A DNA stretch of 64,000 nucleotides from Fimbriimonadaceae bacterium (GTDB lineage Bacteria > Armatimonadota > Fimbriimonadia > Fimbriimonadales > Fimbriimonadaceae): NCBI GenBank assembly GCA_019454145.1, contig CP075366.1:1653564-1717563 (forward strand), in the 5' to 3' direction. Shown here in pieces: positions 1 through 64,000 of this stretch (position 1 is the first letter of the stretch; every line of letters starts with the position of its first letter). The position numbers were made by a program, and so were the translations under genes. Below the pieces are notes generated by a model. That model was given only the letters and a program-made list of their open reading frames with translations. It did not search any database and was not told the origin of the DNA.

Positions 1-3000
1 CGGATACGGCTGAGATAGCTTGTTCTCGGCCTGGTATTCAATTCTTCGAGCATCATGTAGTTTCGAGCATCCTCTCGAGTTTGAGCGACCGCATTTTCCT
101 TCTTGCGCATGTCGCCGAATACGATTGCTCCGCTTGGACAAGCCACTTGGCAAGCGGTTTTGATTTCCCCATCGCGGATTTCACGATCTTCGCGCTTTGC
201 TTCCACACGAGCATGGTTAATTCGCTGGACACAGTAGGTGCATTTCTCCATCACACCGCGGTAGCGAACTGTTACGTCGGGATTTTGAAGCATCTTCAGA
301 ACCGGAACGTTATCTGCGCGTTGGCTGAAGTGGAAGAAGTTGTATCGACGCACTTTGTAAGGGCAGTTGTTACTGCAGTAACGGGTTCCAACACAGCGGT
401 TGTAAACCATCTGATTCAAGCCTTCATGACTGTGAACCGTCGCAGCAACTGGGCAGACAGGCTCGCAAGGAGCTTGTTCACAATGCATACAAGTAACTGG
501 CTGAACGTAGATCGGCGGGTTATCCATATCCAAGTGATGCCCATCGCCTTTGTAGTACCGGTCAACCCGAATCCAGTGCATTTCACGACCGCGCTGAACC
601 GCAGGCTTCCCAACAACTGGAATATTGTTTTCTGCTTGGCAGGCCGTCACACATGCGTTACAGCCGGTGCAAAGGCTGAGGTCAATGGTCATCGCCCATT
701 GGTAATTCTTTTCTGGATTCTTTTCAAAATCCAGACCAGGGTACATGGAGATATCCTTACCCTTGCCGAATTCGTTGAATCCTGGATCTTCTGCACCGTG
801 ACCTTCTCCATGGCCTCCACCGTGACCACCACCATGCTCTTCACCGAAAGGTTTGCCAGCCGCTAAAAGAGCCGGAGTGGTTTCTTTGAGGATTTCGCGA
901 TCACGATCTTCTTTCTTGTAGTCAATTGTGTTGTGGTGCTGAACGTTGGCAAGAACGTACTCGTTGCCCGTTTTCTTGACTTCAACCCCGCTCATCCAAG
1001 TCGGATTCGCCGCAGTTCGCAGGAGGTTAGCGTTGAACCCACCGCCTGCCTTTTCACCTTTCTTTGTGCCGAAGTCGCCCGCCCTGGTGCGACCGTAGCC
1101 CATGTGCAGAACAAGCACATCATCTGCTTGCCCGAGGTTCACCCAGACTGGAACTTCGAGCGAAGCTCCGTTCACAGAGACAGTTACCATATCCGCCTTA
1201 CCGTAGTAAGGCACACCCAAAAGCCGTTTATCGTATGGTGCTTTGACTCCAAGTTTTTCCGCCGTTGCCAGGCTGACTAAAAGCGCGTTATCCCAAGTAA
1301 GGTTGGTGATCACCTTCGGCGTTTCCTGCAACCACATGTTGTTGGAATGCCGTCCGTCGTGGATTGTTGGGTCAGGAAGAACCAGCAACTCCATACCTTG
1401 TGCCGAGATAGGAGCAAGGGAGTTAAGGACGGATACGTTAACTGCGCCTTCAGAAGCTGTCCGACTCGACAGTTCAAACACTTGCGAAATAGACTCATAA
1501 AAGCCTTTTGCTAGCAACGATTTCCAGTTGCCGTTTGGACTGGACATCGTATAAGTTGCGCGAACCAAACTACGAGCGTCCGATGGATTGCCATTGATCG
1601 CCGCCAAGAATTCGATTGCTGACTTCGTATCGTAAAGTGGATCAACCAGCGGCTGTCCGATAACAGTTGAACCAAAGTAAGACTTGCCGTCACCCCATGC
1701 TTCGAGGAAGTGGCTCATCGGCAATTGGTAGTCGCACAAGTAACCAGTTTCGTCATCGTGCATCGCCAGGTGAACTTTGAGAGGCACTTTACCAAGGGCT
1801 TCAGCGAATTTGAGATCGGCCGGTGCTTTGTAAACTGGGTTACCGCCAAGAATCAACAGGATGGAAACCTGTCCCGAGGTCATTGATGTGACGAGCGACT
1901 CTAAATCTTTTGCATGATTGGTCGGCATTGGATTTGGATTGGCTCGATATTCGACAGGCTTACCAATTCCAACCGAACCCATGGCTGAGTTCAACGCCAT
2001 GACCGCAGCATGAACTTGTGGCGGTAAGTGAGCACCCGCAATCAGGACTCCTCGGCCCATATTTGCGCGCAAATCTTTGACCGCAGTTTCAACTGCCTTC
2101 GCATCGACTCCTTGAGGAACGGCGGCCGATCCACCGAAGCCGAGTTGCGAAGCAATCGCTTGCACCAAAGCCAAAGTTTGACTCGGCTTGATTCGCCGAC
2201 GGTGATCAGCGGTGATCCCGAATGCGTTCGGGTGGGATTCAAATGCGTAGATTCGCGACATCCCGTTGCCGTTTGCATCAGGGATTCTGCGGCTGCCAAT
2301 CTGCCGAGCGTAGTTCAAGCTCGCCGGGCCACGCATGACCGGATCAGCGTCGATTGAAACAATGACATCTGCTTCGCCGAAGTTGTAAACAGAAATCTGA
2401 TCAGAACCAGTCGCGAGCATTGAACCTTCGCGTTGGTTGTCGCGGTGGGCTGGCTCGTACTGGAACCACCGCATACCCGGATATTTCTTCTTCATTTCCG
2501 CGCCAAGCCGGGCGAGAGTTGGAGAGTTCACCGTTTCACTGAGAACGGCAATCCCAGCTCCGTTTCCAGCTTGATTCAGAGCTTCTTCTATTTTCAGAAT
2601 AGAATCGATCCAACTGATTGGAGAATTCAAATGGCGTGGGCTTTGCAGACGGTCTGGATCGTAAAGGTTCAGGATTTCCGCCATTGTTTGGGAATCCAAA
2701 CCACCCATAGTTGATGGGTGGAGTGGGTTGCCATCAATGCGAACTGGGCGACCATCTACTTGATCGGCGACTACGGCGAGAGCGTAACCATCTTTGAATG
2801 CACAGGTTGCGTAATGCTTACGAGTTCCGGCGATTGCGCCTTCTGGTTGCTGGACGAACGGAACGATTTTTCGAGGTGCCTGGAATCGGCATCCGGTTAG
2901 GGCGGCAGTCAAAGCGGCCCCACCGATCATTTTTAGGACGTCGCGGCGATCTACGCCGCTGGCAAGGCTTTTCCTATCCGGAAATTCATCTTCTGCCCAA

Positions 3001-3089
3001 GATTCCACCAGTTCTGGAGCTTCGTATTGCTCCAAACCCTTATAGAACTTTGGCGATGCGCCTGTTTTTTCCTCGTTCGACTTACCCAT
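1..3089 (-). CDS. actB: Alternative complex III molybdopterin/Fe-S subunit ActB (3' end cut by window)
   Basis: Large subunit of the quinol-oxidising alternative complex III, which passes electrons from menaquinol to cytochrome c or an oxidase. The reverse strand is open from the ATG at 3089 to base 1 (about 1029 codons). The N-terminus has a twin-arginine-like segment (VDRRDVLKMIGGAALTAA) followed by a Cys (LTGC), as in the TAT-variant molybdopterin proteins of this family. The long middle part is the molybdopterin oxidoreductase-like domain. The C-terminal part carries ferredoxin cysteine clusters (NRCVGTRYCSNNCP, MEKCTYCVQR, ACQVACPSGA). The last visible residues (EELNTRPRTSYLSRI) match the usual extreme C-terminus, so only a few codons are missing. 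It lies 34 bp after actA. The NrfD-like actC would be expected just beyond the edge. Confidence 0.93.
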   Translation of the reverse strand, partial: MGKSNEEKTGASPKFYKGLEQYEAPELVESWAEDEFPDRKSLASGVDRRDVLKMIGGAALTAALTGCRFQAPRKIVPFVQQPEGAIAGTRKHYATCAFKDGYALAVVADQVDGRPVRIDGNPLHPSTMGGLDSQTMAEILNLYDPDRLQSPRHLNSPISWIDSILKIEEALNQAGNGAGIAVLSETVNSPTLARLGAEMKKKYPGMRWFQYEPAHRDNQREGSMLATGSDQISVYNFGEADVIVSIDADPVMRGPASLNYARQIGSRRIPDANGNGMSRIYAFESHPNAFGITADHRRRIKPSQTLALVQAIASQLGFGGSAAVPQGVDAKAVETAVKDLRANMGRGVLIAGAHLPPQVHAAVMALNSAMGSVGIGKPVEYRANPNPMPTNHAKDLESLVTSMTSGQVSILLILGGNPVYKAPADLKFAEALGKVPLKVHLAMHDDETGYLCDYQLPMSHFLEAWGDGKSYFGSTVIGQPLVDPLYDTKSAIEFLAAINGNPSDARSLVRATYTMSSPNGNWKSLLAKGFYESISQVFELSSRTASEGAVNVSVLNSLAPISAQGMELLVLPDPTIHDGRHSNNMWLQETPKVITNLTWDNALLVSLATAEKLGVKAPYDKRLLGVPYYGKADMVTVSVNGASLEVPVWVNLGQADDVLVLHMGYGRTRAGDFGTKKGEKAGGGFNANLLRTAANPTWMSGVEVKKTGNEYVLANVQHHNTIDYKKEDRDREILKETTPALLAAGKPFGEEHGGGHGGGHGEGHGAEDPGFNEFGKGKDISMYPGLDFEKNPEKNYQWAMTIDLSLCTGCNACVTACQAENNIPVVGKPAVQRGREMHWIRVDRYYKGDGHHLDMDNPPIYVQPVTCMHCEQAPCEPVCPVAATVHSHEGLNQMVYNRCVGTRYCSNNCPYKVRRYNFFHFSQRADNVPVLKMLQNPDVTVRYRGVMEKCTYCVQRINHARVEAKREDREIRDGEIKTACQVACPSGAIVFGDMRKKENAVAQTREDARNYMMLEELNTRPRTSYLSRI

Positions 3090-3123
3090 GTGTTGGACTC
3101 GTTATCTTCCTCAAATTCCTTTT

Positions 3124-3921
3124 CTAGCGATGGCAAACCCAGCAGTCAGCGAGCTGGGTCACGTTGATTCCCCGCTCTTCCATCAATTTGTACTGTTTGT
3201 GAATGTCATCACTCGGCAACATGTGCTGAGTGTGGCCTTCCGCAATTCTGTGCTCGACTTCCGTGAGCTTTTCTCCAGCGGCAATCTTTTTGTAAAGTTC
3301 AAAGATCTGCTCGCGTGGAGTCAGCATGTTAGCTCCATGGTCACCTTCGCCGTGTCCATCCCCGTGTGAATCGCCTCCCATTGCGTTCAGGTCGAGCATG
3401 TACTTTTCCGGATTCTTATGGCAGTCAAGGCACCAAGCCATGCTAAATGGCTTGCCTTTCCAAGTGATCGCCATTTCTTGAACCGCTCCGTGACAGGTGT
3501 TGCAGTTAATTCCCCGTTTGATGTGAATCGAGTGATCAAAGTAAACGAAGTCTGGAACTGCGTTAACCTTCGTCCAGCGGATCGGCTTGCCAGTTTCGTA
3601 GCTGTTGCGAACTGGCTCCAACATGGGCGAGTTCGTCCAAATTTGCGAGTGACAGCTCATACAGACTTCGGTCGCTGGGACACTGGCGTTTGCTTGTTCT
3701 TCGACCGTGTTGTGGCAATAACGGCAGTCAATACCTAGTTCCTTCACGTGGTGCTTGTGACTGAATGGAACAGGCTGGTCAAGCGGAATGAACGCTTTTG
3801 TATTCGCCGGTGAGCGCGTGATGAGTGAACCCGTCACGAGTAACACAACCGGTAACCCCGCCGCGGCAAGCAAGCTGATTGACGCGATTGAGTTGGCTGA
3901 CGGCTTGAAGATCTGTCCCAT
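3124..3921 (-). CDS. actA: Alternative complex III pentaheme cytochrome c ActA
   Basis: Membrane-anchored multiheme cytochrome c subunit of alternative complex III. The 265-residue protein has one N-terminal hydrophobic segment (about residues 10-35) and exactly five CxxCH heme motifs: CRYCH, CMSCH, CNTCH, CLDCH and CWVCH, the last at the C-terminus. Five hemes and this length fit ActA. A His/Gly/Asp-rich stretch (GDSHGDGHGEGDHG) precedes the last heme region. It sits between the heme A synthesis gene and actB on the same strand, as expected for a respiratory operon feeding a heme-A oxidase. Confidence 0.95.
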   Translation of the reverse strand: MGQIFKPSANSIASISLLAAAGLPVVLLVTGSLITRSPANTKAFIPLDQPVPFSHKHHVKELGIDCRYCHNTVEEQANASVPATEVCMSCHSQIWTNSPMLEPVRNSYETGKPIRWTKVNAVPDFVYFDHSIHIKRGINCNTCHGAVQEMAITWKGKPFSMAWCLDCHKNPEKYMLDLNAMGGDSHGDGHGEGDHGANMLTPREQIFELYKKIAAGEKLTEVEHRIAEGHTQHMLPSDDIHKQYKLMEERGINVTQLADCWVCHR

Positions 3922-3998
3922 ACGTTAGCTGCCCTTTGATTGTTGCACGAATGCCCTGGCCATTTCTGGCTTTGAAACTGGAAAGGTTTGTCCAGATT

Positions 3999-5915
3999 TC
4001 ATACTGTCCACACCCTATCCACTGCGATGACGATAAAAATGAGGGCGAGATAGACCATGGAATACTTGAAAACCGCCCTTGCATGCTGTTTATCAATGCG
4101 CTTCCAAAGACCCGCACATTGAACCAATAACCCTAGGTTCAAAAGACCCGCTCCAACCGCATACACAGGCCCAGCCTGCCCTTGCAAGAGAGGAAGCGCA
4201 CAAAGCAGAACCGTAATCACTGCATATAAACCAATCTGGATGACCGTGACTCGATCACCTTTGACAACCGGAAGCATCGGCACTCCAGCTTTGGCGTAAT
4301 CATCTTTGATCAGGATTGCCAACGCCCAGAAGTGAACCGGCGTCCAAGTGAAAATCAGAGCAAACAAAAACCAAGCGTAAGCACTGAGTTCTCCGGTGAC
4401 CGCCGCATAGCCAACGAGCGGTGGGAATGCTCCAGCGGCACCGCCGATCACAATGTTCTGCCAGGTTCTGCGCTTGAGCCACAAAGTGTAAACAAACACG
4501 TAGCAAAGCAATCCGCATAATGCCATAAGCGCGGCAAGAGGATGTGCTCCAAACCAAAGGATCGCAAAACTGCCGACCGCCAAAGTTGTTGCGAAAATAG
4601 AAGCCGCTTTGTCCGAAATCAGATGCGTGACCGTCGGACGGTGAGATGTGCGCTCCATCGCAACATCGAGATCCTTTTCGACAATCATGTTATATGTGTT
4701 CGCCGCGCCCGCCGACATATAGCCACCGATACAAACGATCAGAATTAGCCAGAAGGATGGGGCTCCGCGTTCACCGATAAACATTGCCGCGACGGTGGTA
4801 AAGAGCAAAAGGGAGATGACTCGCGGTTTGGTCAACGCAATATATGCCTTGATCAAATCACGAGGGGTTGCCTCCACTTTCGTGGCGGATTGAGCGGTTT
4901 CTTCATCCACCGCTAATGATCGTGGCATAGCCCACACCGCTAACATGACCAATGCCATCCAGTTTGCGAGCGCAATCGCAAGATGCGTGAGTTGCATCCA
5001 CACCGGAGCGCTGGCAACCAAGTTTGCGACACCAAAAGCCATTTGCGCCACATACAGCCAAATAGTGAGATTGCCCCAATAGCGAACTTCTGCAGAATCA
5101 CGTCGATCCATTGTCAGGCGGCAAGCAAACAGGAGAATCAACCCGACTGCCATCGCAACTAGCGGGTGAAGTAATCCGCCTTTTAGAATGGGGTCGGCCG
5201 AATCACCGACGTGCATATTGATTCGCTCAAGAAATGTGTTTGCGCTGGCAAGCTTGGTGTGGAACGCTGTCTTGCCCATCGCTGAAACTGCGCCAGTCAT
5301 TCCGAGCACAAAGAATCCTCCAGCGGCCCATTTGAGCGCGGTTGCGACTGCTCCATGGCCCCGGAATGACATCCGATGTCCGCCTCGTGCGTAGTGAGCC
5401 ATCAGCGCGCAAGAACCCATCAACCCAAAAGTGTTGAGCAGGTGGAGCGGCATTGTGATCAGCCGACCCATTGATTTATCTTCAACTACGAGTTGATATC
5501 GAATAAGAATCCAACCGATTGCGCCGGAAATGATGGTGAAAGTTAATGCCCAACGGGCCGCATGACGCGATGGGTGTCCTTTCGGGAATAACCGCACCGC
5601 CCAAATGAGCATGCCGATCATGAACAACCCGAGTGATGAGGTTGTCATGCGGTGAGTTAGCTCTATATAGGTTTTGAGTTGAGCTCCAACAGGAAGAATT
5701 TCACCGTTGCAAATCGGCCAGCTGGTTCCACATCCATCGCCGCTCAAACTCGCCCTAACGAATGCGCCGAATACAACTATAAAAGCAGTGAGAACCAATA
5801 GAAATAGCGATGCCTTTGCAAATAGATCACGAGCGCGATCATTCTGCGGGGTTTGATTGTCCAGATTAGAATGGTCAGGTTCGGAATCCGGATTGCCAAG
5901 GATATCTTTTGGCAT
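3999..5915 (-). CDS. ctaA-ctaB: Fused heme A synthase (CtaA) - heme O synthase/protoheme IX farnesyltransferase (CtaB)
   Basis: A single 638-residue polytopic membrane protein that should carry both steps from heme B to heme A. Residues about 35-330 are CtaA-like: a paired-Cys loop (C62 and C69 in GCGTSWPIC) and four candidate heme-ligand His (H88 in ELTHRM, H158, H250, H311), in two four-helix halves. Residues about 350-638 are CtaB (UbiA prenyltransferase family), with the prenyl-diphosphate/Mg site NMIVEKDLDVAMERT (D415, D417, R422). The normal chemical order is CtaB then CtaA, so the fusion order is the reverse of the reaction order. It is 77 bp upstream of actA. The reading frame is continuous, so this is a real fusion and not two adjacent genes. 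Confidence 0.94.
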   Translation of the reverse strand: MPKDILGNPDSEPDHSNLDNQTPQNDRARDLFAKASLFLLVLTAFIVVFGAFVRASLSGDGCGTSWPICNGEILPVGAQLKTYIELTHRMTTSSLGLFMIGMLIWAVRLFPKGHPSRHAARWALTFTIISGAIGWILIRYQLVVEDKSMGRLITMPLHLLNTFGLMGSCALMAHYARGGHRMSFRGHGAVATALKWAAGGFFVLGMTGAVSAMGKTAFHTKLASANTFLERINMHVGDSADPILKGGLLHPLVAMAVGLILLFACRLTMDRRDSAEVRYWGNLTIWLYVAQMAFGVANLVASAPVWMQLTHLAIALANWMALVMLAVWAMPRSLAVDEETAQSATKVEATPRDLIKAYIALTKPRVISLLLFTTVAAMFIGERGAPSFWLILIVCIGGYMSAGAANTYNMIVEKDLDVAMERTSHRPTVTHLISDKAASIFATTLAVGSFAILWFGAHPLAALMALCGLLCYVFVYTLWLKRRTWQNIVIGGAAGAFPPLVGYAAVTGELSAYAWFLFALIFTWTPVHFWALAILIKDDYAKAGVPMLPVVKGDRVTVIQIGLYAVITVLLCALPLLQGQAGPVYAVGAGLLNLGLLVQCAGLWKRIDKQHARAVFKYSMVYLALIFIVIAVDRVWTV

Positions 5916-6102
5916 TGCGTACCGCTATGTAACTTGGTCCGGGCTTGGTAAGTCAACAAAAAATTAGGACTCTGGGTAATTTCCGCAAACTTTACTTTAC
6001 TTTTGAGACTATTTCCGCGTTTCAGCAAATATGACGAAATTGTGCATTTTTTGACGGTGCCAGTTTTTATTGCAGGAAAGTTTTGACTTCGACCAACCGA
6101 AA

Positions 6103-6966
6103 ATGTATCCTATGCGAGTGAATTATTTGGCTCGTGGATTTGGATCGTTATTTTGCCTGGCATTTTCTGCCGGAGTGTTTGCTAGCGGATTCACTGAATC
6201 AACCGACGCAAATTCCGCGAAGCACTTTACGTTTATGTACGGAAAAGCTGGATTCCACGCAGTTCAGGCTGACCTTTCTTCGGACACAGTATGTGCTTCC
6301 ACGCACTACTCACCTCGGCTGACGAACGTTTGGAAGATGATTTCACAAACCCAACCGATTGCAGCCGTAACCGGAACGTTTTTTGCGTTTGAAAATCAGA
6401 AACCTGTCGCGGATGTGATAGTTGACGGTCAGCGGAAAGCAACTGGCTACCGGGGTTCAGTGCTTGCGGTGGATTGGTTTGGCAAAGTTTCTATCGAAAA
6501 CGCCGCCGTTAAGAAGCCTTTTGACTATTTGACTTACCGCTACGCTCTTCGGGGAGGTGTGCGAGTGATTGATAAAGGCAAAATCGCTCCCAACCCACGT
6601 GCTCAGGGCTTTACCGATTCAGCGATATGGGGATCAGCCGCCAGAGCCGCCGTTGGCATTACAAAGTCGGGCAAGATTCTATTGGTAGCCACTCGGAATC
6701 CAGTCACGCTTTCCACACTTGGCAAAGCAATGGCAACTCAAGGCGCAGTGGACGCAGTGAGTCTGGACGGAGGCGGTTCGACCATGCTCTACTTTAACGG
6801 CGACATTAAGATTCAACCAAACCGTCCGCTGAGCACTTTATTCATGATTGAGCGGCGAAACCCTTACGACGCTCTTTTCCGAACACATCTAGAGCAGATC
6901 GCCGATAACCAGTCGCGTGGCGCAATTCAGGGCGTGCTCCAAGGCACGATTAAAACCCAGAGGTAG
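6103..6966 (+). CDS. Secreted phosphodiester glycosidase family protein (NAGPA/DUF2233-like)
   Basis: Likely exported hydrolase of the NAGPA-like (phosphodiester glycosidase) family, whose members act on glycan phosphodiesters; the substrate here is unknown. The family hallmark DAVSLDGGGSTMLYFNG lies near residue 225, preceded by the usual AAVGITKSGKILLVATR strand. A signal peptide is visible (RGFGSLFCLAFSAGVFA). ATG at 6103 or 6112 gives a normal signal peptide. An in-frame TTG at 6070 is open but would add a charged leader. The glycosyltransferase starts 12 bp downstream, so a cell-surface glycan role is plausible. Confidence 0.82.
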   Translation: MYPMRVNYLARGFGSLFCLAFSAGVFASGFTESTDANSAKHFTFMYGKAGFHAVQADLSSDTVCASTHYSPRLTNVWKMISQTQPIAAVTGTFFAFENQKPVADVIVDGQRKATGYRGSVLAVDWFGKVSIENAAVKKPFDYLTYRYALRGGVRVIDKGKIAPNPRAQGFTDSAIWGSAARAAVGITKSGKILLVATRNPVTLSTLGKAMATQGAVDAVSLDGGGSTMLYFNGDIKIQPNRPLSTLFMIERRNPYDALFRTHLEQIADNQSRGAIQGVLQGTIKTQR

Positions 6967-6978
6967 ACTCGCCTCGAA

Positions 6979-7722
6979 TTGGAAAAGCCTTCTCTGGCCG
7001 TGATCATTCCGGCATATAACGAAGATCAGCGCATCGGCCCGACAATGGAGCGGGTTGCCGAATACTTTTCTGAATATCCCGTTTCTTGGGCGGTTTACAT
7101 TGTCAGCGATGGCAGTAAAGACAACACTAACCAACTGGTTAAAGATTTTTCTGAGAAAAATTCCAACTTCCACTTAATTGACTACTCTCCAAATCGTGGC
7201 AAGGGCTACGCTGTTCGTAAAGGAATGTTAGAGATTGAGGCAGATTACTTACTCTTTTCCGATGCTGATTTAGCCGCTCCGATTGAAGAAATAACCAAAC
7301 TTCAAGCCCACCTTACGAACCAAGTCCATATTGCCATTGGTTCTCGCCCGCTAAAGGATTCTAAGTTGGAAATTCGCCAGCCTTGGTACCGAGAGATGCT
7401 TGGCCGGATGTTTAACAAAGCAGTGCAACTCATGGCGGTGAAGGGCATTGACGACACACAATGCGGTTTTAAAATCTTCCGAAATGAGGTCGCTAAAGAC
7501 ATATTTTCCCGTTGTAAATTAGACGGATTCGGATTTGATTTTGAAAGTTTGATTATTGCCCGCGACCTTGGTTACGAAATCGCCGAAGTTCCGATTCGCT
7601 GGTCACACCAAGAAGGTTCTAAAGTTGTTCTACTGCGCGATGGCCCGCGCATGCTCCGCGATCTTGTCAAGCTACGGATGTGGGGCAAAAACAAACGCCT
7701 TGTAGTGAACAATGAATCGTGA
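6979..7722 (+). CDS. Family 2 glycosyltransferase, dolichyl/polyprenyl-phosphate glucosyltransferase (ALG5)-like
   Basis: GT-A fold transferase predicted to move a sugar from a nucleotide-sugar to a polyprenyl phosphate. It shows the N-terminal AVIIPAYNEDQRIGPTM, the nucleotide-binding YIVSDGSKDNTN, the metal-binding LLFSDADLAAP and the ALG5/DPM1-type DTQCGFKIFR motif. There is no C-terminal membrane extension (247 residues). The apparent start is TTG at 6979, 12 bp after the preceding gene. It overlaps the next gene by 11 bp, which suggests co-translation. Confidence 0.88.
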   Translation: MEKPSLAVIIPAYNEDQRIGPTMERVAEYFSEYPVSWAVYIVSDGSKDNTNQLVKDFSEKNSNFHLIDYSPNRGKGYAVRKGMLEIEADYLLFSDADLAAPIEEITKLQAHLTNQVHIAIGSRPLKDSKLEIRQPWYREMLGRMFNKAVQLMAVKGIDDTQCGFKIFRNEVAKDIFSRCKLDGFGFDFESLIIARDLGYEIAEVPIRWSHQEGSKVVLLRDGPRMLRDLVKLRMWGKNKRLVVNNES

Positions 7723-8455
7723 CGAATACGCAAAGATGCGGTCTCTGGAGGATCACTATTGGTGGTTCGTTTCTCGGCGCGATTTAGCCCTCAGACTTCT
7801 CGATCAGTTTGCTCCGCCTGGGGAGTTATCGATTCTTGACGTAGGCTGCGGAACCGGCGCAGTTTTAACTGAGCTTGAATCCCGCGGTCAAGCAGTTGGA
7901 TTAGATTTATCGCACGATGCCTTACGCTACTCGGCTGAACGGGGACTCAAAAATCTTATTTATGCCAATGCCGAACAACTCCCATTTGATAGCGAGAGTT
8001 TTCAAGCAGTGGTGAGCTTAGATACATTAGAGCACGTTCCGGATCATGAATCCGCAGTCAAGGAGATTTACAGATGCTTATCGCCAGGCGGAGTATTTGT
8101 AATGAACGTTCCCGCTTTTGCCTGGCTATGGGGGCCGCACGATGTCGCCCTCATGCATCAGCGCCGCTACACACGCCGACAAGTCAAGCAGCTTCTCAAT
8201 GGAGCAGGGTTTGAAATCCAGCGGTTGTCGTACAGCGTCTTCTTTCTATTCCCCGCGGTAATGCTCCGCAGGCTTCTGGATAAGCTTCAAAGGGGTGAAC
8301 CGCAAGTCAAGCTTCCCCAGTTCACGCGATTCACAAACGGAGTTCTAAATGCCCTGATGCAAGGTGAAACCTCTCTCTTTTTGAAGCACAACCTGCCGTA
8401 TGGATCAAGCGTAGTTTGTGTGGCGACCAAGCCAGCAGGTGAAAAACGTGGGTGA
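7712..8455 (+). CDS. Class I SAM-dependent methyltransferase
   Basis: Rossmann-fold methyltransferase with motif I ILDVGCGTGAVL (about residue 42), the acidic motif II VGLDLS and motif IV VVSLDTLEHVPD. The C-terminal half (WGPHDVALMHQRRYTRRQ) resembles methyltransferases found in sugar and surface-polysaccharide clusters. The substrate cannot be read from sequence. It begins inside the glycosyltransferase and ends inside mqnA, so it is translated as part of the same unit. Confidence 0.85.
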   Translation: MNRDEYAKMRSLEDHYWWFVSRRDLALRLLDQFAPPGELSILDVGCGTGAVLTELESRGQAVGLDLSHDALRYSAERGLKNLIYANAEQLPFDSESFQAVVSLDTLEHVPDHESAVKEIYRCLSPGGVFVMNVPAFAWLWGPHDVALMHQRRYTRRQVKQLLNGAGFEIQRLSYSVFFLFPAVMLRRLLDKLQRGEPQVKLPQFTRFTNGVLNALMQGETSLFLKHNLPYGSSVVCVATKPAGEKRG

Positions 8456-9224
8456 ATTTCGGGTCGGGTGTGTTTCGTACGTCAACGCCACCCCGCTTAT
8501 TTGGCATTTTAACCATTTGGGCGAAAATTCCCCGGTAGACGTAGTTTACGACGTTCCTTCCAAGCTGCCCGCATTGCTTGACTCAGGTGATGTGCAGGCG
8601 ATTCTTGTCAGCAGTATTGATTCAATTCTCAATCCGGATCGAGTGATCTTGAGCGATGTTTGTATTGGCTCAAACGGGCCAGTAGAAAGCGTGCGACTAT
8701 TCAGCCGTGTTCCGTTTGACCAAATTCAGACTTTGGCCCTTGATGCGAGTTCGATGACCAGCAACCAACTCGCCCAAATCATTCTCAAAGAAAAATATAA
8801 TATCCAACCAAAAACTATAACGATGCCCCCTGATGGTGAATCTATGCTCACGGTCTGCGATGCCTGCATTCTCATTGGAGATATCGGCATGACGGCCCAG
8901 GTTCCAGGCTCCCGAATTATGGATTTAGGCGAGGAGTGGACAGATTTAACCGGACTCCCATTCGTTTGGGCTTTGTGGACTGCAAATGAAAGAGATTCCA
9001 AATTAAGTAAATTATTAAGTGAATCTTATTTACAGTCTTTGCAAAATTGGGAAAGTGTTCTTAACCTCGCTCAACAACGTGTGAACTGGCCGAGAGAAAC
9101 TATTGATTATTACCTCACCCGCTGTGTGCGGTTCCCATTTGATTCAGAAGCAAGAGACGGATTTAGCAAGTTTACAAAGTTCGTCAATATATCTATTTCT
9201 GCCGAGTCGGAACCCAGGCAGTAG
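8448..9224 (+). CDS. mqnA: Chorismate dehydratase MqnA (futalosine menaquinone pathway)
   Basis: First enzyme of the futalosine route to menaquinone; it dehydrates chorismate to 3-enolpyruvylbenzoate. It has the periplasmic-binding-like fold of the family, with N-terminal RVGCVSYVNATPLIWHF and PSKLPALLDSGDVQAILVSS, and a later LGEEWTDLTGLPFVWALW segment. The GTG at 8448 is preferred because AGGTGA lies 6 bp upstream and the protein then starts directly with the MqnA core. In-frame GTGs at 8418 and 8439 are alternatives. The start overlaps the methyltransferase by 8 bp and the stop overlaps fpg (opposite strand) by 32 bp. Menaquinone fits the alternative complex III genes nearby. Confidence 0.9.
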   Translation: MGEFRVGCVSYVNATPLIWHFNHLGENSPVDVVYDVPSKLPALLDSGDVQAILVSSIDSILNPDRVILSDVCIGSNGPVESVRLFSRVPFDQIQTLALDASSMTSNQLAQIILKEKYNIQPKTITMPPDGESMLTVCDACILIGDIGMTAQVPGSRIMDLGEEWTDLTGLPFVWALWTANERDSKLSKLLSESYLQSLQNWESVLNLAQQRVNWPRETIDYYLTRCVRFPFDSEARDGFSKFTKFVNISISAESEPRQ

Positions 9225-10035
9225 TTCTTCCACCGATTGGTTGACGCACTATTGTTTCACCTTGAATCGTATCATGCCCCTTTCCACCGCCCCATCGGTA
9301 ATGGAACAGCCAATTCTCGGGAAATTGCTCTTTATCTGCTCCAACGCCGACCGCTAAGTCTATGATCCACCAAAGTTTTTCGCATAAAACTTGTACTTCT
9401 GGTAGTGTCATTTCGCAACCCAATCGGCTAGGAGATATCCCCGCATGATAGAGAACTTCATCAGCAATCCAGTTGCCAACACCCGCAAACACTTTCTGAT
9501 CAAGCAGGATTGATTTCATAGGTGCTTTTCGTTTTTTTAGCACCGTAAACAACTCTTCTGCGGAGGGCAAGTCAGTCCAGCAGTCTCGGCCTAGTGCTCC
9601 AACCTTTTCGTCTGATTCAACGGAATCTCCCATCCAGAGCCTGGCCAGTCGCCGACCATCCGTGAGCACGACTTCGCGCCCTTCTTCGGTTTTGAGCCGT
9701 AATTTTAAGAACCGGGGCCGACCATTTTCATCATCCAGCGGTGCCTCACCATGTTCGCGCAAACGGATCGTTCCTTTGCCGATTTCTCGCACCCAGCCGC
9801 TCATCCCGAGGTGACCAAACAATATGCCCCGTTCTCCGAGGTCAATCCACCAATATTTTCCTCTTCGCCCAGTTCCAGATACTTTTGCCCCCATCACCTG
9901 CGCCAAAACCGCTTCGGGAGCAACGCCTTTAAGCACTATTTCGTCGGGAAGAACTTCCGCTTCCACTATCGTATGATCTGTCAAAACTCTATCCAATACA
10001 CGTCTGACGGTTTCAACTTCTGGTAGTTCGGGCAT
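9193..10035 (-). CDS. mutM: Formamidopyrimidine-DNA glycosylase family protein with a zincless finger
   Basis: Base-excision repair glycosylase/AP lyase for oxidised purines. It starts MPELPEVETVRRVL, so the catalytic Pro1 and Glu2 are present, and the conserved catalytic Lys lies in GRRGKYWW. The LDQKVFAGVGNWIADEVLY helix-two-turn-helix is intact. The C-terminus normally has a four-Cys zinc finger. Here it reads HYRWGGGKGHDTIQGE then GGRTTAWVPTRQK, with no Cys but with the DNA-contacting Arg kept. This resembles the zincless fingers of plant/fungal Fpg and NEIL1. It converges on mqnA with a 32-bp overlap. Confidence 0.9.
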   Translation of the reverse strand: MPELPEVETVRRVLDRVLTDHTIVEAEVLPDEIVLKGVAPEAVLAQVMGAKVSGTGRRGKYWWIDLGERGILFGHLGMSGWVREIGKGTIRLREHGEAPLDDENGRPRFLKLRLKTEEGREVVLTDGRRLARLWMGDSVESDEKVGALGRDCWTDLPSAEELFTVLKKRKAPMKSILLDQKVFAGVGNWIADEVLYHAGISPSRLGCEMTLPEVQVLCEKLWWIIDLAVGVGADKEQFPENWLFHYRWGGGKGHDTIQGETIVRQPIGGRTTAWVPTRQK

Positions 10036-10079
10036 GAGGCAAGTCTACGGGGGCAACTGTAAAACAAGTAGGCCTGGCA

Positions 10080-10111
10080 CAAAAAAAGCCGCCCACAAAA
10101 GTGAGGGCGGC
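10080..10111 (-). terminator. Rho-independent terminator of the TolB-like gene
   Basis: Read on the minus strand: GCCGCCC, a ten-base loop, GGGCGGC, then a run of seven T. It lies just after the stop codon of the TolB-like gene at 10129. Confidence 0.9.
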
Positions 10112-10128
10112 TCATCCACTCGACAACT

Positions 10129-10974
10129 TTATGGATAAACGAAAGTCGTCATTTTACTGGCGCCAACCGGGCCAACGTCGGTGATATTGGAGCCGTCAGC
10201 GTCCATCCTGCGCAACCGAGTATCGTCGTAATAGAAAATGTAGAATCCGGTCATGTTGTACGAGGCATGGAATTCATTAATTACCGTGTTTGTGATCCTC
10301 GTTTGTGAGCTGCCATTTGCATTGGCTCGGTAGATTTCGTAGTTGCCGTCGCGGTTTGAGCAGAATAAGATAGTTGTCCCATCCGGTGACCAAGCAGGCG
10401 TTGTATCAACTGCCGCATTATTTGTCAGGCGGGTCAATCCAGTTCCGTTACTATTGACAGAATAAACCTCGTCGTTTCCATCACGATCTGATTTGAAAAG
10501 CACTTTTGATCCATCGGCACTGATGCTCGGGAAGTAATCGTTACCTGCGTCGTTGGTTAATCGAACTACGTTTGTGCCATTAGAATTCATGACATAGATT
10601 TCATTGTTTCCATCCCGGTCAGATACAAAAGCTATCTTTGATCCGTTTGCGCTGATAGAAGGTCGCACATCATTCGCCGTATTATTTGTGAGTTGCTGCT
10701 CGTCGCTCCCGTCAGCATTGACGGTGTAAATTTCGTTGTCACCATCAAATTTGCTAGCAGCGATCAGTTTGCTTGAGCTCATAGATCCCAAGAAATAGTT
10801 TATTCCTACCGAATTTACGTTCCCTCCATTCAAATTCGTAGTGAATATTTCATTGCTCTGGTAATAAAGCAGACCACCAAAGGAAGAACCATCAAACCCT
10901 CCAGAACCTCCACAGCCCACTAAGGCAACAACGGCACCTAACGCCAAAATTCGAGTAGCAGTGAATCTCTTCAT
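10129..10974 (-). CDS. TolB-like beta-propeller lipoprotein
   Basis: Exported repeat protein. From the ATG at 10974 it starts with a lipoprotein signal (MKRFTATRILALGAVVALVGC), so Cys after ALVG should be lipidated. The rest is at least five WD40/TolB-type blades with the recurring pattern SDRDGNxEIYxxNxxGTxxxRLTN. Such propellers bind protein partners or carry sensor roles; no enzyme motif is seen. The frame is open 24 codons further upstream to 11046, but that extension would bury the signal peptide, so it was dropped. Confidence 0.85.
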   Translation of the reverse strand: MKRFTATRILALGAVVALVGCGGSGGFDGSSFGGLLYYQSNEIFTTNLNGGNVNSVGINYFLGSMSSSKLIAASKFDGDNEIYTVNADGSDEQQLTNNTANDVRPSISANGSKIAFVSDRDGNNEIYVMNSNGTNVVRLTNDAGNDYFPSISADGSKVLFKSDRDGNDEVYSVNSNGTGLTRLTNNAAVDTTPAWSPDGTTILFCSNRDGNYEIYRANANGSSQTRITNTVINEFHASYNMTGFYIFYYDDTRLRRMDADGSNITDVGPVGASKMTTFVYP

Positions 10975-11143
10975 AGATTCATAGATTGCCACAACCCACT
11001 GAAAAAAATACGGGGCCAGTAAATTCTTTATAAAATTTTCACTCAAGTTCTTCCCAATAAAATTGAACTAAACATCGCCTCAAGCAAACAGCAAATAAAA
11101 ATGACCCACACATATATAGAACTAGTTGCTATGCTTTGAGTCC

Positions 11144-11779
11144 ATGTTGCCAGACACCAAACCATTTACTGCTACGGAAATCGAGACGATCCATAAAGCA
11201 ATCGCTCACCGGCGGTCAATGGGAATCGCGCGACTGGCACCAGAACCAATTGCACGACAAGTGCTAGAAGCTGCGTTTGAAGCCGCTAACTGGGCGCCTA
11301 GCCACGGCGACACTGAACCGTGGCGTTTCATAGTTTTCCAAGGTGAAGCGATTCATCAACTCGCTGAGATTTTCGCGGACGCCTATAAAGTCGCGGCAGA
11401 AGCCGAAGGCAAATTCAAGCAAGAAACTTACGAAGCGCAAAAAGAACGGGCGCTCAGTTCGCCCACGTGGATCGCTATCATCATGCAGCCAGGCTTAGAT
11501 GACCACGGCAACCTAAAAATGCCTCTCGAAGAAGAACTCATGGCAACTGCATGTGCCGTGCAGAACATGCATCTTTCCTTGTGCGCGCAAGGAGTCGTCG
11601 GAATGTGGCACTCCAAAGGTGTATCGGTACATCCGCACACTGCAGAAAAAATAGGAGTTAAAGCTCCCGCGCGGTTACTTGGATTCTTTTTCGCTGGCTA
11701 TCCAAATCAAGAATGGCCGGAAGGTGAACGCGGGCCAGCTCATGAGAAAGTGACGTGGTTATCAAACGTGGATTCCTAG
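11144..11779 (+). CDS. Nitroreductase family protein (FMN-dependent)
   Basis: Predicted NAD(P)H-dependent flavin oxidoreductase. It shows the nitroreductase N-terminal HRRSMGIARLAPEPIARQ, ANWAPSHGDTEPWRFIVF (FMN phosphate contact region) and the C-terminal LGFFFAGYPNQ. The substrate is unknown. ATG 11144 fits the family start; an in-frame TTG at 11126 is less likely. A TATATA about 30 bp upstream could be the -10 element. Confidence 0.86.
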   Translation: MLPDTKPFTATEIETIHKAIAHRRSMGIARLAPEPIARQVLEAAFEAANWAPSHGDTEPWRFIVFQGEAIHQLAEIFADAYKVAAEAEGKFKQETYEAQKERALSSPTWIAIIMQPGLDDHGNLKMPLEEELMATACAVQNMHLSLCAQGVVGMWHSKGVSVHPHTAEKIGVKAPARLLGFFFAGYPNQEWPEGERGPAHEKVTWLSNVDS

Positions 11780-11898
11780 TGTGATACTAGCAAAACTACT
11801 ATTTCTACTCTGAACTCTCAAGTTCTACTTTAACTTTGGCACGTTAGTTGCGATTGTGTGTTCACGAAGCCTTCATCGCTGGAGGGAGAGCTAACAAC

Positions 11899-12483
11899 AT
11901 GAACAAACTCGCATTAATTTTCGCTGCAGTCACGGTCAGTGCTGTTGCGCACGCTGGTGTCTACACATTCGAGCCATCCGATAGAGACTTAGGTGACTTG
12001 GATCACTACTATGCTCAAAGTTGGGGAATCGATTGGAACGTACCCAGTGGTCAAGTGATCACTGGCGCGACACTCACCATCAAAAACATTTGGGACTGGA
12101 CTCAAGAAAGCAACGACATCCTTTACATCACTCTTCTTGACAATCCGGGCACAGGAATCAAGAGCTTCTACGACAACCAAGGCGGCGGCAACTACTTTGG
12201 TAGCAAAGGGCCTCTCGTTGGTACCTGGACCGACCCGGTCGGTGGCGTTGATAGAAACGTCAACCTGTCATTCGATTTGAAGCAGCTTGGTCTTTTGGAT
12301 GAGCTTAACGCCAATGCTGCTGATGGAAAGTTTGGTTTTGGTTTCGACGCAGACTGCCACTACTTCAACGATGGCGTCAAGCTGAAGATCACCACCGAAG
12401 CAGTTCCAGAACCAGCAACCATGACTGGTCTTGCACTCGGCGCACTCGCTCTTGTTCGCAAGCGCATGAAGAAGTCCTCGTAA
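11899..12483 (+). CDS. PEP-CTERM anchored secreted protein
   Basis: Exported surface protein. The signal peptide is MNKLALIFAAVTVSAVAHA. The C-terminal sorting signal is VPEPATM, a hydrophobic segment (GLALGALALV) and the basic tail RKRMKK, which an exosortase elsewhere in the genome would recognise. The central region (about 140 residues) resembles no enzyme I know; it is rich in Asp, Gly and aromatic residues, as in beta-sandwich modules. ATG 11899 is chosen because GGAGGGAG lies about 12 bp upstream. A terminator follows. Confidence 0.88.
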   Translation: MNKLALIFAAVTVSAVAHAGVYTFEPSDRDLGDLDHYYAQSWGIDWNVPSGQVITGATLTIKNIWDWTQESNDILYITLLDNPGTGIKSFYDNQGGGNYFGSKGPLVGTWTDPVGGVDRNVNLSFDLKQLGLLDELNANAADGKFGFGFDADCHYFNDGVKLKITTEAVPEPATMTGLALGALALVRKRMKKSS

Positions 12484-12504
12484 TCGAGAAACTTCACAAC
12501 TTCT

Positions 12505-12537
12505 GCCGGAGGACGCACTGGGTTTCCTCCGGCTTTT
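12505..12537 (+). terminator. Rho-independent terminator after the PEP-CTERM gene
   Basis: GCCGGAGGA, an eleven-base loop, TCCTCCGGC, then TTTT, 22 bp after the stop at 12483. Confidence 0.88.
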
Positions 12538-12599
12538 CATATTTAGCAGTGTCCGATTTCATCTATAATTGAATCTAATAAATCGCCTACACTGTGGGA

Positions 12600-13988
12600 A
12601 TGGACTCAACCGCCTACTATCTGGCTCATAAAGCGAAGGATCACAGATTCGACGGCAAGTTTTTTATCGGCGTAACGAGCACCAAGATTTATTGCCGCCC
12701 CATCTGCAAGGTCAAGACACCAAAACCCGAGAATTGCACTTACCATCCGACCGCTGCCGCGGCCGAGGCAGCTGGATTTCGACCTTGCCTTCTTTGTCGA
12801 CCAGAGCTCGCACCAGGTAATTCGCCGATTGAGCACGCTTCGCGGCTCGCAATTACCGCCAATAACCGCATTCAAGCCGGAGCATTAGATGAACAATCTA
12901 TTGAACAGCTAGCTCAAGAGCTTGGAATTTCGTCACGGCACTTGAACCGGATTCTTCAATCAGAACTGGGCGCCTCGCCCCAACAACTCAACCTCACCCG
13001 AAAACTACACATCGCAAAAAAGCTTCTCACTGAAACAGCACTCCCGGTTAACCAAATCGCTTCCATCGCGGGTTTCAACTCGGCGAGACGGTTGAATGAT
13101 CTCTTTCAAACCCACTACCGTCTAACCCCGACAACATGGCGACGATCAAAAAAACCGCCCGGCGACCTCATCACACTTGCTCTTCAATACCGTGAACCTT
13201 ATGCTATAAAGCCGCTAAGTGATTTCTTCCGAGCACGTCTGCTTACTGGTGTGGAGACAATCAACGATGGCACTTATCTCCGAACTGTTTCGCTCAAAGG
13301 CCACAAAGGGATACTGCAGAATCAGTTTCCTGCTGGCGGGAAGTGTTCAGTTTCACTTTCACCATCGCTTGCTCCAGTGATTCCACAGATCATTCACAGA
13401 GTGAAGCGAATGCTTGATCTGGACGCATCGCCAGACTCGATCAACTGTGCGATTTCAAGCCTTGACCCCATTCCTGGGCTCAGGCTCCCCGGAGCGTTTT
13501 CCCCCTTTGAAACTGCAATCCGTGCCATTTTGGGTCAGCAAGTGTCGGTTGCCGGGGCTTCAACTCTGGCCGCAAGATTGGTCGAACAATTCGGCGAACC
13601 ACTAGACACACCAACGTCGGGTCTCACGCACTTTTTCCCTTCTCCTGCCATATTGGCGTGTCGAGATGTTTCAGAAATTGCCGAGATTGGACTCCCGCTT
13701 GCCCGTGCAAAGACGATCCTCTCGTTTGCTCAAGCCATTGATTCTCAACAAATCTCGCTATCGGCGGGATTAGTTGAGAAATCTTTGACGAACCTTCCGG
13801 GAATCGGCCCTTGGACGGCCCAATACATCTTGATGCGATGCGTCAGCGACCCGGATGCATTCCCAAGCGGCGATTTAGGATTGCTCAAAGCATTCGGAAC
13901 AAAAAATCATTCCGAACTCAATCAGGCTTCAGAAGCCTGGCGACCGTATCGCGCCTACGCGGCAATTCAACTCTGGAGCCAACTATGA
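12600..13988 (+). CDS. Ada N-terminal/AraC HTH fused to AlkA 3-methyladenine DNA glycosylase
   Basis: Adaptive-response protein combining sensing and repair of methylated DNA. Residues 1-70 form the Ada metal-binding domain that takes a methyl group from phosphotriesters: C32 (predicted acceptor), C36, C63 and C66 in KIYCRPIC and FRPCLLC. An AraC-type double HTH follows (about 85-180). The C-terminal half is AlkA: an N-terminal lobe, AIRAILGQQVSVAGA, then the helix-hairpin-helix LPGIGPWTAQYI and the catalytic Asp in PSGDLGL. ATG 12600 is preferred to the GTG two codons upstream. Its stop overlaps the ogt start (ATGA), so both are made together. Confidence 0.92.
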   Translation: MDSTAYYLAHKAKDHRFDGKFFIGVTSTKIYCRPICKVKTPKPENCTYHPTAAAAEAAGFRPCLLCRPELAPGNSPIEHASRLAITANNRIQAGALDEQSIEQLAQELGISSRHLNRILQSELGASPQQLNLTRKLHIAKKLLTETALPVNQIASIAGFNSARRLNDLFQTHYRLTPTTWRRSKKPPGDLITLALQYREPYAIKPLSDFFRARLLTGVETINDGTYLRTVSLKGHKGILQNQFPAGGKCSVSLSPSLAPVIPQIIHRVKRMLDLDASPDSINCAISSLDPIPGLRLPGAFSPFETAIRAILGQQVSVAGASTLAARLVEQFGEPLDTPTSGLTHFFPSPAILACRDVSEIAEIGLPLARAKTILSFAQAIDSQQISLSAGLVEKSLTNLPGIGPWTAQYILMRCVSDPDAFPSGDLGLLKAFGTKNHSELNQASEAWRPYRAYAAIQLWSQL

Positions 13989-14488
13989 ACCTCATTCAAT
14001 CCATTTACGAATCTCCCATCGGGCCAATCGAACTCAAGGCTACTGAACGTGGATTGAGTTCGCTATATTTCACGAATCACCGTCACGACCGGCATTTGCC
14101 CGCTAAATCCGGCTCCAGTCCGGTTATCGAACAAGCAAAGCAGGAACTCTCTGAATACTTCGCCAAATCTCGAAAAGAGTTCACAGTTCCGCTTGATCCC
14201 GTCGGCACAGAATTCCAGCTCCGGGTTTGGGAGCAACTGAAGCAAATCCCTTTTGGGCTAACCATTTCTTACATCGAACTCGCTCGGCGCATTGGCAACG
14301 AAAAAGCGAGCCGAGCCGTAGGTGCGGCAAATGGGAAAAACCCAATCTCAATCATTATTCCCTGCCATCGGGTAATCGCGGCTGATGGAACATTGCATGG
14401 ATACGGAGGCGGATTGCCGATCAAGCAAGCCTTACTGGAGCTGGAAAACGCTGTTTTTACTAAGCAGGAGTCGTTGTTTTCAGAGTAA
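13985..14488 (+). CDS. ogt: Methylated-DNA-[protein]-cysteine S-methyltransferase
   Basis: Suicide repair protein that removes alkyl groups from O6-alkylguanine and O4-alkylthymine. It has the active-site motif IIPCHRVIAADGTLHGYGGG, with the acceptor Cys in PCHR, and the DNA-binding helix region ELARRIGNEKASRAVGAANGKNP. At 167 residues it has the usual size of Ogt/MGMT. The ATGA overlap with the Ada-AlkA gene makes a two-gene alkylation-repair operon, probably induced by the Ada domain. Confidence 0.95.
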   Translation: MNLIQSIYESPIGPIELKATERGLSSLYFTNHRHDRHLPAKSGSSPVIEQAKQELSEYFAKSRKEFTVPLDPVGTEFQLRVWEQLKQIPFGLTISYIELARRIGNEKASRAVGAANGKNPISIIIPCHRVIAADGTLHGYGGGLPIKQALLELENAVFTKQESLFSE

Positions 14489-15037
14489 CTAACGCGGTCG
14501 GTTCATGATTCCCGCCAAGAGCAGTGAACCATAAAGCACCAAGCAGACAGCGCCTATAACAATGCCGAAAATAGCCCGGCCTTTCCCTGTTTTGTGGGGA
14601 TTGGCTTTTAAATCCTGAAGTGCTTTTAAGCCAGTTATGATTGCAAATGGAGCAAATATGAAAAGAACCGATAGTAACCCCAGATAGCTAGCCGTAACCG
14701 CCCAACCGGAAGAATGGATGGGAGCTACAAACCTCATAGGATCCTGGTTGCCGTCTTTTCTTTCACCGGAAATTTGTGTTTGTTGCTCTCTCATATCTGC
14801 AGGTGTGGGAGGAGCCAACCATTGACCGCCTGGAACCACTACTGGTGGAAGTTGAGCAGCAGATTGCGAATCTATTAGCTCTCGAATTTGATCCATAGTC
14901 AAGATTTGCCCGGTTTCTGCTAAGCGAACTATTAAGGAATTTAACTCACCTCTTCTAAAGTAGCCACTCAAAGTTTCGAAATCTACGGTCATCGGCGGCA
15001 TCCCGCCGCCTTCGATAAGATATTGGGCTTCGTTCAT
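14489..15037 (-). CDS. Membrane protein, GYF_2-like N-terminus with DUF4190-like C-terminus
   Basis: Predicted inner-membrane protein of 182 residues. The first ~65 residues (YLIEGGGMPPMTVDFETL, then GQILTMDQIRELI) look like the small GYF_2-type domain often fused to membrane segments. A Pro/Gln-rich linker follows. The C-terminus has two hydrophobic segments around a GLKALQDLKANPHKTGKGRA loop, the pattern of DUF4190. The function is unknown. It ends one base after ogt (convergent). Confidence 0.7.
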   Translation of the reverse strand: MNEAQYLIEGGGMPPMTVDFETLSGYFRRGELNSLIVRLAETGQILTMDQIRELIDSQSAAQLPPVVVPGGQWLAPPTPADMREQQTQISGERKDGNQDPMRFVAPIHSSGWAVTASYLGLLSVLFIFAPFAIITGLKALQDLKANPHKTGKGRAIFGIVIGAVCLVLYGSLLLAGIMNRPR

Positions 15038-15148
15038 GAGTGCTGATATTTTGGCAAATACACCGCGAAAATAGATTTTAACTCTTAGACCTAATAGCCG
15101 GAACTTTTTTATATTCCGGCTATACTAATCGTAATGTAGAGGACAATT

Positions 15149-16231
15149 ATGAACTTTTCAAATCGGCTACGTGCCCTGGCTCCACTCTCGTTATTAGCAA
15201 TTGCCTGTATTGCAAATGCCGAAATTCAATACGAAATCATCCAGATGGGAATACTCCCTGGTTACGGAGCTGGTTACGCGACAGCTATTAACAATAACAA
15301 CCGAGTTGTTGGTTATTCCTACGCTTTAGGCAATCTCACTAAGGCAACACAATGGAGCGAGGGTTTTGGGCTTACTGAAATCGTTGGGTACGAAAACACG
15401 CGCGCCTACGATATCAACGACAACAATTTGGTTGCCGGCTATATGGAAGACGAACAAGGTTTTGAACGGGGGTTCTCGTGGATCAACGGAGGTTGGTTCC
15501 ATAACAACTCCATCGACGGCACTTCCGGTGCCCTCACTCGCGGCATCAATAACTTGAACCAAAGTGTCGGATTTAGCAGTTGGGGAGACAGTGCCCGTGC
15601 GACTGGCTGGCTTCTTGGATCCCCTGGATTCGCCCTGCCTAACCAAAACCCTCCTGGTCAATCATATGCTTATGATCTTAATGACGTGGGAGAAAGCGTC
15701 GGACGCACAAGGTTCAATGGCATTGACCACGCCACCGTGTTCCATAACGACAATACGATTCTTGACCTTCATAGTCTTATTCCTCAAGGAGCGAAGTTCA
15801 GTCAAGCCACAAGTATTAACAATGCCAACTGGATCGTAGGCGATTACCTCGATGAAAACTTTAGGTCACGCGGCTTTTACTTCAACTACGAAGTCGGAAT
15901 GAATTTCTTGGAAACTCCCGGTTTCAACTTAAATTTGAATGCAATTTCGGATACGGGGATCATCGTCGGCAGTACTAACGAATCTCGAGCAATGATGTGG
16001 AGGACAGAAACTGGCTTAGTTGATCTCAATACCCTTGTTGTTCCAAATTCCGGCTGGACTTTGATAGAAGCGCAAGATGTCAATGATGCTGGTTGGATCG
16101 TTGGCAGAGGGCTATACAACGGTATCTATCAGCCTTACATCGCTCGACCTACCGATGCCGTACCTGAACCTGCAACGATGATTGCCTTAGGATTAGGTGT
16201 TGCAGCACTGATTAAGCGAAGAAAGCGCTAA
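15149..16231 (+). CDS. PEP-CTERM protein with HAF-type repeats
   Basis: Secreted, surface-anchored repeat protein. After the signal peptide (SLLAIACIANA) it has about seven HAF-like repeats of the form INxxNxVVGYS / DINDNNLVAGY / GINNLNQSVGFS, each probably a propeller blade. The C-terminal sorting signal is VPEPATMIALGLGVAALIKRRKR. ATG 15149 has GAGGA about 8 bp upstream. It may be a surface adhesin or structural protein; nothing suggests an enzyme. Followed by a terminator. Confidence 0.88.
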   Translation: MNFSNRLRALAPLSLLAIACIANAEIQYEIIQMGILPGYGAGYATAINNNNRVVGYSYALGNLTKATQWSEGFGLTEIVGYENTRAYDINDNNLVAGYMEDEQGFERGFSWINGGWFHNNSIDGTSGALTRGINNLNQSVGFSSWGDSARATGWLLGSPGFALPNQNPPGQSYAYDLNDVGESVGRTRFNGIDHATVFHNDNTILDLHSLIPQGAKFSQATSINNANWIVGDYLDENFRSRGFYFNYEVGMNFLETPGFNLNLNAISDTGIIVGSTNESRAMMWRTETGLVDLNTLVVPNSGWTLIEAQDVNDAGWIVGRGLYNGIYQPYIARPTDAVPEPATMIALGLGVAALIKRRKR

Positions 16232-16238
16232 CAACTGA

Positions 16239-16267
16239 GGGGTTGATCTGAGTCAACCCCTTCTTTT
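16239..16267 (+). terminator. Rho-independent terminator after the HAF-repeat gene
   Basis: GGGGTTGA, a six-base loop, TCAACCCC, then TTCTTTT. The minus strand lacks a T run, so it serves the plus-strand gene. Confidence 0.87.
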
Positions 16268-16277
16268 CTCTAACCTA

Positions 16278-18458
16278 TTACCGCCACGCTTTTGGCATCC
16301 ATTCCCGATAAACGCCAGCTTTTGCTTCGGCTTCTTTCGAGCAACCAACTCCCCACATTTGGCAATAACGAGAAAGGTCTCGGCCTACAAGCCCCGACAT
16401 TTGAACCAAGAAAGCATCTCGGCGTTCCTGATCCGTTTTTGGTCGTTGTGCTGGAGGCAGTGACTCGAAATAGCTGAACAGCTTTGTCATAGGCTCAAAA
16501 CCGAAGTCGCGATGGATTTCCATCCAAAAGGTAAGGCCGTACCAGGGATCCTTTTGATAGTATTTTTCCGCGCCAGGCTTCGATTTCACTAAGTTCAGTC
16601 GCTCAGTAACTTGCGTAGACGCCATGGAACCGTGTCCCTCTAAACTGCCATTAAAGTGTAAGCATCCGAACACGGAAAAGAGGTTATTGGTCACCTCTCC
16701 CCAACCAGACCATGTCCATTCTGGTCGTTGGTAGTTGTGGCCAAGTTCGTGATAGAAACCCCAATTTGGATTGCCTTCTTTACCTCGCAAAACAGATAGA
16801 TCAACGAATCTTTTCGAAACGTCTTCCCAGGTCATGATTGGGTAGCCGGAGTGCATATAACCAGCAGAAATCTGCCGATCTACTTGATAGCGATGCTCGG
16901 TGGTTGCAGGTGCTAATGCATAGAATTTTTCTGCCTCCCGAACCATCTCGTCCCAGTATCGCGCAACGTCTGAAGGCTTTTCTAATGTTTTTAACGCACT
17001 GGATGGGACACAAATCGCGGATTGATCGCCCACAATTTCGCCCCAAGGAACGTCGGCGTTCCTCAGGCGCCTCCAATCGCTTTCGGTCGTTCGACCAAGG
17101 AAAAAGGTAGGAGCCTCGACGCCACCATTGATCGTAACCGAAGCTCTCGGGAGAGGGCTTTCACAGGTCACATAAACCATTCCACCAAACGGATTTACTG
17201 CTTCAGCAATTCCATTAACGACAGGAATTTCCAACGTGATTGAAGGGAATCTCTGCCATGAATCCAGATGCCACAAAGTGTCCTTGTGTCCGCCAATGCG
17301 CAGACCCAAGCGACTTGCGCCAAACGCTGAACCAACTCTGAGTTGAATTTTTTCGCCAGGAGGCGCATAGCAACCGGTTGACCACCATTTTCTTTGCCCA
17401 CCACCGATGGTGACAATGACGGACTTTCTTACTTCGTTCTCACCAACTGAACCAGGAAAGTCGGCTGACGCAGGGTGAGCTTTAACTTGATCAAGCGGCA
17501 TAGACCGCCACTGCAAATCATAAACCGCCGCTCCAATCCTGGCGCGGAAGTCTTCCATTCCGATCGGTTTGCCTTTTACGGGATAATTTGCCGCTCCTTG
17601 TTTGGAAACAACCTCTCGAACGTGCTTTCCAAAATCGGAATCTACTTGGCAGTCTGAAACTGCTGAGATCAGCGTGTTTGCCAGAATGCCTGCGGCTTCT
17701 TTGTTGACATTCTCGCCCGATTCGAAGATTGCAAGTGCCGTTTTTGCATTGTGTTCCGGGAGGGCTGGTTCCAGCTTGAATTTGCCCTCGGTGGAATCCA
17801 GCATTCCATCTGCGAACCCAATTCCCATTGGGGCCAATAATTTTTGACCCGGGTGATCGGCTCTAATTGATTTGCTCGGATTGAGTTGCAACCATCCCCA
17901 AGGTGTATCGGTTATGAGTATCGCACCGCCTTCGTAAACGTACTTTTGGAGATCGCTCACTGCGCTTGAATTCGAGCGAAGCAAGTCCATTCCGACGACC
18001 AAAACCGAGCAATCTTTCATTGCCAGGTTCAGCTGATCAAGTTCAAATCTTTCCGCCTTGACACGATCTAGCCCAGGAATCGAAAATGGCCCTTTCGCCA
18101 TCCAGCCAATAGGACGACCGCTGGTGTAAAGCCATTTGAATAGTTTGCTGTTCATCGGATGCTGGAGGTTCGCTTCCAGAAGTGAGCCATGTCCGTAGGC
18201 GGCAACTTTCCCTTTACCGTATTCTGCAGCGACAACCGCTGGCCGAGTGGATTTTCCATCCTTTGCTGATGCAAGAACAACTGCACGGTCTCCAAAAGCC
18301 ATTACTACCCCAGGGATTGCCCCATTCAAGTTCGCAGGAGGCAAATCCTGAGTAAATGTTGCTTGCAAATTAAGAAGCGACTGGCTTGGTTCGACCGCTT
18401 GAGTCTGACCGGCTGCAAAGGCGGACAGCACTAAAAAATTGACGGCGGCAGCAAACAT
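16278..18458 (-). CDS. Secreted M60-like metallopeptidase
   Basis: Predicted exported zinc peptidase of the M60/enhancin-like (gluzincin) group, whose characterised members cut glycosylated or mucin-like proteins. The catalytic motif is FYHELGHNYQRPEWTW, with HExxH and a downstream Glu in GWGEVTNNLF. The signal peptide is NFLVLSAFAAGQTQA. Residues about 25-270 contain an unassigned domain (EYGKGKVAAYGHGSLLE; VYEGGAILITDTPWG) resembling a glutamine-amidotransferase-like fold. A beta-rich region precedes the peptidase part. The substrate is unknown; the nearby rhamnosidase and GH43 genes point to glycoprotein or glycan turnover. Confidence 0.82.
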   Translation of the reverse strand: MFAAAVNFLVLSAFAAGQTQAVEPSQSLLNLQATFTQDLPPANLNGAIPGVVMAFGDRAVVLASAKDGKSTRPAVVAAEYGKGKVAAYGHGSLLEANLQHPMNSKLFKWLYTSGRPIGWMAKGPFSIPGLDRVKAERFELDQLNLAMKDCSVLVVGMDLLRSNSSAVSDLQKYVYEGGAILITDTPWGWLQLNPSKSIRADHPGQKLLAPMGIGFADGMLDSTEGKFKLEPALPEHNAKTALAIFESGENVNKEAAGILANTLISAVSDCQVDSDFGKHVREVVSKQGAANYPVKGKPIGMEDFRARIGAAVYDLQWRSMPLDQVKAHPASADFPGSVGENEVRKSVIVTIGGGQRKWWSTGCYAPPGEKIQLRVGSAFGASRLGLRIGGHKDTLWHLDSWQRFPSITLEIPVVNGIAEAVNPFGGMVYVTCESPLPRASVTINGGVEAPTFFLGRTTESDWRRLRNADVPWGEIVGDQSAICVPSSALKTLEKPSDVARYWDEMVREAEKFYALAPATTEHRYQVDRQISAGYMHSGYPIMTWEDVSKRFVDLSVLRGKEGNPNWGFYHELGHNYQRPEWTWSGWGEVTNNLFSVFGCLHFNGSLEGHGSMASTQVTERLNLVKSKPGAEKYYQKDPWYGLTFWMEIHRDFGFEPMTKLFSYFESLPPAQRPKTDQERRDAFLVQMSGLVGRDLSRYCQMWGVGCSKEAEAKAGVYREWMPKAWR

Positions 18459-18491
18459 AAATAGATTCTACGCAATTACTTGATTCAAGAA

Positions 18492-18521
18492 AAGTGGCTT
18501 GCTTAATTAAGCAAGCCACTT
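18492..18521 (-). terminator. Perfect 30-bp palindrome, terminator for the PEP-CTERM gene
   Basis: A perfect inverted repeat (arm AAGTGGCTTGCTTAA). On the minus strand it is followed by TTTTCTT and lies 20 bp after the stop of the gene at 18542, so it most likely ends that transcript. Confidence 0.8.
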
Positions 18522-18541
18522 AAGATAGTTGGAGCCAAAGA

Positions 18542-19345
18542 TTACTTCTTGGATCGCTTTCTCATCAGCGCAGCTGCGCCGAAACCAAGCGCAACCATGG
18601 TGGCTGGTTCTGGCACTGCTTCCAGGTTGATGTCGTCGAAGTTTGCGTTAATGCTCGCCGAAGTAAGACCAGACCCCATGACAAGCGAATCCGCGGTCCA
18701 AGTAGTCGAATTCCCTCGGTTGTAAGCCGATGCATTGCCTAAGACTCCATCCACATAAACATTAATGCCTGAAGTAGTCACTTTAAGTTCAAAACGAGTC
18801 CAGTCGGTCGTTCGGTTTGCGGCTTGGTCTAATACAAACCAACCATTGTTCGCATATCCAGAAAGCCCAACCCGAACCTGCCACTTACTTGTATTTGTAG
18901 ACGTTGTGACAACTCCATTTCCATCAATGGAATTTGTAGTTGAGTTAAATGCACCGACAGCAATAATTTGGTCAAGCGAACCGCCAAACACATCATTTGC
19001 GTATGATCGGAGTTCCATATAATGACGATGGTTTCCACTGGCCGCATCAAGTTTCATCCAAAACGTCAAATTAATATCGTCGGTTGCCGCAATCGGAGCA
19101 AATGAAACGTATTGGCGATCCAGAACTGTAGCGACGCCACCAGTGTTTGCTCCCGGTACACTTGCAGCAAAATTGCCAGTGTGCACTACGCTATTCTGTA
19201 TAAATGGCTTTTCCGGCTCTGAAGGACTTACCGTGCCTGTCCAATTGGAAAAATCGCCGGACTCAAATCCATCCGAAAAAATCGGTACGGCTTGGGCGCC
19301 ACTTACGGCGGCGATAGCGAAGGTCAAAAGCAGAATTCTCTTCAT
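18542..19345 (-). CDS. PEP-CTERM protein with LamG-like jelly-roll domain
   Basis: Exported surface protein. The signal peptide is MKRILLLTFAIAAVSGAQA, followed by IFSDGFESGDFSNWTG, a common opening of concanavalin/LamG-like carbohydrate-binding domains. The later segments DWTRFELKVTTSGINVYVDG and ANFDDINLE fit the same fold. The C-terminal signal is VPEPATMVALGFGAAALMRKRSKK. ATG 19345 is preceded by GGAGAC; the frame also opens at a GTG one codon upstream. Probably binds or displays glycans; no catalytic residues are recognised. Confidence 0.85.
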   Translation of the reverse strand: MKRILLLTFAIAAVSGAQAVPIFSDGFESGDFSNWTGTVSPSEPEKPFIQNSVVHTGNFAASVPGANTGGVATVLDRQYVSFAPIAATDDINLTFWMKLDAASGNHRHYMELRSYANDVFGGSLDQIIAVGAFNSTTNSIDGNGVVTTSTNTSKWQVRVGLSGYANNGWFVLDQAANRTTDWTRFELKVTTSGINVYVDGVLGNASAYNRGNSTTWTADSLVMGSGLTSASINANFDDINLEAVPEPATMVALGFGAAALMRKRSKK

Positions 19346-19478
19346 CACAATGTCTCCAATTCACGCAATGCACAAGCATGCATCTAAGTCATCAGTATAA
19401 CTACAAGGCAAGCTGACATTTCATTTTTGTGAAAATAAGCCCGTAATATTACTAGGGACACCAGTTTTTTGGATCGAG

Positions 19479-22400
19479 ATGCTGGGCAAGTATAATCGCG
19501 CCCATCTCATGTCGCTGATCGCCCCCATTCTTGCCGCAGGATCACTGATTGCTGTTGAACTTCGCTGCAATGCGCTAACAGATCCCTTGGCGATTCAGTC
19601 CGCACAACCCCTATTTAGTTGGAAATTAAACGCCGCTGATCCTCAATCAAAAAATCTTTCCCAATCCGCATATCACATTCTGGTCGCCTCAGATCCGGCA
19701 ATATTGAAATCGGGCAAAGGTGATCTGTGGGATTCAGGAAAAGTGGTTTCCTCCTCCCAATTTGGCATTAAATATCAAGGAAATTCTCTTCCCTCTCGTG
19801 CGCAATGTTGGTGGAAGGTTCAAGTCTGGGATCAAGCGGGCAAAGAGGCCGATTGGAGTTCCGTCGCCTATTTTGGGACGGGCTTGAAGGATCAGTCAGA
19901 CTGGCAAGCGCAATGGATTTATGGCAAAACTCCCGAAGCTCCCTTCAACTCACTTGCTGATGCGAAGTGGATTGGCTCCTCCAAAATCTCTGTGGGCGAT
20001 GCTCCTCAGGGCACATATCATTTCCGACGCGAATTTGAAACGTACGAAGCAAAATCCGCAACGATTACTTTGACCGCTGACAATTTATTCATTCTCAAAT
20101 TAAACGGGAAGAAACTGCACCAAACAACTGATCCAGAAAATTGGAGGTCTGTTCAAGAAATTGATTTGTCACCTCACCTGAAAGCTGGAAAAAACATTCT
20201 TGAGATCGATGTCACAAATGCTACGCCAAGCCCGTGCGGTTTAATCGCGACTCTAAATTTGGGTGGCATCAATATAAGTACTGATTCGAGTTGGTTGTGC
20301 GATGGCGCACTGGCTCGTGAAATCGGAAAAAACGGAATTGCCCCGTGGGGATTGGTGAAGCCTAAAGGATTAGTCAAAGCACCTGCACAGTATTTCCAGA
20401 AGTCAGTTCAAATCACGAAAAAGATTAAACGAGCAACCGCTTACGTTACGGCCCTCGGCATAGTCGATTTTGAGGTCAACGGAAAAAGAGTGACCGAGGA
20501 TTTGTTTACTCCCGGATGGACAAACTACAACATTCGCACTCATTACAGAACTTTCGACATCACTAAAAATTTGAAGTCCGGAGCTAACGATTTCAGCGCA
20601 GTTTTGGGCCAGGGATGGTTTGCCGGATATGTTGCTTGGGGATTGCAACGAGAACATTACGGCAAGACTCCAATGTTCAAAGCCCAAGTAGAAATTGAGT
20701 ACACCGACGGAACACAACAGACGATCACTACAGATACGAGTTGGAAAGTCGCAAGCGGCCCGATCTTGGACGAGCACTTCCTTCATGGTGAAAAGTTCGA
20801 TGCTCGTTTACAGCCAAAAAATTGGGTGACCGCAAAGGTTGGTGAATTCAAAACGGTTCTCCAAGCGTTCCCTGGTGATCCTGTTCAGGCTTATCAGAGC
20901 ATAAAAATCAAGTTTATCAAGGAAGTTGACAAAGGCGTATACCAAATCGATTTTGGTCAAAACCTAAGTGGCTTCGTTAAGATCAAGGTCAATCAGCCAG
21001 CCGGTACCAAAATAACGATCAGGCATGCAGAACGCCTGGATAAAAATGGTCGCATCTACACCACCAACCTCCGAGCCGCGGAAGCCACTGATGTGTACAT
21101 CTGCAAAGGAGGCGGAACCGAAGAATGGAATCCGCGATTTACATTCCACGGATTTCAGTACATCGAAGTAACTGGGCTTACTGAAAAACCAAAAGAAGAC
21201 ACGTTCACAGCAATCGCAATTTCTAGCGCAACGCCGGAAGCGGGAGAGTTGGAAACCAGCGACCCGATGCTGAACCAACTCATCAGCAACGCTTGGTGGA
21301 CTCAAAAAATGAACTTCATTGATGTCCCCACCGATTGCCCTCAACGTGATGAGCGACTCGGCTGGACGGGCGATGCTCAGGCTTACATTTTGACGGCATC
21401 GTATTACTCCGATGTCCAGTCGTTCTTCACCAAGTGGTTAGAAAGTCTAGATGACGACCAAAGAGAAGATGGACAGTATCCTAAAGTTGCGCCGATCTTG
21501 GCTGGATTGGACGACGGCGGCCCTGCTTGGGCGGATGCGGGCGTGATTTGCCCGATGGTGATTTACGATATGTACGGCGACAAGGAACTACTCGCCAGGC
21601 ACTATCCGAACATGAAGCGGTTTATCGAATTCTGCCGTGCCCGCTCAAAGCCTGGTTTGTTGCCTCCCGAAAAGTATCACATTTACGGAGATTGGCTCAG
21701 CATTAACGCGAACACGCCAAACGATGTAATCACCGAGGCTTACTTTGCTGGTAGCACCGAACTCATGATTCGTGCGGCAAAAATTTTGGGGCACGCCGAA
21801 GATGAAAAATACTTTACCGATCTCCATATCAAAGTCAAAAAGGCTTTTCAAGATGCTTATGTCACCGCCGATGGCAAAGTTAAAGGTGAAACTCAGTGCG
21901 CTTACGTACTTGCCCTTGGTTTTGATCTTCTCAATGAAGCTCAAGCAAAGAATGCCGCTAACTACCTCATCGCCGATATCGAAAAACGTGGCTGGCACCT
22001 CAGTACGGGTTTTGTTGGAACACGCGACCTGATGCATGTTCTCAGTAAGATTGGGCGAGACGACGTTGCCTTCCGACTACTCCACACCACAACCTTCCCA
22101 AGTTGGGGATTTACCATCAAAAACGGGGCGACTTCTATATGGGAACGATGGGATGGCTGGACACCAGAAAAAGGATTCCAAGACCCTGGCATGAACTCAT
22201 TTGCTCACTACGCCTACGGCGCGGTTTCTGGCTGGATGTTCAAAACCATAGGCGGGATCAGCCCCCTCGAAGCTGGCTTCAGCAAAATTCTAATCTCCCC
22301 AAAAGTTGATCCAAATCTCACCTGGGCAAACACTTCCTACGATTCCGTTCGTGGGCCAATTAAAACCTCGTGGAAGCGGAACGAAAAATCAATCGAACTC

Positions 22401-22511
22401 ACCGTCGAAGTTCCCCCGAATACAACCGCCGAAATTCATGTTCCGAAGCTGGACGGAACGTTTGAAAAGCATACCGTCGGATCAGGGACGTGGAAATTCA
22501 CAACTAATTAG
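19479..22511 (+). CDS. Alpha-L-rhamnosidase, glycoside hydrolase family 78
   Basis: Large (1010 residues) secreted enzyme that removes terminal alpha-L-rhamnose from plant or bacterial glycans. The N-terminal part has the Bac_rhamnosid domains (RCNALTDPLAIQSAQPLFSW; TALGIVDFEVNGKRV, with TPGWTNY). The (alpha/alpha)6 catalytic barrel carries the signature DCPQRDERLGWTGDAQ with the acidic residues of the active site. The C-terminal beta domain ends in VEVPPNTTAEIHVP. An N-terminal hydrophobic segment (IAPILAAGSLIAVE) suggests export. ATG 19479 is used; ATG 19509 is an alternative. The last 8 bases overlap the convergent GH43 gene. Confidence 0.93.
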   Translation: MLGKYNRAHLMSLIAPILAAGSLIAVELRCNALTDPLAIQSAQPLFSWKLNAADPQSKNLSQSAYHILVASDPAILKSGKGDLWDSGKVVSSSQFGIKYQGNSLPSRAQCWWKVQVWDQAGKEADWSSVAYFGTGLKDQSDWQAQWIYGKTPEAPFNSLADAKWIGSSKISVGDAPQGTYHFRREFETYEAKSATITLTADNLFILKLNGKKLHQTTDPENWRSVQEIDLSPHLKAGKNILEIDVTNATPSPCGLIATLNLGGINISTDSSWLCDGALAREIGKNGIAPWGLVKPKGLVKAPAQYFQKSVQITKKIKRATAYVTALGIVDFEVNGKRVTEDLFTPGWTNYNIRTHYRTFDITKNLKSGANDFSAVLGQGWFAGYVAWGLQREHYGKTPMFKAQVEIEYTDGTQQTITTDTSWKVASGPILDEHFLHGEKFDARLQPKNWVTAKVGEFKTVLQAFPGDPVQAYQSIKIKFIKEVDKGVYQIDFGQNLSGFVKIKVNQPAGTKITIRHAERLDKNGRIYTTNLRAAEATDVYICKGGGTEEWNPRFTFHGFQYIEVTGLTEKPKEDTFTAIAISSATPEAGELETSDPMLNQLISNAWWTQKMNFIDVPTDCPQRDERLGWTGDAQAYILTASYYSDVQSFFTKWLESLDDDQREDGQYPKVAPILAGLDDGGPAWADAGVICPMVIYDMYGDKELLARHYPNMKRFIEFCRARSKPGLLPPEKYHIYGDWLSINANTPNDVITEAYFAGSTELMIRAAKILGHAEDEKYFTDLHIKVKKAFQDAYVTADGKVKGETQCAYVLALGFDLLNEAQAKNAANYLIADIEKRGWHLSTGFVGTRDLMHVLSKIGRDDVAFRLLHTTTFPSWGFTIKNGATSIWERWDGWTPEKGFQDPGMNSFAHYAYGAVSGWMFKTIGGISPLEAGFSKILISPKVDPNLTWANTSYDSVRGPIKTSWKRNEKSIELTVEVPPNTTAEIHVPKLDGTFEKHTVGSGTWKFTTN

Positions 22512-23418
22512 TTGGTGGAATGCGGGGCGAAACGCCTTCTTTGGTGATTTTGACCGGGCGGATCGTGCTGTCAGGTTCAAAGTACATCCGATCAATACAG
22601 GTCACGCGGTGGTTAGCGTGGGTCTCTTCTAGCGGGCGGCGGTGGTAGCAGATGTACCACTCATCGGTTCCGGGAATTTGCAGAACGGAATGGTGCCCGG
22701 CTCCTTTGCCAACAGTGAAATCACTCTCCAAAATCTTCGCTTTTCGCACGAACGGGCCAGTGGGTGAATCTGAAATCGCGTATGCCACGCCATAAGTGGA
22801 ATCTCCCCAGGAGCCTTCTGACCACATAAAGTAGTACTTGCCGTTACGCTTAAGCATAAACGGCCCTTCCACATAGTTTTCAGGCGTGATCTCCTTGAAC
22901 TCCCCGACCGTGGAAAGCATATCGTTACTCAGCTTCACAACCACCGCGTGTCTCCACCCGCCGTAGTAGAGGTAACTCTGACCATCATCATCGGTAAAAG
23001 CGTGAGCATCGATCGGTTGAGCCCCGTGGTGATATTCCTTGATGAGTGGTTTACCGAGTGCATCTTTAAACGGCCCTTCCGGTTTTTGCGAAGTCGCGAC
23101 TCCGATACCGGCTCCATCGCCGGCCGAAAAGTACATGTAGTACGTTCCCTTTTTCTCAATCACTGTTGGTGCCCAAGCGGCTCGGTTCGTTGACCATGGG
23201 ATGTCGGCGAAATCGAGAATCCGGCCCTCTTTTTTCCAGCCTGTGAGATCGCCGGAAGACCAGACTTCGAAAAACGTTTGTTTTTCGTACGCATCCGAAT
23301 AGGTTGGGTAGATGTAATACCGACCGTTAAAGAGGTGAAGTTCTGGGTCGGCGTTCCAACCGGGGAACACAGGATTTCCGGAAGTCTGGATCATGAGGGT
23401 GAGCAGTGCGGTAAGCAT
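22504..23418 (-). CDS. Glycoside hydrolase family 43 enzyme
   Basis: Five-bladed propeller hydrolase, likely an arabinofuranosidase or xylosidase. The start of the catalytic domain NPVFPGWNADPELHLF supplies the base Asp. The second acidic position lies in IDAHAFTDDDGQSYLYYGG, and the acid is probably the Glu in YVEGPFMLKRNGKYYFMWSEG. A short signal peptide (LTALLTLMIQTSG) points to secretion. It converges on the GH78 gene with an 8-bp overlap, so the two are separate transcripts that may act on the same polymer. Confidence 0.88.
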   Translation of the reverse strand: MLTALLTLMIQTSGNPVFPGWNADPELHLFNGRYYIYPTYSDAYEKQTFFEVWSSGDLTGWKKEGRILDFADIPWSTNRAAWAPTVIEKKGTYYMYFSAGDGAGIGVATSQKPEGPFKDALGKPLIKEYHHGAQPIDAHAFTDDDGQSYLYYGGWRHAVVVKLSNDMLSTVGEFKEITPENYVEGPFMLKRNGKYYFMWSEGSWGDSTYGVAYAISDSPTGPFVRKAKILESDFTVGKGAGHHSVLQIPGTDEWYICYHRRPLEETHANHRVTCIDRMYFEPDSTIRPVKITKEGVSPRIPPTN

Positions 23419-23457
23419 TATTATTCAAAGCTCAAACTAAACTATACTTGAAGGGAG

Positions 23458-25254
23458 TTGATAGAAAGACTGCCTCTGAATGAACTTGTCATAACTCTAG
23501 AAGATCTCCAGAATTGCGGCTGGGAAGCAATTCTCAAAACAGCTAGAACCTGGGAACTAGAGAGAATTTACACTGACTTCTTCAACGCAGCAAATAGAGC
23601 CGCAGCAGAAGAAAATCACCATCTATCGAATGCTCTAGTAGTATTGGGGAGTGCTGCTAGTCTGTATATTTCTCATGCAAAAGACAAGGACCCATTAGGG
23701 ATAATGTTTATCGGAAATGGAATGAGATCGCCTGCCATAACCGACTTTAGTGACGATCAACTTGCCCTCCTTGATAAGTTTTTACAGCACGTCGATAACA
23801 ACGAATTGAAATCGAGAATAGCAGATATCATCTGGATACGAAATAGCAATTACGCCGCTGCTAGAATCGCTAGTGCAGCATACCTGAGTAGCACAATTGA
23901 ACATCTTAATGACGACTCCTGGGTAACAGCTATTAGCCGGCTTGAGCGCTCATTTGCAATTGCCTCTAAGTTGGGGAGACGCTCGCCAGAATTTCAAGCG
24001 GTAACGAGATACACTGAACATTTATTGCTCACATCCCTACCATCCAAGAGCCAAGCTTTGGGAATCAGGCTTATAAATCTCTTACTTGACTACAAATGTG
24101 CCGATTTGCAACGAATCGGCAATAGAGCAATTTTGTGCGCTGAAGATGCTTTACAAAGTAAAGATTTTTTTCTAGCTTCTGATTTCTATGCCGTAGCTAG
24201 AAAGATTTTCAAAAGGAGCAAATCCAAGGAAGGTCTGCTCAGTGTAACGGAAAGTTATGTGTCAGCTTGCGTGGCTATAGCCAACAGTTTTTTGGCGACC
24301 CCAGGCAATCGGGGAGCAGCACAGCATTGGTTACAGTGTGCCATCGATGCAGTAAATCAGGTAGGTACTCTGCAAGACTTAAAGAGTAGCTTAGTCAATC
24401 AACTTTACAACGCTCAGAAAATTGCAATGGAAGATATGACTTCTATGGGAATACCCTACGAAATAAATTCTGAAATGAAGGAAATTTTAGATCAATCTAA
24501 AAGTGTCAGTTTTCAAGACTTCTTAGCCTTAATCGCACTTCACACTGTTATTCATTCTAAATCGGAACTTGAGAAACTGACACTTGAAAGCAACGACAAG
24601 GACATTTTTCTTGGAATGGTTGACTTCAGGATTGTTGGCGATGGTGGTCAAACCAGTGCTATTATTCCGGGCCTTCCTATTGGCGAAGAAACACCTGGTG
24701 ACTTACTTGAAAAAAAGATGTGGCACACAAGTAACCGTATCAGAATCGTTCCAGCTACCCATGTTTCATACCTACTCGCCATCCTTAACGAAAAGTTTGA
24801 TTTAGAAGCCGAATCATTTGACTGGTTACTCGAAAATAATGTTTTTGTTAAAGAAAACCGAAAAGGCCTATTTGAAATCGCTCTTCGCTCTGGGTTGAAG
24901 GGAGAATTGGAGATATTTGCTCACCTAATCGTGCCCCAACTGGAAGAATCAATAAGGCAGGCATTAAAACTGAGCGGAGAAACAGTAACGTACATAAAAC
25001 CGGATGGCACCGAGGATGTAATGCCGATGCAGGATTATATGAGGAGACCCGCCTTCCCGCGTACATTTGGTGAAGACTTTGCTTTTGAACTTCGCGGGCT
25101 CCTTGTAGAACGAACCGGATCAAATTTAAGGAATGAACTTTCTCATGGACTTTTAGCTCACCAGTCATTTTATGGGGCAAACATTTTCTTCTTGTTGGGA
25201 ATAACTATCAAGATTCTTCTCCAAGGAAGAGAACGTACAGACGACACATCCTAA
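23458..25254 (+). CDS. DUF4209-like protein with HEPN-type RNxxSHG motif
   Basis: A 598-residue protein I cannot assign a function. The middle is alpha-helical. The C-terminal ~150 residues (IVPQLEESIRQALKL; FELRGLLVERTG; R558-N-E-L-S-H563-G) resemble DUF4209, whose RNxxxHG motif also fits the Rx4-6H active site of HEPN ribonucleases. No signal peptide or membrane segment is clear. The sequence is visibly AT-richer than its neighbours (a 60-base sample at 24121 has 32% G+C, against 48% in argG at 26041). The only plausible start is a TTG at 23458 directly after GAAGGGAG, so the exact start is uncertain. Could be a defence or toxin-type accessory gene. Confidence 0.6.
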   Translation: MIERLPLNELVITLEDLQNCGWEAILKTARTWELERIYTDFFNAANRAAAEENHHLSNALVVLGSAASLYISHAKDKDPLGIMFIGNGMRSPAITDFSDDQLALLDKFLQHVDNNELKSRIADIIWIRNSNYAAARIASAAYLSSTIEHLNDDSWVTAISRLERSFAIASKLGRRSPEFQAVTRYTEHLLLTSLPSKSQALGIRLINLLLDYKCADLQRIGNRAILCAEDALQSKDFFLASDFYAVARKIFKRSKSKEGLLSVTESYVSACVAIANSFLATPGNRGAAQHWLQCAIDAVNQVGTLQDLKSSLVNQLYNAQKIAMEDMTSMGIPYEINSEMKEILDQSKSVSFQDFLALIALHTVIHSKSELEKLTLESNDKDIFLGMVDFRIVGDGGQTSAIIPGLPIGEETPGDLLEKKMWHTSNRIRIVPATHVSYLLAILNEKFDLEAESFDWLLENNVFVKENRKGLFEIALRSGLKGELEIFAHLIVPQLEESIRQALKLSGETVTYIKPDGTEDVMPMQDYMRRPAFPRTFGEDFAFELRGLLVERTGSNLRNELSHGLLAHQSFYGANIFFLLGITIKILLQGRERTDDTS

Positions 25255-25308
25255 GCTTTCAATAGCAGTCGAAACGACGCCTTGTTAAAATACTATACTA
25301 GGCCTATT

Positions 25309-25337
25309 CATATTATGCACAATAATCCCATAATATG
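25309..25337. promoter_or_regulatory. Inverted repeat at the argR start, candidate ArgR operator
   Basis: CATATTATG (25309-25317) and CATAATATG (25329-25337) form a perfect 9-base inverted repeat with an 11-base spacer, their centres two helical turns apart. The right arm includes the first possible ATG of argR. A -10-like TATACT lies just upstream (25294-25299). The AT-rich form fits ARG-box-type operators and would allow autorepression of the whole arg operon. Binding is inferred. Confidence 0.55.
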
Positions 25338-25757
25338 CGCATGAACGAATCTCGCGACGAGCGGCTCACGCAGATACGCCAAATCATCGCCACGCAATCA
25401 GTAAAGAATCAGGAAGAACTTGCACAACTCCTGACCGATGCTGGATATTCATGCACTCAAAGCAGCGTGAGCCGCGACCTTCAAGACCTCGGAGTTGTAA
25501 AGTCGCAAGGTCAGTACACACTAAAAGAAACTGACCTGATGAAGCAACTCGGCGTGGTAAGTGCTACCCCTGCTGGGCCTAATTTGCTGATTGTCAAAAC
25601 TGCAATCGGGGCTGCCCAACTCGTTGCATTCCAGATTGATCAACTTGGCCTTAAACAGATTATCGGAACTGTTGCGGGCGACGACACGATCTTTATCGCC
25701 ACAGCAAACCAGGCTGACCAAACCTTAGTCGCTCAAGCAATGGGGGTAAGCAAATGA
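25335..25757 (+). CDS. argR: Arginine repressor ArgR
   Basis: Arginine-responsive repressor of biosynthesis genes. The N-terminal winged helix (RLTQIRQIIATQSVKNQEEL; TQSSVSRDLQDLGVVK) binds operators. The C-terminal hexamerisation and arginine-binding domain carries IIGTVAGDDTIFIA with the GDD motif. At 140 residues it is slightly short of the usual ~150. ATG 25341 is an equally possible start. It is the first gene of the arg operon and overlaps argG by 4 bp. Confidence 0.92.
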   Translation: MRMNESRDERLTQIRQIIATQSVKNQEELAQLLTDAGYSCTQSSVSRDLQDLGVVKSQGQYTLKETDLMKQLGVVSATPAGPNLLIVKTAIGAAQLVAFQIDQLGLKQIIGTVAGDDTIFIATANQADQTLVAQAMGVSK

Positions 25758-26947
25758 AAATCGCACTCGCGTTTTCTGGTGGCCTGGATACCTGCTGGTG
25801 TATCCCGGTTCTTAAATCTCAAGGCTACGAAGTCACGACCGTCACCGTTGATGTCGGTGGTTTTAGCGACGAAGAACTTTTAGAAATTGCCGCCCGAAGC
25901 GAGCAACTTGGCGCAAGTCATCATGTGTTGGTCCCCGCAACCCAGATGTTCTTTGATGAAATCTTGCGATATCTCATCGCAGGCAACGTGACTCGCGGCG
26001 GTAATTATCCGCTTTGTGTAGGTGCGGAACGAGCCCTCCAAGCCCGTGAAGTAGCCAAAATTGCAAACCAAATTGGCGCAAATGCAATCGCTCACGGATG
26101 TACAGCTGCTGGCAACGACCAAATTCGTTTTGAAGTAGCCATCCGCACACTTGCCCCACATTTAGAAGTTCTTGCGCCAGTTCGCGACCAAACCCCAGCC
26201 CGCCAAGATCAACTCAAACTCCTGCAAGAAAACGGACTCGACTTCCCTGCTAACAAAGCGGCTTATAGCATCAATAGTGGATTGTGGGGAGTCACAATCG
26301 GCGGCGAAGAAACCACTGGAACCGAACTCACCATACCAGAATCTGAATGGCAGAGAACCAGCGGCGCGTTCATTACACCCATTTCACCAAGTACGCATAC
26401 GATCAGCTTTACTCAAGGAATTCCAACTGCCTTGGATAGCAAAGCTCTTTGCCCAGTTGATCTTATTCGTGAAGCGGATAACCTCGCCGCTTGTTATGGA
26501 ATCGGTCGTGGAATTCACCTTGGCGAAACGATTCTGGGGATTAAAGGACGAGTCGCATTTGAAGCACCTGCGGCTTATGTGCTGATTAACACCCATCGCG
26601 AACTCGAAAAACTCACGCTCACCAAACGGCAGGTTGCGCTCAAAGACCAGGTCGCGGCAAGTTATGGCGAATGGGTTCACGAGGGTTTGTTCACAGAGCC
26701 AGCCGCTCGACAAATCGAGGCACTTCTGGTTTCTTCGCAAGAGTCAGTCACGGGTGACGTAACTTTTGAACTCCGTCCCGGGAATTTGTTTGTCACCGGC
26801 GTTACCTCACCACATTCCCTGCATGCGGCAAGCCGAGCCGTTTATGGAGAAGCGGTTGGCGAATGGACTTCCGAAGATGCGAAAGGATTTAGCCGAATCT
26901 ATGGCCTTGCGGGAATTCTTCATGCCCGCGCTGGGGCAAAGCTATGA
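25754..26947 (+). CDS. argG: Argininosuccinate synthase
   Basis: Joins citrulline and aspartate with ATP to give argininosuccinate. It starts MKIALAFSGGLDTCW, with the PP-loop ATP pyrophosphatase motif, and has AHGCTAAGNDQIRFE and SINSGLWGVTIGGEE in the citrulline/aspartate binding region. The overall pattern (NYPLCVGAER) resembles the argG type found in Bacteroidetes with acylated arginine pathways. The start overlaps argR and the stop overlaps the P-loop gene (ATGA at both ends). Confidence 0.93.
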   Translation: MKIALAFSGGLDTCWCIPVLKSQGYEVTTVTVDVGGFSDEELLEIAARSEQLGASHHVLVPATQMFFDEILRYLIAGNVTRGGNYPLCVGAERALQAREVAKIANQIGANAIAHGCTAAGNDQIRFEVAIRTLAPHLEVLAPVRDQTPARQDQLKLLQENGLDFPANKAAYSINSGLWGVTIGGEETTGTELTIPESEWQRTSGAFITPISPSTHTISFTQGIPTALDSKALCPVDLIREADNLAACYGIGRGIHLGETILGIKGRVAFEAPAAYVLINTHRELEKLTLTKRQVALKDQVAASYGEWVHEGLFTEPAARQIEALLVSSQESVTGDVTFELRPGNLFVTGVTSPHSLHAASRAVYGEAVGEWTSEDAKGFSRIYGLAGILHARAGAKL

Positions 26948-27996
26948 GGCCTGTCCTTCTTGATAAAGTTGCTTCAGTCACTCTTAATTGTGGCCTGCGT
27001 CGAGAAGTAAGAGTCTCGGATACTTACAACTGCCAGGAAGGCGACGTGATAGCCGTTCGTCTCCTCACAAATAAATCCAATTACAATCTATTAGAACTCG
27101 TCACTGGGCGAATGAGCACGCTCAAAGAAGGGGATGTCATTGCGGGAGCGCTGGGCCATCGTAACGCCGTTCAAGGCTACGCGGGAATTATCCCGACTGA
27201 ACTCAAAACTGGCGACAAGGTGAACCTTCTTAATATGGGTGGAGTTCTTGGAATTTGCCAGTCCTATTCTCCGCTCGTTGGCCCGCCACATCTATGCGAA
27301 GTTATTGGCAGTGTGTTGAGTTTTCCCAACATCAATAGCCGCGCGGGAGTACCCGCCAACATTTCAACTGGATGCCCCCCTCTTGATGCAAATCTCAGCA
27401 CAGGTTGCCCTGTTATCGCTGTGGTCGGCACTAGCATGAACAGCGGAAAAACCGAAGCCTGTCTCACGATTATTCAGCAGCTAGTGAGGCAAGGATTAAA
27501 AGTCGCTGCGGCAAAAACAACCGGAGTAAGCCTGAGGCGCGACATCTTGGGAATGCAAGATGCAGGGGCGCAGGAAGTCATGGTCTTTACCGACCTCGGC
27601 GTTGTCACTACCCAGAACAGTAACGCCCCAGCTTTAACAAAAACAATGCTAAATCGGCTTAACCAATCTAAGCCAGATGTGATTGTTATAGAACTAGGCG
27701 ACGGTTTGATTGGCGATTACGGAGTCAGCGCGATCCTATCTGACCCAGAAATCTCCAAGTCTTTGACCAACGTTGTCTTGGCCGCCGCTGACCCAGTAGG
27801 TGCTTGGGGCGGAGTGACACTACTGACAGATCGTCACCAGATCACCCCGAGTTTGGTCACTGGGCCAGCTACGGACAATATCGCCGGAACCAAATCTATC
27901 GAGCGAGAAACCGGCATTAAGTCACTCAATGCTCGACATTCATCTGCGGAAATTACCGCTTTACTTTTGAACTCGTTGGAACCAATTCATGCATAA
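26944..27996 (+). CDS. SIMIBI-type P-loop protein (BioD/DUF1611-like) inside the arg operon, candidate glutamate N-acyltransferase
   Basis: A 350-residue protein of unproven function. Residues about 1-145 look beta-rich, with several short Val/Gly strands and no known catalytic motif. Residues 155-345 form a nucleotide-binding domain whose P-loop GTSMNSGKT (162-170) has the GTxxxxGK spacing of BioD, CobB/CobQ and DUF1611 proteins, followed by VIVIELGDGLIGDYG. As I recall, DUF1611 includes DgcN, a D-glutamate N-acetyltransferase. It overlaps argG by 4 bp and argC by 8 bp and occupies the place where Bacteroidetes operons carry a GNAT gene. No other first-step acyltransferase is visible. Its role in acylating glutamate is an inference. 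Confidence 0.6.
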   Translation: MRPVLLDKVASVTLNCGLRREVRVSDTYNCQEGDVIAVRLLTNKSNYNLLELVTGRMSTLKEGDVIAGALGHRNAVQGYAGIIPTELKTGDKVNLLNMGGVLGICQSYSPLVGPPHLCEVIGSVLSFPNINSRAGVPANISTGCPPLDANLSTGCPVIAVVGTSMNSGKTEACLTIIQQLVRQGLKVAAAKTTGVSLRRDILGMQDAGAQEVMVFTDLGVVTTQNSNAPALTKTMLNRLNQSKPDVIVIELGDGLIGDYGVSAILSDPEISKSLTNVVLAAADPVGAWGGVTLLTDRHQITPSLVTGPATDNIAGTKSIERETGIKSLNARHSSAEITALLLNSLEPIHA

Positions 27997-29038
27997 AAAA
28001 TCAATCCCCACCGTCGTTTTGGGCGGCAGCGGCTACGTCGCCGCCGAAATCCTTGGTCTGCTTTTAGACCACCCCTCATTCCGAATCGAAAGTGTTGTTT
28101 CGACCAGCAATCACGGCACGCGGATTGATGAAGTGTTTCCTCACCTCACTGGCGCAGCGGGCGACTTAGCATTCGGTGAATTAGAATCAGTCAAACCACT
28201 GTTGAACGGTAAGCGACAAGTCGCTGTGTTTAGTGCTATGCCGCATGGTCAGACGGCCAGCGCATTTGCTGAATTATTCACAAAAGAATCTCAAGCGAAG
28301 CTGGTTGATGTGTCAGCAGATTTTCGATTCAGCAATCCTGATCAGTACGCTGATATTTACGGCAAGCCACACGATGCGCCGGAACTTCTCAAAGAGTTCT
28401 CCTGCGGATTGCCCGACATCAGCCGCGAAACACCAGAGCAACTCGTTGCTCATCCCGGTTGCTTTACAACTTGCATCACCCTTGCCTTAGCACCACTGTT
28501 TGCAAACAAGATCATTCAGCCAAGTGTTCAAGTCAGCGCGGTTACGGGAAGCACCGGAGCTGGTCGCCAACTCGGGCCGGGAACACACCACCCTCATCGT
28601 CAGAGCTCTATGTGGGCTTACCAACCGCTGGTTCATCGCCACAGACCAGAAATTGAAATGCTGGTTCAACCCTACGAACCTAACGCAAAAGTGACATTTG
28701 TTCCCCACTCCGGCCCATTCTCCCGCGGTATTCATGCGACGATATTTTCCGAGCTAAAAAGCGAACGGTCGGTAGATGAAGTTGTTGAAATGTACGAGAA
28801 GTTCTACGCATCCAATCCATTCATCAAGGCGGGATGCCGGATGCCGACACTCAAAGAAATTGTTGGTACTAACCGGTGTCACATCGGGGTCGTCAGCCAA
28901 GGTAATCAGCTGGTTATCACATCTGTTATTGACAACCTCGTAAAAGGAGCGGCAGGCGGAGCAATTCAGTGGATGAACCGCATGTTTGGCCTCGACGAAA
29001 AGGAGGGTTTAGTCAATGCCGTCCCAGGTTGGATCTGA
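27989..29038 (+). CDS. argC: N-acyl-gamma-glutamyl-phosphate reductase
   Basis: NADPH-dependent reduction of N-acylglutamyl phosphate to the semialdehyde, the third step of the acylated arginine route. It has the Rossmann motif VVLGGSGYVAAEIL, the active-site Cys158 in VAHPGCFTTC and the family segment TGSTGAGRQLGPGTHHPHR. Length 349 is normal. The start overlaps the P-loop gene by 8 bp, and the stop lies 23 bp inside argD. Confidence 0.93.
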   Translation: MHKKSIPTVVLGGSGYVAAEILGLLLDHPSFRIESVVSTSNHGTRIDEVFPHLTGAAGDLAFGELESVKPLLNGKRQVAVFSAMPHGQTASAFAELFTKESQAKLVDVSADFRFSNPDQYADIYGKPHDAPELLKEFSCGLPDISRETPEQLVAHPGCFTTCITLALAPLFANKIIQPSVQVSAVTGSTGAGRQLGPGTHHPHRQSSMWAYQPLVHRHRPEIEMLVQPYEPNAKVTFVPHSGPFSRGIHATIFSELKSERSVDEVVEMYEKFYASNPFIKAGCRMPTLKEIVGTNRCHIGVVSQGNQLVITSVIDNLVKGAAGGAIQWMNRMFGLDEKEGLVNAVPGWI

Positions 29039-30176
29039 TTTGAAGGCCTCGCCCGAGGTCTCGGCCTACAACCGCCTGCCGATTGAAATCGTGTCAGGAA
29101 ATGGTTGCGAAGTGTTGGACGCAAACGGAAAATCGTATTTGGATTTTTATGGAGGTCATGCCGTTTCGGCCCTCGGCTACGCTCACCCCAAACTCACCGC
29201 CGCGATTGCAAAACAAGCTCAAGAATTAGTATTTCAATCAAATGCGGTAGATGTTCCTATCCGTGAATCTGCTTCTCAGCTCTTAGTTGATGTCGCCCCG
29301 GCTGGCTTGGAAAAAGTCTTCCTCATCAACAGCGGCGCGGAAGCCATTGAGAACGCTTTACGCCTTGCCTTTCTGCAAACAGGTCGCAAACGAGTAACCG
29401 CTGTTCGAGGCGCATTTCACGGCCGTACTGCGGCAGCCGCGGCAATAACCGATTACAACGAGGCATGGTATTCGTTTCCCCAGGCTCCTTTTGAAGTTGA
29501 TTGGGTCATCCCCGAATCCTTTGAAGACTTAGAAAAGTACATTACCGATAAAACCGCGGCCTTCGTTTTTGAGCCAGTTCAGGGTGTTGCCGGAGCGGTT
29601 GACCTGTCTCCTGAGTTTGTTCAATACGCCGCAAGTTTGTGCATCCAGCGAGGAGCGACGGTCATCGCCGATGAAATTCAGACGGGCATTGGTCGAACGG
29701 GAACGATGTTCGCGGTCGAGCAATTGGGAATCACGCCCGACATCGTGACGGTTGCCAAGGGCTTAGGTGGCGGATTCCCGGTAGCCGCTGTGCTTTGCTC
29801 AAACCAAATCGCCAGCAATATCAAGCCCGGAATGCTTGGCACAACATTTGGCGGCGGCCCTATGGCTTGCGCGGCAATGCAAGCTGTGCTGGAAGTCGTT
29901 TCCGAACCAGGATTCTTACCAAAGGTAGCAGATAACGCTATTTATCTGGCAGAAACTTGTCTCAAAGCAGGAGTTAAATCAATAACTGGTCGAGGCCATT
30001 TGATGGGACTGCATCTCAACCAGCCCGCCGCTCCCATTCGCCATGCACTGTTGGAGAAGGGATTCCTTACTGGCGATGCCAAGAATCCAAACGTCGTTCG
30101 TTTGCTCCCTCCGTTGATTTTGAATAAGCAACAGATTGATCAATTTGGCGTAGCTCTGAGCGAGGTTCTAGCATGA
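29016..30176 (+). CDS. argD: N-acylornithine aminotransferase
   Basis: PLP enzyme that aminates N-acylglutamate semialdehyde to N-acylornithine. Class III aminotransferase features are visible: YLDFYGGHAVSALGYAHP, FLINSGAEAIENALRLA, VIADEIQTGIGRTG and the PLP Lys in VAKGLGGGFPVAA. ATG 29016 is supported by AGGAGG about 10 bp upstream, inside the end of argC. It overlaps the transcarbamylase by 4 bp. Confidence 0.93.
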   Translation: MPSQVGSDLKASPEVSAYNRLPIEIVSGNGCEVLDANGKSYLDFYGGHAVSALGYAHPKLTAAIAKQAQELVFQSNAVDVPIRESASQLLVDVAPAGLEKVFLINSGAEAIENALRLAFLQTGRKRVTAVRGAFHGRTAAAAAITDYNEAWYSFPQAPFEVDWVIPESFEDLEKYITDKTAAFVFEPVQGVAGAVDLSPEFVQYAASLCIQRGATVIADEIQTGIGRTGTMFAVEQLGITPDIVTVAKGLGGGFPVAAVLCSNQIASNIKPGMLGTTFGGGPMACAAMQAVLEVVSEPGFLPKVADNAIYLAETCLKAGVKSITGRGHLMGLHLNQPAAPIRHALLEKGFLTGDAKNPNVVRLLPPLILNKQQIDQFGVALSEVLA

Positions 30177-31168
30177 ACAATTTTCTATCTTTACGCGATC
30201 TAGATCGTGAGCAAGTCGTTGAGCTAGTACGTTTCGCACGCGAACTGAAAGCAAATCCAATCGGAGATCGGCTTGCGAAAAAGGTAATCGGGTTACTATT
30301 CATGAACCCGAGTCTGAGAACACTTGCTTCATTCCAGTCTGCCATTGGTCAACAAGGCGGAACCTCAGTCGTGATTCAGCCAGGCGCAGGTTCTTGGTCG
30401 CTGGAATTTAGTGATGGAGCGGTTATGGATGGTGAGGCAGTAGAACACGTCCGAGAAGCAATTCCCGTACTTGCTTCTTATTGCGATGCGCTCGGAATTC
30501 GTTCATTTGCTGACCAAAAGAATCTTGATGTTGACCTCGCGGATGAGCGAATGAAAAAGCTTGCTGGATTAACCGAAAAGCCTGTCATCAACATGGAATC
30601 AGCCAGCGACCATCCTTGCCAAGCTCTTGCCGATTGGATGACTTTAGACGAGCTAGGAATTCCAAAAGATGGGAAATTCGTTTTGAGTTGGGCTTGGCAC
30701 CCTAAGCCGCTTCCCTATGCCGTTCCTCGAGCCGCGCTAACGATGGCCGCGCAGCGAGGAATGGATATCACCATTCTTTGCCCTAAAAACTACAATCTTC
30801 CCGACAAAATGATTACAGAAGCCAAGCAGCTTGGAGCTGCAAGTATCGAACATCAACATAATCAAGTCACTGGGCTTGCCGATGCTCACATCCTCTACTG
30901 CAAGTCATGGTGCGCACTTCAGCATTACGGAAAGCCTATTGAGGAAATGGAGAATCGGGCGCATCTGAGAGACTGGTGTGTTCAAGAATCTTGGTTCAAA
31001 AATGCAAAGAAGGACGCAAAATTTATGCATTGCCTCCCCGTGAGAAGAAACGTAAAGGTCGCAGATGAAATTTTGGACGGGCCACGATCCGTGGTGATTC
31101 AGCAAGCCGAAAACCGACTCCATGTGCAGAAGAGCGTGTTGATCTCATTGCTCGGAGGAGGCAACTAA
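30173..31168 (+). CDS. argF': N-acylornithine carbamoyltransferase, probably N-succinylornithine-specific
   Basis: Transfers a carbamoyl group to N-acylornithine, giving N-acylcitrulline, in place of ordinary ornithine transcarbamylase. It has the carbamoyl-phosphate loop MNPSLRTLASF, SASDHPCQALADWMTL and HCLPVRRNVKVADEIL, and a WAWHPKPLPYAVP segment typical of the AOTCase/SOTCase group. At the specificity position just before EH in MDGEAVEH it has Val90, where X. campestris AOTCase has Glu92 and B. fragilis SOTCase has Pro90. Published mutants of that Glu to Pro, Ser, Val or Ala switched the enzyme to succinylornithine, so succinyl is favoured. It overlaps argD by 4 bp and argB by 1 bp. Confidence 0.9.
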   Translation: MNNFLSLRDLDREQVVELVRFARELKANPIGDRLAKKVIGLLFMNPSLRTLASFQSAIGQQGGTSVVIQPGAGSWSLEFSDGAVMDGEAVEHVREAIPVLASYCDALGIRSFADQKNLDVDLADERMKKLAGLTEKPVINMESASDHPCQALADWMTLDELGIPKDGKFVLSWAWHPKPLPYAVPRAALTMAAQRGMDITILCPKNYNLPDKMITEAKQLGAASIEHQHNQVTGLADAHILYCKSWCALQHYGKPIEEMENRAHLRDWCVQESWFKNAKKDAKFMHCLPVRRNVKVADEILDGPRSVVIQQAENRLHVQKSVLISLLGGGN

Positions 31169-32052
31169 TGGATTTGCATCCAGTTACTGGATTGCGTGCG
31201 GCCCTGCCATATTTGCGCTTGTTTAGAGATCAACTGTTTGTTCTCAAGTGCGGTGGCGAAGCCTGCGAATCCCCAGAAACTTTAGATTCAATCATCGAGC
31301 AAATCGCTTTGCTTCATCAGGTCGGAATCCGCATCCTTCTCGTTCATGGTGGCGGAGTTCAAGCCACTGAGCTAGGCGAAAAACTAGGGATCGAATCAAG
31401 TTTTGTTGATGGTCGCCGAATCACCAGCGAGGCAGCTATTGACACGATGGTCATGGCTCTCAACGGCACAGCCCGAACGGCAATTCTTTCCGCTTGCCGC
31501 CGCCATGGGTTGCCTGCGGTGGGTGTTTCAGGGATTGATTCAGGAATCATCCAGGCGACCCGCAAAGAACCAATCAAAGTTACGAGTGGTGAAGTCGTGG
31601 ATTTCGGTCAGGTCGGAAAAATCAACTCAGTTGACCCAGAGCCGCTACTCTCAATCCTATATTCGGGAGCAGTGCCTGTATTGACACCACTTTCTGCGGA
31701 TGAAAACGGCACCGTTCTCAATATCAACGCCGATGACATAGCGGCGGCTGTCGCGGGCGCACTCGGGGCAGCAAAGTTGATTATTCTCACCCAGCCGCGA
31801 GGAATTCTTACCGATCTCAACGATCCACAGAGCTTAATCTCTCAGGTCACTCTCACTGAACTAAGTGAACTCGAAAAATCTGGCACTGTGAAAACCGGGA
31901 TGCTCCCCAAAACTAAGGCAATTCGCACAGCTTTGGAAAATGGAGTGCAGCAAGTCCATGTGATTTCCCACGCCTTTCCGGATTCGATTCTGGCTGAGGT
32001 TTTTACCAACGAAGGTTGCGGAACGATGATTCTTCCCGAGGAGCCAGAGTGA
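31168..32052 (+). CDS. argB: N-acylglutamate kinase
   Basis: Amino-acid-kinase family enzyme that phosphorylates N-acylglutamate. It shows FVLKCGGEACE (Lys for phosphate binding), RILLVHGGGVQATELGEKLG, DGRRITSEAAIDTM and the late motif LNINADDIAAAVAGALGAAKL. FVLKCGG replaces the more usual KxGG form, as in other acyl-type clusters. The TAATG junction couples it to the transcarbamylase gene. As a possible control point it may be feedback-inhibited by arginine, but this cannot be read here. Confidence 0.92.
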   Translation: MDLHPVTGLRAALPYLRLFRDQLFVLKCGGEACESPETLDSIIEQIALLHQVGIRILLVHGGGVQATELGEKLGIESSFVDGRRITSEAAIDTMVMALNGTARTAILSACRRHGLPAVGVSGIDSGIIQATRKEPIKVTSGEVVDFGQVGKINSVDPEPLLSILYSGAVPVLTPLSADENGTVLNINADDIAAAVAGALGAAKLIILTQPRGILTDLNDPQSLISQVTLTELSELEKSGTVKTGMLPKTKAIRTALENGVQQVHVISHAFPDSILAEVFTNEGCGTMILPEEPE

Positions 32053-33092
32053 TCAACTGTTCAAATTTACTGGAGCTTCATCGCGCGCTCATCGCTATTC
32101 CATCGGTTTCTCACAATGAATCTGAAATCGCCGATTTTATTTATGAAAGATTGCAAAAAACTGGCGCAAATCTCGAACGCCTAGGAGACAATATAATCGC
32201 TTGGCTCGGCGACACACCTAAGCTTTTACTCAACTCTCATATTGATACGGTTCCACCAACCAACGATTGGACTCTTGACCCCTTTACTCCGGTTCTCAAA
32301 GATGGCAAAGTTTATGGGCTTGGCAGTAACGACACTAAGGGTTCAGTGGCGGCAATGATAACAGCATTTGAACTCGCCGCCAATCAAGGGCTCAAAGGGT
32401 TAGCTATCCTCCTATCTCCTGAAGAGGAAACGGGAGGTAAAGGCACAGAAGTAGCGTGGCCATGGCTCAGAGATGAAAGAGGCTGGGCGCCAGAAGGCAT
32501 TATTGTTGGCGAACCAACCGAGCTTCAAGTCGGTGTTAGCCAAAGCGGTTTATTGGTTTTAGAATTAGTTGCTAGCGGCGACGCATGCCACGCAGCTAAT
32601 GCGCTCAAGTTGGGTGCTACAAATCCGATTTTTTTGCTGGCTCAAGATTTAGCACAAATCCCCCACTTAAACCTCCCAACTTTGCCTCAACCAACGGTTC
32701 TCACAGGCTCAGAGGCAAAGAATCAAATCCCCGCCCAAGCCACGGCAATTTTAGATATCCGCACTGAACCGGGACATGATCACAAGAGGTTGATTGCCGA
32801 GATATCACAGCACATGAAATCAGAGGTTCTAGTGCGATCCAAAAGATTAATCCCTTACGCCTGCCCGGAAAACGCAAGCATCATAAAATCTATTCAATCG
32901 GTACTTCCAAAAGCACAAGCCTTTCATAGCCAAACGATGTCTGATCAGGTTCATTTTGCCGGTTTCAATGCGGTCAAGTTTGGTCCGGGTGTCTCAGCGC
33001 GGTCGCATACAAGCGACGAATACATATTTGAGCATGAAGTCATCGCGGGAGCCGAAGCTTACTGGGCGATTTGTCAGGAGTTTTTGAAATGA
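32049..33092 (+). CDS. argE: M20-family N-acylcitrulline/N-acylornithine deacylase
   Basis: Zinc-dependent amidohydrolase predicted to remove the acyl group, probably from N-acylcitrulline, before ArgG acts. All M20 metal ligands are visible: SHIDTVPP, GSNDTKGS, SPEEETGG (general base and ligand Glu), VGEPTE and the late His in VSARSHTSDEY. Start: GTG 32049 overlaps the argB stop and has GAGGAG upstream; the frame is open to 32016, but that extension lies wholly inside argB. It overlaps argH by 4 bp. Confidence 0.88.
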   Translation: MINCSNLLELHRALIAIPSVSHNESEIADFIYERLQKTGANLERLGDNIIAWLGDTPKLLLNSHIDTVPPTNDWTLDPFTPVLKDGKVYGLGSNDTKGSVAAMITAFELAANQGLKGLAILLSPEEETGGKGTEVAWPWLRDERGWAPEGIIVGEPTELQVGVSQSGLLVLELVASGDACHAANALKLGATNPIFLLAQDLAQIPHLNLPTLPQPTVLTGSEAKNQIPAQATAILDIRTEPGHDHKRLIAEISQHMKSEVLVRSKRLIPYACPENASIIKSIQSVLPKAQAFHSQTMSDQVHFAGFNAVKFGPGVSARSHTSDEYIFEHEVIAGAEAYWAICQEFLK

Positions 33093-34279
33093 GTTCAAGG
33101 TTGTGGGACAAAGGATTGCCGATGGATCAGAAGATTCTAGAATTCACGGTCGGTAAAGACTTCATCCTAGATGCAAGGCTCGTCAGATTTGATATTGAAG
33201 CATCTATTGCCCATGTGCGGATGCTTGGCAAGTGTGGCTATTTAAACCAGGCAGAAACTGAAAAGCTGGTGGATACACTACTCTTAATTGGTCAAGCACA
33301 TGAAGATGGTAACTGGACGATTTCGTTAGAACAAGAAGATTGCCACACCGCGATTGAATCTCAGCTAATAGTACATGCTGGCGAGTTAGGTGGGAAAGTG
33401 CACCTTGGGAGAAGTCGCAATGATCAGGTTCTAGTTGCCATGCGACTTTATCTACGCGAAGTTGTTTCCCTCATGCGAGGCGCAATTAAGAATGTCACTG
33501 GCTCCCTAGAGAAACTAGCGGATCAACAAGGAACAATTGCTATCCCTGGCTACACTCACATGCAGCAAGCGATGCCAAGTTCAGTTAGCCATTGGGCGAA
33601 TGGATTTGCTTCAGAAATAACGGCTAATGAAGCATTGCTAGATGCCGCAGATCAATTAGCAAATCTCAATCCTCTTGGGTCAGCGGCTGGATACGGAACA
33701 CCAGGTTTGAAACTTGATCGAGAATTCACGACGTCGGTGCTGGGATTCAGTAAAACTCAGGAGCCTGTCACTGCTTGCCAACTCAGCCGAGGAAAAGCCG
33801 AATCTGCGCTTGCATTTGCCTTAGTTCAAATACTCAATGACCTGGGAAGGCTATCATCTGATATATGCCTCTTCGCTACGCAAGAATATGCGCTGGTTAA
33901 GCTTGGCAAAGATGTCTCCACTGGCTCTTCGATCATGCCGCAAAAACGCAATCCAGATGTATTTGAACTCATTCGAGCCCATTCTGCACAAGCGTCTTCG
34001 GATATGCAGGCTATTATTGCGCTTACTGCAAAAATGACCTCTGGTTACCACAGAGATTTACAGCTAATCAAAGAGCCACTCTTCCGATTGATTGATCGAA
34101 CATTCCAAGTGGCTGAAATCACGAGTCATGCACTGAGACGAATTGAATTCGATCCTGAAAGAGCTAAAGAAATCACAGATCCGAGCATCAATCAAGCGGA
34201 AGAAGCCTACGCTTTAGTGCAAAGTGAGGGCATTTCGTTTCGAGAAGCATACAAACGGGTTGCTGAACAAAATATGTAG
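33089..34279 (+). CDS. argH: Argininosuccinate lyase
   Basis: Last step of arginine synthesis, splitting argininosuccinate to arginine and fumarate. It has the fumarase/aspartase-superfamily signature GSSIMPQKRNPDVFELIR, HLGRSRNDQV and YTHMQQAMP. From ATG 33089 it is 396 residues, shorter than the usual ~460, mainly at the C-terminus, as in Bacteroidetes-like versions. It is the last gene of the operon. The next gene starts 11 bp later and could be co-transcribed. Confidence 0.93.
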   Translation: MSSRLWDKGLPMDQKILEFTVGKDFILDARLVRFDIEASIAHVRMLGKCGYLNQAETEKLVDTLLLIGQAHEDGNWTISLEQEDCHTAIESQLIVHAGELGGKVHLGRSRNDQVLVAMRLYLREVVSLMRGAIKNVTGSLEKLADQQGTIAIPGYTHMQQAMPSSVSHWANGFASEITANEALLDAADQLANLNPLGSAAGYGTPGLKLDREFTTSVLGFSKTQEPVTACQLSRGKAESALAFALVQILNDLGRLSSDICLFATQEYALVKLGKDVSTGSSIMPQKRNPDVFELIRAHSAQASSDMQAIIALTAKMTSGYHRDLQLIKEPLFRLIDRTFQVAEITSHALRRIEFDPERAKEITDPSINQAEEAYALVQSEGISFREAYKRVAEQNM

Positions 34280-34290
34280 TCCCTGGTAAA

Positions 34291-35028
34291 GTGAAAGAAA
34301 TGGTAGGCGATGCTCGTCCTTTTTTAACGGCAAAGTGGCTAAACCTTCTCATACTGAATTACCCGTGTCCCACAGAATTGTTGGCGCCCTATCTCCCTGG
34401 AGGCGTCGAGCTTGATACCTGGGAATCCCAAACTCTGATTAGCGTTGTAGGATTTGAATTTGCCGATACAAAGATCCGGGGAATATCAATACCGGGGCAT
34501 ATTAATTTTGATGAGGTCAATCTGAGATTTTATGTGCGGCGGATAATGCCTGATGGCGAAGTCCGCCGAGGCGTTGTTTTTATTCGTGAATTAGTAGCTA
34601 AAAGACTTGTGGCTTCCGTTGCCAGAACGATTTATGAAGAACCCTATGAACTCGTTCCCCTTTCTCATCAAACCAATCTCTCACTGGAAACAGGAGGTTC
34701 GGTGGCGTATTCCTGGGGGAATCATCCTAACGTAGTACAAATTGTCGGTCATGTTAGTGGTACCGCCCAACAGTTAGAAATAGGTTCCCAAGAAGAATTT
34801 ATTACGGAGCACTACTGGGGCTACACAAAACGCAGGAACGACACAACCTCTGAGTATCAAGTACTCCATCCACAATGGGATATTTGGAAATGTGATTCAG
34901 CTTCTTTAAGCGGAGAAACAACGCCATTTTATGGCCCTGAATTTGCTCGTATTTTGCGGAAGGAACCTTCTTCTGCATTGGTTGCGGTTGGGTCAGAAGT
35001 CAGCGTATTCTCCGGAAAAACAATCTAG
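34291..35028 (+). CDS. DUF2071 (YqjF-like) family protein
   Basis: Family of unknown function in many bacteria. The typical opening is FLTAKWLNLLILNYPCPTEL, then LLAPYLPGGVELDTW, INFDEVNLRFYVRR and the late EEFITEHYWGYTKR. No membrane segments and no catalytic motif. It is 11 bp after argH and followed by a bidirectional terminator, so it may be the last cistron of the arg transcript. GTG 34291 or ATG 34300 is the start. Confidence 0.8.
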   Translation: MKEMVGDARPFLTAKWLNLLILNYPCPTELLAPYLPGGVELDTWESQTLISVVGFEFADTKIRGISIPGHINFDEVNLRFYVRRIMPDGEVRRGVVFIRELVAKRLVASVARTIYEEPYELVPLSHQTNLSLETGGSVAYSWGNHPNVVQIVGHVSGTAQQLEIGSQEEFITEHYWGYTKRRNDTTSEYQVLHPQWDIWKCDSASLSGETTPFYGPEFARILRKEPSSALVAVGSEVSVFSGKTI

Positions 35029-35036
35029 TTACAAGA

Positions 35037-35069
35037 AAATGAGGGAGTGATGAATCACTCCCTCATTTT
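35037..35069. terminator. Bidirectional terminator
   Basis: AAAATGAGGGAGTGA, a four-base loop, TCACTCCCTCATTTT. The A/T-rich flanks give a T run on both strands, between the convergent genes ending at 35028 and 35080. Confidence 0.88.
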
Positions 35070-35079
35070 CAGATTCGCC

Positions 35080-35268
35080 CTAGTACTTTGCTGTAGCATC
35101 TGAACAATCCATTGAATCTTCAAGCGCATCATCCAGCTTTCGGTCAACTTTTTTAAACGCCTTCCGATCACTAAGCGCACGAGCTAAATTAACCCCAACC
35201 GTGATCAGTGTTCCCAGCGTACTCAAGATAGTCATTGTCTTAACAAGTTTTGCAGTTTGTGATCTCAT
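35080..35268 (-). CDS. Small membrane protein (62 residues)
   Basis: A short gene with GAGGA about 8 bp before its ATG. The protein has one hydrophobic segment (TMTILSTLGTLITVGVNLA) and a charged C-terminal tail (RKAFKKVDRKLDDALEDSMD). I do not recognise a family. A terminator follows, so it is probably a real small envelope protein. Confidence 0.6.
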   Translation of the reverse strand: MRSQTAKLVKTMTILSTLGTLITVGVNLARALSDRKAFKKVDRKLDDALEDSMDCSDATAKY

Positions 35269-35417
35269 TCTAGTTTTCCTCTGATTTGGGCGATTGTGTG
35301 CACCCGTATATTAATATGACTTCTAAAATAATGGCTTTCTTGGCTCTTTATATTTTTTTTATCGGATAGTCATCTTTTACTACATGAATGAATATTTCAC
35401 GGCTTCTTTTGACCTAA

Positions 35418-35447
35418 AAAGAGGGGACTATTAATAGTCCCCTCTTT
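35418..35447 (-). terminator. Perfect 30-bp palindrome, terminator of the secreted-protein gene
   Basis: Arm AAAGAGGGGACTATT with its perfect complement. On the minus strand it ends in TTTTTAGG and sits 16 bp past the stop at 35464. A second short inverted repeat (GTCAATCATT/AATGATTGAC) overlaps the last codons. Confidence 0.82.
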
Positions 35448-35463
35448 AAACATGTCAATCATT

Positions 35464-35946
35464 TTATTTAATGATTGACAGATAGATTTTCGCCTTATCG
35501 TCGTCACCAGACCCTATAGAGACAATGGTTTGACCAAAGCTACCGTCTACATCGCCCCAGATTTTTCCCGTGTAGCGATCGTAGTAGAACCATAAATCCT
35601 TCTGGCCCTTCTTGGGGCTAATATCAACATGGTCGTCAGTTCTTTCGAGCCCGCCGTCATCGTCCCATAGGCTCAAATGAATCTTATTAACACGTTGCTT
35701 CATATCCAGCGGGAACGTCCAGTTAGGCTCAGCAGTGTCAGCTGAAAACGCCTCTGTAACGTGGTCAGTCTTATTTATCTTGACCTTAGCGTAAAAGTCA
35801 GCTCGGTTTGCTCCTAAAGCATCGCCCTGATCCAAATTGTCCATCGCTTGAATCTTCGAGATGAGAAGCATTGGGTATTTCTGAGCTGTCATCATCGGCG
35901 GCTGAGTGATCAGCGCCGTTGCAAGTGAAAGTGTTGTCAGTACCAT
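35464..35946 (-). CDS. Secreted protein of unknown function
   Basis: 160 residues with an N-terminal signal peptide (VLTTLSLATALITQPPMMTA). The rest is predicted beta-rich and strongly acidic, with KIHLSLWDDDGGLERTDDHVDI and SIGSGDDDKAKIYLSI, reminiscent of calcium-binding beta sandwiches such as C2 domains; this is only a resemblance. GAAAGAAG upstream of ATG 35946 may be the ribosome site. It has its own terminator. Confidence 0.65.
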   Translation of the reverse strand: MVLTTLSLATALITQPPMMTAQKYPMLLISKIQAMDNLDQGDALGANRADFYAKVKINKTDHVTEAFSADTAEPNWTFPLDMKQRVNKIHLSLWDDDGGLERTDDHVDISPKKGQKDLWFYYDRYTGKIWGDVDGSFGQTIVSIGSGDDDKAKIYLSIIK

Positions 35947-36205
35947 AACGCTTCTTTCTTACTCCTTAAATGAGAACGAGTTAATACTTTTATATATCCT
36001 TTATGGTGTAAAGCTTCTGATTAATACAAATTTGCTTTCTTGTAAATCTTAAGACTCAATATTGGAAGCTCGCAAAAATACTTAAGCGGCATAAAATCTC
36101 CATAAAGATTCTTGAATATCCAGCACAATTCAGCTAAATTCAGCTTCGTAAGCAAAGTTCAAAAGAACTTGCTGGCTATACTCAGAGTTGAAGCAATTCA
36201 GTTGT

Positions 36206-38194
36206 ATGTCGAGTTCGCAACACACGTCGCTCTATTTGGATCGCCCGCTTGATAAAAGTGCGGCGGCGCGTGTATCTGCGCCAGGCGTCGCCGTGATCAT
36301 CACACGGGAAAGCAATATTGAATCTCTCGTAAGGGAAGCTCTGAATGTAGCAGAAATTCGGGGCCGCCTATTGTATGCGATCTTAATTGAAGATGATCTG
36401 GGGCCGCTAGTGGATCAGGAAGCTCATTGGAAAAACGAAGTCTACCGGATCGCCCATAAAGTGAAATCTGATCACATCAAGCTGAACCGCGCCAATTTGA
36501 TTGAAAACATTTACGACTATTGTGTTCAATTTGATATTCGGCTTCTCGTTCTAGAACGACCAAATAGGCGACAATTTTCGTTTCCGTGGGAAGCCAACTT
36601 CGCTGACAAGATCATAAAATCTGAAGTCCTCCCGCCCTCAGTTGTTGTCCCAAGTGAAGCAAAACTCCAAAAGCCTGCCCAGAAGAGTATTTTATCAGAT
36701 TGGTTATTGCTGATCGGGGTGCTTATCGCCATTTCTATATTTGGCGCACTCACACGGGATCAAATACCGAAAGCTTTCCATTTGCTCACTTTTATCTTGG
36801 CCCTGACCATTGTCAGTGGCCGGATTTCACTCATTACTTCCGTAGCCGGTAGCTTTATCGCCCCTATTGCGTTTAAGTTAGTTCACATTGCACCATACGG
36901 TTCACTGCTATTTGAAGACCCTCGTCAATGGCTTAATCTCATCGGACTTTTGACTGTATCCCTTATCATCAACACACTTACATGGCAAGTCAAAACAGGC
37001 TTGAAAGAAACACAAATTCAAGAACGGCGCAAGTCAGCTCTGTTTAACTTAACTCGAGATTTGCTCCAAAAAAATAGCCTTGAAGAGATTGCAAGCTTAG
37101 CAGAAGCGCACATTCGAGACGTGATCGATTCTGATATTGCCTTGTTCGTACAGTACGAAGGGCACGAAGTTAAGACAATTCGACATGGAAACGTAGATTT
37201 AGATTCATCACCCGAAGATAGAAAAGCTCGGGACATCTGTTTGAGTCAAGGGATCGAGGCAGGAATTGGAACCCAAATTTATCCTCTTGCTTACGGCCTT
37301 TATCTCTCCCTGCAATCAAAAACCAACTTTAAAGGTTGCCTTGCCGTTTACCCGGGTAGCCACAGGGGTACTTTTCCGCCTGATCAATTAAGGATTCTTG
37401 ATACTTTTGGAAGCCTCATCGGTTTGGCATTTGAACGCATAGGTTTCGAGACTGCTCAACGCGAAGCAGATCAAAAGATTAGAGACACCAATTTGCAGAA
37501 CACCCTTCTTCGTAGTGTTAGCCACGACTTGAAAACTCCATTGACAAGCATTACTGGATATGCAAATCAACTGGCGGAAGACCCCGACCTCCCGACAGAA
37601 CTCCGCGTAGAAACCTACACAACGATCCGTGATCAAGCGTGGCGATTGACAAACTTAGTTAACAACCTCCTAAGCATAACAAAGCTAGAAAGTGCTCACC
37701 TTGACCTCGACACAGAAGTCATGTTTGTTGAAGAAATCATCGGTACTGCTGTCAGCCAAATACGACCGCAGTTGGAGCATCATAAGCTAGTTCTCGAAAT
37801 TGCAGAAGATATCCCAGACGTTGCGGTAGATGCACTAATTTTTAATCAAGCCCTTGTCAACCTTATCGGAAATGCCATTAAATACACGCCCGCCGGATGT
37901 ACGATTACGGTCAGGGCTCAACAAGATAAACAATGGGTTCAGATATCTGTAATTGATGACGGCCCGGGCTTGCCAGAAGAGGGAATTGACTCGATCTTCG
38001 AGAAATTCACAAGATTTCAGCAGGGCCATAAGGTAGAAGGAACAGGACTTGGCTTAGCAATTGTAAAAGCAGTCGCCGAACTTCACGGCGGCAACGTAAT
38101 GGCGTGTAACCGATCCGACGGTCACTCCGGTGCAGAATTTGATATCAGACTTCCGGCCGTAGAATCGGCTCCAATCAACGTAGAAACATCATGA
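36206..38194 (+). CDS. KdpD-like sensor histidine kinase lacking the N-terminal KdpD domain
   Basis: Membrane sensor kinase. It opens with a Usp-like domain (about 25-160; VAVIITRESNIESLVREAL), then a four-helix DUF4118 region (LIGVLIAISIFGALT to LLTVSLIINTLTW), a GAF-like domain and the HisKA/HATPase pair. The phospho-acceptor is His440 in SVSHDLKTPLTSITGYA; the ATPase boxes are NLIGNAIKYTP, DDGPGLPEEG and GTGLGLAIVKAV. The domain order matches the C-terminal two-thirds of KdpD, but the ~200-residue Walker-type KdpD domain is missing. No kdpFABC is nearby. Its cognate regulator overlaps by 4 bp. Confidence 0.9.
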   Translation: MSSSQHTSLYLDRPLDKSAAARVSAPGVAVIITRESNIESLVREALNVAEIRGRLLYAILIEDDLGPLVDQEAHWKNEVYRIAHKVKSDHIKLNRANLIENIYDYCVQFDIRLLVLERPNRRQFSFPWEANFADKIIKSEVLPPSVVVPSEAKLQKPAQKSILSDWLLLIGVLIAISIFGALTRDQIPKAFHLLTFILALTIVSGRISLITSVAGSFIAPIAFKLVHIAPYGSLLFEDPRQWLNLIGLLTVSLIINTLTWQVKTGLKETQIQERRKSALFNLTRDLLQKNSLEEIASLAEAHIRDVIDSDIALFVQYEGHEVKTIRHGNVDLDSSPEDRKARDICLSQGIEAGIGTQIYPLAYGLYLSLQSKTNFKGCLAVYPGSHRGTFPPDQLRILDTFGSLIGLAFERIGFETAQREADQKIRDTNLQNTLLRSVSHDLKTPLTSITGYANQLAEDPDLPTELRVETYTTIRDQAWRLTNLVNNLLSITKLESAHLDLDTEVMFVEEIIGTAVSQIRPQLEHHKLVLEIAEDIPDVAVDALIFNQALVNLIGNAIKYTPAGCTITVRAQQDKQWVQISVIDDGPGLPEEGIDSIFEKFTRFQQGHKVEGTGLGLAIVKAVAELHGGNVMACNRSDGHSGAEFDIRLPAVESAPINVETS

Positions 38195-38883
38195 GTATCG
38201 CAGTAAAAATCCTTGTCGTAGACGACGAAGCCCAGATTAGAAAATTCTTGAAATCTTCTTTTGCTGGCACAGAATATAAAGTCATTGAAGCTGAAGATGG
38301 CCAAACTGCTTTGCGACTGGCTGGCACTGAAATGCCGGACGTCATTCTGCTTGACCTGGGCCTTCCAGACATTGATGGGGTTGACGTAGCTAAGCAGATC
38401 CGCGAGTGGAGCCAAGTTCCAATTATTGTTCTAACCGCACGCGGGCACGAAGATGACAAAGTTGAAGCTCTGGACGCTGGGGCTGACGACTATCTGACCA
38501 AGCCGTTTAGTGTGAAAGAACTGATGGCGCGAGTGAAAGTTATGCTGCGTCGCACCCTTGGCAACGCAGCTGCCGAGCCAGTAGTGGAATTCGGCGACTG
38601 TAAGCTTGATCTCGCCGCCCGGCTTGTTTACAAGAACGACGAAGTTCTAAAGCTCACGCCGATTGAATACAAGCTACTGGCGTTCATGGCGAAATATGCT
38701 GATAAAGTTGTGACTCACAAAATGCTCCTCAGCGATGTTTGGGGACCAGGCTACGATTTTGAAGTTCAGTATTTGCGGGTTCACATGAAGAATCTCCGAC
38801 ACAAGATTGAAGATGAACCAGCAAACCCGCAGTTCATCCTCACCGAAGCAGGCGTCGGATATCGGCTCGTGACTAAGGGATAA
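38191..38883 (+). CDS. OmpR/KdpE-family response regulator
   Basis: Receiver plus winged-helix output. The receiver has ILVVDDEAQIR, the phospho-Asp in VILLDLGLPD, VLTARGHED and the Lys in LTKPF. The C-terminal DNA-binding domain ends VQYLRVHMKNLRHKIE then GVGYRL. The ATGA overlap with the kinase gene shows they are a pair. The likely targets are the stress-type genes just downstream, but no operator can be named. Confidence 0.93.
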   Translation: MSIAVKILVVDDEAQIRKFLKSSFAGTEYKVIEAEDGQTALRLAGTEMPDVILLDLGLPDIDGVDVAKQIREWSQVPIIVLTARGHEDDKVEALDAGADDYLTKPFSVKELMARVKVMLRRTLGNAAAEPVVEFGDCKLDLAARLVYKNDEVLKLTPIEYKLLAFMAKYADKVVTHKMLLSDVWGPGYDFEVQYLRVHMKNLRHKIEDEPANPQFILTEAGVGYRLVTKG

Positions 38884-38977
38884 TTATTCTTTATATTTTC
38901 TCTATTTATTTTTGGCGTTTCTAGACGAACGCTTTTTGAACATTTACATATTATTTAATTGTATGAGGTCAATGAAC

Positions 38978-39412
38978 ATGAATTTAAGAACAATCCCTGC
39001 TATCGTCCTCCTTGCCTTTGCCAGTATCGGGCTGTTCGGTTGCAATGATACTGCTGCTGGTATGGCTGAAGATACAAAAGAAAACACTCAAGCAGTAGCC
39101 GATGCAAGCGAAGAAATGGCTGACAACGTTCAAGAAGGCGCAGAAAAAGCCGCTGATGACGTTGTTGAAGCTAGCAAAGGCGTAGCCGCAACTACTCTTA
39201 CCGCTCGCATCAAGAGTGCCTTAATCGCAAATCCGATCACCAACGAATCGAACGTAAAAATTGACGTTGATTCAACTGCAGAAATGGTTACTCTTAGTGG
39301 TTACGTTGTCACTGACAAGCAAAAGGAAGAAGCTGAGCAAATCGCGAAAGAGATTATTCGGAAGACAGGAGCTTCCCAGAAATTTGAAAACAAATTAGAG
39401 GTGAGAAAATGA
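38978..39412 (+). CDS. BON-domain lipoprotein
   Basis: Exported envelope protein. The lipoprotein signal is MNLRTIPAIVLLAFASIGLFGC. A helical Ala/Glu-rich linker (about 25-65) follows, then a BON domain (LTARIKSALIANPITNESNV; VTLSGYVVTDKQKEEAEQIA), a fold thought to bind phospholipid surfaces. ATG 38978 has GAGG 9 bp upstream; ATG 38972 is also possible. The frame is open to 38912, but that leader is not signal-like. It overlaps the next gene by 4 bp. Confidence 0.87.
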   Translation: MNLRTIPAIVLLAFASIGLFGCNDTAAGMAEDTKENTQAVADASEEMADNVQEGAEKAADDVVEASKGVAATTLTARIKSALIANPITNESNVKIDVDSTAEMVTLSGYVVTDKQKEEAEQIAKEIIRKTGASQKFENKLEVRK

Positions 39413-39957
39413 GTACGCAAACGCCATTAAGCGGTCATAAAATTGCAACTCTTCTCTCAACTCACGACCATGCAACAAGCCTAGCAATTTGTAACAAATT
39501 GCATGAGCTCGGTGCCGATATGGTTGCGATCACTCCCGGAGCGGATGGATTACCAGCCGGGCTCGAAACTGGAAAAGCGATGAACATACAGTTAGCCGAT
39601 CCAAGCGGATTCGACTCATTACTGGTCATTGCCGATGAATCTAGGGTCAACAAACTTGCAGAAACCCCTGAAATGGGTGCTTTTGCCGTCAGTTTCTTCA
39701 TTCAAAAGAAACCAGTTGCCGCCCACGGTGCCGGAGTTCAATTTCTTGCCGAATTAGGAGTTCTTGAAGGGCGCAACGTCAGCGGCGATTCAATTGCCCT
39801 TTCAGATTTTCCTAAGCACGGCGCACATATTCGGTCTTCCGACATGACCACTGATAGTGGTCTGACGACTGCAGTTTCTTCTGTTTCCACTGATGAGTTC
39901 GCTCAAAAAGTGGCGGAAGAAGTGAAAGAGGGACGTCATCAAGGGCAACACGCCTAA
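39409..39957 (+). CDS. DJ-1/PfpI-like protein without the nucleophile cysteine
   Basis: 182 residues with the DJ-1/PfpI fold: KIATLLSTHDHATSLAICN, FDSLLVIADES and the nucleophile-elbow region KKPVAAHGAGVQFLAELGVLEGR. In enzymatic members this reads PVAAICHG with the catalytic Cys; here the Cys is absent, so the usual deglycase/protease chemistry is unlikely. The only Cys in the protein is in AICNKL near the N-terminus. It may bind a ligand or a partner. It overlaps the BON gene by 4 bp. Confidence 0.75.
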   Translation: MSTQTPLSGHKIATLLSTHDHATSLAICNKLHELGADMVAITPGADGLPAGLETGKAMNIQLADPSGFDSLLVIADESRVNKLAETPEMGAFAVSFFIQKKPVAAHGAGVQFLAELGVLEGRNVSGDSIALSDFPKHGAHIRSSDMTTDSGLTTAVSSVSTDEFAQKVAEEVKEGRHQGQHA

Positions 39958-40117
39958 GCTGATTGTCTCCAGTGTAAGTTGAGTGGCACCTTTCAAAAGG
40001 TTGCCGCTCTTCTTTTTATTCCCTTCTAAAATTGATGGGTTCTTTATGAAAACGAGTCCCTCCTCAACAAAGCCTTTGGGTTCAAAACCGTAAATTATAA
40101 GTGAGGTACACACTGAA

Positions 40118-40564
40118 ATGAATTTGGACACAATAGAAGGTAAATGGAAACAAGTCAAAGGTAACTTCCGCGAAAAGTGGGGTGACCTTACAGACGACCA
40201 ATTAGAACAAGCCGCTGGCAAAAAAGATCAACTCATTGGATTACTTCAAGAAAAGTACGGCATGACCAAAGACAAAGCAGAACACGCTTTGCACACTTGG
40301 GCAAAACGGACAGAAGAGCCAGATACCACAGAAACTATCTGGAACAACATTCAAGGCCGCTGGACTGAGTTAGTAGGACACTTCAAGGAACAGTACGGAG
40401 CAACTACTGAAAACGAACTCGCTGAATCTCACGGAAAACGAGACATTCTTGCCGGAATGATTCAACGCGAATACAACATCAGCCGCGGCGACGCTTACGA
40501 AATGGTTGATGATTGGGCATACGGTGCTTATCAAAACCCAAATCTCACCGGAGGAAAAAAATAA
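40118..40564 (+). CDS. Tandem CsbD-like stress protein
   Basis: 148-residue soluble, helical protein. Residues 1-60 are a typical CsbD domain ([20 protein letters not shown] then [18 protein letters not shown]). Residues about 75-140 repeat the same pattern ([36 protein letters not shown]), so it is a two-domain version of the usual ~65-residue protein. CsbD proteins are induced by general stress in several bacteria. It is followed at once by DUF1328. Confidence 0.86.
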
Positions 40565-40565
40565 G

Positions 40566-40730
40566 ATGCTTCACTACGCGATTGTCTTCTTCGTCATCGC
40601 GCTCATTGCCGCAATCCTCGGATTTGGTGGCATCGCAGGCGCGGCTACTGGAATCGCACAACTTCTGTTCGTGTTATTCCTTGTCTTCGGACTCTTGAGT
40701 CTGATCTTTAAGCCAGGCTTAAGAGCTTAA
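40566..40730 (+). CDS. DUF1328 (YtjA-like) small membrane protein
   Basis: 54 residues with two hydrophobic helices ([40 protein letters not shown]), the DUF1328 pattern. It is a membrane protein of unknown function that is often stress-linked. ATG 40566 lies right after the CsbD stop and is the natural start. Confidence 0.88.
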
Positions 40731-40740
40731 AGCTAAAAAG

Positions 40741-40768
40741 GCTCCTACTGAGAGGTAGGAGCTTTTTT
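40741..40768 (+). terminator. Rho-independent terminator of the stress cluster
   Basis: GCTCCTAC, a six-base loop, GTAGGAGC and a run of six T. It is 10 bp past the DUF1328 stop. Confidence 0.92.
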
Positions 40769-40769
40769 A

Positions 40770-41543
40770 TTATTTCTCAATTTCTGACTGCCAGTTTTCA
40801 AATTTATCCATGGACCACATTGGTTGCGGCCAAACCGCTTCAAAGTTATCAAGAATGGTTTTGCTTTCGTCTCCGAACATCTCAGTCCAAGCCTGCTTGT
40901 ATCTTTCACAAACCGTTACGGATCGTGCTCGAATGAAAATGTAGTATTCATTCGTATATGAAAAACACCAGGGAGATTTCTCACGAAGGAAAGGGCGATT
41001 TCCCCGAACATCAATAGCAATAGTGATCTCATCCGGCAATTCTTCGACAAGAATTATAGAGCCGATACTCTCCATGTTCCTTGCAAGGTTGGAAACGGTG
41101 CTTCGCACCTTTTGAAACACTCCGTGTTCAACCATCCTGAGTACATAAAGTTCTATTAATCCGTTGAACGTAAGAGTAACCGGAAATTTATTTTTTAGGA
41201 AGTTCCAGGGATCTGGATGAGTAGAAATAGCGGATGCTAGACGAGCTACATCGTGGTGACTAAACTTGAGCGATGCAAAATCATTGCCCACTTCCCACCC
41301 GATTACGATTGCATCATTTTGCGAATGTCCCAAGTATCGCTTCCAGCGTTCGACTGATGTGTCTCGGGCTGACTCGATCATTTGGTTACTTCTTTGCAGT
41401 TCTTGGTTGAACTGCTTTCTCAGTACGTCTTCGTCCAACCTACTATCATTTGGTTCAAAGAAAGATCCGATTCCTGGCCATTGCCGAATAAACGCAAACC
41501 GACTTGAACTTCCAACTCGCTTCCTTCGATAGCTAGCTTTCAC
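40770..41543 (-). CDS. Hypothetical protein translationally coupled to add
   Basis: 257 residues of unknown function. No signal peptide, membrane segment or enzyme motif is evident. A basic start (MKASYRRKRVGSSSRF) leads into mostly mixed alpha/beta sequence with a conserved-looking PDEITIAIDVRGNRPF. The GTG at 41543 is preferred because GGAG lies a few bases upstream and the add stop is one base away. The frame is open to 41588 but that part lies inside add. It is probably made only together with add. Confidence 0.6.
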   Translation of the reverse strand: MKASYRRKRVGSSSRFAFIRQWPGIGSFFEPNDSRLDEDVLRKQFNQELQRSNQMIESARDTSVERWKRYLGHSQNDAIVIGWEVGNDFASLKFSHHDVARLASAISTHPDPWNFLKNKFPVTLTFNGLIELYVLRMVEHGVFQKVRSTVSNLARNMESIGSIILVEELPDEITIAIDVRGNRPFLREKSPWCFSYTNEYYIFIRARSVTVCERYKQAWTEMFGDESKTILDNFEAVWPQPMWSMDKFENWQSEIEK

Positions 41544-41544
41544 C

Positions 41545-42546
41545 TTATCTCCGAATCTTATTAAGCAAGCCTTGCTTAGCTTCTCCACTCAATAGTGAAT
41601 TCTCTGCCGCACGAACCGAAAATTCTCGCATCTTATCCGTATCCCAACCAAAGGCGGTTGAACACTGAGCAAATTCATCACTCAAAGTCGTGCTGAACAT
41701 TGGCGGGTCATCTGAGTTGATCGTTACCTGCAACCCTTCATCAACTAACTGTTTGATCGGGTGGTCTTCGATACGATTGATCGGCGTGAGGCACACATTT
41801 GAAGTCGGGCAGACCTCCAGAACTACTTGGCTTTCTCTCAAAGTTTTGACCAGAGCGGGATCTTCTAAGCATCGGATTCCATGTCCAACTCGCTGACACT
41901 TAGTAACATTGAGCGCTTCCCAAATGCTCTCGGCTCCTTGAGTTTCACCGGCGTGCGGAATAACGGGTAGTCCGTTAGCCCAGGCGAATTCGTACGCTTC
42001 TTTATATGGCAACGCTTGGTTCGGCGCTTCTTGTCCCGCTAAACCCAGCGCACCAACTCCGCGACCGATTCCCGAGACTGCCATTTCTGCAACCTTCAGT
42101 CCTGCTTCTGGTGAATCGCCCCGAACAATATCAATGATCAGGAGCATGCTCACGCCGAGTTCATCTTTGCCGAATTGGATTGCTCTTTCAAGTGCATCAA
42201 TCTGCTCATCCCACGGGATGCCGCAGTGGTTTTTGATGGTTGATGCGGTGAACGTCACCTCACTATGCAGGATATTCTGCTCTTTCTGGCCTTGCAAGAA
42301 TTCTCGGGCAATGAATTCAATGTCTTCTGGGGTTTTGATGCATTTGGAGACGGCAACATACACCTCGACAAAGTGAGGAAAATCCCGGAATTGATACCAC
42401 TGCTTGAGCCCGTCCAGAGTGTCGTACGGCAAAGCAATATTGTTCTTCTTGGAAAGCTGGAGCACCGTTTCTGGCCGAATGGAGCCTTCCAAATGAACGT
42501 GAAGCTCCACCTTCGGCATCGCCCGACAATCTTCCAAAGAAACCAT
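41545..42546 (-). CDS. add: Adenosine deaminase family enzyme (adenosine or aminofutalosine deaminase)
   Basis: Zinc-dependent deaminase of the TIM-barrel amidohydrolase superfamily. The Zn-binding HVHLEGSIRPE, the catalytic Glu in IPHAGETQG, GHGIRC and INSDDPPMF are all present. Length 333 fits. Family members deaminate adenosine, adenine or, in some futalosine organisms, 6-amino-6-deoxyfutalosine. The presence of mqnA makes the last a real possibility, but the sequence alone cannot decide. Confidence 0.85.
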   Translation of the reverse strand: MVSLEDCRAMPKVELHVHLEGSIRPETVLQLSKKNNIALPYDTLDGLKQWYQFRDFPHFVEVYVAVSKCIKTPEDIEFIAREFLQGQKEQNILHSEVTFTASTIKNHCGIPWDEQIDALERAIQFGKDELGVSMLLIIDIVRGDSPEAGLKVAEMAVSGIGRGVGALGLAGQEAPNQALPYKEAYEFAWANGLPVIPHAGETQGAESIWEALNVTKCQRVGHGIRCLEDPALVKTLRESQVVLEVCPTSNVCLTPINRIEDHPIKQLVDEGLQVTINSDDPPMFSTTLSDEFAQCSTAFGWDTDKMREFSVRAAENSLLSGEAKQGLLNKIRR

Positions 42547-42604
42547 GCTTTATCTTGGCACCTCTCGCTTTTACGCCCAGCCTTAAAAAACTGGTAAAAG
42601 AATC

Positions 42605-42635
42605 TTGTTTATAGTAGACATAAATATACTATAAT
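42605..42635 (+). promoter_or_regulatory. Promoter with overlapping inverted repeat upstream of the phosphoesterase gene
   Basis: A consensus -10 TATAAT (42630-42635) has TTGTTT 19 bp upstream. TATAGTA (42610-42616) and TACTATA (42627-42633) form a 7-base inverted repeat whose right arm overlaps the -10, as an operator would. The ATG is only 8 bp past the -10, so the transcript may be leaderless. Confidence 0.5.
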
Positions 42636-42642
42636 TGCTTTC

Positions 42643-43176
42643 ATGAACCTCGCCCTTCATAAAACAATTTGGTACCAGCCGCCGTTATGGGAGCAACTAG
42701 AACCTCACTTACGCTTCGTGGTCAAGCATCACCACGCTTCTACACTTCACGATGACATTCGTTTAGAAGCGTGCGGAAGGCTGTGTAGTTGGGTATTGCC
42801 CTGCCACCCAAGCCTGATCCCTGACTTAAAGATCCCTGCAATCCCAGTAGACGACCACAACCCTGAATACCTTTTGACAGAGCGGCTAATTCCCGCTGGC
42901 AGCTACGGCGCGGGGCCAGTCGCAGTATGGGATCACGGTGTGTATGCTCCACTTTTCGCCAAAGGCGAATGTCACGACATTCAAGTACGGAATTCTCTTT
43001 TGCGGGGCGAACTCACTGTTCGGCTTTATGGTCAACGGCTCAAAGGGGATTTCAGGTTTATTCGGCAGGGGAGCCGATGGATGTTTTATAAGTTGCCCGA
43101 TGCGGAAGCAAAATGCTGCGATCAATGGGATGACCGCTCTATCCTCACCGGGCGATTATTGCAGGAGATCAGATAA
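42643..43176 (+). CDS. Stand-alone 3'-phosphoesterase (LigD PE-domain) protein
   Basis: DNA end-processing enzyme predicted to remove 3'-phosphates and 3'-terminal ribonucleotides before ligation. The 177 residues match the PE domain of LigD: FVVKHHHASTLHDDIRLE with its His, His and Asp ligands, then DDHNPEYLL (His-x3-Tyr) and PAGSYGAGPVAVWDHGVY. The linked ligase and polymerase domains of LigD are absent, as in archaeal and some bacterial stand-alone versions. It has its own promoter. Confidence 0.85.
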   Translation: MNLALHKTIWYQPPLWEQLEPHLRFVVKHHHASTLHDDIRLEACGRLCSWVLPCHPSLIPDLKIPAIPVDDHNPEYLLTERLIPAGSYGAGPVAVWDHGVYAPLFAKGECHDIQVRNSLLRGELTVRLYGQRLKGDFRFIRQGSRWMFYKLPDAEAKCCDQWDDRSILTGRLLQEIR

Positions 43177-43178
43177 GG

Positions 43179-43661
43179 CTACTTAGACCAGACTGAAGAA
43201 GTGTTTGCGACATCGTTAGAAATCTTTTCCAAACACTTTTTCATCCAAGCGGGGGTGACATGATGATTTTCCATCGGCAAACCAACCATGATATTTCCCG
43301 AATCGGTTACGTAGAAAAAGGTTGGTTGAATTTTGGAATTCTGCTTCACCATCGCTTCAAATTTAGTAGATGCTTCAGCCTTACCTACATTAGCCGTCAG
43401 CCAAATGTAGTTCTTACTCGGCGCGATTTCGATTCCCACAGGAACATTGAATCCGCCCGTTGTGATCGTGACCGAATACTTTTCTTTGCCGACTTCAGTA
43501 CTCAGGTCTTTAACTTCATGTCCGAGATCGGCAACCAATTTTCTAAGTTCAGCCGCTTCTAAGCGATCTACGTCCGACTGGGTGCCCATGGCGTTGAAAG
43601 CAACGCTCCCGACCGCAACTAATCCAATTAAGCTCGAAAACTTTGTGAGTGAACTGCTCAT
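43179..43661 (-). CDS. Exported or anchored protein, possibly YbjN-like
   Basis: 160 residues. A hydrophobic N-terminus (FSSLIGLVAVGSVAFNAMG) is a signal peptide or anchor. A short coiled segment (DVDRLEAAELRKLVADL) precedes an alpha/beta domain (YIWLTANV; PTFFYVTDSGNIMVGLP; VTPAWMKKCLEKISNDV) that resembles YbjN or secretion-chaperone folds. The match is weak and the function unknown. It ends 3 bp from the convergent phosphoesterase gene. Confidence 0.55.
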   Translation of the reverse strand: MSSSLTKFSSLIGLVAVGSVAFNAMGTQSDVDRLEAAELRKLVADLGHEVKDLSTEVGKEKYSVTITTGGFNVPVGIEIAPSKNYIWLTANVGKAEASTKFEAMVKQNSKIQPTFFYVTDSGNIMVGLPMENHHVTPAWMKKCLEKISNDVANTSSVWSK

Positions 43662-43733
43662 GATAATTGGAGACGAATAAGTCTCCCTCTCATTGCCATT
43701 TTCGCATAAAAAGCCCTGGTCTACGAGCTTTCC

Positions 43734-44240
43734 CTACATGAGTAAGTTGAGATAAGCCTCCAAATCGGTTGCTGAGAAGCAACAAAAGATCAGCTCCGAT
43801 AAATTACTTTTCGTAGTGAAGTGCTCGGCTACTGCCTGAATGGCAGTTTGAGCGGCCAATTCGATTGGGTAACCAAAGATTCCTGTACTGATACAAGGAA
43901 ATGCAACAGAGTCAATAGCCAGGTTTTCTGCGATTTGCAAGGAATTCCTGTAGCAAGAAGCAAGCAAATCTGGCTCTCCATATTCGCCTCCTCTCCACAC
44001 TGGCCCAACTGTATGAATAATATGTTTTGCTGGCAATAAGTAACCGGCAGTCAGCTTCGCTTCTCCGATTTTGCACCCGCCTAGCAACCTGCATTCATGA
44101 ACTAAATCTGGCCCCGCCGCCCGGTGAATCGCACCATCGACTCCACTTCCACCCAGCAAAGAAGTGTTAGCCGCATTGACGATTGCATCAACTTTCAGCT
44201 TCGTAATGTCGGCTTGGACCGCTGAGATTTTTACGCTCAC
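43734..44240 (-). CDS. Macro-domain protein (O-acetyl-ADP-ribose deacetylase-like)
   Basis: Binds ADP-ribose and probably hydrolyses O-acetyl-ADP-ribose or mono-ADP-ribosyl groups. It has the YmdB-type motifs [40 protein letters not shown] and [15 protein letters not shown]. The 168 residues form a single macro domain. The GTG start at 44240 lies 1 bp after the stop of the peptidase gene, so translational coupling is likely. Confidence 0.92.
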
Positions 44241-44241
44241 G

Positions 44242-46812
44242 CTATCGGCTCGGCCCGAGAATCATGGCGTTCAACAGCATTTTGTAGAGTCCTGGCCATT
44301 GCGCGCGGTCAGTCGGATCAAATGGAAAAGCTACAACTCTTCCTTGCCCAACTCGTTCATCATGCGCCCAGGTAATGCCCTGCAGATCTTTCTCCGTTTC
44401 ATCCCAAGACCAACCGCAAAGTAGCTTCTTTACGCTTTCATCTGCCGAGAGCTGAACCGCGCTCCCGCCTATTGGTGCCTTCCAGAAACTGCTTCCGTCA
44501 ATCGGAACCGCGATCTTGATTTTCTCGTTGCCCTTACGCGGATAGCCATAGCTCAAATAGCTGAATGGATCAAGTTCGGCTTGGAATATTGCTCCGGGCA
44601 GGTCAGGATCAGTCGTGACTTCATCCAGGTTGAGGAAAGCATCCTTGCCGTTCACCCAGTCCACTCCCCCAAGAGCGATCAAGCAACCGCCATTTTCTAC
44701 CCATTCGCGTAACTTGCCCGTTGGTCGTGCGCCGACTCCGCCGGGAACGATCAGGCAGGTGTATTCATCCAGATTGCGATTGAAAACACTACTTGAGAGA
44801 GAATCGTACGGCAACTTGAACTCTTGCTCTAGCAAATACCAAAGAGCTCCAGCACGGAGATTTCCGGCGTTACCAAAAACCACGCCGATTTTTGGTTTAC
44901 GGAGTTGGACAACAGATTCGCTTCCCGGCCCCTGTCGCCCCTCGTCGGGGTAGCTCGTTCGCAACTGGTGCAACTTATATTCAGAGTCGGTCTTCCGAGA
45001 ATAGAGTTTGAGATAGGCTTCTTCAAGTTTCGCAAATGAAGCTTTCGAGTTTCTTGCGCTGAGAATCAAGAAAGTGCCAGGCGGAAACTTTTCGCTCGCA
45101 AATTGAGATTCCTTGGTGATCAAAGATATTTTGAAGTCCTTTGATAAAGCATCAGCGATAAAAAGGAGATCAGTGATGTCCTTATATTCCAGAGCATAAC
45201 CAGTATCAAAATTAGGTGCTCTTGAGTCAAAACCACCAAGGTAAGGTGGGCGATCCACCATACGCATTTCCGGCCGAGACTCACACCACCAAGCCTTGAG
45301 ATTGTAAGCGTACGGCAAGGCCCACGCGGTGGAATCATAGAACTCGTAGTAATCAATCTCTTCGTTCGGACGGTTTTCTTTGTCCTCTAAAGCCTTCTTG
45401 CGTTGCCGAGCAATGAACTCAGGCTCAAAATCGGAGAACGGTTCTAGCAACGCTTTTGCCAGCGGCCCTTGCGACTGGTTCATATCGACCACAAGCATGC
45501 CTTGCTTAACTTCAAGATTGCCTTTCCAGTCACTCCAATAATCGTGCGCTCCTTTTTGGAGCCACACTTCGCCCGCAAACTGCGCTACGATTCCAGATCG
45601 TGCCAGGTGCTCTTGCAAACGAGTGAGTTCTGATTGATTCCCATCCAAAATCACACGATGGAACTTCCCAGCATGTTCTCCGCTCACCGCTTTCGCTTTG
45701 AAATCTGAATACGACTTGAGCAACTCCGCACGATTCTTGGCCGCACTGCTAATGACCGCAAGCGCAGCAGTGAAGTGCTTTTCCGCCCCCTGCCTCATGG
45801 TGAGAATCGTATCGTCCACCCGCCGCTGCGACATCACCCGACCGCCATCGGTTTCGTGGGTCATGCCGATCGCTCCCATTAACGTAGTATGCGAATCTAG
45901 GTAGCACACGTTGTAGAAATCGAAACTATCGCGGATAAAGTAAGTCCACCCTTTGTTATCAAACGCTTTCGCGGTTGCGCGACCGAACACATCGGTCCAG
46001 TGGTTGTAGCGGTTACGGTCGGCGTTCACATTAACGCTTTGCTGGACAGGCGGGAAGAAGTACGTTTCAACTTGTCCGTGCTGATCCACATAAACTTGTG
46101 GATTCCATTTGAGGAACATCGCCACTTCTTGGCGAGTTTCGGCCTGACTCATAGAAATCCGGTCGCGGTTCATGTCAAATCGATAATGGTTCGCCCGTCC
46201 GAAAAACGCGCTTGGCATGGCGCGGTCATAAGCATCGCGGCCAGGATTGCCGTTCGGAATTGAGTTGTACGCTACCACGTACCGCTCGTGACCATCCGGG
46301 TTGTAAACCGGATTCACCATCACCACGGCATCACGCAGCATGGAAGTAATTTCCGCACTGTTGGAAGCGGCAAGATTATAAATAAGCGCCATCGCCGATT
46401 CAAAACTTGCGGTTTCGTCACCGTGAATGCACTCGTTGATCCAAACCAGAACGGGCGTTCGTTTCTGAATCGCGGCAATATCATCCCCTGGTTTGGGATT
46501 AGCTAAACGACCGAGATCAGCTTGGATTTCGTCCAGCCTCGCGATGTTTTCCGGGCTAGAAATCGCCAGAACCCGGAGGGTGCGGCCTTCGGTGCTCTTG
46601 CCGTATTCCATCATCCGCACGCGCTCAGGCGAACTAGCAGCAATGGCGGTGACAACCCGTTCTTGGTCGCGGTAAACCGTGTGTTTGGAACCAAGTTCGT
46701 AACCAAGAATAGATTCCGGCTTCGGCACTCCGGGTAAATACCAACCGCGATCATAAAAATCGAACTGTTCTTGACCCGCCAAAACAAGCCCGCACACCAA
46801 AGCCGTTAACAT
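44242..46812 (-). CDS. Secreted M14-family zinc carboxypeptidase
   Basis: Large exported metallopeptidase. The signal peptide starts at ATG 46812 ([17 protein letters not shown]). The M14 domain (about 50-400) has [19 protein letters not shown], the zinc motif [15 protein letters not shown] and the later [16 protein letters not shown]. The C-terminal ~350 residues contain a class I amidotransferase-like part ([36 protein letters not shown]), as in several long M14 proteins. It digests extracellular peptides. The frame is open 7 codons further upstream (46833), which would add a second hydrophobic stretch. Confidence 0.87.
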
Positions 46813-46893
46813 AGATTTGAGTATAGCCAGCAAAAAGTGATTTCAACTCACAACCAAGAGTATTCTTTGCGCGTTAGATTAATAGAAATTTCC

Positions 46894-48702
46894 ATGCAGC
46901 CCACAAGTTCGGATCGGCAACTACCCACTCTTCAACAATCGGCTTGGTTCCGAACGAGGGTGATTCTGTTGCAATGCCAGCGCGGGCTTTTGAATGCGGC
47001 TCAGCCAATAAAGCGATTTCAACCTGACTATTCCGAGCACCCTGAACTCACCCAAAAGTTCGAATCCGTCACCCCATTGTTTACCGAGGATTCAATAGCC
47101 GAACGGCGATTGCAGTTAGGAAAAATCCAGAACCTACGCATTGCCCTTCGCCAGATTGACGGTATCTGTATTCCGGCGGGAGAAACATTCAGTTTTTGGC
47201 GGCAGATCGGTCGGGCAACCAAACGCCGAGGATTTAAGCCAGGGCGTGAACTGCGTGAAGGCTGCATCATCCCGAGCGTTGGCGGCGGCCTTTGCCAGAT
47301 ATCCAATGCTCTTTACGATCTTGCCCTGCAAACTGGTTGCCAAATTGATGAGCGGCACCCACACACCCAGGTGATTCCCGGCAGTGCCGCCGACCGTGAA
47401 CGCGATGCCACGGTTGCCTGGAACCATATCGATCTTCGATTCACGCCCCATTCTCCTTTAAGGATTCGGGCAAAACTCACGCAAAGCGAGTTAGTGATCC
47501 AATTCTTTACTGAACCTTCGCAAGTGGTGGCCGCAGATGCAAAAAGGCCAAAACGAATTACTTTAAAGCTGTTAGAAAACGATCTTGGATCTTGTATGAC
47601 GTGCGGAGAAACTGCGTGCCACCGTCACGATCTATCCGGAACGATTACCGCTCGCCAAACGGATGAACCCATTACTTTTCTTGTCGATGCAGTCACTCCT
47701 GAATTTGCGGCTTTGATCAGTGCGCAGGCGAAGAAAAGTGACCTGATCCTTGCCCCTCTTGATGGACATCGTTTCAAACTCAGCCGATACCAACTTCCGG
47801 GTACGGCGGCTCGAACCGAGTTTGCAACCACTCAGGCTCTGATTCGTGCGTTGAAACTTCGTGGGAACCATCCTCCTCCAGTTTCTCGGCGGATAATGAT
47901 TGATAATACGGAACAGATTGCCCGCACACTAGCAAGCAAAATCCCGTTCAATTCCCACCATTTGGTTATAGATATTAAGTTATTGAATGGATTGTGTGAT
48001 GCTGACGAACTTGGCAACTTACTTGAAACTGGGTTGCTCTTTGGCAGAACGTTTTCCGTATTCCTCAGCCGGATCCCAATGGCACTCACCGAGTCGCTTT
48101 TAGATGAAGCGGCAACGCAGTTGCCAGATGCTAATGCCCTCGCAGACTTCCGAGTTCCTAGCCGGATGAGTCGCCAAGAATCACAAGCCCTCGGATTTGC
48201 TACAGAACTGATCACTGCAAGCCCTTATTTAGCCGAGTACTATAGCCATAATAACAAGCAAACAGTAAGTTTAATTCATTATATATTGCCAAATCCGACA
48301 AGGCAACCTTCAAACGAATCGCAGAATCCTTACCTCTATTTTCCCGGGCCGACGGCGGCACGAAAGGGCGCTCATGCAGTTAGAGAAGTCGCAAAGATCA
48401 CGGGATTGCCGATTGCAGTGGCGGGTAAAAATCTTGACACGCCAGATTTTTGGAAAGATATCAGTACCTTGGATTCAAAAATTTATACACATCATGGTGC
48501 AATCGCAGTTATCGCGCCGAGTGCTTTAGAAGACCGGCCATCTCAGCTACTTCAAGCGTTTATGGATGGAGTACCGATCATCACAACTGCCATGGCTGGA
48601 CTCCCGAATTCAGATCGTATTATGAACGTGGAATTCAACGATGTTGACCAGATGGTTGAGACGATCAATATACTTGAAGCCCGCCACCCTTCTCCGCTTT
48701 AG
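46894..48702 (+). CDS. VanW family protein fused to a glycosyltransferase-like domain
   Basis: N-terminal ~220 residues are VanW-type: RLQLGKIQNLRIALRQIDG, ETFSFWRQIGRATKRRGF, VGGGLCQISNALYDLA and HTQVIPG. A cysteine/histidine cluster follows (SCMTCGETACHRHD), a possible Zn or Fe-S site. The C-terminal ~300 residues end with YFPGPTAARKGAHAVREVA and APSALEDRPSQLLQAFMDG, close to group 1 glycosyltransferases. The function is not established; VanW is linked to the envelope. The ATG at 46894 is used; the frame is open to a GTG at 46837, and neither has a clear ribosome site. Confidence 0.8.
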   Translation: MQPTSSDRQLPTLQQSAWFRTRVILLQCQRGLLNAAQPIKRFQPDYSEHPELTQKFESVTPLFTEDSIAERRLQLGKIQNLRIALRQIDGICIPAGETFSFWRQIGRATKRRGFKPGRELREGCIIPSVGGGLCQISNALYDLALQTGCQIDERHPHTQVIPGSAADRERDATVAWNHIDLRFTPHSPLRIRAKLTQSELVIQFFTEPSQVVAADAKRPKRITLKLLENDLGSCMTCGETACHRHDLSGTITARQTDEPITFLVDAVTPEFAALISAQAKKSDLILAPLDGHRFKLSRYQLPGTAARTEFATTQALIRALKLRGNHPPPVSRRIMIDNTEQIARTLASKIPFNSHHLVIDIKLLNGLCDADELGNLLETGLLFGRTFSVFLSRIPMALTESLLDEAATQLPDANALADFRVPSRMSRQESQALGFATELITASPYLAEYYSHNNKQTVSLIHYILPNPTRQPSNESQNPYLYFPGPTAARKGAHAVREVAKITGLPIAVAGKNLDTPDFWKDISTLDSKIYTHHGAIAVIAPSALEDRPSQLLQAFMDGVPIITTAMAGLPNSDRIMNVEFNDVDQMVETINILEARHPSPL

Positions 48703-49297
48703 TTATCTCTGCTCGGGATTCTTTGATGATCTGCTCCCAGGTCACCCATTTGTTCGTATCCGAATCTATAGATCCTTTAATTCCCATCGCTTTGACTTTG
48801 GTAACCCACCCTTCGACCAGCTTCTGTGTATTCTTCATTTTCGCAACCTTGCCAGAAATCGACATTGATTGCTCGGCCCCACGGGCAAACAGCAAGTCGG
48901 CAAATCCGACGACTGATTTGTAGCCCTCGCCAACTTGAGTGGTCGGTGTATGAAATAAAAATTCGCGGTCGTTCGTTGCCACGTAATTCACGCCGCCCTG
49001 TGGCTGAAACTTGATCACGAATTGGCACTGCGGTGAACTCCAGGCGATAGGCGAGCCACTGGCTGTTCTTTGAATGCTCGGCCCCTTGTACCAAGGCTCA
49101 ACGATAAGCGCTAAGAACTTGGTACATGCAGATTTCGAAACACCTTTGACTTCAGCAGAAAGCATGACTTGATGAAATAATTCACCGTCAGAACTCTTCA
49201 TCGCTTGATCAAACAGAGTCTGCACCTGCTCCTCCGTGAGGTCGTAATCTTGGATAGTGCCAAATAAAAGTCCGGCTGAAATTGCGGCGAGAATCAT
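48665..49297 (-). CDS. Secreted hypothetical protein
   Basis: 210 residues of unknown function with an N-terminal signal peptide (MILAAISAGLLFGTIQ). The rest is mixed alpha/beta: VIKFQPQGGVNYVATNDREF, GYKSVVGFADLLFARGAE and a Lys-rich tail. No family was recognised. It converges on the VanW gene with a 38-bp overlap. Confidence 0.6.
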   Translation of the reverse strand: MILAAISAGLLFGTIQDYDLTEEQVQTLFDQAMKSSDGELFHQVMLSAEVKGVSKSACTKFLALIVEPWYKGPSIQRTASGSPIAWSSPQCQFVIKFQPQGGVNYVATNDREFLFHTPTTQVGEGYKSVVGFADLLFARGAEQSMSISGKVAKMKNTQKLVEGWVTKVKAMGIKGSIDSDTNKWVTWEQIIKESRAEITKAEKGGGLQVY

Positions 49298-49363
49298 ATT
49301 TACCCATTGTACGGTAGGGAGAAGATGCGGTTGCTGCGTATTCTCAGATAATCTGCAAAAGCA

Positions 49364-50074
49364 ATGGCGAATTCTGATCCACTTTCAAAATGGCGGCAAT
49401 CATCCAATGCCTGGATCAATTTGCAAGGTGAAACCGGGGACTTCGCTCGCAGCCAGGTGCTAGACCCCGCTCTCGCCGACATTCTGCCAAATCTCAATGG
49501 GAAAACCGTATTGGACGTCGGTTGCGGTGAAGGAAGACTCTGCCGCCAGCTGAGCGAGCAAGGCGCAATCACAACCGGAATTGACCCAACTCCGGAATTT
49601 ATCGCTCACGCAAAACAAATGCACCCGGACGGAACGTATTTGGAAGCCATTGCCGAATCTCTCCCCTTTCCAGATAACTCGTTCGACCTCGTCATCTCTT
49701 ATCTGACTCTTATTGATATTCCTGATGATCGAGCCGCCGCAAATGAGATGGTGCGGGTTCTAAAACCAGGTGGGCAGATATTTATCGTCACGATTTCTAA
49801 TATGGGCTCGTGCACGCCAGGCTGGGTGAAAGATGAAAACGGCAAACACCTCTACCGCACAGTTGACCGATACATGGAGCATTTCAGTATGGAACTTGCT
49901 TGGGGTGGTCTTGAAATCATCAATTACCACCGCCCGCTTTCGCATACGCTGAATTTGTTCCTGTTTCAAGGCATGGTTCTCACGCATTTTCTTGAACCGC
50001 TCCCGCCTGAATCAAGCGAGCACTTTCAGCAAGAGTTCCGTTGCCCGACCTTCCAGATATTTGCGTTCAAATAA
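49364..50074 (+). CDS. Class I SAM-dependent methyltransferase
   Basis: 236 residues. Motif I TVLDVGCGEGRLCRQL, GIDPTPEFIAHA and the post-motif LPFPDNSFDLVISYLTLIDIPD identify a methyltransferase domain of the Methyltransf_11 kind. The C-terminal part (SMELAWGGLEIINYHRPLSH) resembles small-molecule methyltransferases. The substrate is unknown and the neighbours do not help. Confidence 0.87.
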   Translation: MANSDPLSKWRQSSNAWINLQGETGDFARSQVLDPALADILPNLNGKTVLDVGCGEGRLCRQLSEQGAITTGIDPTPEFIAHAKQMHPDGTYLEAIAESLPFPDNSFDLVISYLTLIDIPDDRAAANEMVRVLKPGGQIFIVTISNMGSCTPGWVKDENGKHLYRTVDRYMEHFSMELAWGGLEIINYHRPLSHTLNLFLFQGMVLTHFLEPLPPESSEHFQQEFRCPTFQIFAFK

Positions 50075-50119
50075 ACGAATAACTGAACTCTCTTTTCAAA
50101 TTCGTGTCTTAATCCAAAT

Positions 50120-50857
50120 ATGCTCGCCGCAATCGCCACCCTTCTCATCGCCCAAAAAGAAGATTTCAAGCCGATCTTCAACGGTAAGAACCTCGAAGGA
50201 TGGACGGCAAAGATCAAAGGCTATGAATCTGGCGACAACTTTGCCAACACATTCCGCGTGGCGAACGGCGTGATTCAAGTGAACTACGACGGCTACGGCG
50301 GTAAGTTCGAGGATCGCTTTGGGCACCTATTTTACGAAACCGAATACAAGCACTTCATCATGCGGTTGGAATACCGCTTTACGGGCACACAATGTCCCGG
50401 CGGGCCAGGGTGGGCGTACAAAAACAGCGGCATCATGTACCTTGGGCAAACGGCAGAATCCATGGGCAAGGATCAATCGTTCCCGGTGAGTGCCGAGTTC
50501 CAATTCCTCGGTGCGGATGCTGGTCAAACCCGGGGCACGGGCAACTTGTGCTCGCCCGGAACCAACATCTGGAAAGACGGCAAGATGATCACCCAGCACG
50601 TAATTGAAGTCAACGGGCCATCAATCGAAGGCGAGGCTTGGGTGAAAGCTGAGCTTGAGGTGAACGCCACCAACATCATTCACCGCATCAACGGCAAAGA
50701 GGTTTATCGGTACGAAAAGGTTGAATTCGATCCCGGCGACGCCGATGCTAAACCGTTGCTCAAGAAGAATTCGCTCGCGGTGACTAAAGGAACGGTGTCT
50801 TTGCAGTCCGAATCGCATCCCGTGGAGTTTCGGAATATCGAGATCAAGAAACTGTAA
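50120..50857 (+). CDS. Secreted DUF1080 (3-keto-disaccharide hydrolase-like) protein
   Basis: Jelly-roll family common in Planctomycetota and Armatimonadota; some members hydrolyse 3-keto-glycosides. It shows FKPIFNGKNLEGWTAK near the N-terminus, GWAYKNSGIMYLGQ and the late LQSESHPVEFRNIEIKKL. A short signal-like start (MLAAIATLLIAQ) suggests export. Confidence 0.88.
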   Translation: MLAAIATLLIAQKEDFKPIFNGKNLEGWTAKIKGYESGDNFANTFRVANGVIQVNYDGYGGKFEDRFGHLFYETEYKHFIMRLEYRFTGTQCPGGPGWAYKNSGIMYLGQTAESMGKDQSFPVSAEFQFLGADAGQTRGTGNLCSPGTNIWKDGKMITQHVIEVNGPSIEGEAWVKAELEVNATNIIHRINGKEVYRYEKVEFDPGDADAKPLLKKNSLAVTKGTVSLQSESHPVEFRNIEIKKL

Positions 50858-50893
50858 CTAAAACCATATTTACAAAAATCTCGTACACAAAAC

Positions 50894-51091
50894 GTGTTCA
50901 GTTTCAAGTGCCCAAAATGTGACGGCAAAAAGTACTCACTCTCCGAGCTGAGAGGTGCCGAGGGCGGAATAGGCGCGTTCTTTAACCTTGATAACGCCAT
51001 CTTTACCGTTGTGACGTGCGAGAAGTGCGGATTCTCAGAGCTTTTCAAGTGCGGGCTTAAAATGTTCAAGCACCGCTTTGCAATTGACTAA
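50894..51091 (+). CDS. Small zinc-ribbon protein
   Basis: 65 residues with two Cys pairs, FKCPKCDGKKY and VTCEKCGFSEL, spaced like a zinc ribbon, and a C-terminal FKCGLKMFKHRF. Probably binds nucleic acid or protein; no specific role can be given. The start is GTG (50894) and no strong ribosome site is seen, so it is moderately supported. Confidence 0.62.
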   Translation: MFSFKCPKCDGKKYSLSELRGAEGGIGAFFNLDNAIFTVVTCEKCGFSELFKCGLKMFKHRFAID

Positions 51092-51115
51092 AAAGCATAC
51101 TGTTCCATATGCCAC

Positions 51116-51349
51116 TCACTCCGGATAGCGAACCAGAACCTCTCCTACTTCTGGAAAAGTCACTCGGTCGCCTTCGTACAACTTCCGACCACGACGATTT
51201 TCTGGTTCACCGTTGACTTCAATCTCCGTTTCATCCAAAAACGCCCGAATCTCCCCGCCCATGCCGATCAAGCCAAGAGCTTTGACAAGCTGGCCCAATG
51301 TGATGAACTCGGTATGGATTTCAAATTCGCGGCTTTGTGGTTCCACCAT
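51116..51349 (-). CDS. S4-domain RNA-binding protein (YaaA/RlbA-like)
   Basis: 77 residues forming one S4 domain: FITLGQLVKALGLIGMGGEI then IEVNGEPENRRGRKLYEGDRV. This is the small stand-alone S4 protein found near dnaA/recF in many Firmicutes; here it is isolated. Predicted to bind structured RNA or ribosomal components. Confidence 0.85.
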   Translation of the reverse strand: MVEPQSREFEIHTEFITLGQLVKALGLIGMGGEIRAFLDETEIEVNGEPENRRGRKLYEGDRVTFPEVGEVLVRYPE

Positions 51350-51403
51350 AACAGTAAACCACTTATGAGACTAAACCAAGCTTCAGAGCCGTCCTAATTC
51401 ATC

Positions 51404-52678
51404 ATGCAGTCAACGGGGACGGCAAAAAAATCGAACGTCATCCTTGCCATCGTAGCCGCATCGCTCGGTTACTTCGTGGATGTTTACGATATCTGGCTTT
51501 ATTCAGTTCTGCGGGTGGACAGCCTCAATGCGCTGGGCTTTACGGATAAAGCCAGCAACGAAGCGATGGGCCACCTTTTGCTGAACACTCAGATGGCGGG
51601 ATTCATACTTGGGGCAATCGCCTTTGGGATCATTTCCGATAAAAAGGGGCGTCTCGCCGTGCTTTTCGGCTCGATCTTTTTATACAGCCTCGCCAATATC
51701 GCCAACGGATTTGTCACCAATATCCCCATGTACGCAATCTGCCGATTTGTCGCTGGTGTCGGATTGGCGGGAGAACTGGGCGCAGGAATCGCCCTTGTTT
51801 CTGAGTTGGTGCCGAAGGAATTCAGGGGCTGGGCGACCACGCTTGTTGCAACTTGTGGAGTAGCGGGTTCGGTGGCGGCAGCACTGTTTGCAAAAGTCTT
51901 CCCCTGGAACATTGGTTACTGGATTGGCGGTGGGATGGGAATCGCCTTGCTGATCTTCCGAATCGGCGTGTTTGAATCCGGAATGTTTGAGCGGCTCAAA
52001 GAAAACGACAATATCCGGCGTGGTGATTTTCTCGGACTGTTCAAAACCAAAGAACGGGCGACTCGCTACTTGGCAACGATTCTCAATGGTGCTCCGGTTT
52101 GGTTTTTTGCCGGGCTATTTATGACGTTCTCCAAGGAGCTGCAAGAAGCCCTCAACATCGCTAACCCCTTCCCGGTCGCCGATATCATCATGATTTCCGC
52201 CATTGGTTTAACTGTCGGCGATGTGATTTTTGGCGGACTTTCCCAAATCCTCAAGAGCCGCCGCAAGGCGTTCACCGCCGCATTAACTTTAATGGCGATT
52301 GCCATTGCGTTAATCCTCACTATCACCAAAGATCGAACCTCGTTCTACTGGCTGATGTTTGTTGCCGGGGTTGGAGCGGGGTACTGGGCGGTTTTCGTCA
52401 CCACTGCGGGAGAAACGTTTGGTACCAACCTTCGCGGAACGGTTGCAGTAACTGCTCCAAGTTTTGTGCGTGGGCTAGTGATTCCGCTTTCGATTATCCG
52501 AGGATTACTGATTCCTCAGTTCGGCCCGATTGGTGCGCTAACGATTCTTGGAGTCGTTGTGCTCTCCCTTGCCGTTTGGGCGGTTTATCGGCTGCCCGAA
52601 ACATACGGGCGCGATCTGGAATTCGTAGAATCGCATGAAAATGTCGGCAGTGACGACCTTGCCCCGTCTGCTACATAG
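51404..52678 (+). CDS. MFS transporter, metabolite symporter-like
   Basis: 424 residues, about 12 membrane helices. The first helix (VILAIVAASLGYFVDVYDIW) and the cytoplasmic loop GIISDKKGRLAVLFG match the MFS signature. The helix-5 motif GVGLAGELGAGIALVSELVP resembles the sugar/metabolite:H+ symporter branch. The substrate is unknown. A YCII gene begins at the very next base after its stop. Confidence 0.85.
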   Translation: MQSTGTAKKSNVILAIVAASLGYFVDVYDIWLYSVLRVDSLNALGFTDKASNEAMGHLLLNTQMAGFILGAIAFGIISDKKGRLAVLFGSIFLYSLANIANGFVTNIPMYAICRFVAGVGLAGELGAGIALVSELVPKEFRGWATTLVATCGVAGSVAAALFAKVFPWNIGYWIGGGMGIALLIFRIGVFESGMFERLKENDNIRRGDFLGLFKTKERATRYLATILNGAPVWFFAGLFMTFSKELQEALNIANPFPVADIIMISAIGLTVGDVIFGGLSQILKSRRKAFTAALTLMAIAIALILTITKDRTSFYWLMFVAGVGAGYWAVFVTTAGETFGTNLRGTVAVTAPSFVRGLVIPLSIIRGLLIPQFGPIGALTILGVVVLSLAVWAVYRLPETYGRDLEFVESHENVGSDDLAPSAT

Positions 52679-53026
52679 ATGAGCAAATACCTCCTGCTTT
52701 TGTACTACTCGGAAGAATCTGAGGCGGCATTCGATGCCTTGCCGTTAGAAGAGCGCCGAGCCGCGATTAAAAAGTACAAAGATTTCGCCGAGAGGCTAGC
52801 TCAAGAAGGCCGCTTGATTGAGGCAGATGGATTAAAAACTGGAGGATGCGTTGTCCGTAAAAAACAAGGCGAAATTTCAGTCACCGATGGCCCGTACACA
52901 CTGGCAAAAGAACTTGTGGGTGGGTTCTATCTATTCACAGCTGCAAACCTTGAAGAGGCAACGGAACTAGCAAAACAATGTCCCGCCCTTGAAACAGGCG
53001 GGACAATTGACGTGCGAGAAATCTAA
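52679..53026 (+). CDS. YCII-related (DGPF) domain protein
   Basis: 115 residues with the YCII/DGPF pattern: MSKYLLLLYYSEESEAAF, EGRLIEADGL and SVTDGPYTLAKELVGGFYLF. DGPF proteins are typical partners of ECF42 sigma factors, and one such sigma gene lies 1.7 kb downstream. The ATG follows the MFS stop directly. Confidence 0.9.
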   Translation: MSKYLLLLYYSEESEAAFDALPLEERRAAIKKYKDFAERLAQEGRLIEADGLKTGGCVVRKKQGEISVTDGPYTLAKELVGGFYLFTAANLEEATELAKQCPALETGGTIDVREI

Positions 53027-53027
53027 G

Positions 53028-53663
53028 CTACATCGCCGCTTTGGCGGCAGCAAGAACTTCATCACCTTTTAGCCGAACTCGATAATCCGGGTTTGAATAG
53101 GAGTAGACAATCATGCCCTTTTTGATGATGAAAACTGATGGCACCGGCAAGATGTGGTGCTTCTGCCCGGAAGCCGCTTCCAGATCAATTTTGTAATCAT
53201 TCTTGTACTTGGTGACCAACGATTCTTCCACCTTGAAGGCGATTCCGAACTGCTTTGCGGCTTCAGCTGAGGAATCTGAGAACAGCTTGTACTTCAGCGA
53301 ATTCTTTTCGACACTCTTGTTGAGTTCGGCGGGCGTATCTGGGCTAACTGCAACCATTTGATAACCCATTTCCATTAGGTCACCTTCAATTTTAGCTAGC
53401 TCTGAAAGATGCCGATTGCAGTAGGGGCACCAGCCACCGCGGTAGAAAATCAGAACCGTTGGCTTATCGCCCGCTATGGAGGTCAGGTCAGTTTTCTTAC
53501 CTTCAAGATTCAGCAACGTAGGATTAGGGGCCTTCACACCCGCCTTTAGAGGTTTCGTCGTTTCGGCACTTGAAGCAACCATATCATCCGATCCAGCAAT
53601 CGCCGTGCCGGCTCCAATCACCAAAACTCCTGCGCAAGCCAATTTCATTCCATTTGAGATCAT
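53028..53663 (-). CDS. Exported peroxiredoxin-like (AhpC/TSA) protein
   Basis: Thiol peroxidase-type or thioredoxin-fold protein. The signal peptide is MISNGMKLACAGVLVIGAGTA. The catalytic region is VLIFYRGGWCPYCNRHLSEL, with a CxxC pair rather than the classic single peroxidatic Cys motif PxxxT/SxxC. GYQMVAVSPDTPAEL and SVFIIKKGMIVYSYSN follow. ATG 53663 is supported by GGAGAA just upstream; the longer open frame (53759) would lose this site. Probably acts in the periplasm. Confidence 0.86.
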   Translation of the reverse strand: MISNGMKLACAGVLVIGAGTAIAGSDDMVASSAETTKPLKAGVKAPNPTLLNLEGKKTDLTSIAGDKPTVLIFYRGGWCPYCNRHLSELAKIEGDLMEMGYQMVAVSPDTPAELNKSVEKNSLKYKLFSDSSAEAAKQFGIAFKVEESLVTKYKNDYKIDLEAASGQKHHILPVPSVFIIKKGMIVYSYSNPDYRVRLKGDEVLAAAKAAM

Positions 53664-53779
53664 TGATTTCTCCTTCACAAACAACGAAATACGCCACGTT
53701 GCTAAATAGTTCCGCTTGAAGATAACTGTTAAAAAACCAACTGAAACTTTTCCTCCCAATCCTATACACTAGAATCACC

Positions 53780-54106
53780 ATGCGAGGTCGATGGACAAAT
53801 TTTGCATACAGTTTAAAGGGCCGCCAAGCTATTGTTCACGGCCTGAATGTTTGGGCGCATTCTTGGACGTTTACTGGCGAATATGCCTTTCTCGAAGGAT
53901 TTCTTGAGCATCCCAATGTCAGCTTTCCCATCTACGCGATCCGAAAACACGGTCGAACCTACCTGTTTGCCGCCGCCGAAGTTCTCCCGGATTACTGGGT
54001 GTTTATTTATGAGGATCAATTTGGAGATTCGGCTGGAGTGCCAGCTAGCCTGCTCCCGGTATCACCTTCGCGCGAAGCTGAAGAGCCGTTCTGCCTCAGT
54101 AATTAG
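53780..54106 (+). CDS. Hypothetical protein
   Basis: 108 residues, with no recognised family. Aromatic-rich (VHGLNVWAHSWTFTGEYAFL; LPDYWVFIYEDQFG), no signal peptide and no membrane helix. ATG 53780 has a -10-like TATACA shortly upstream. It lies between the peroxiredoxin and the YCII/sigma genes and may belong to their unit. Confidence 0.5.
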   Translation: MRGRWTNFAYSLKGRQAIVHGLNVWAHSWTFTGEYAFLEGFLEHPNVSFPIYAIRKHGRTYLFAAAEVLPDYWVFIYEDQFGDSAGVPASLLPVSPSREAEEPFCLSN

Positions 54107-54172
54107 CCGTGTCGGTTTTTGAATGTCTGTAACGACGGTGCATTTGAGGCCGGAAATTCCGGAAGCAACACT

Positions 54173-54694
54173 ATGACCCTCAAACTCATCCAAATTTCAA
54201 TCTGCGCAGTTAGCTTAAGCGGTCTAATTTGCACAGCTCACCTCCAGCAAAAACTAAGCTCAAAAGAAGGCGATGTCGGTATTCTTCTTTCCCAACCGAC
54301 TCCCCGGCAAGAGCAAAAGCTCCAAGAGAAAAAAGCCATGAAAAAATATCTCCTCGTCATTTATTCCAGTGCTGAATCAGAAAAGCAATGGGCTTCTTAC
54401 ACAAAAGAGCAAATGCAGGCCGCCGTTCAAAAATATTCAGACTATGCCGCCCGGCTCAAAGAAGAAGGCCGGCTGGTGGACGCTGAAGGACTGAGCGAAC
54501 ATGGAAAAGTCATGAAGTTGGTTGATGGCAAACTCTCAATTACAGATGGCCCTTATTCACTAGCAAAAGAAGTCGTTGGCGGATACTACGTTTTTATGGC
54601 GAACGACCTCGCCGAAGCAACAGAGATTGCCAAAGACTGCCCCGGAATCGCCAATGGCGGCACAATTGAAGTCCGCGAACAAATGAACTATTAA
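54173..54694 (+). CDS. YCII-related (DGPF) protein with a signal-like N-terminal extension
   Basis: The YCII core begins MKKYLLVIYSSAESEKQ (codon at 54338) and includes EGRLVDAEGLSEHG and SITDGPYSLAKEVVGGYYVF. In frame upstream, ATG 54173 (with GAAG nearby) encodes a hydrophobic leader (LKLIQISICAVSLSGLICTA) and a Gln/Lys-rich linker. If that start is used, the YCII domain would be exported or anchored, which is unusual; if ATG 54338 is used, it is a normal cytoplasmic 118-residue protein. The sigma factor gene starts 4 bp after the stop. Confidence 0.78.
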   Translation: MTLKLIQISICAVSLSGLICTAHLQQKLSSKEGDVGILLSQPTPRQEQKLQEKKAMKKYLLVIYSSAESEKQWASYTKEQMQAAVQKYSDYAARLKEEGRLVDAEGLSEHGKVMKLVDGKLSITDGPYSLAKEVVGGYYVFMANDLAEATEIAKDCPGIANGGTIEVREQMNY

Positions 54695-54697
54695 TCT

Positions 54698-55855
54698 ATG
54701 TCTGGGCCGAATTTTCGCGAACACCACGGAAAAGTCACCGCGACTCTACTGCGAAAGTTCGGCCCTCAACATCTGGAATCTGTTCTCGATGCAACCCAAG
54801 AAGCATTCGTTGCGGCTCTGCAATCTTGGCCAGAATCAGGAAACCCCCAGAACGAAATCGCGTGGCTGATCACAACCGCAGAACGACGGTTAATCGACCA
54901 ATTTAGAAAATCCGCTAGAGAGGCAGCCCTAGAAGATATCCATGCCGTGACCGAGCAAAGCGCACCGGATGAGCTAGCGCTTTACTTTATGGTGTGTAAT
55001 CCAATCCTCTCACCACTGGATCAAATTTGTCTCATTCTGCGCACTTTAGGTGGTCTGACCGCACTAGATATCGCCCGTGCGCTGCACGAATCTGAAGAAG
55101 CGGTTCAGCGAAGGATCAGCCGCGCAAAAAATAAACTCACGCCTGCAGATTTAACCGAACAATCCATTGAAGAGAATCTCCCCATTGTTCTGCTCGCACT
55201 CTACTTACTGTTTAATGAAGGGTACGAAGCAACGAGAGGAGATGAGTACATTAGATTAGATCTGGCACGCGAAGCCATCATCTTAACCCAGCAACTAGCG
55301 ATGATGATTGGGGAATCGCACCCGGAAATCTTTGCTTTACTTGCCCTCATGCATTTTAACTCTAGCCGCTTGCCTGCGCGAACAACCGAAGACGGACTGC
55401 CGGTTCTTTTGGAGGAACAAGATCAGTCGCTGTGGGATACCAACGAAATTGCGGCAGGTTTTGCCGCGCTTGAATGTGCACAAACTAGCAAAACTCTAAG
55501 CCGATTTCATTTAGAGGCCGGTTTAGCAGCATCAATTACGGCGAACGAATCACCAGTTGAAATCCTGCGTTGGCACACACTGATTATTGAAATGTCACCT
55601 TCACCGATGGCTCTGCTTTCGCATGCAATTGCCTACGGGCAAGTGAATGGTGCTCAGGCTGGGCTGGATAAGCTGACTTCACTCAAAGATCATAAAGTAA
55701 TTGCAAAAACCCCGCACTTTCATTGCGCGGTGGCTCATTTTTACATGCAGCTTGGCAACAAAGCCGCTGCTTCATCAGCCTACAAAAAGGCGATTGCCGC
55801 GACGATTTCTCAGCCAACTCGCGCGAGTTTGATTGAGCGATTAACCCAACTCTAA
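54698..55855 (+). CDS. ECF42-type RNA polymerase sigma factor with C-terminal helical extension
   Basis: 385 residues. Sigma region 2 (LESVLDATQEAFVAALQSWP; NEIAWLITTAERRLIDQFRK) and region 4 (LTALDIARALHESEEAVQRRI) are followed by a ~200-residue extension containing DUF6596-like IVLLALYLLFNEGYEATRGD and TPR-like helices near the end (GNKAAASSAYKKAI). This architecture plus adjacent YCII/DGPF genes is diagnostic of ECF42, which lacks a classic anti-sigma factor. Its regulon may be the YCII genes themselves. Confidence 0.9.
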   Translation: MSGPNFREHHGKVTATLLRKFGPQHLESVLDATQEAFVAALQSWPESGNPQNEIAWLITTAERRLIDQFRKSAREAALEDIHAVTEQSAPDELALYFMVCNPILSPLDQICLILRTLGGLTALDIARALHESEEAVQRRISRAKNKLTPADLTEQSIEENLPIVLLALYLLFNEGYEATRGDEYIRLDLAREAIILTQQLAMMIGESHPEIFALLALMHFNSSRLPARTTEDGLPVLLEEQDQSLWDTNEIAAGFAALECAQTSKTLSRFHLEAGLAASITANESPVEILRWHTLIIEMSPSPMALLSHAIAYGQVNGAQAGLDKLTSLKDHKVIAKTPHFHCAVAHFYMQLGNKAAASSAYKKAIAATISQPTRASLIERLTQL

Positions 55856-56412
55856 TCGCCGGGGATGTAGCAACCAATTGCGGTTGCCTCAGGCATGCTC
55901 ACAGGTTTTCCCGCAAGGATTTCATCCAAAGAGATGCGTAAATCGCGGCGATACCCTTCTCGTACCTTGCCGTGTTCGATATTCATGTCGTCAATACGAC
56001 CCCGGTACTTCATGATTCCTTTTGAATTCAAAACAACGACTTCGGGGGTTACTCGAACTCCAGTTGCCTTGACGAGGGCTTTGTTCGGATCAAGCAGAGC
56101 CGACATCTTTAAACCGTAATCTTCCCCGTGTTTTTTGAATTCCGCAGCCCTTTCCAAAGGATCAACATAAACCCGGAAGAATTGCACTTTTTTAGGTGAA
56201 TATTCTGCGTAAATCCGCCCAATTTCTGGCGCATAACGATTTGCAATCGGGCACTCAGCGGCAATGAACAAGAAAACTGTTGCCTGAAATTCTTGAGTAG
56301 AGACTTGCGCAAGCTCCCCTTTCAAATTGAGGGTTCCTTCTAAAGAGATCGGATTTGTCGGGAGACTGCGCCCCGCTTGCGTCAAGATCAGTCCCGCAAT
56401 CAGTGCATTCAC
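55852..56412 (-). CDS. Secreted redoxin (thioredoxin-fold) protein
   Basis: 186 residues with an N-terminal signal (MNALIAGLILTQAG). The thioredoxin-fold core has FLFIAAECPIANRYAPEIGR, VRVTPEVVVLNSKGIMKYRG and DDMNIEHG. The ECPIxNRYAPEI form is typical of redoxins fused to cytochrome and copper-monooxygenase-like domains in Planctomycetota. Here those domains sit in the divergent neighbour at 56455. Only one Cys is in the active region, so simple disulfide exchange is uncertain. Confidence 0.8.
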   Translation of the reverse strand: MNALIAGLILTQAGRSLPTNPISLEGTLNLKGELAQVSTQEFQATVFLFIAAECPIANRYAPEIGRIYAEYSPKKVQFFRVYVDPLERAAEFKKHGEDYGLKMSALLDPNKALVKATGVRVTPEVVVLNSKGIMKYRGRIDDMNIEHGKVREGYRRDLRISLDEILAGKPVSMPEATAIGCYIPGD

Positions 56413-56454
56413 CCATAGATATTACTGAAAAAATGGGATAGGTAAACTATTCTC

Positions 56455-57678
56455 ATGCAGAACTGGCACAAATACATTCCGCTCGCCAGTTCAATTTTGT
56501 TGTTAACTGTCACTTCTCAAGTGCCCCAAGAACGCAAAGTTCCAACCTTTAACCAAGATATCTTGCCGATTGTTCAGACCAAGTGCATGCCCTGCCATCA
56601 ACAAAATGGCGTCGGGCCGTTTCCCCTGATTACGTTCGCCGATTACAAAAAAAACTTGCGCCTTGTTAAAACAATGGCTCTCAGCCGTGCGATGCCACCG
56701 ATGCAGGTGCATTCCGACTTTGGCGAAATCGCAACAACACCCCAGCTTACGAACCTAGAAATCGTTACTTTTCAACACTGGATCAACGGTGGTGCACCCG
56801 AAGGCGATCCTATTGATATTCCCGCGCGACCATTCAAAGATTTTTCCCTTGAGGCTCCCGATCTAATTCTGAATTCGCCTAGTAATCTAAAAACCAAAGT
56901 CGAAGGTGCTCCCTACTGGCAAGTCACGGCAATACCGTTGGGATCAAAGCCGATTCATATCACCGCGTTCGAAATTGCTCCTAATAGCCCGAAAGCATTG
57001 CGGAACGCGATGATTGCAATTATTCCGACTTCACAGGCAAATACCTCACCGTACGAAACCTCAGGTGACATCCCTGACCAATCAGCCGAGCTAATCGGTG
57101 TCTGGTCACCAGGATTCCCAATTTGGCAATTGCCTACCAATGCAACTTATACTATTCCAGCAAATTCAACTTTGCTCGTGCAATCGTTTTTTCAACCGAC
57201 GGGCAAAGCAGAAGATGCAGGCTACAGAGTTGCTTTTAAAACCGAAAAGCAACCTGGAAGCAAGAATTTAAAGTCGGAGGTTTTAGCAAACAATAAATTT
57301 ACGATTGAAGCCGGCACAAACCCCACGTTATCGATCGGCAAAGCTCTCCAAAACGAGATAGAAATATTCGCGCTTATCCCAGAGGCGAGATTTTACTGCA
57401 CCACCATTTCGTCAACTCTTACCTATCCAGATCAATCGGTAAAGACTTTATTACAAACTGACAGGTGGAATCCCTATTGGCGAGGCAATTACGTGATGCC
57501 CGGAACGATTCGGGCACCAGAAAAATCAACGTTACTCTTTCAATTCAACTATGCAAACGATGAAAGCTGCCCGATGAATGCCGATAAAATTCCGCTTGAT
57601 ATACAAAGTGGCTCTGGGCTAGACAATGAACTGTGCAAAATGCACCTTTTCACTATCGAGCCCAGAGCCAAAGGGTAG
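56455..57678 (+). CDS. Cytochrome c domain protein with degenerate copper type II monooxygenase-like region
   Basis: 407 residues, exported (LASSILLLTVTSQVP). The N-terminal part has one heme c site, VQTKCMPCHQQNGVGPFPL, and the usual AMPPM and WINGGAPEGD segments. The rest follows the PHM/DBH-like fold (ALRNAMIAII; LLVQSFFQPTGKAEDAGYRV; DRWNPYWRGNY; APEKSTLLFQFNYAND). In active homologues these positions hold copper-ligand His pairs and a Met; here they read RN, QSFFQ and EARFYCT, so copper chemistry is probably lost. It diverges from the redoxin gene. Confidence 0.8.
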   Translation: MQNWHKYIPLASSILLLTVTSQVPQERKVPTFNQDILPIVQTKCMPCHQQNGVGPFPLITFADYKKNLRLVKTMALSRAMPPMQVHSDFGEIATTPQLTNLEIVTFQHWINGGAPEGDPIDIPARPFKDFSLEAPDLILNSPSNLKTKVEGAPYWQVTAIPLGSKPIHITAFEIAPNSPKALRNAMIAIIPTSQANTSPYETSGDIPDQSAELIGVWSPGFPIWQLPTNATYTIPANSTLLVQSFFQPTGKAEDAGYRVAFKTEKQPGSKNLKSEVLANNKFTIEAGTNPTLSIGKALQNEIEIFALIPEARFYCTTISSTLTYPDQSVKTLLQTDRWNPYWRGNYVMPGTIRAPEKSTLLFQFNYANDESCPMNADKIPLDIQSGSGLDNELCKMHLFTIEPRAKG

Positions 57679-59277
57679 TTATCTGGTTATCTGGAACTGT
57701 AGCTGATCTAAAGATACGACTAGCAAACCGCGCGCGAGTCCAGCTGTAACTTCGTAACGCATGCGCAATTTTATTGTTTTCGTTCCAGGTTGCACAAACC
57801 TTGACACCGGCCCGTTAACAGCGACAATAGTGTCATTCATAGCAGGTGTAATGCCCTGCGTATCAATCGGCTCCCAGCTGTTGGTTGTCCAATCGTACAA
57901 AGAAATCACCTGCTTAAATCCATAGATACTAGAGCTGCTTCTTGATCCGATCTTTAGCTTGAGAGGGCTTTCATCATAAGCTGAGCATTCAAACTCAACT
58001 TCAACTGGTGACCGATCATTAGCGTTTGCTCCTGCGGAAATTCTCAACGAACCTCCACCGCTCAGTTCGGTATCTCCGAGTCCACCAGAAACGATTTGCC
58101 CTTTGACAACCGTAAAGTTGCCCGCGGGGCGTTTTCTGGTTGTTGCTTCAGTAGCGTCAACCACGAACAGCCCTCGATTAATGTCGCTAATGATCACATT
58201 TCCACTGGGGAAAAACGGGTAGCAGCTCCAAGCCCCGTCGTATCCTCGGTTGTTATCTGCTGGGTATGTGTCGTAGTAACCGACTTCCACAGGTACAGAT
58301 GGCATTTGAGAAACATCAAAAATGCGCAGACCGCTGCGGTAGTTAGCCTGGAAAGAGAATCCATCGGAAACATATTGGTTGTGGTCAATCGCCAACAATC
58401 CCGTGGTAAACGTACCGACAAAATAGGCGTTTTCCGGATCCTCAATGTTAAACATGAGAGAGCGAGTAGGCACAAGTAGGTTTCCTTCGTCTAGTTCGTC
58501 ATCTACAAATAGAAATCTACGATCATCACTCACCCATGCTTGATGGCAGTAACTCATGTTTGGATAAACCACGCGTTTGACAAGAACGGGCGCGCTCTTG
58601 TTGGTCATATCATAAATGTCAACTCCGCGACCTTCGCTGCATCCAAAGAACAATTGGCGACCAGCCAAATTTCCCGATGTCCAAGTCATTACCTGTGCAT
58701 CGTGAATATAGTTCTGGGTCATGCTGTTAGCACCAACCTTTACAGGATTCGCCGGATCTGCGAGCGTGAAGCACATTGTTGTTCCTGAGCTTTGATTACT
58801 ACCCACTGTATACAAAAATCCGTTATCCGTATCCAACACAACGTTGTGACTGCGGCCAGGATTAGTAATCGTTTTTACGAGCGTGACATTACCGTTGTCA
58901 ATATCCGACATATCTATGACTTGAACCCCAGTATTGTTAGCTTCCGTCACTGCGTAAGCGTAATGACCCCAGACCTTAATGTCTCCCCATGTGCTGCTTG
59001 AATGGGGAATCTGCTCAATGATAACCGGACTTGCAGGATTGGTAATTTCAACGAAAGCAACCTGGTTATTCAAGCCCATGATCGCGTATTCGCGACCACT
59101 GGGGGACACATATCCCCAGCAATCGTTTCCTGATCCCGCCCCAAAAGCCGCCAAGTTTAAGTTGCTGTATTGGGAAACTTTGTCCCCTGATTGCGCCCAA
59201 GCGGTGCTCATTACACCCGCAACCATCAACAGCCCTGCAAATCGGCGGCAAACCGTTCGCATGCATGCAATTCTCAT
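57679..59277 (-). CDS. Secreted choice-of-anchor B family protein (LVIVD-like propeller)
   Basis: 532 residues. The signal peptide is FAGLLMVAGVMSTAWA. The N-terminal ~350 residues have GSGNDCWGYVSPSGREYAIM, HSSSTWGDIKVWGHYAYAV, VVLDTDNGFLYTVGSN and YIHDAQVMTW, the pattern of the choice-of-anchor B domain with LVIVD repeats. A C-terminal beta domain follows and ends LDQLQFQITR, with no PEP-CTERM signal. Role unknown, probably extracellular. GGAG precedes ATG 59277. Confidence 0.82.
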   Translation of the reverse strand: MRIACMRTVCRRFAGLLMVAGVMSTAWAQSGDKVSQYSNLNLAAFGAGSGNDCWGYVSPSGREYAIMGLNNQVAFVEITNPASPVIIEQIPHSSSTWGDIKVWGHYAYAVTEANNTGVQVIDMSDIDNGNVTLVKTITNPGRSHNVVLDTDNGFLYTVGSNQSSGTTMCFTLADPANPVKVGANSMTQNYIHDAQVMTWTSGNLAGRQLFFGCSEGRGVDIYDMTNKSAPVLVKRVVYPNMSYCHQAWVSDDRRFLFVDDELDEGNLLVPTRSLMFNIEDPENAYFVGTFTTGLLAIDHNQYVSDGFSFQANYRSGLRIFDVSQMPSVPVEVGYYDTYPADNNRGYDGAWSCYPFFPSGNVIISDINRGLFVVDATEATTRKRPAGNFTVVKGQIVSGGLGDTELSGGGSLRISAGANANDRSPVEVEFECSAYDESPLKLKIGSRSSSSIYGFKQVISLYDWTTNSWEPIDTQGITPAMNDTIVAVNGPVSRFVQPGTKTIKLRMRYEVTAGLARGLLVVSLDQLQFQITR

Positions 59278-59382
59278 GTTAACTCCACTACTGGAATCTC
59301 TAGTGTAGAAGAATTTAGTCCAAAGCAGTCAATATTTACAGCAAATCCTAGTAATCGAACTCATATTTTCTTATCGACCGAA

Positions 59383-59437
59383 AATCGAAATATTAACTTT
59401 CGCTTAATATTCGATTAAGGAATTGTTATTAACAATT
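59383..59437. promoter_or_regulatory. Two inverted repeats upstream of the porin gene
   Basis: AATCGAAATATTAA (59383-59396) and TTAATATTCGATT (59404-59416) form a near-perfect inverted repeat around CTTTCGC. Just downstream AATTGTTA-T-TAACAATT (59421-59437) is a perfect 8-base palindrome, followed by CATAAT, a possible -10. The arrangement suggests regulator binding sites. Confidence 0.45.
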
Positions 59438-59463
59438 CGGCATAATCTTGGCGAGAGAACCCA

Positions 59464-60642
59464 ATGCCATTTGTTTCCTACCTCATCCTCGCCGCAGAAA
59501 CGATCAAGAATCAGCAACTAGCAGTAACCACCGATATAAAGCTCCGTACCCGTTTTGAGCGCGTTACGGACAAAGATTTCTACGAGCCGGATGCAGATAA
59601 CTATTCCTCGTTCTTAACTCGCTTTGAACCAGGTTTCACGGTTGACTACGGGCAATGGCAGTTTAGAACCGCTTACCAATTTGCTCACAGTCAAAACTGG
59701 ATGGCAAGCGGCGATAATTCAACCACCAATAGCGATCTCAATGAGTTTTATCTCAAACACACGGAGAACGGTCAAGCATGGACATTAGGTCGTCAAAAAT
59801 TTGAAATCAACGATGGCCGCCTCGTCGCAACATCCGATTGGGGCAATGTTTCGCGTACGTTTGATGGAATCCATTTTGAAAATGGCGACTTTCAAGCTTT
59901 CTTCATCAAAGATGCAATTGTCAAGAATCGCTCTCACGACGCAAGGCTCGCTGGATTTAGCGCTCACCACGCAGGTGGGAACTCTTCCTATTTCTTCAAA
60001 ACCGACGTAAGCTCATCGGGAAGCACCGCTATCCATACACTTGACCGCACCTGGAAGAGCAAACTGGGAAGCAACGCCACCAATCTTGAGATTGCCGCTC
60101 AATTTGGCGAATCTGTTGGTAAAGAGCATTCAGCTTATGCCGTGCATGCCGACCTGACAATTCCTGTATCGCAAAAGTTTAAAGTTACTTTTGAAGGCAA
60201 CTTGGCATCCGGAGGTCAATCGGCCAATCACTCGCGCACATTTGATGAGCTTTCAGCTTCAACGCACTCCAAGTACGGCTACATGGACATGGTCGGCTGG
60301 CGAAACATGAAGGAGATTGCCCTGAAGACCAAGTACAGCTTTACCAAAGAAACCAGCTTAATTGCCAACCTTCATGGGTTCTGGCTGTTCGATCCCGCTG
60401 ACGGCTTTTACCGATCATCGAGCATGAACAAAGGGCCAGGCGGCAACTTTATTGACCCAACGGGAATGAGCGGCACCCATCTTGGCACCGAGCTCAACGT
60501 TGAACTGAACCATGAGTTTAGCTGGGCCGCGCTTAAAGCAGGATTTGGAGTTTTTGAACCTGGCAACTTCATTAAAAACTTGAACGGTGGTAGTGCCGAG
60601 CGACAAATCTACTTCTACACTCAACTTTCGTTTAAGTTCTAA
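59464..60642 (+). CDS. Alginate-export-family outer membrane beta-barrel protein
   Basis: 392 residues predicted as an outer-membrane barrel ending in an aromatic C-terminus (YFYTQLSFKF). Alginate export domain features: LRTRFERVTDKDFYEPD, FLTRFEPGFTVDYGQWQFRT, GRQKFEINDGRLVATSDW and RTFDGIHFE. It would let sugar polymers or small glycans cross the outer membrane. The N-terminus is short; only weak signal character is visible (FVSYLILAAE). Two inverted repeats sit in its promoter. Confidence 0.78.
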   Translation: MPFVSYLILAAETIKNQQLAVTTDIKLRTRFERVTDKDFYEPDADNYSSFLTRFEPGFTVDYGQWQFRTAYQFAHSQNWMASGDNSTTNSDLNEFYLKHTENGQAWTLGRQKFEINDGRLVATSDWGNVSRTFDGIHFENGDFQAFFIKDAIVKNRSHDARLAGFSAHHAGGNSSYFFKTDVSSSGSTAIHTLDRTWKSKLGSNATNLEIAAQFGESVGKEHSAYAVHADLTIPVSQKFKVTFEGNLASGGQSANHSRTFDELSASTHSKYGYMDMVGWRNMKEIALKTKYSFTKETSLIANLHGFWLFDPADGFYRSSSMNKGPGGNFIDPTGMSGTHLGTELNVELNHEFSWAALKAGFGVFEPGNFIKNLNGGSAERQIYFYTQLSFKF

Positions 60643-60652
60643 CAGATTTTTG

Positions 60653-60680
60653 AACCCTTGGCTTTCGCCAAGGGTTTTTA
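60653..60680. terminator. Rho-independent terminator between porin and sugar dehydrogenase
   Basis: AACCCTTGGC, a four-base loop, GCCAAGGGTT, then TTTA and TTTT on the plus strand. It sits between the convergent genes ending at 60642 and 60686; the minus strand has only a short T run. Confidence 0.8.
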
Positions 60681-60685
60681 CTTTT

Positions 60686-61912
60686 CTAATCTAGGATAAT
60701 TCGGCTAATGCGAGCGCCTCGCTCATCGGTAGCGAAGTAAATATAGCCATCAGGGCCGACTGCAACATTTCTAACCCGGGATTTAATGTTGAACCGAGTG
60801 AGTCTGGTGACGTTTCCTTTTGAATCCAAGTCAAGCCGTCTAATATCTTGCCCGGCTAATCCACCGCTGAACAAATCACCTTTGAACTGCGGGTACTTGT
60901 TGCCATTGTAGTAAGCCAACCCGCATGGCGCGGGGCAAGGAGTCCAGGCGACTTTCGGATCTTCATAACCGGGCAAAGAAGTGTTTTCAGTAATGATTGG
61001 CCCGGAATATTCTCGACTAAATGTTGCGAGCGGCCAGCCGTAGTTCTTCCCTTTTTGAATTTGATTGACTTCATCACCACCGTTAGCTCCGTGTTCATTC
61101 GCCCAAATCATTTTGAGGTTAGGATCATAAGCTAGCCCCTGAATATTGCGGTGTCCGACCGAGAAGATTTCTGGCAAAGCACCACTTTGGTTAACAAAAG
61201 GATTGTCCTTGGGAGCCTTACCGTTTTCATCTAATCGGAGCAACTTTCCTAAGTGGCTATCCATATCTTGCACATAGTGGCGGGTAAGTTTGCCGTTGAT
61301 TGCGCTTGGGGGATTGCCTCCATCGCCTAAGCTGAAAAGCAACGTGCCGTCAGGCAACCATAGAATTCTTGAACCGAAGTGCTGACCGCCCTGCTTCTTG
61401 AAGTTCGGCCGGAATAAAACAGTAGTGCCCTCCAGCTTGTCACCGACCAGTTTGCCTCTGGCAAGAACTGTATGGTTCTCTCGAGCTGTGCCTTGGGCCA
61501 CAGTCATGTAAACGTATCCGTTTTCTTTGAACTTAGGATGCAGAGAGATATCCATCAAACCACCTTGCCCGTTGACGAGCACTTCAGGCAGTCCAGTCAC
61601 ATTTACTTTTTCGCCCGATTTGGGATCGAAGATGGTAATTCTTCCCGCTTTTTCAGTAAAGATCAGTCGCCCATCTGGTAGCCAGGTCATTCCCCAGGGG
61701 GTATCCAAACCGCTGACGACAACCTCTTCTTTCCAACCGGTTTCTTCGGGTGGTGGGCCTTGAGTTGTTACCTTTTGTGATGGCACTTGTTCGGCAACAT
61801 TCGCCACTACAGAGCCTTCATCTTTTGCCTGCGCCGCCCCGGTGCAAGCAATTGCTCCAATCGCAACTAAACTCAGCGCGGCTAACGAACCGCAAACGGT
61901 TTGAACCTTCAT
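60686..61912 (-). CDS. PQQ-type soluble aldose/sorbosone sugar dehydrogenase, lipoprotein
   Basis: Periplasmic six-bladed propeller dehydrogenase (YliI/Asd-like), likely oxidising sugars with PQQ. It has VVSGLDTPWGMTWLPDGRLI, GQGGLMDISLHPKF, SVGHRNIQGLAYDP, ANEHGANGGDEVNQI and VAVGPDGYIYFATDERGAR. The N-terminal signal has a lipobox-like LVAIGAIAC, so it may be membrane-anchored. No PQQ synthesis genes are in the window. Confidence 0.88.
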   Translation of the reverse strand: MKVQTVCGSLAALSLVAIGAIACTGAAQAKDEGSVVANVAEQVPSQKVTTQGPPPEETGWKEEVVVSGLDTPWGMTWLPDGRLIFTEKAGRITIFDPKSGEKVNVTGLPEVLVNGQGGLMDISLHPKFKENGYVYMTVAQGTARENHTVLARGKLVGDKLEGTTVLFRPNFKKQGGQHFGSRILWLPDGTLLFSLGDGGNPPSAINGKLTRHYVQDMDSHLGKLLRLDENGKAPKDNPFVNQSGALPEIFSVGHRNIQGLAYDPNLKMIWANEHGANGGDEVNQIQKGKNYGWPLATFSREYSGPIITENTSLPGYEDPKVAWTPCPAPCGLAYYNGNKYPQFKGDLFSGGLAGQDIRRLDLDSKGNVTRLTRFNIKSRVRNVAVGPDGYIYFATDERGARISRIILD

Positions 61913-62006
61913 ATTTCTATCCTACACTTCCAAATCATCAAATAACACCTAAAGCCTTGAATCCTCACTATTTTCAACCAGACGCCGAGTTACTGCGTAT
62001 AGAAAA

Positions 62007-62792
62007 ATGTACTTACGAATTCAAGACGACCGTCACTGGTATTCTGCTTGCGTTTTCGCTTTTCTCATGTTGCAATCCCCGCCTGACCCGGCTACGACCA
62101 CTGGTAGCGCTAAAGATGTTCACCATCGCGCACCGAAGAAATCGATGGGCGAAGCGGTTCGGGATATGTTCAGTATTCGCTACCATGTCCGCCGATTCCG
62201 CGAGGATATGATCGCGACCAAAGCAGCTCTGGAGAAACGTAAGAGTTTGCTGAACGGTGAAGCAACCCACGAAGAACTCCCAGAAATCTTCCGCGGCAAA
62301 CTGATGGGAGTCTTCTTTGCTACTGGGTGGACGAACCTACTTGGAATTTTCTTAGGCGGCGTATTGCAGTACAGATTTGGAAGCCAATGGCTCGGCCTGT
62401 ATGCAACCCCGTTTCTCTGCTTCATCGTAACGGCAATTGCATTTCAGATTGCCTGGTGGCTAGATAACCGTTCCATTTATCGAATGATTCACCGTGACCC
62501 AGTTCACCAGTTTTTTGATCTACAAAAGGACATGGTTCCGGTTCACAGGGCGGCCTTACCAGTGGCGATTGGCTTCTCGCTTGTTAATTTTCTGATTAGC
62601 TCACCAGTTCTCGCTTTGATCACTCTCATCAACCCAGAAGCCGGTAAGAACACTCCTGCCGGAGCACTGATCATGATCGTAGAATTCTTGTTTATCGGAA
62701 GCTCTTTTGTCCGCATCATGGGCGACTTTTTTGACAAGCACAGCTTTACTCTCGCGGCAAAATATAAAGATATCTGCCGCGCAACAAATTAG
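62007..62792 (+). CDS. Multi-pass membrane protein of unknown function
   Basis: 261 residues with about four hydrophobic segments: FFATGWTNLLGIFLGGVL, YATPFLCFIVTAIAFQIAWW, AALPVAIGFSLVNFLISSPV and LIMIVEFLFIGSSFV. A basic N-terminal domain (KKSMGEAVRDMFSIRYHVRR) precedes them. No family recognised. ATG 62007 is used; ATG 62067 is an alternative start that drops a short leader. It overlaps the convergent glycosyltransferase by 4 bp. Confidence 0.65.
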   Translation: MYLRIQDDRHWYSACVFAFLMLQSPPDPATTTGSAKDVHHRAPKKSMGEAVRDMFSIRYHVRRFREDMIATKAALEKRKSLLNGEATHEELPEIFRGKLMGVFFATGWTNLLGIFLGGVLQYRFGSQWLGLYATPFLCFIVTAIAFQIAWWLDNRSIYRMIHRDPVHQFFDLQKDMVPVHRAALPVAIGFSLVNFLISSPVLALITLINPEAGKNTPAGALIMIVEFLFIGSSFVRIMGDFFDKHSFTLAAKYKDICRATN

Positions 62793-63874
62793 AGTTGCCT
62801 GAGTTTTTCAACGATCTCTCGAGCGGCTTCCGGGTGGGCGTGCGCAACTGCCGCTTTGCTCATCTGTTCCAATTTGCCGCGATCACCGCTCATTTTTTGA
62901 ACAAAAGTACGTAATTCATCTTCACTGCGTAAGATGTCGCCCGCTACAGCATCACGAATAAACTGGGCGTTGCCTTCTTCTTGCCCCGGAATCAAAAACG
63001 GCATATAGACGGCAAACGGAACTCCAACCGCCAACGCTTCAAAGGTGGTCAGCCCACCCGATTTGCCCACTAACAGGTGGGCGCTTCGCATTCGATCAGC
63101 CATTTCCTGTTGTGTGACGTGCCCTAAAACTTCAACAAGTGGATCTGCGCCGAACTCCGTTTCCAGTTCTAACCGAGCGGCTTCATTTCTTCCGGCGATA
63201 ACCGCCACCTTGGCTCCTGCATCCCGCACTGCTTTAACCGCGCCTACCAGTGGGCCGCCCCCAATTCCGCCGCTGCTCATCAAAACTGAAAGGTCTGCGT
63301 TCCAGTCCCGCTCTCCAACTCCGCGAAAAACCGGATGAATTGGTATTCCCGTCACCAAACTATGCCGTCCAATTTTCGGCAGTCGGCGGATCAACACTTC
63401 GCGTGACCATTCTTGGGGGACAAAAAAGTAATCGGGCCGTCCACGTAACCACATCCGATGAACATATAAATCCGTGACAACGATTGCGATTTTGAACCCA
63501 TATTCGCGCCGTAGTGGAACTAACCTCGGCTGAGGAAGGCTGTGCGTGCAAACCACCCAATCAGGCTTAGATTCTTGGATGGCTTGCTCAATCCGGCGGG
63601 TAAACCACCAGTCGAGCCCAGTCTGAAAGCCGTAGTTGAATAACGGGCGATCCGAGCTTCGGTAAAGGTGGCCCCAAACTTCCGGGCGATCTCGCACCAG
63701 CTTTTCATAACCGCCCCGGTACCAACTCCGAAATCCTTTTGGGCTGAAATCAAGGACGTCAACAACTTGCGCAAATAACCCTTGGCTCTCTGCATCGGCC
63801 GCGATCGCGTTTGCCGCCGACATGTGCCCGTTACCAGTAGAAGCCGAGAGAATGAGCAGACGCGGGGATTTCAT
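62789..63874 (-). CDS. MGDG synthase/UgtP-like glycosyltransferase
   Basis: Processive diacylglycerol glycosyltransferase-like enzyme, 361 residues, predicted to make membrane glycolipids. N-terminal LLILSASTGNGHMSAANAIA and VVDVLDFSP match the MGDG synthase N domain. The C-terminal GT28-like half has VLMSSGGIGGGPLVGAVKAV, VLGHVTQQEMADRMRSAHLL and the donor-binding GKSGGLTTFEALAVGVP. The preceding partial gene overlaps it by 4 bp, so the two are co-transcribed. Confidence 0.9.
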   Translation of the reverse strand: MKSPRLLILSASTGNGHMSAANAIAADAESQGLFAQVVDVLDFSPKGFRSWYRGGYEKLVRDRPEVWGHLYRSSDRPLFNYGFQTGLDWWFTRRIEQAIQESKPDWVVCTHSLPQPRLVPLRREYGFKIAIVVTDLYVHRMWLRGRPDYFFVPQEWSREVLIRRLPKIGRHSLVTGIPIHPVFRGVGERDWNADLSVLMSSGGIGGGPLVGAVKAVRDAGAKVAVIAGRNEAARLELETEFGADPLVEVLGHVTQQEMADRMRSAHLLVGKSGGLTTFEALAVGVPFAVYMPFLIPGQEEGNAQFIRDAVAGDILRSEDELRTFVQKMSGDRGKLEQMSKAAVAHAHPEAAREIVEKLRQL

Positions 63875-64000
63875 GAGTTGCGAGCCTCTAGTTTACGTGC
63901 TCGCTTAATTAAAGTCCAGATTCTTCGACGATTGAGCCGTTGCAATAGGGCGCACCAAAAATCTCCCCAAAACACCCACAAAGTAAACGGCAGTGCCAAC
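63871..64000 (-). CDS. C-terminal end of a gene cut by the window edge
   Basis: The minus strand is open from the right edge to a TGA at 63871-63873, which overlaps the ATG of the glycosyltransferase gene (ATGA). The 42 visible residues (LPFTLWVFWGDFWCALLQRL, then a basic tail ending KLEARNS) look like a last membrane helix followed by a cytoplasmic tail. The family cannot be told. The coupling suggests a role linked to glycolipid synthesis. Confidence 0.6.
   Translation of the reverse strand, partial: LALPFTLWVFWGDFWCALLQRLNRRRIWTLIKRARKLEARNS

Follow-up and report, generated by a model that had tools for sequence, protein, structure and literature searches.

Pathway reconstructions recurrently leave the first step of arginine synthesis without an enzyme, and bacteria are known to protect the amino group of glutamate by several routes. 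LysX represents the ATP-grasp solution to N-protection. ArgJ (ornithine acetyltransferase) supplies acylglutamate through a recycling pathway that employs ordinary ornithine; where the transcarbamylase uses an acylated substrate, ArgJ-type recycling cannot serve the pathway. Linear acylornithine-transcarbamylase pathways are supplied by a fused kinase-synthase of the Xanthomonas type (PRK04531), in which a GNAT-like NAT domain (PF04768) sits on ArgB and the acyl group is acetyl rather than succinyl. ArgA, Cabys_1732 and Bacteroides BT3761 are synthases of the GNAT fold. In Bacteroides, GapMind had no candidate for ArgA or ArgJ until genetic data closed the gap: BT3761, which shares >50% identity with the N-acetylglutamate synthase Cabys_1732, has a part in making arginine, with N-succinylglutamate formation proposed for it (PMC7311316). 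Other Holophagaceae have been reported without an N-acetylglutamate synthase (PMC11561045).

Two P-loop proteins are also relevant here. DgcN (D-glutamate N-acetyltransferase; DUF1611, PF07755; PDB 7xrj), a protein of D-amino acid catabolism for which direct acetyl transfer is reported, is labelled an N-acetyltransferase both in NCBIfam and in its PDB title. BioD (dethiobiotin synthetase) carries out an ATP-dependent carboxylation and ring closure in the biotin pathway; together with CTP synthase and formyl-THF ligase, it exemplifies amide formation via an activated carbonyl or carboxylate within the same fold class.

Here we describe an unstudied P-loop protein, referred to as X, which is encoded beside argC in a 64,000-nucleotide stretch of a Fimbriimonadaceae genome (contig CP075366.1; hereafter, the window) and which appears to replace the known first-step enzymes in bacteria of at least five phyla. 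No description of the X family was found in the open-licence literature. The original prediction, made from the window alone, took X for a non-GNAT P-loop N-acylglutamate synthase. We consider it probable (about 0.82) that X is an N-acyl-L-glutamate synthase in this organism, most likely making N-succinyl-L-glutamate, a reaction that we infer from its place in the operon, the pattern of replacement, conservation within the family, the predicted fold and the residue type of the accompanying transcarbamylase.

Results

X occupies an arginine operon that lacks a recognisable first-step enzyme

The window genome is a single 2.76-Mb contig, 99.6% complete, whose relatives in our GTDB scan are labelled Fimbriimonadaceae or Armatimonadetes. 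Annotation with Pfam and NCBIfam models gave the gene order argR-argG-X-argC-argD-transcarbamylase-argB-argE-argH (Table 1). As had been predicted, all later steps of the acylated arginine route have genes here, the first being the sole one missing, and neither ArgA, ArgJ nor a GNAT was found within the operon. The ArgH protein (402 aa) aligns with the 455-position argH model over positions 10-386, its C-terminal ASL_C2 domain being almost missing. Immediately 5' of argR, on the same strand, lies a 598-aa protein of unrecognised type (window 23458-25254), preceded by a divergent glycoside-hydrolase-like gene.

Table 1. Features of the arginine operon and of gene X (window coordinates)
Feature	Position	Strand	Basis
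argR, arginine repressor	25335..25757	+	Pfam and NCBIfam
argG, argininosuccinate synthase	25754..26947	+	TIGR00032 over cut-off
X, proposed N-succinyl-L-glutamate synthase, P-loop protein, 350 aa	26944..27996	+	ORF; conservation; replacement pattern
N-terminal beta domain of X, aa 1-150	26944..27393	+	AlphaFold pLDDT 92 alone; no PDB match
Walker A motif GTSMNSGKT, aa 162-170 (G162-TSMNS-G168-K169-T170)	27427..27453	+	BioD/DUF1611 spacing
K191-TTG-V-S-L-R-R-D200-...-D206-x-GA motif, at place of BioD K/D motif	27514..27570	+	K191, D200, D206, G208, A209 invariant
E250-LGDG-..-G-x-YGV motif, at place of EGxG motif (BioD, DUF1611)	27691..27726	+	Conserved residues
argC, N-acyl-glutamyl-phosphate reductase	27989..29038	+	TIGR01850 over cut-off
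argD, N-acylornithine aminotransferase	29016..30176	+	PF00202; best NCBIfam models = argD
N-acylornithine carbamoyltransferase, predicted succinylornithine type (Val90, codon 30440-30442)	30173..31168	+	NF003384 over cut-off
argB, N-acylglutamate kinase, without fused acetyltransferase domain	31168..32052	+	TIGR00761 over cut-off
M20 deacylase (argE/dapE type), proposed N-acylcitrulline deacylase	32016..33092	+	PF01546, PF07687
argH, argininosuccinate lyase, C-terminally short	33071..34279	+	TIGR00838 over cut-off

Gene X starts with ATG and, as the original prediction stated, overlaps both of its neighbours, sharing 4 nt with argG and 8 nt with argC. A chance open frame is ruled out by the expectation for this length (~0.0002 per 64 kb) and by conservation in relatives (98% in one sister genome and 38-75% in other members of the bacterial family), confirming that the gene is real. 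The predicted spacing of its Walker A motif, that of BioD and DUF1611, was borne out: G162, M165, G168 and K169 are invariant in all aligned sequences (A1 and A2), and position 170 is T or S. In the E250-LGDG motif, E250, G252, D253, G254, Y259 and G260 are invariant. Altogether, ~60 invariant positions are spread across both domains of X, a pattern that, judged from the alignments, would be typical of an enzyme. In one relative (L065:8913-9976; genome G119, single contig) X is broken into two overlapping frames, by either a frameshift or a sequencing error.

X combines a BioD-like P-loop domain with an unmatched N-terminal domain

An AlphaFold model of X, built from 50 aligned family members, reached a pLDDT of 93.9 and a pTM of 0.91. 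Its P-loop domain (residues 152-350) gave its best fold matches with the two DUF1611 structures 2g0t (Z 17.6) and 2obn (Z 16.8), CTP synthase (Z 17.4), BioD (Z 16.7) and DgcN (7xrj; Z 15.4), and it also resembles signalling or assembly GTPases. In the predicted model the DUF1611, CTP synthase, BioD and DgcN matches are near ties, and the fold test is not exclusive. Residues 1-150 modelled alone gave a pLDDT of 92.4, yet this domain found no match in the PDB (Foldseek best E 0.46; VIA-align best Z 2.8), in keeping with the earlier caution that the N-terminal ~145 residues look unlike DgcN. Neither X nor its profile gave a significant hit when searched by sequence against the PDB.

The original prediction had also proposed a profile or structure search against DUF1611/DgcN and BioD. 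The P-loop domain matches both in fold, whereas the DUF1611 profile matches are weak: Pfam DUF1611 (PF07755) scores 22.9 bits on X, under its cut-off of 25, over 41 residues (153-193), and hhalign of X against DUF1611 gave a probability of 13% (E 0.002) with shallow alignments on both sides. A DUF1611 N-terminal model was not among the Pfam matches of X, and the DgcN equivalog NF041892 (NCBIfam) matched neither X nor any of 50 X-family members; a canonical DUF1611 protein of the same phylum does match NF041892, below cut-off. DgcN and canonical DUF1611 proteins carry Met where the Walker A Thr stands (GTDCSVGKM, GTDMAVGKM), whereas X has GKT or GKS; the retained T/S suggests that X may still handle Mg-NTP. 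Canonical DUF1611 genes occur alongside X in many genomes. In the bacterial family most genomes carry a canonical, DgcN-like DUF1611 gene; the window genome (G000) and its genus sisters do not. MobB (PF03205) falls just over its cut-off on X (30.2 vs 26.6), and the molybdopterin guanine dinucleotide protein B equivalog TIGR00176 stays far below (29.2 bits vs 76.2). The acyltransferase models PF00583, PF01960, PF04768 and TIGR01890 were not among the Pfam and NCBIfam matches. X is thus best described as a separate family, placed outside DUF1611 by its sequence, with a P-loop domain in common.

No conventional synthase was found to track with X

The original prediction was exposed to an ArgA, ArgJ or GNAT synthase encoded elsewhere in the genome. 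ArgJ is absent from the entire window genome, and the sole match of the ArgA model TIGR01890 is the ArgB kinase; it covers positions 2-281 of 429 and ends there, ruling out an ArgA hidden within ArgB. The genome does hold 18 PF00583 GNAT matches, all outside the operon. We joined 16 of these 18 into two concatenated queries and profiled them in genomes that have X, that have ArgJ or that lack argC; the comparison is confined to GNATs of PF00583. RimI and the GNATs located at C1 1019 kb, 516 kb, 2507 kb, 1772 kb and 2069 kb, which are conserved among X genomes, were also found in ArgJ genomes or argC-less genomes, and the others were patchy. None of the 16 tracks with X or behaves as a dedicated acylglutamate synthase would, and on this PF00583 sample we rejected a GNAT elsewhere as the synthase; the challenge was thus answered for ArgA and ArgJ and, among GNATs, for the 16 profiled. 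A full ArgA was likewise absent from all 22 X genomes searched, where ArgJ was represented by one 98-aa fragment. Since the carbamoyltransferase substrate is acylated and ArgJ recycling is therefore unusable, a true synthase is needed.

X and known first-step enzymes replace one another

In a sample of 85 genomes of the bacterial family, 68 carried argC: 34 held X without ArgJ, 32 ArgJ without X, none both and two neither, while the 17 genomes without argC had neither X nor ArgJ. The original prediction had suggested a survey of whether genomes with X lack argA, argJ and the GNAT gene; for ArgJ, the family shows this exclusivity. ArgJ, a protein unrelated to X, fills the slot beside argC in relatives without X. 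The two types even mix within one genus (g6), with X in G081, G084, G085 and G098 and ArgJ in G080, G082, G083 and others. In the ArgC tree, X-type, ArgJ-type and LysX-type sequences fall on separate sides; the X-argC pair therefore moves as a single cassette, so that the 34 X cases do not amount to 34 independent events.

Two apparent exceptions, G078 (L168) and G125 (L169), were rejected as such: their argC is LysY, within LysX clusters that hold argC-argB-argD homologues, and one of the two also holds a contig breaking inside an acyl-type argC. These clusters represent a third solution to N-protection within a single family.

A comparable replacement was found in a gammaproteobacterial order, of which 147 genomes were sampled around a Woeseiaceae-like genome, with true X defined by E < 1e-60. 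True X was present in 109, nearly always with an ArgB matching the kinase part only. In nineteen others ArgB is divergent, its frame measuring 417-466 aa in most; all six of those examined combine the kinase with the NAT domain of N-acetylglutamate synthase (PF04768), and NF003387 was over its cut-off in three of three tested. None of these 19 genomes has true X, and five have only a distant paralogue (E 1e-33 to 1e-43). In this second lineage, and with a different enzyme, X stands where the known synthase domain stands in sister genomes.

X is fixed directly upstream of argC in several phyla

Scanning GTDB species genomes recovered at least 532 relatives; the genomes that carry X are mostly MAGs. 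In the best 80 of these, whose loci we examined, X lies directly upstream of argC in all 80 (including L112, where an over-long open frame masked argC), and in about half its stop codon overlaps the argC start. These 80 loci come from Armatimonadota, Acidobacteriota, Planctomycetota, Gammaproteobacteria and Myxococcota (one MAG labelled Deltaproteobacteria). The X-argC pair is fixed while operon order varies, four orders being seen: argR-argG-X-argC; argR-X-argC-argD; transcarbamylase-argB-argE-argH-argG-X-argC; and X-argC-transcarbamylase. An acylornithine-type carbamoyltransferase accompanies X in nearly all complete loci, and the M20 deacylase gene is missing from many gammaproteobacterial X operons.

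The accompanying transcarbamylases point to a succinyl group

Glu92 of the X. campestris AOTCase corresponds to Val90 of the window carbamoyltransferase. Crystal structures exist for the A, S, P and V variants of position 92 (3l02, 3l05, 3l04 and 3l06, respectively), and S, P, A or V at this position makes succinyl the preferred substrate (GapMind, PMC7311316). Among 92 X-linked transcarbamylases the position is A in 60, V in 20, Q in 8, T in 3 and P in 1, and in none is it E; that is, A, V or P in 81 and Q or T in 11. With A, V or P in most and E in none, X most likely makes N-succinylglutamate, the acyl group of its product being most likely succinyl rather than acetyl, at least over most of its range.

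Discussion

A synthase role for X, unrelated to the GNAT, NAT or ArgJ enzymes, is the best explanation of these observations. The central idea of the original prediction accordingly finds support in the mutual exclusion of X with ArgJ and with the kinase-NAT fusion, in the argC linkage across five phyla and in the absence, among the GNATs profiled, of one that follows X, the activity itself being deduced from these patterns. X would share its reaction and pathway position with ArgA, Cabys_1732 and BT3761, but is unrelated to them in sequence and structure. With DgcN it shares the P-loop fold, the GTxxxxGK spacing, the TG..D..GA and E.xG motifs and, going by DgcN's name, the N-acylation of a glutamate amino group that we propose for X; unlike DgcN, it belongs to arginine synthesis. 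With BioD it has in common the fold, a GTxxxxGKT Walker A, a Lys after it and an acidic EGxG-type motif, though BioD is devoid of the N-terminal beta domain.

In the proposed route, X would acylate L-glutamate, probably to N-succinyl-L-glutamate, after which ArgB, ArgC, ArgD and the transcarbamylase would carry the acyl group as far as N-acylcitrulline, from which the M20 deacylase would take it off. The activating cofactor may sit in the C-terminal SIMIBI-class P-loop domain of X, with the glutamate site formed by the N-terminal beta domain. As to the chemistry, the intact Walker A Thr/Ser, Lys191, Asp200/Asp206 and Glu250 incline us slightly towards ATP-dependent ligation of succinate via succinyl phosphate; direct transfer from succinyl-CoA, with DgcN as its precedent, is nearly as plausible. 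A bolder version is tentative and falls a little short of even odds: X would be the first ATP-dependent N-acyl-L-glutamate synthetase, a BioD-like protein with a new N-terminal fold that joins succinate and glutamate at the expense of ATP and without acyl-CoA, serving as the standard first arginine enzyme in several uncultured-rich lineages.

Could X instead be a true DgcN/DUF1611 protein, i.e., an acetyl-CoA-dependent N-acetyltransferase recruited to L-glutamate? The shared motifs and the presence of 2g0t, 2obn and 7xrj among the best fold matches speak for it, but BioD and CTP synthase score equally high, the DUF1611 profile and hhalign scores are low, the N-terminal domain appears to differ, GKM stands against GKT or GKS, and many genomes with X also have canonical DUF1611 genes, making this reading unlikely. 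It is more improbable still that X is a regulator or assembly factor (a nucleotide sensor or scaffold) while an unrecognised GNAT or other enzyme makes the acylglutamate. The MobB match and the resemblance to signalling and assembly GTPases would suit such a role, and the 18 GNAT matches offer candidates; however, X is absent exactly where ArgJ, the fused NAT synthase or LysX occurs, no profiled GNAT tracks with it, and its invariant residues span both domains as they typically do in an enzyme.

The near-constant company of an acylornithine-type carbamoyltransferase, and the absence of an M20 deacylase gene from many gammaproteobacterial operons, would also agree with X performing another step of the acyl-citrulline route, such as removing the acyl group, recycling it or supplying its donor. 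We deem this very unlikely, given that in the window the M20 deacylase lies in the same operon as X and the first step is the sole gap, and that the synthase domain is exactly what sets fused-synthase genomes apart from those with X. Finally, the prototrophy of the window organism is undocumented, and its operon might handle an imported acylated precursor rather than make arginine from glutamate, with X unrelated to the pathway. This is hardly credible beside a complete operon with its own ArgR, an X-argC cassette that recurs across phyla in every one of the best loci, and the 109 X-bearing genomes of a single gammaproteobacterial order.

If X is the synthase that we propose, hundreds of species (the scan gave at least 532 matches) would gain a named and testable family for the missing first step, auxotrophy predictions would be corrected, and another evolutionary route to glutamate N-protection would join ArgA/GNAT, the NAT fusions, ArgJ and LysX.

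Distant relatives of X were also seen in other surroundings. X-like proteins of ~27-32% identity are encoded next to ABC transporters, frequently together with an alpha/beta hydrolase, on Rhodobacterales plasmids and in some Armatimonadota (L164:6908-7957, L165:6890-7984, L167:6893-7942, L068:662-1714 and L069:7985-9076); they would form a sister family. On a Priestia megaterium plasmid (NZ_CP085446; L166:6899-7957), a relative with 26% identity over 86% of X sits between two ATP-grasp genes in a phosphonate-type cluster, which also encodes an ornithine carbamoyltransferase, TPP enzymes, an M20 peptidase and a PEP-mutase-family protein; this content would fit a natural-product pathway in which an amino acid is protected by acylation and later deprotected.
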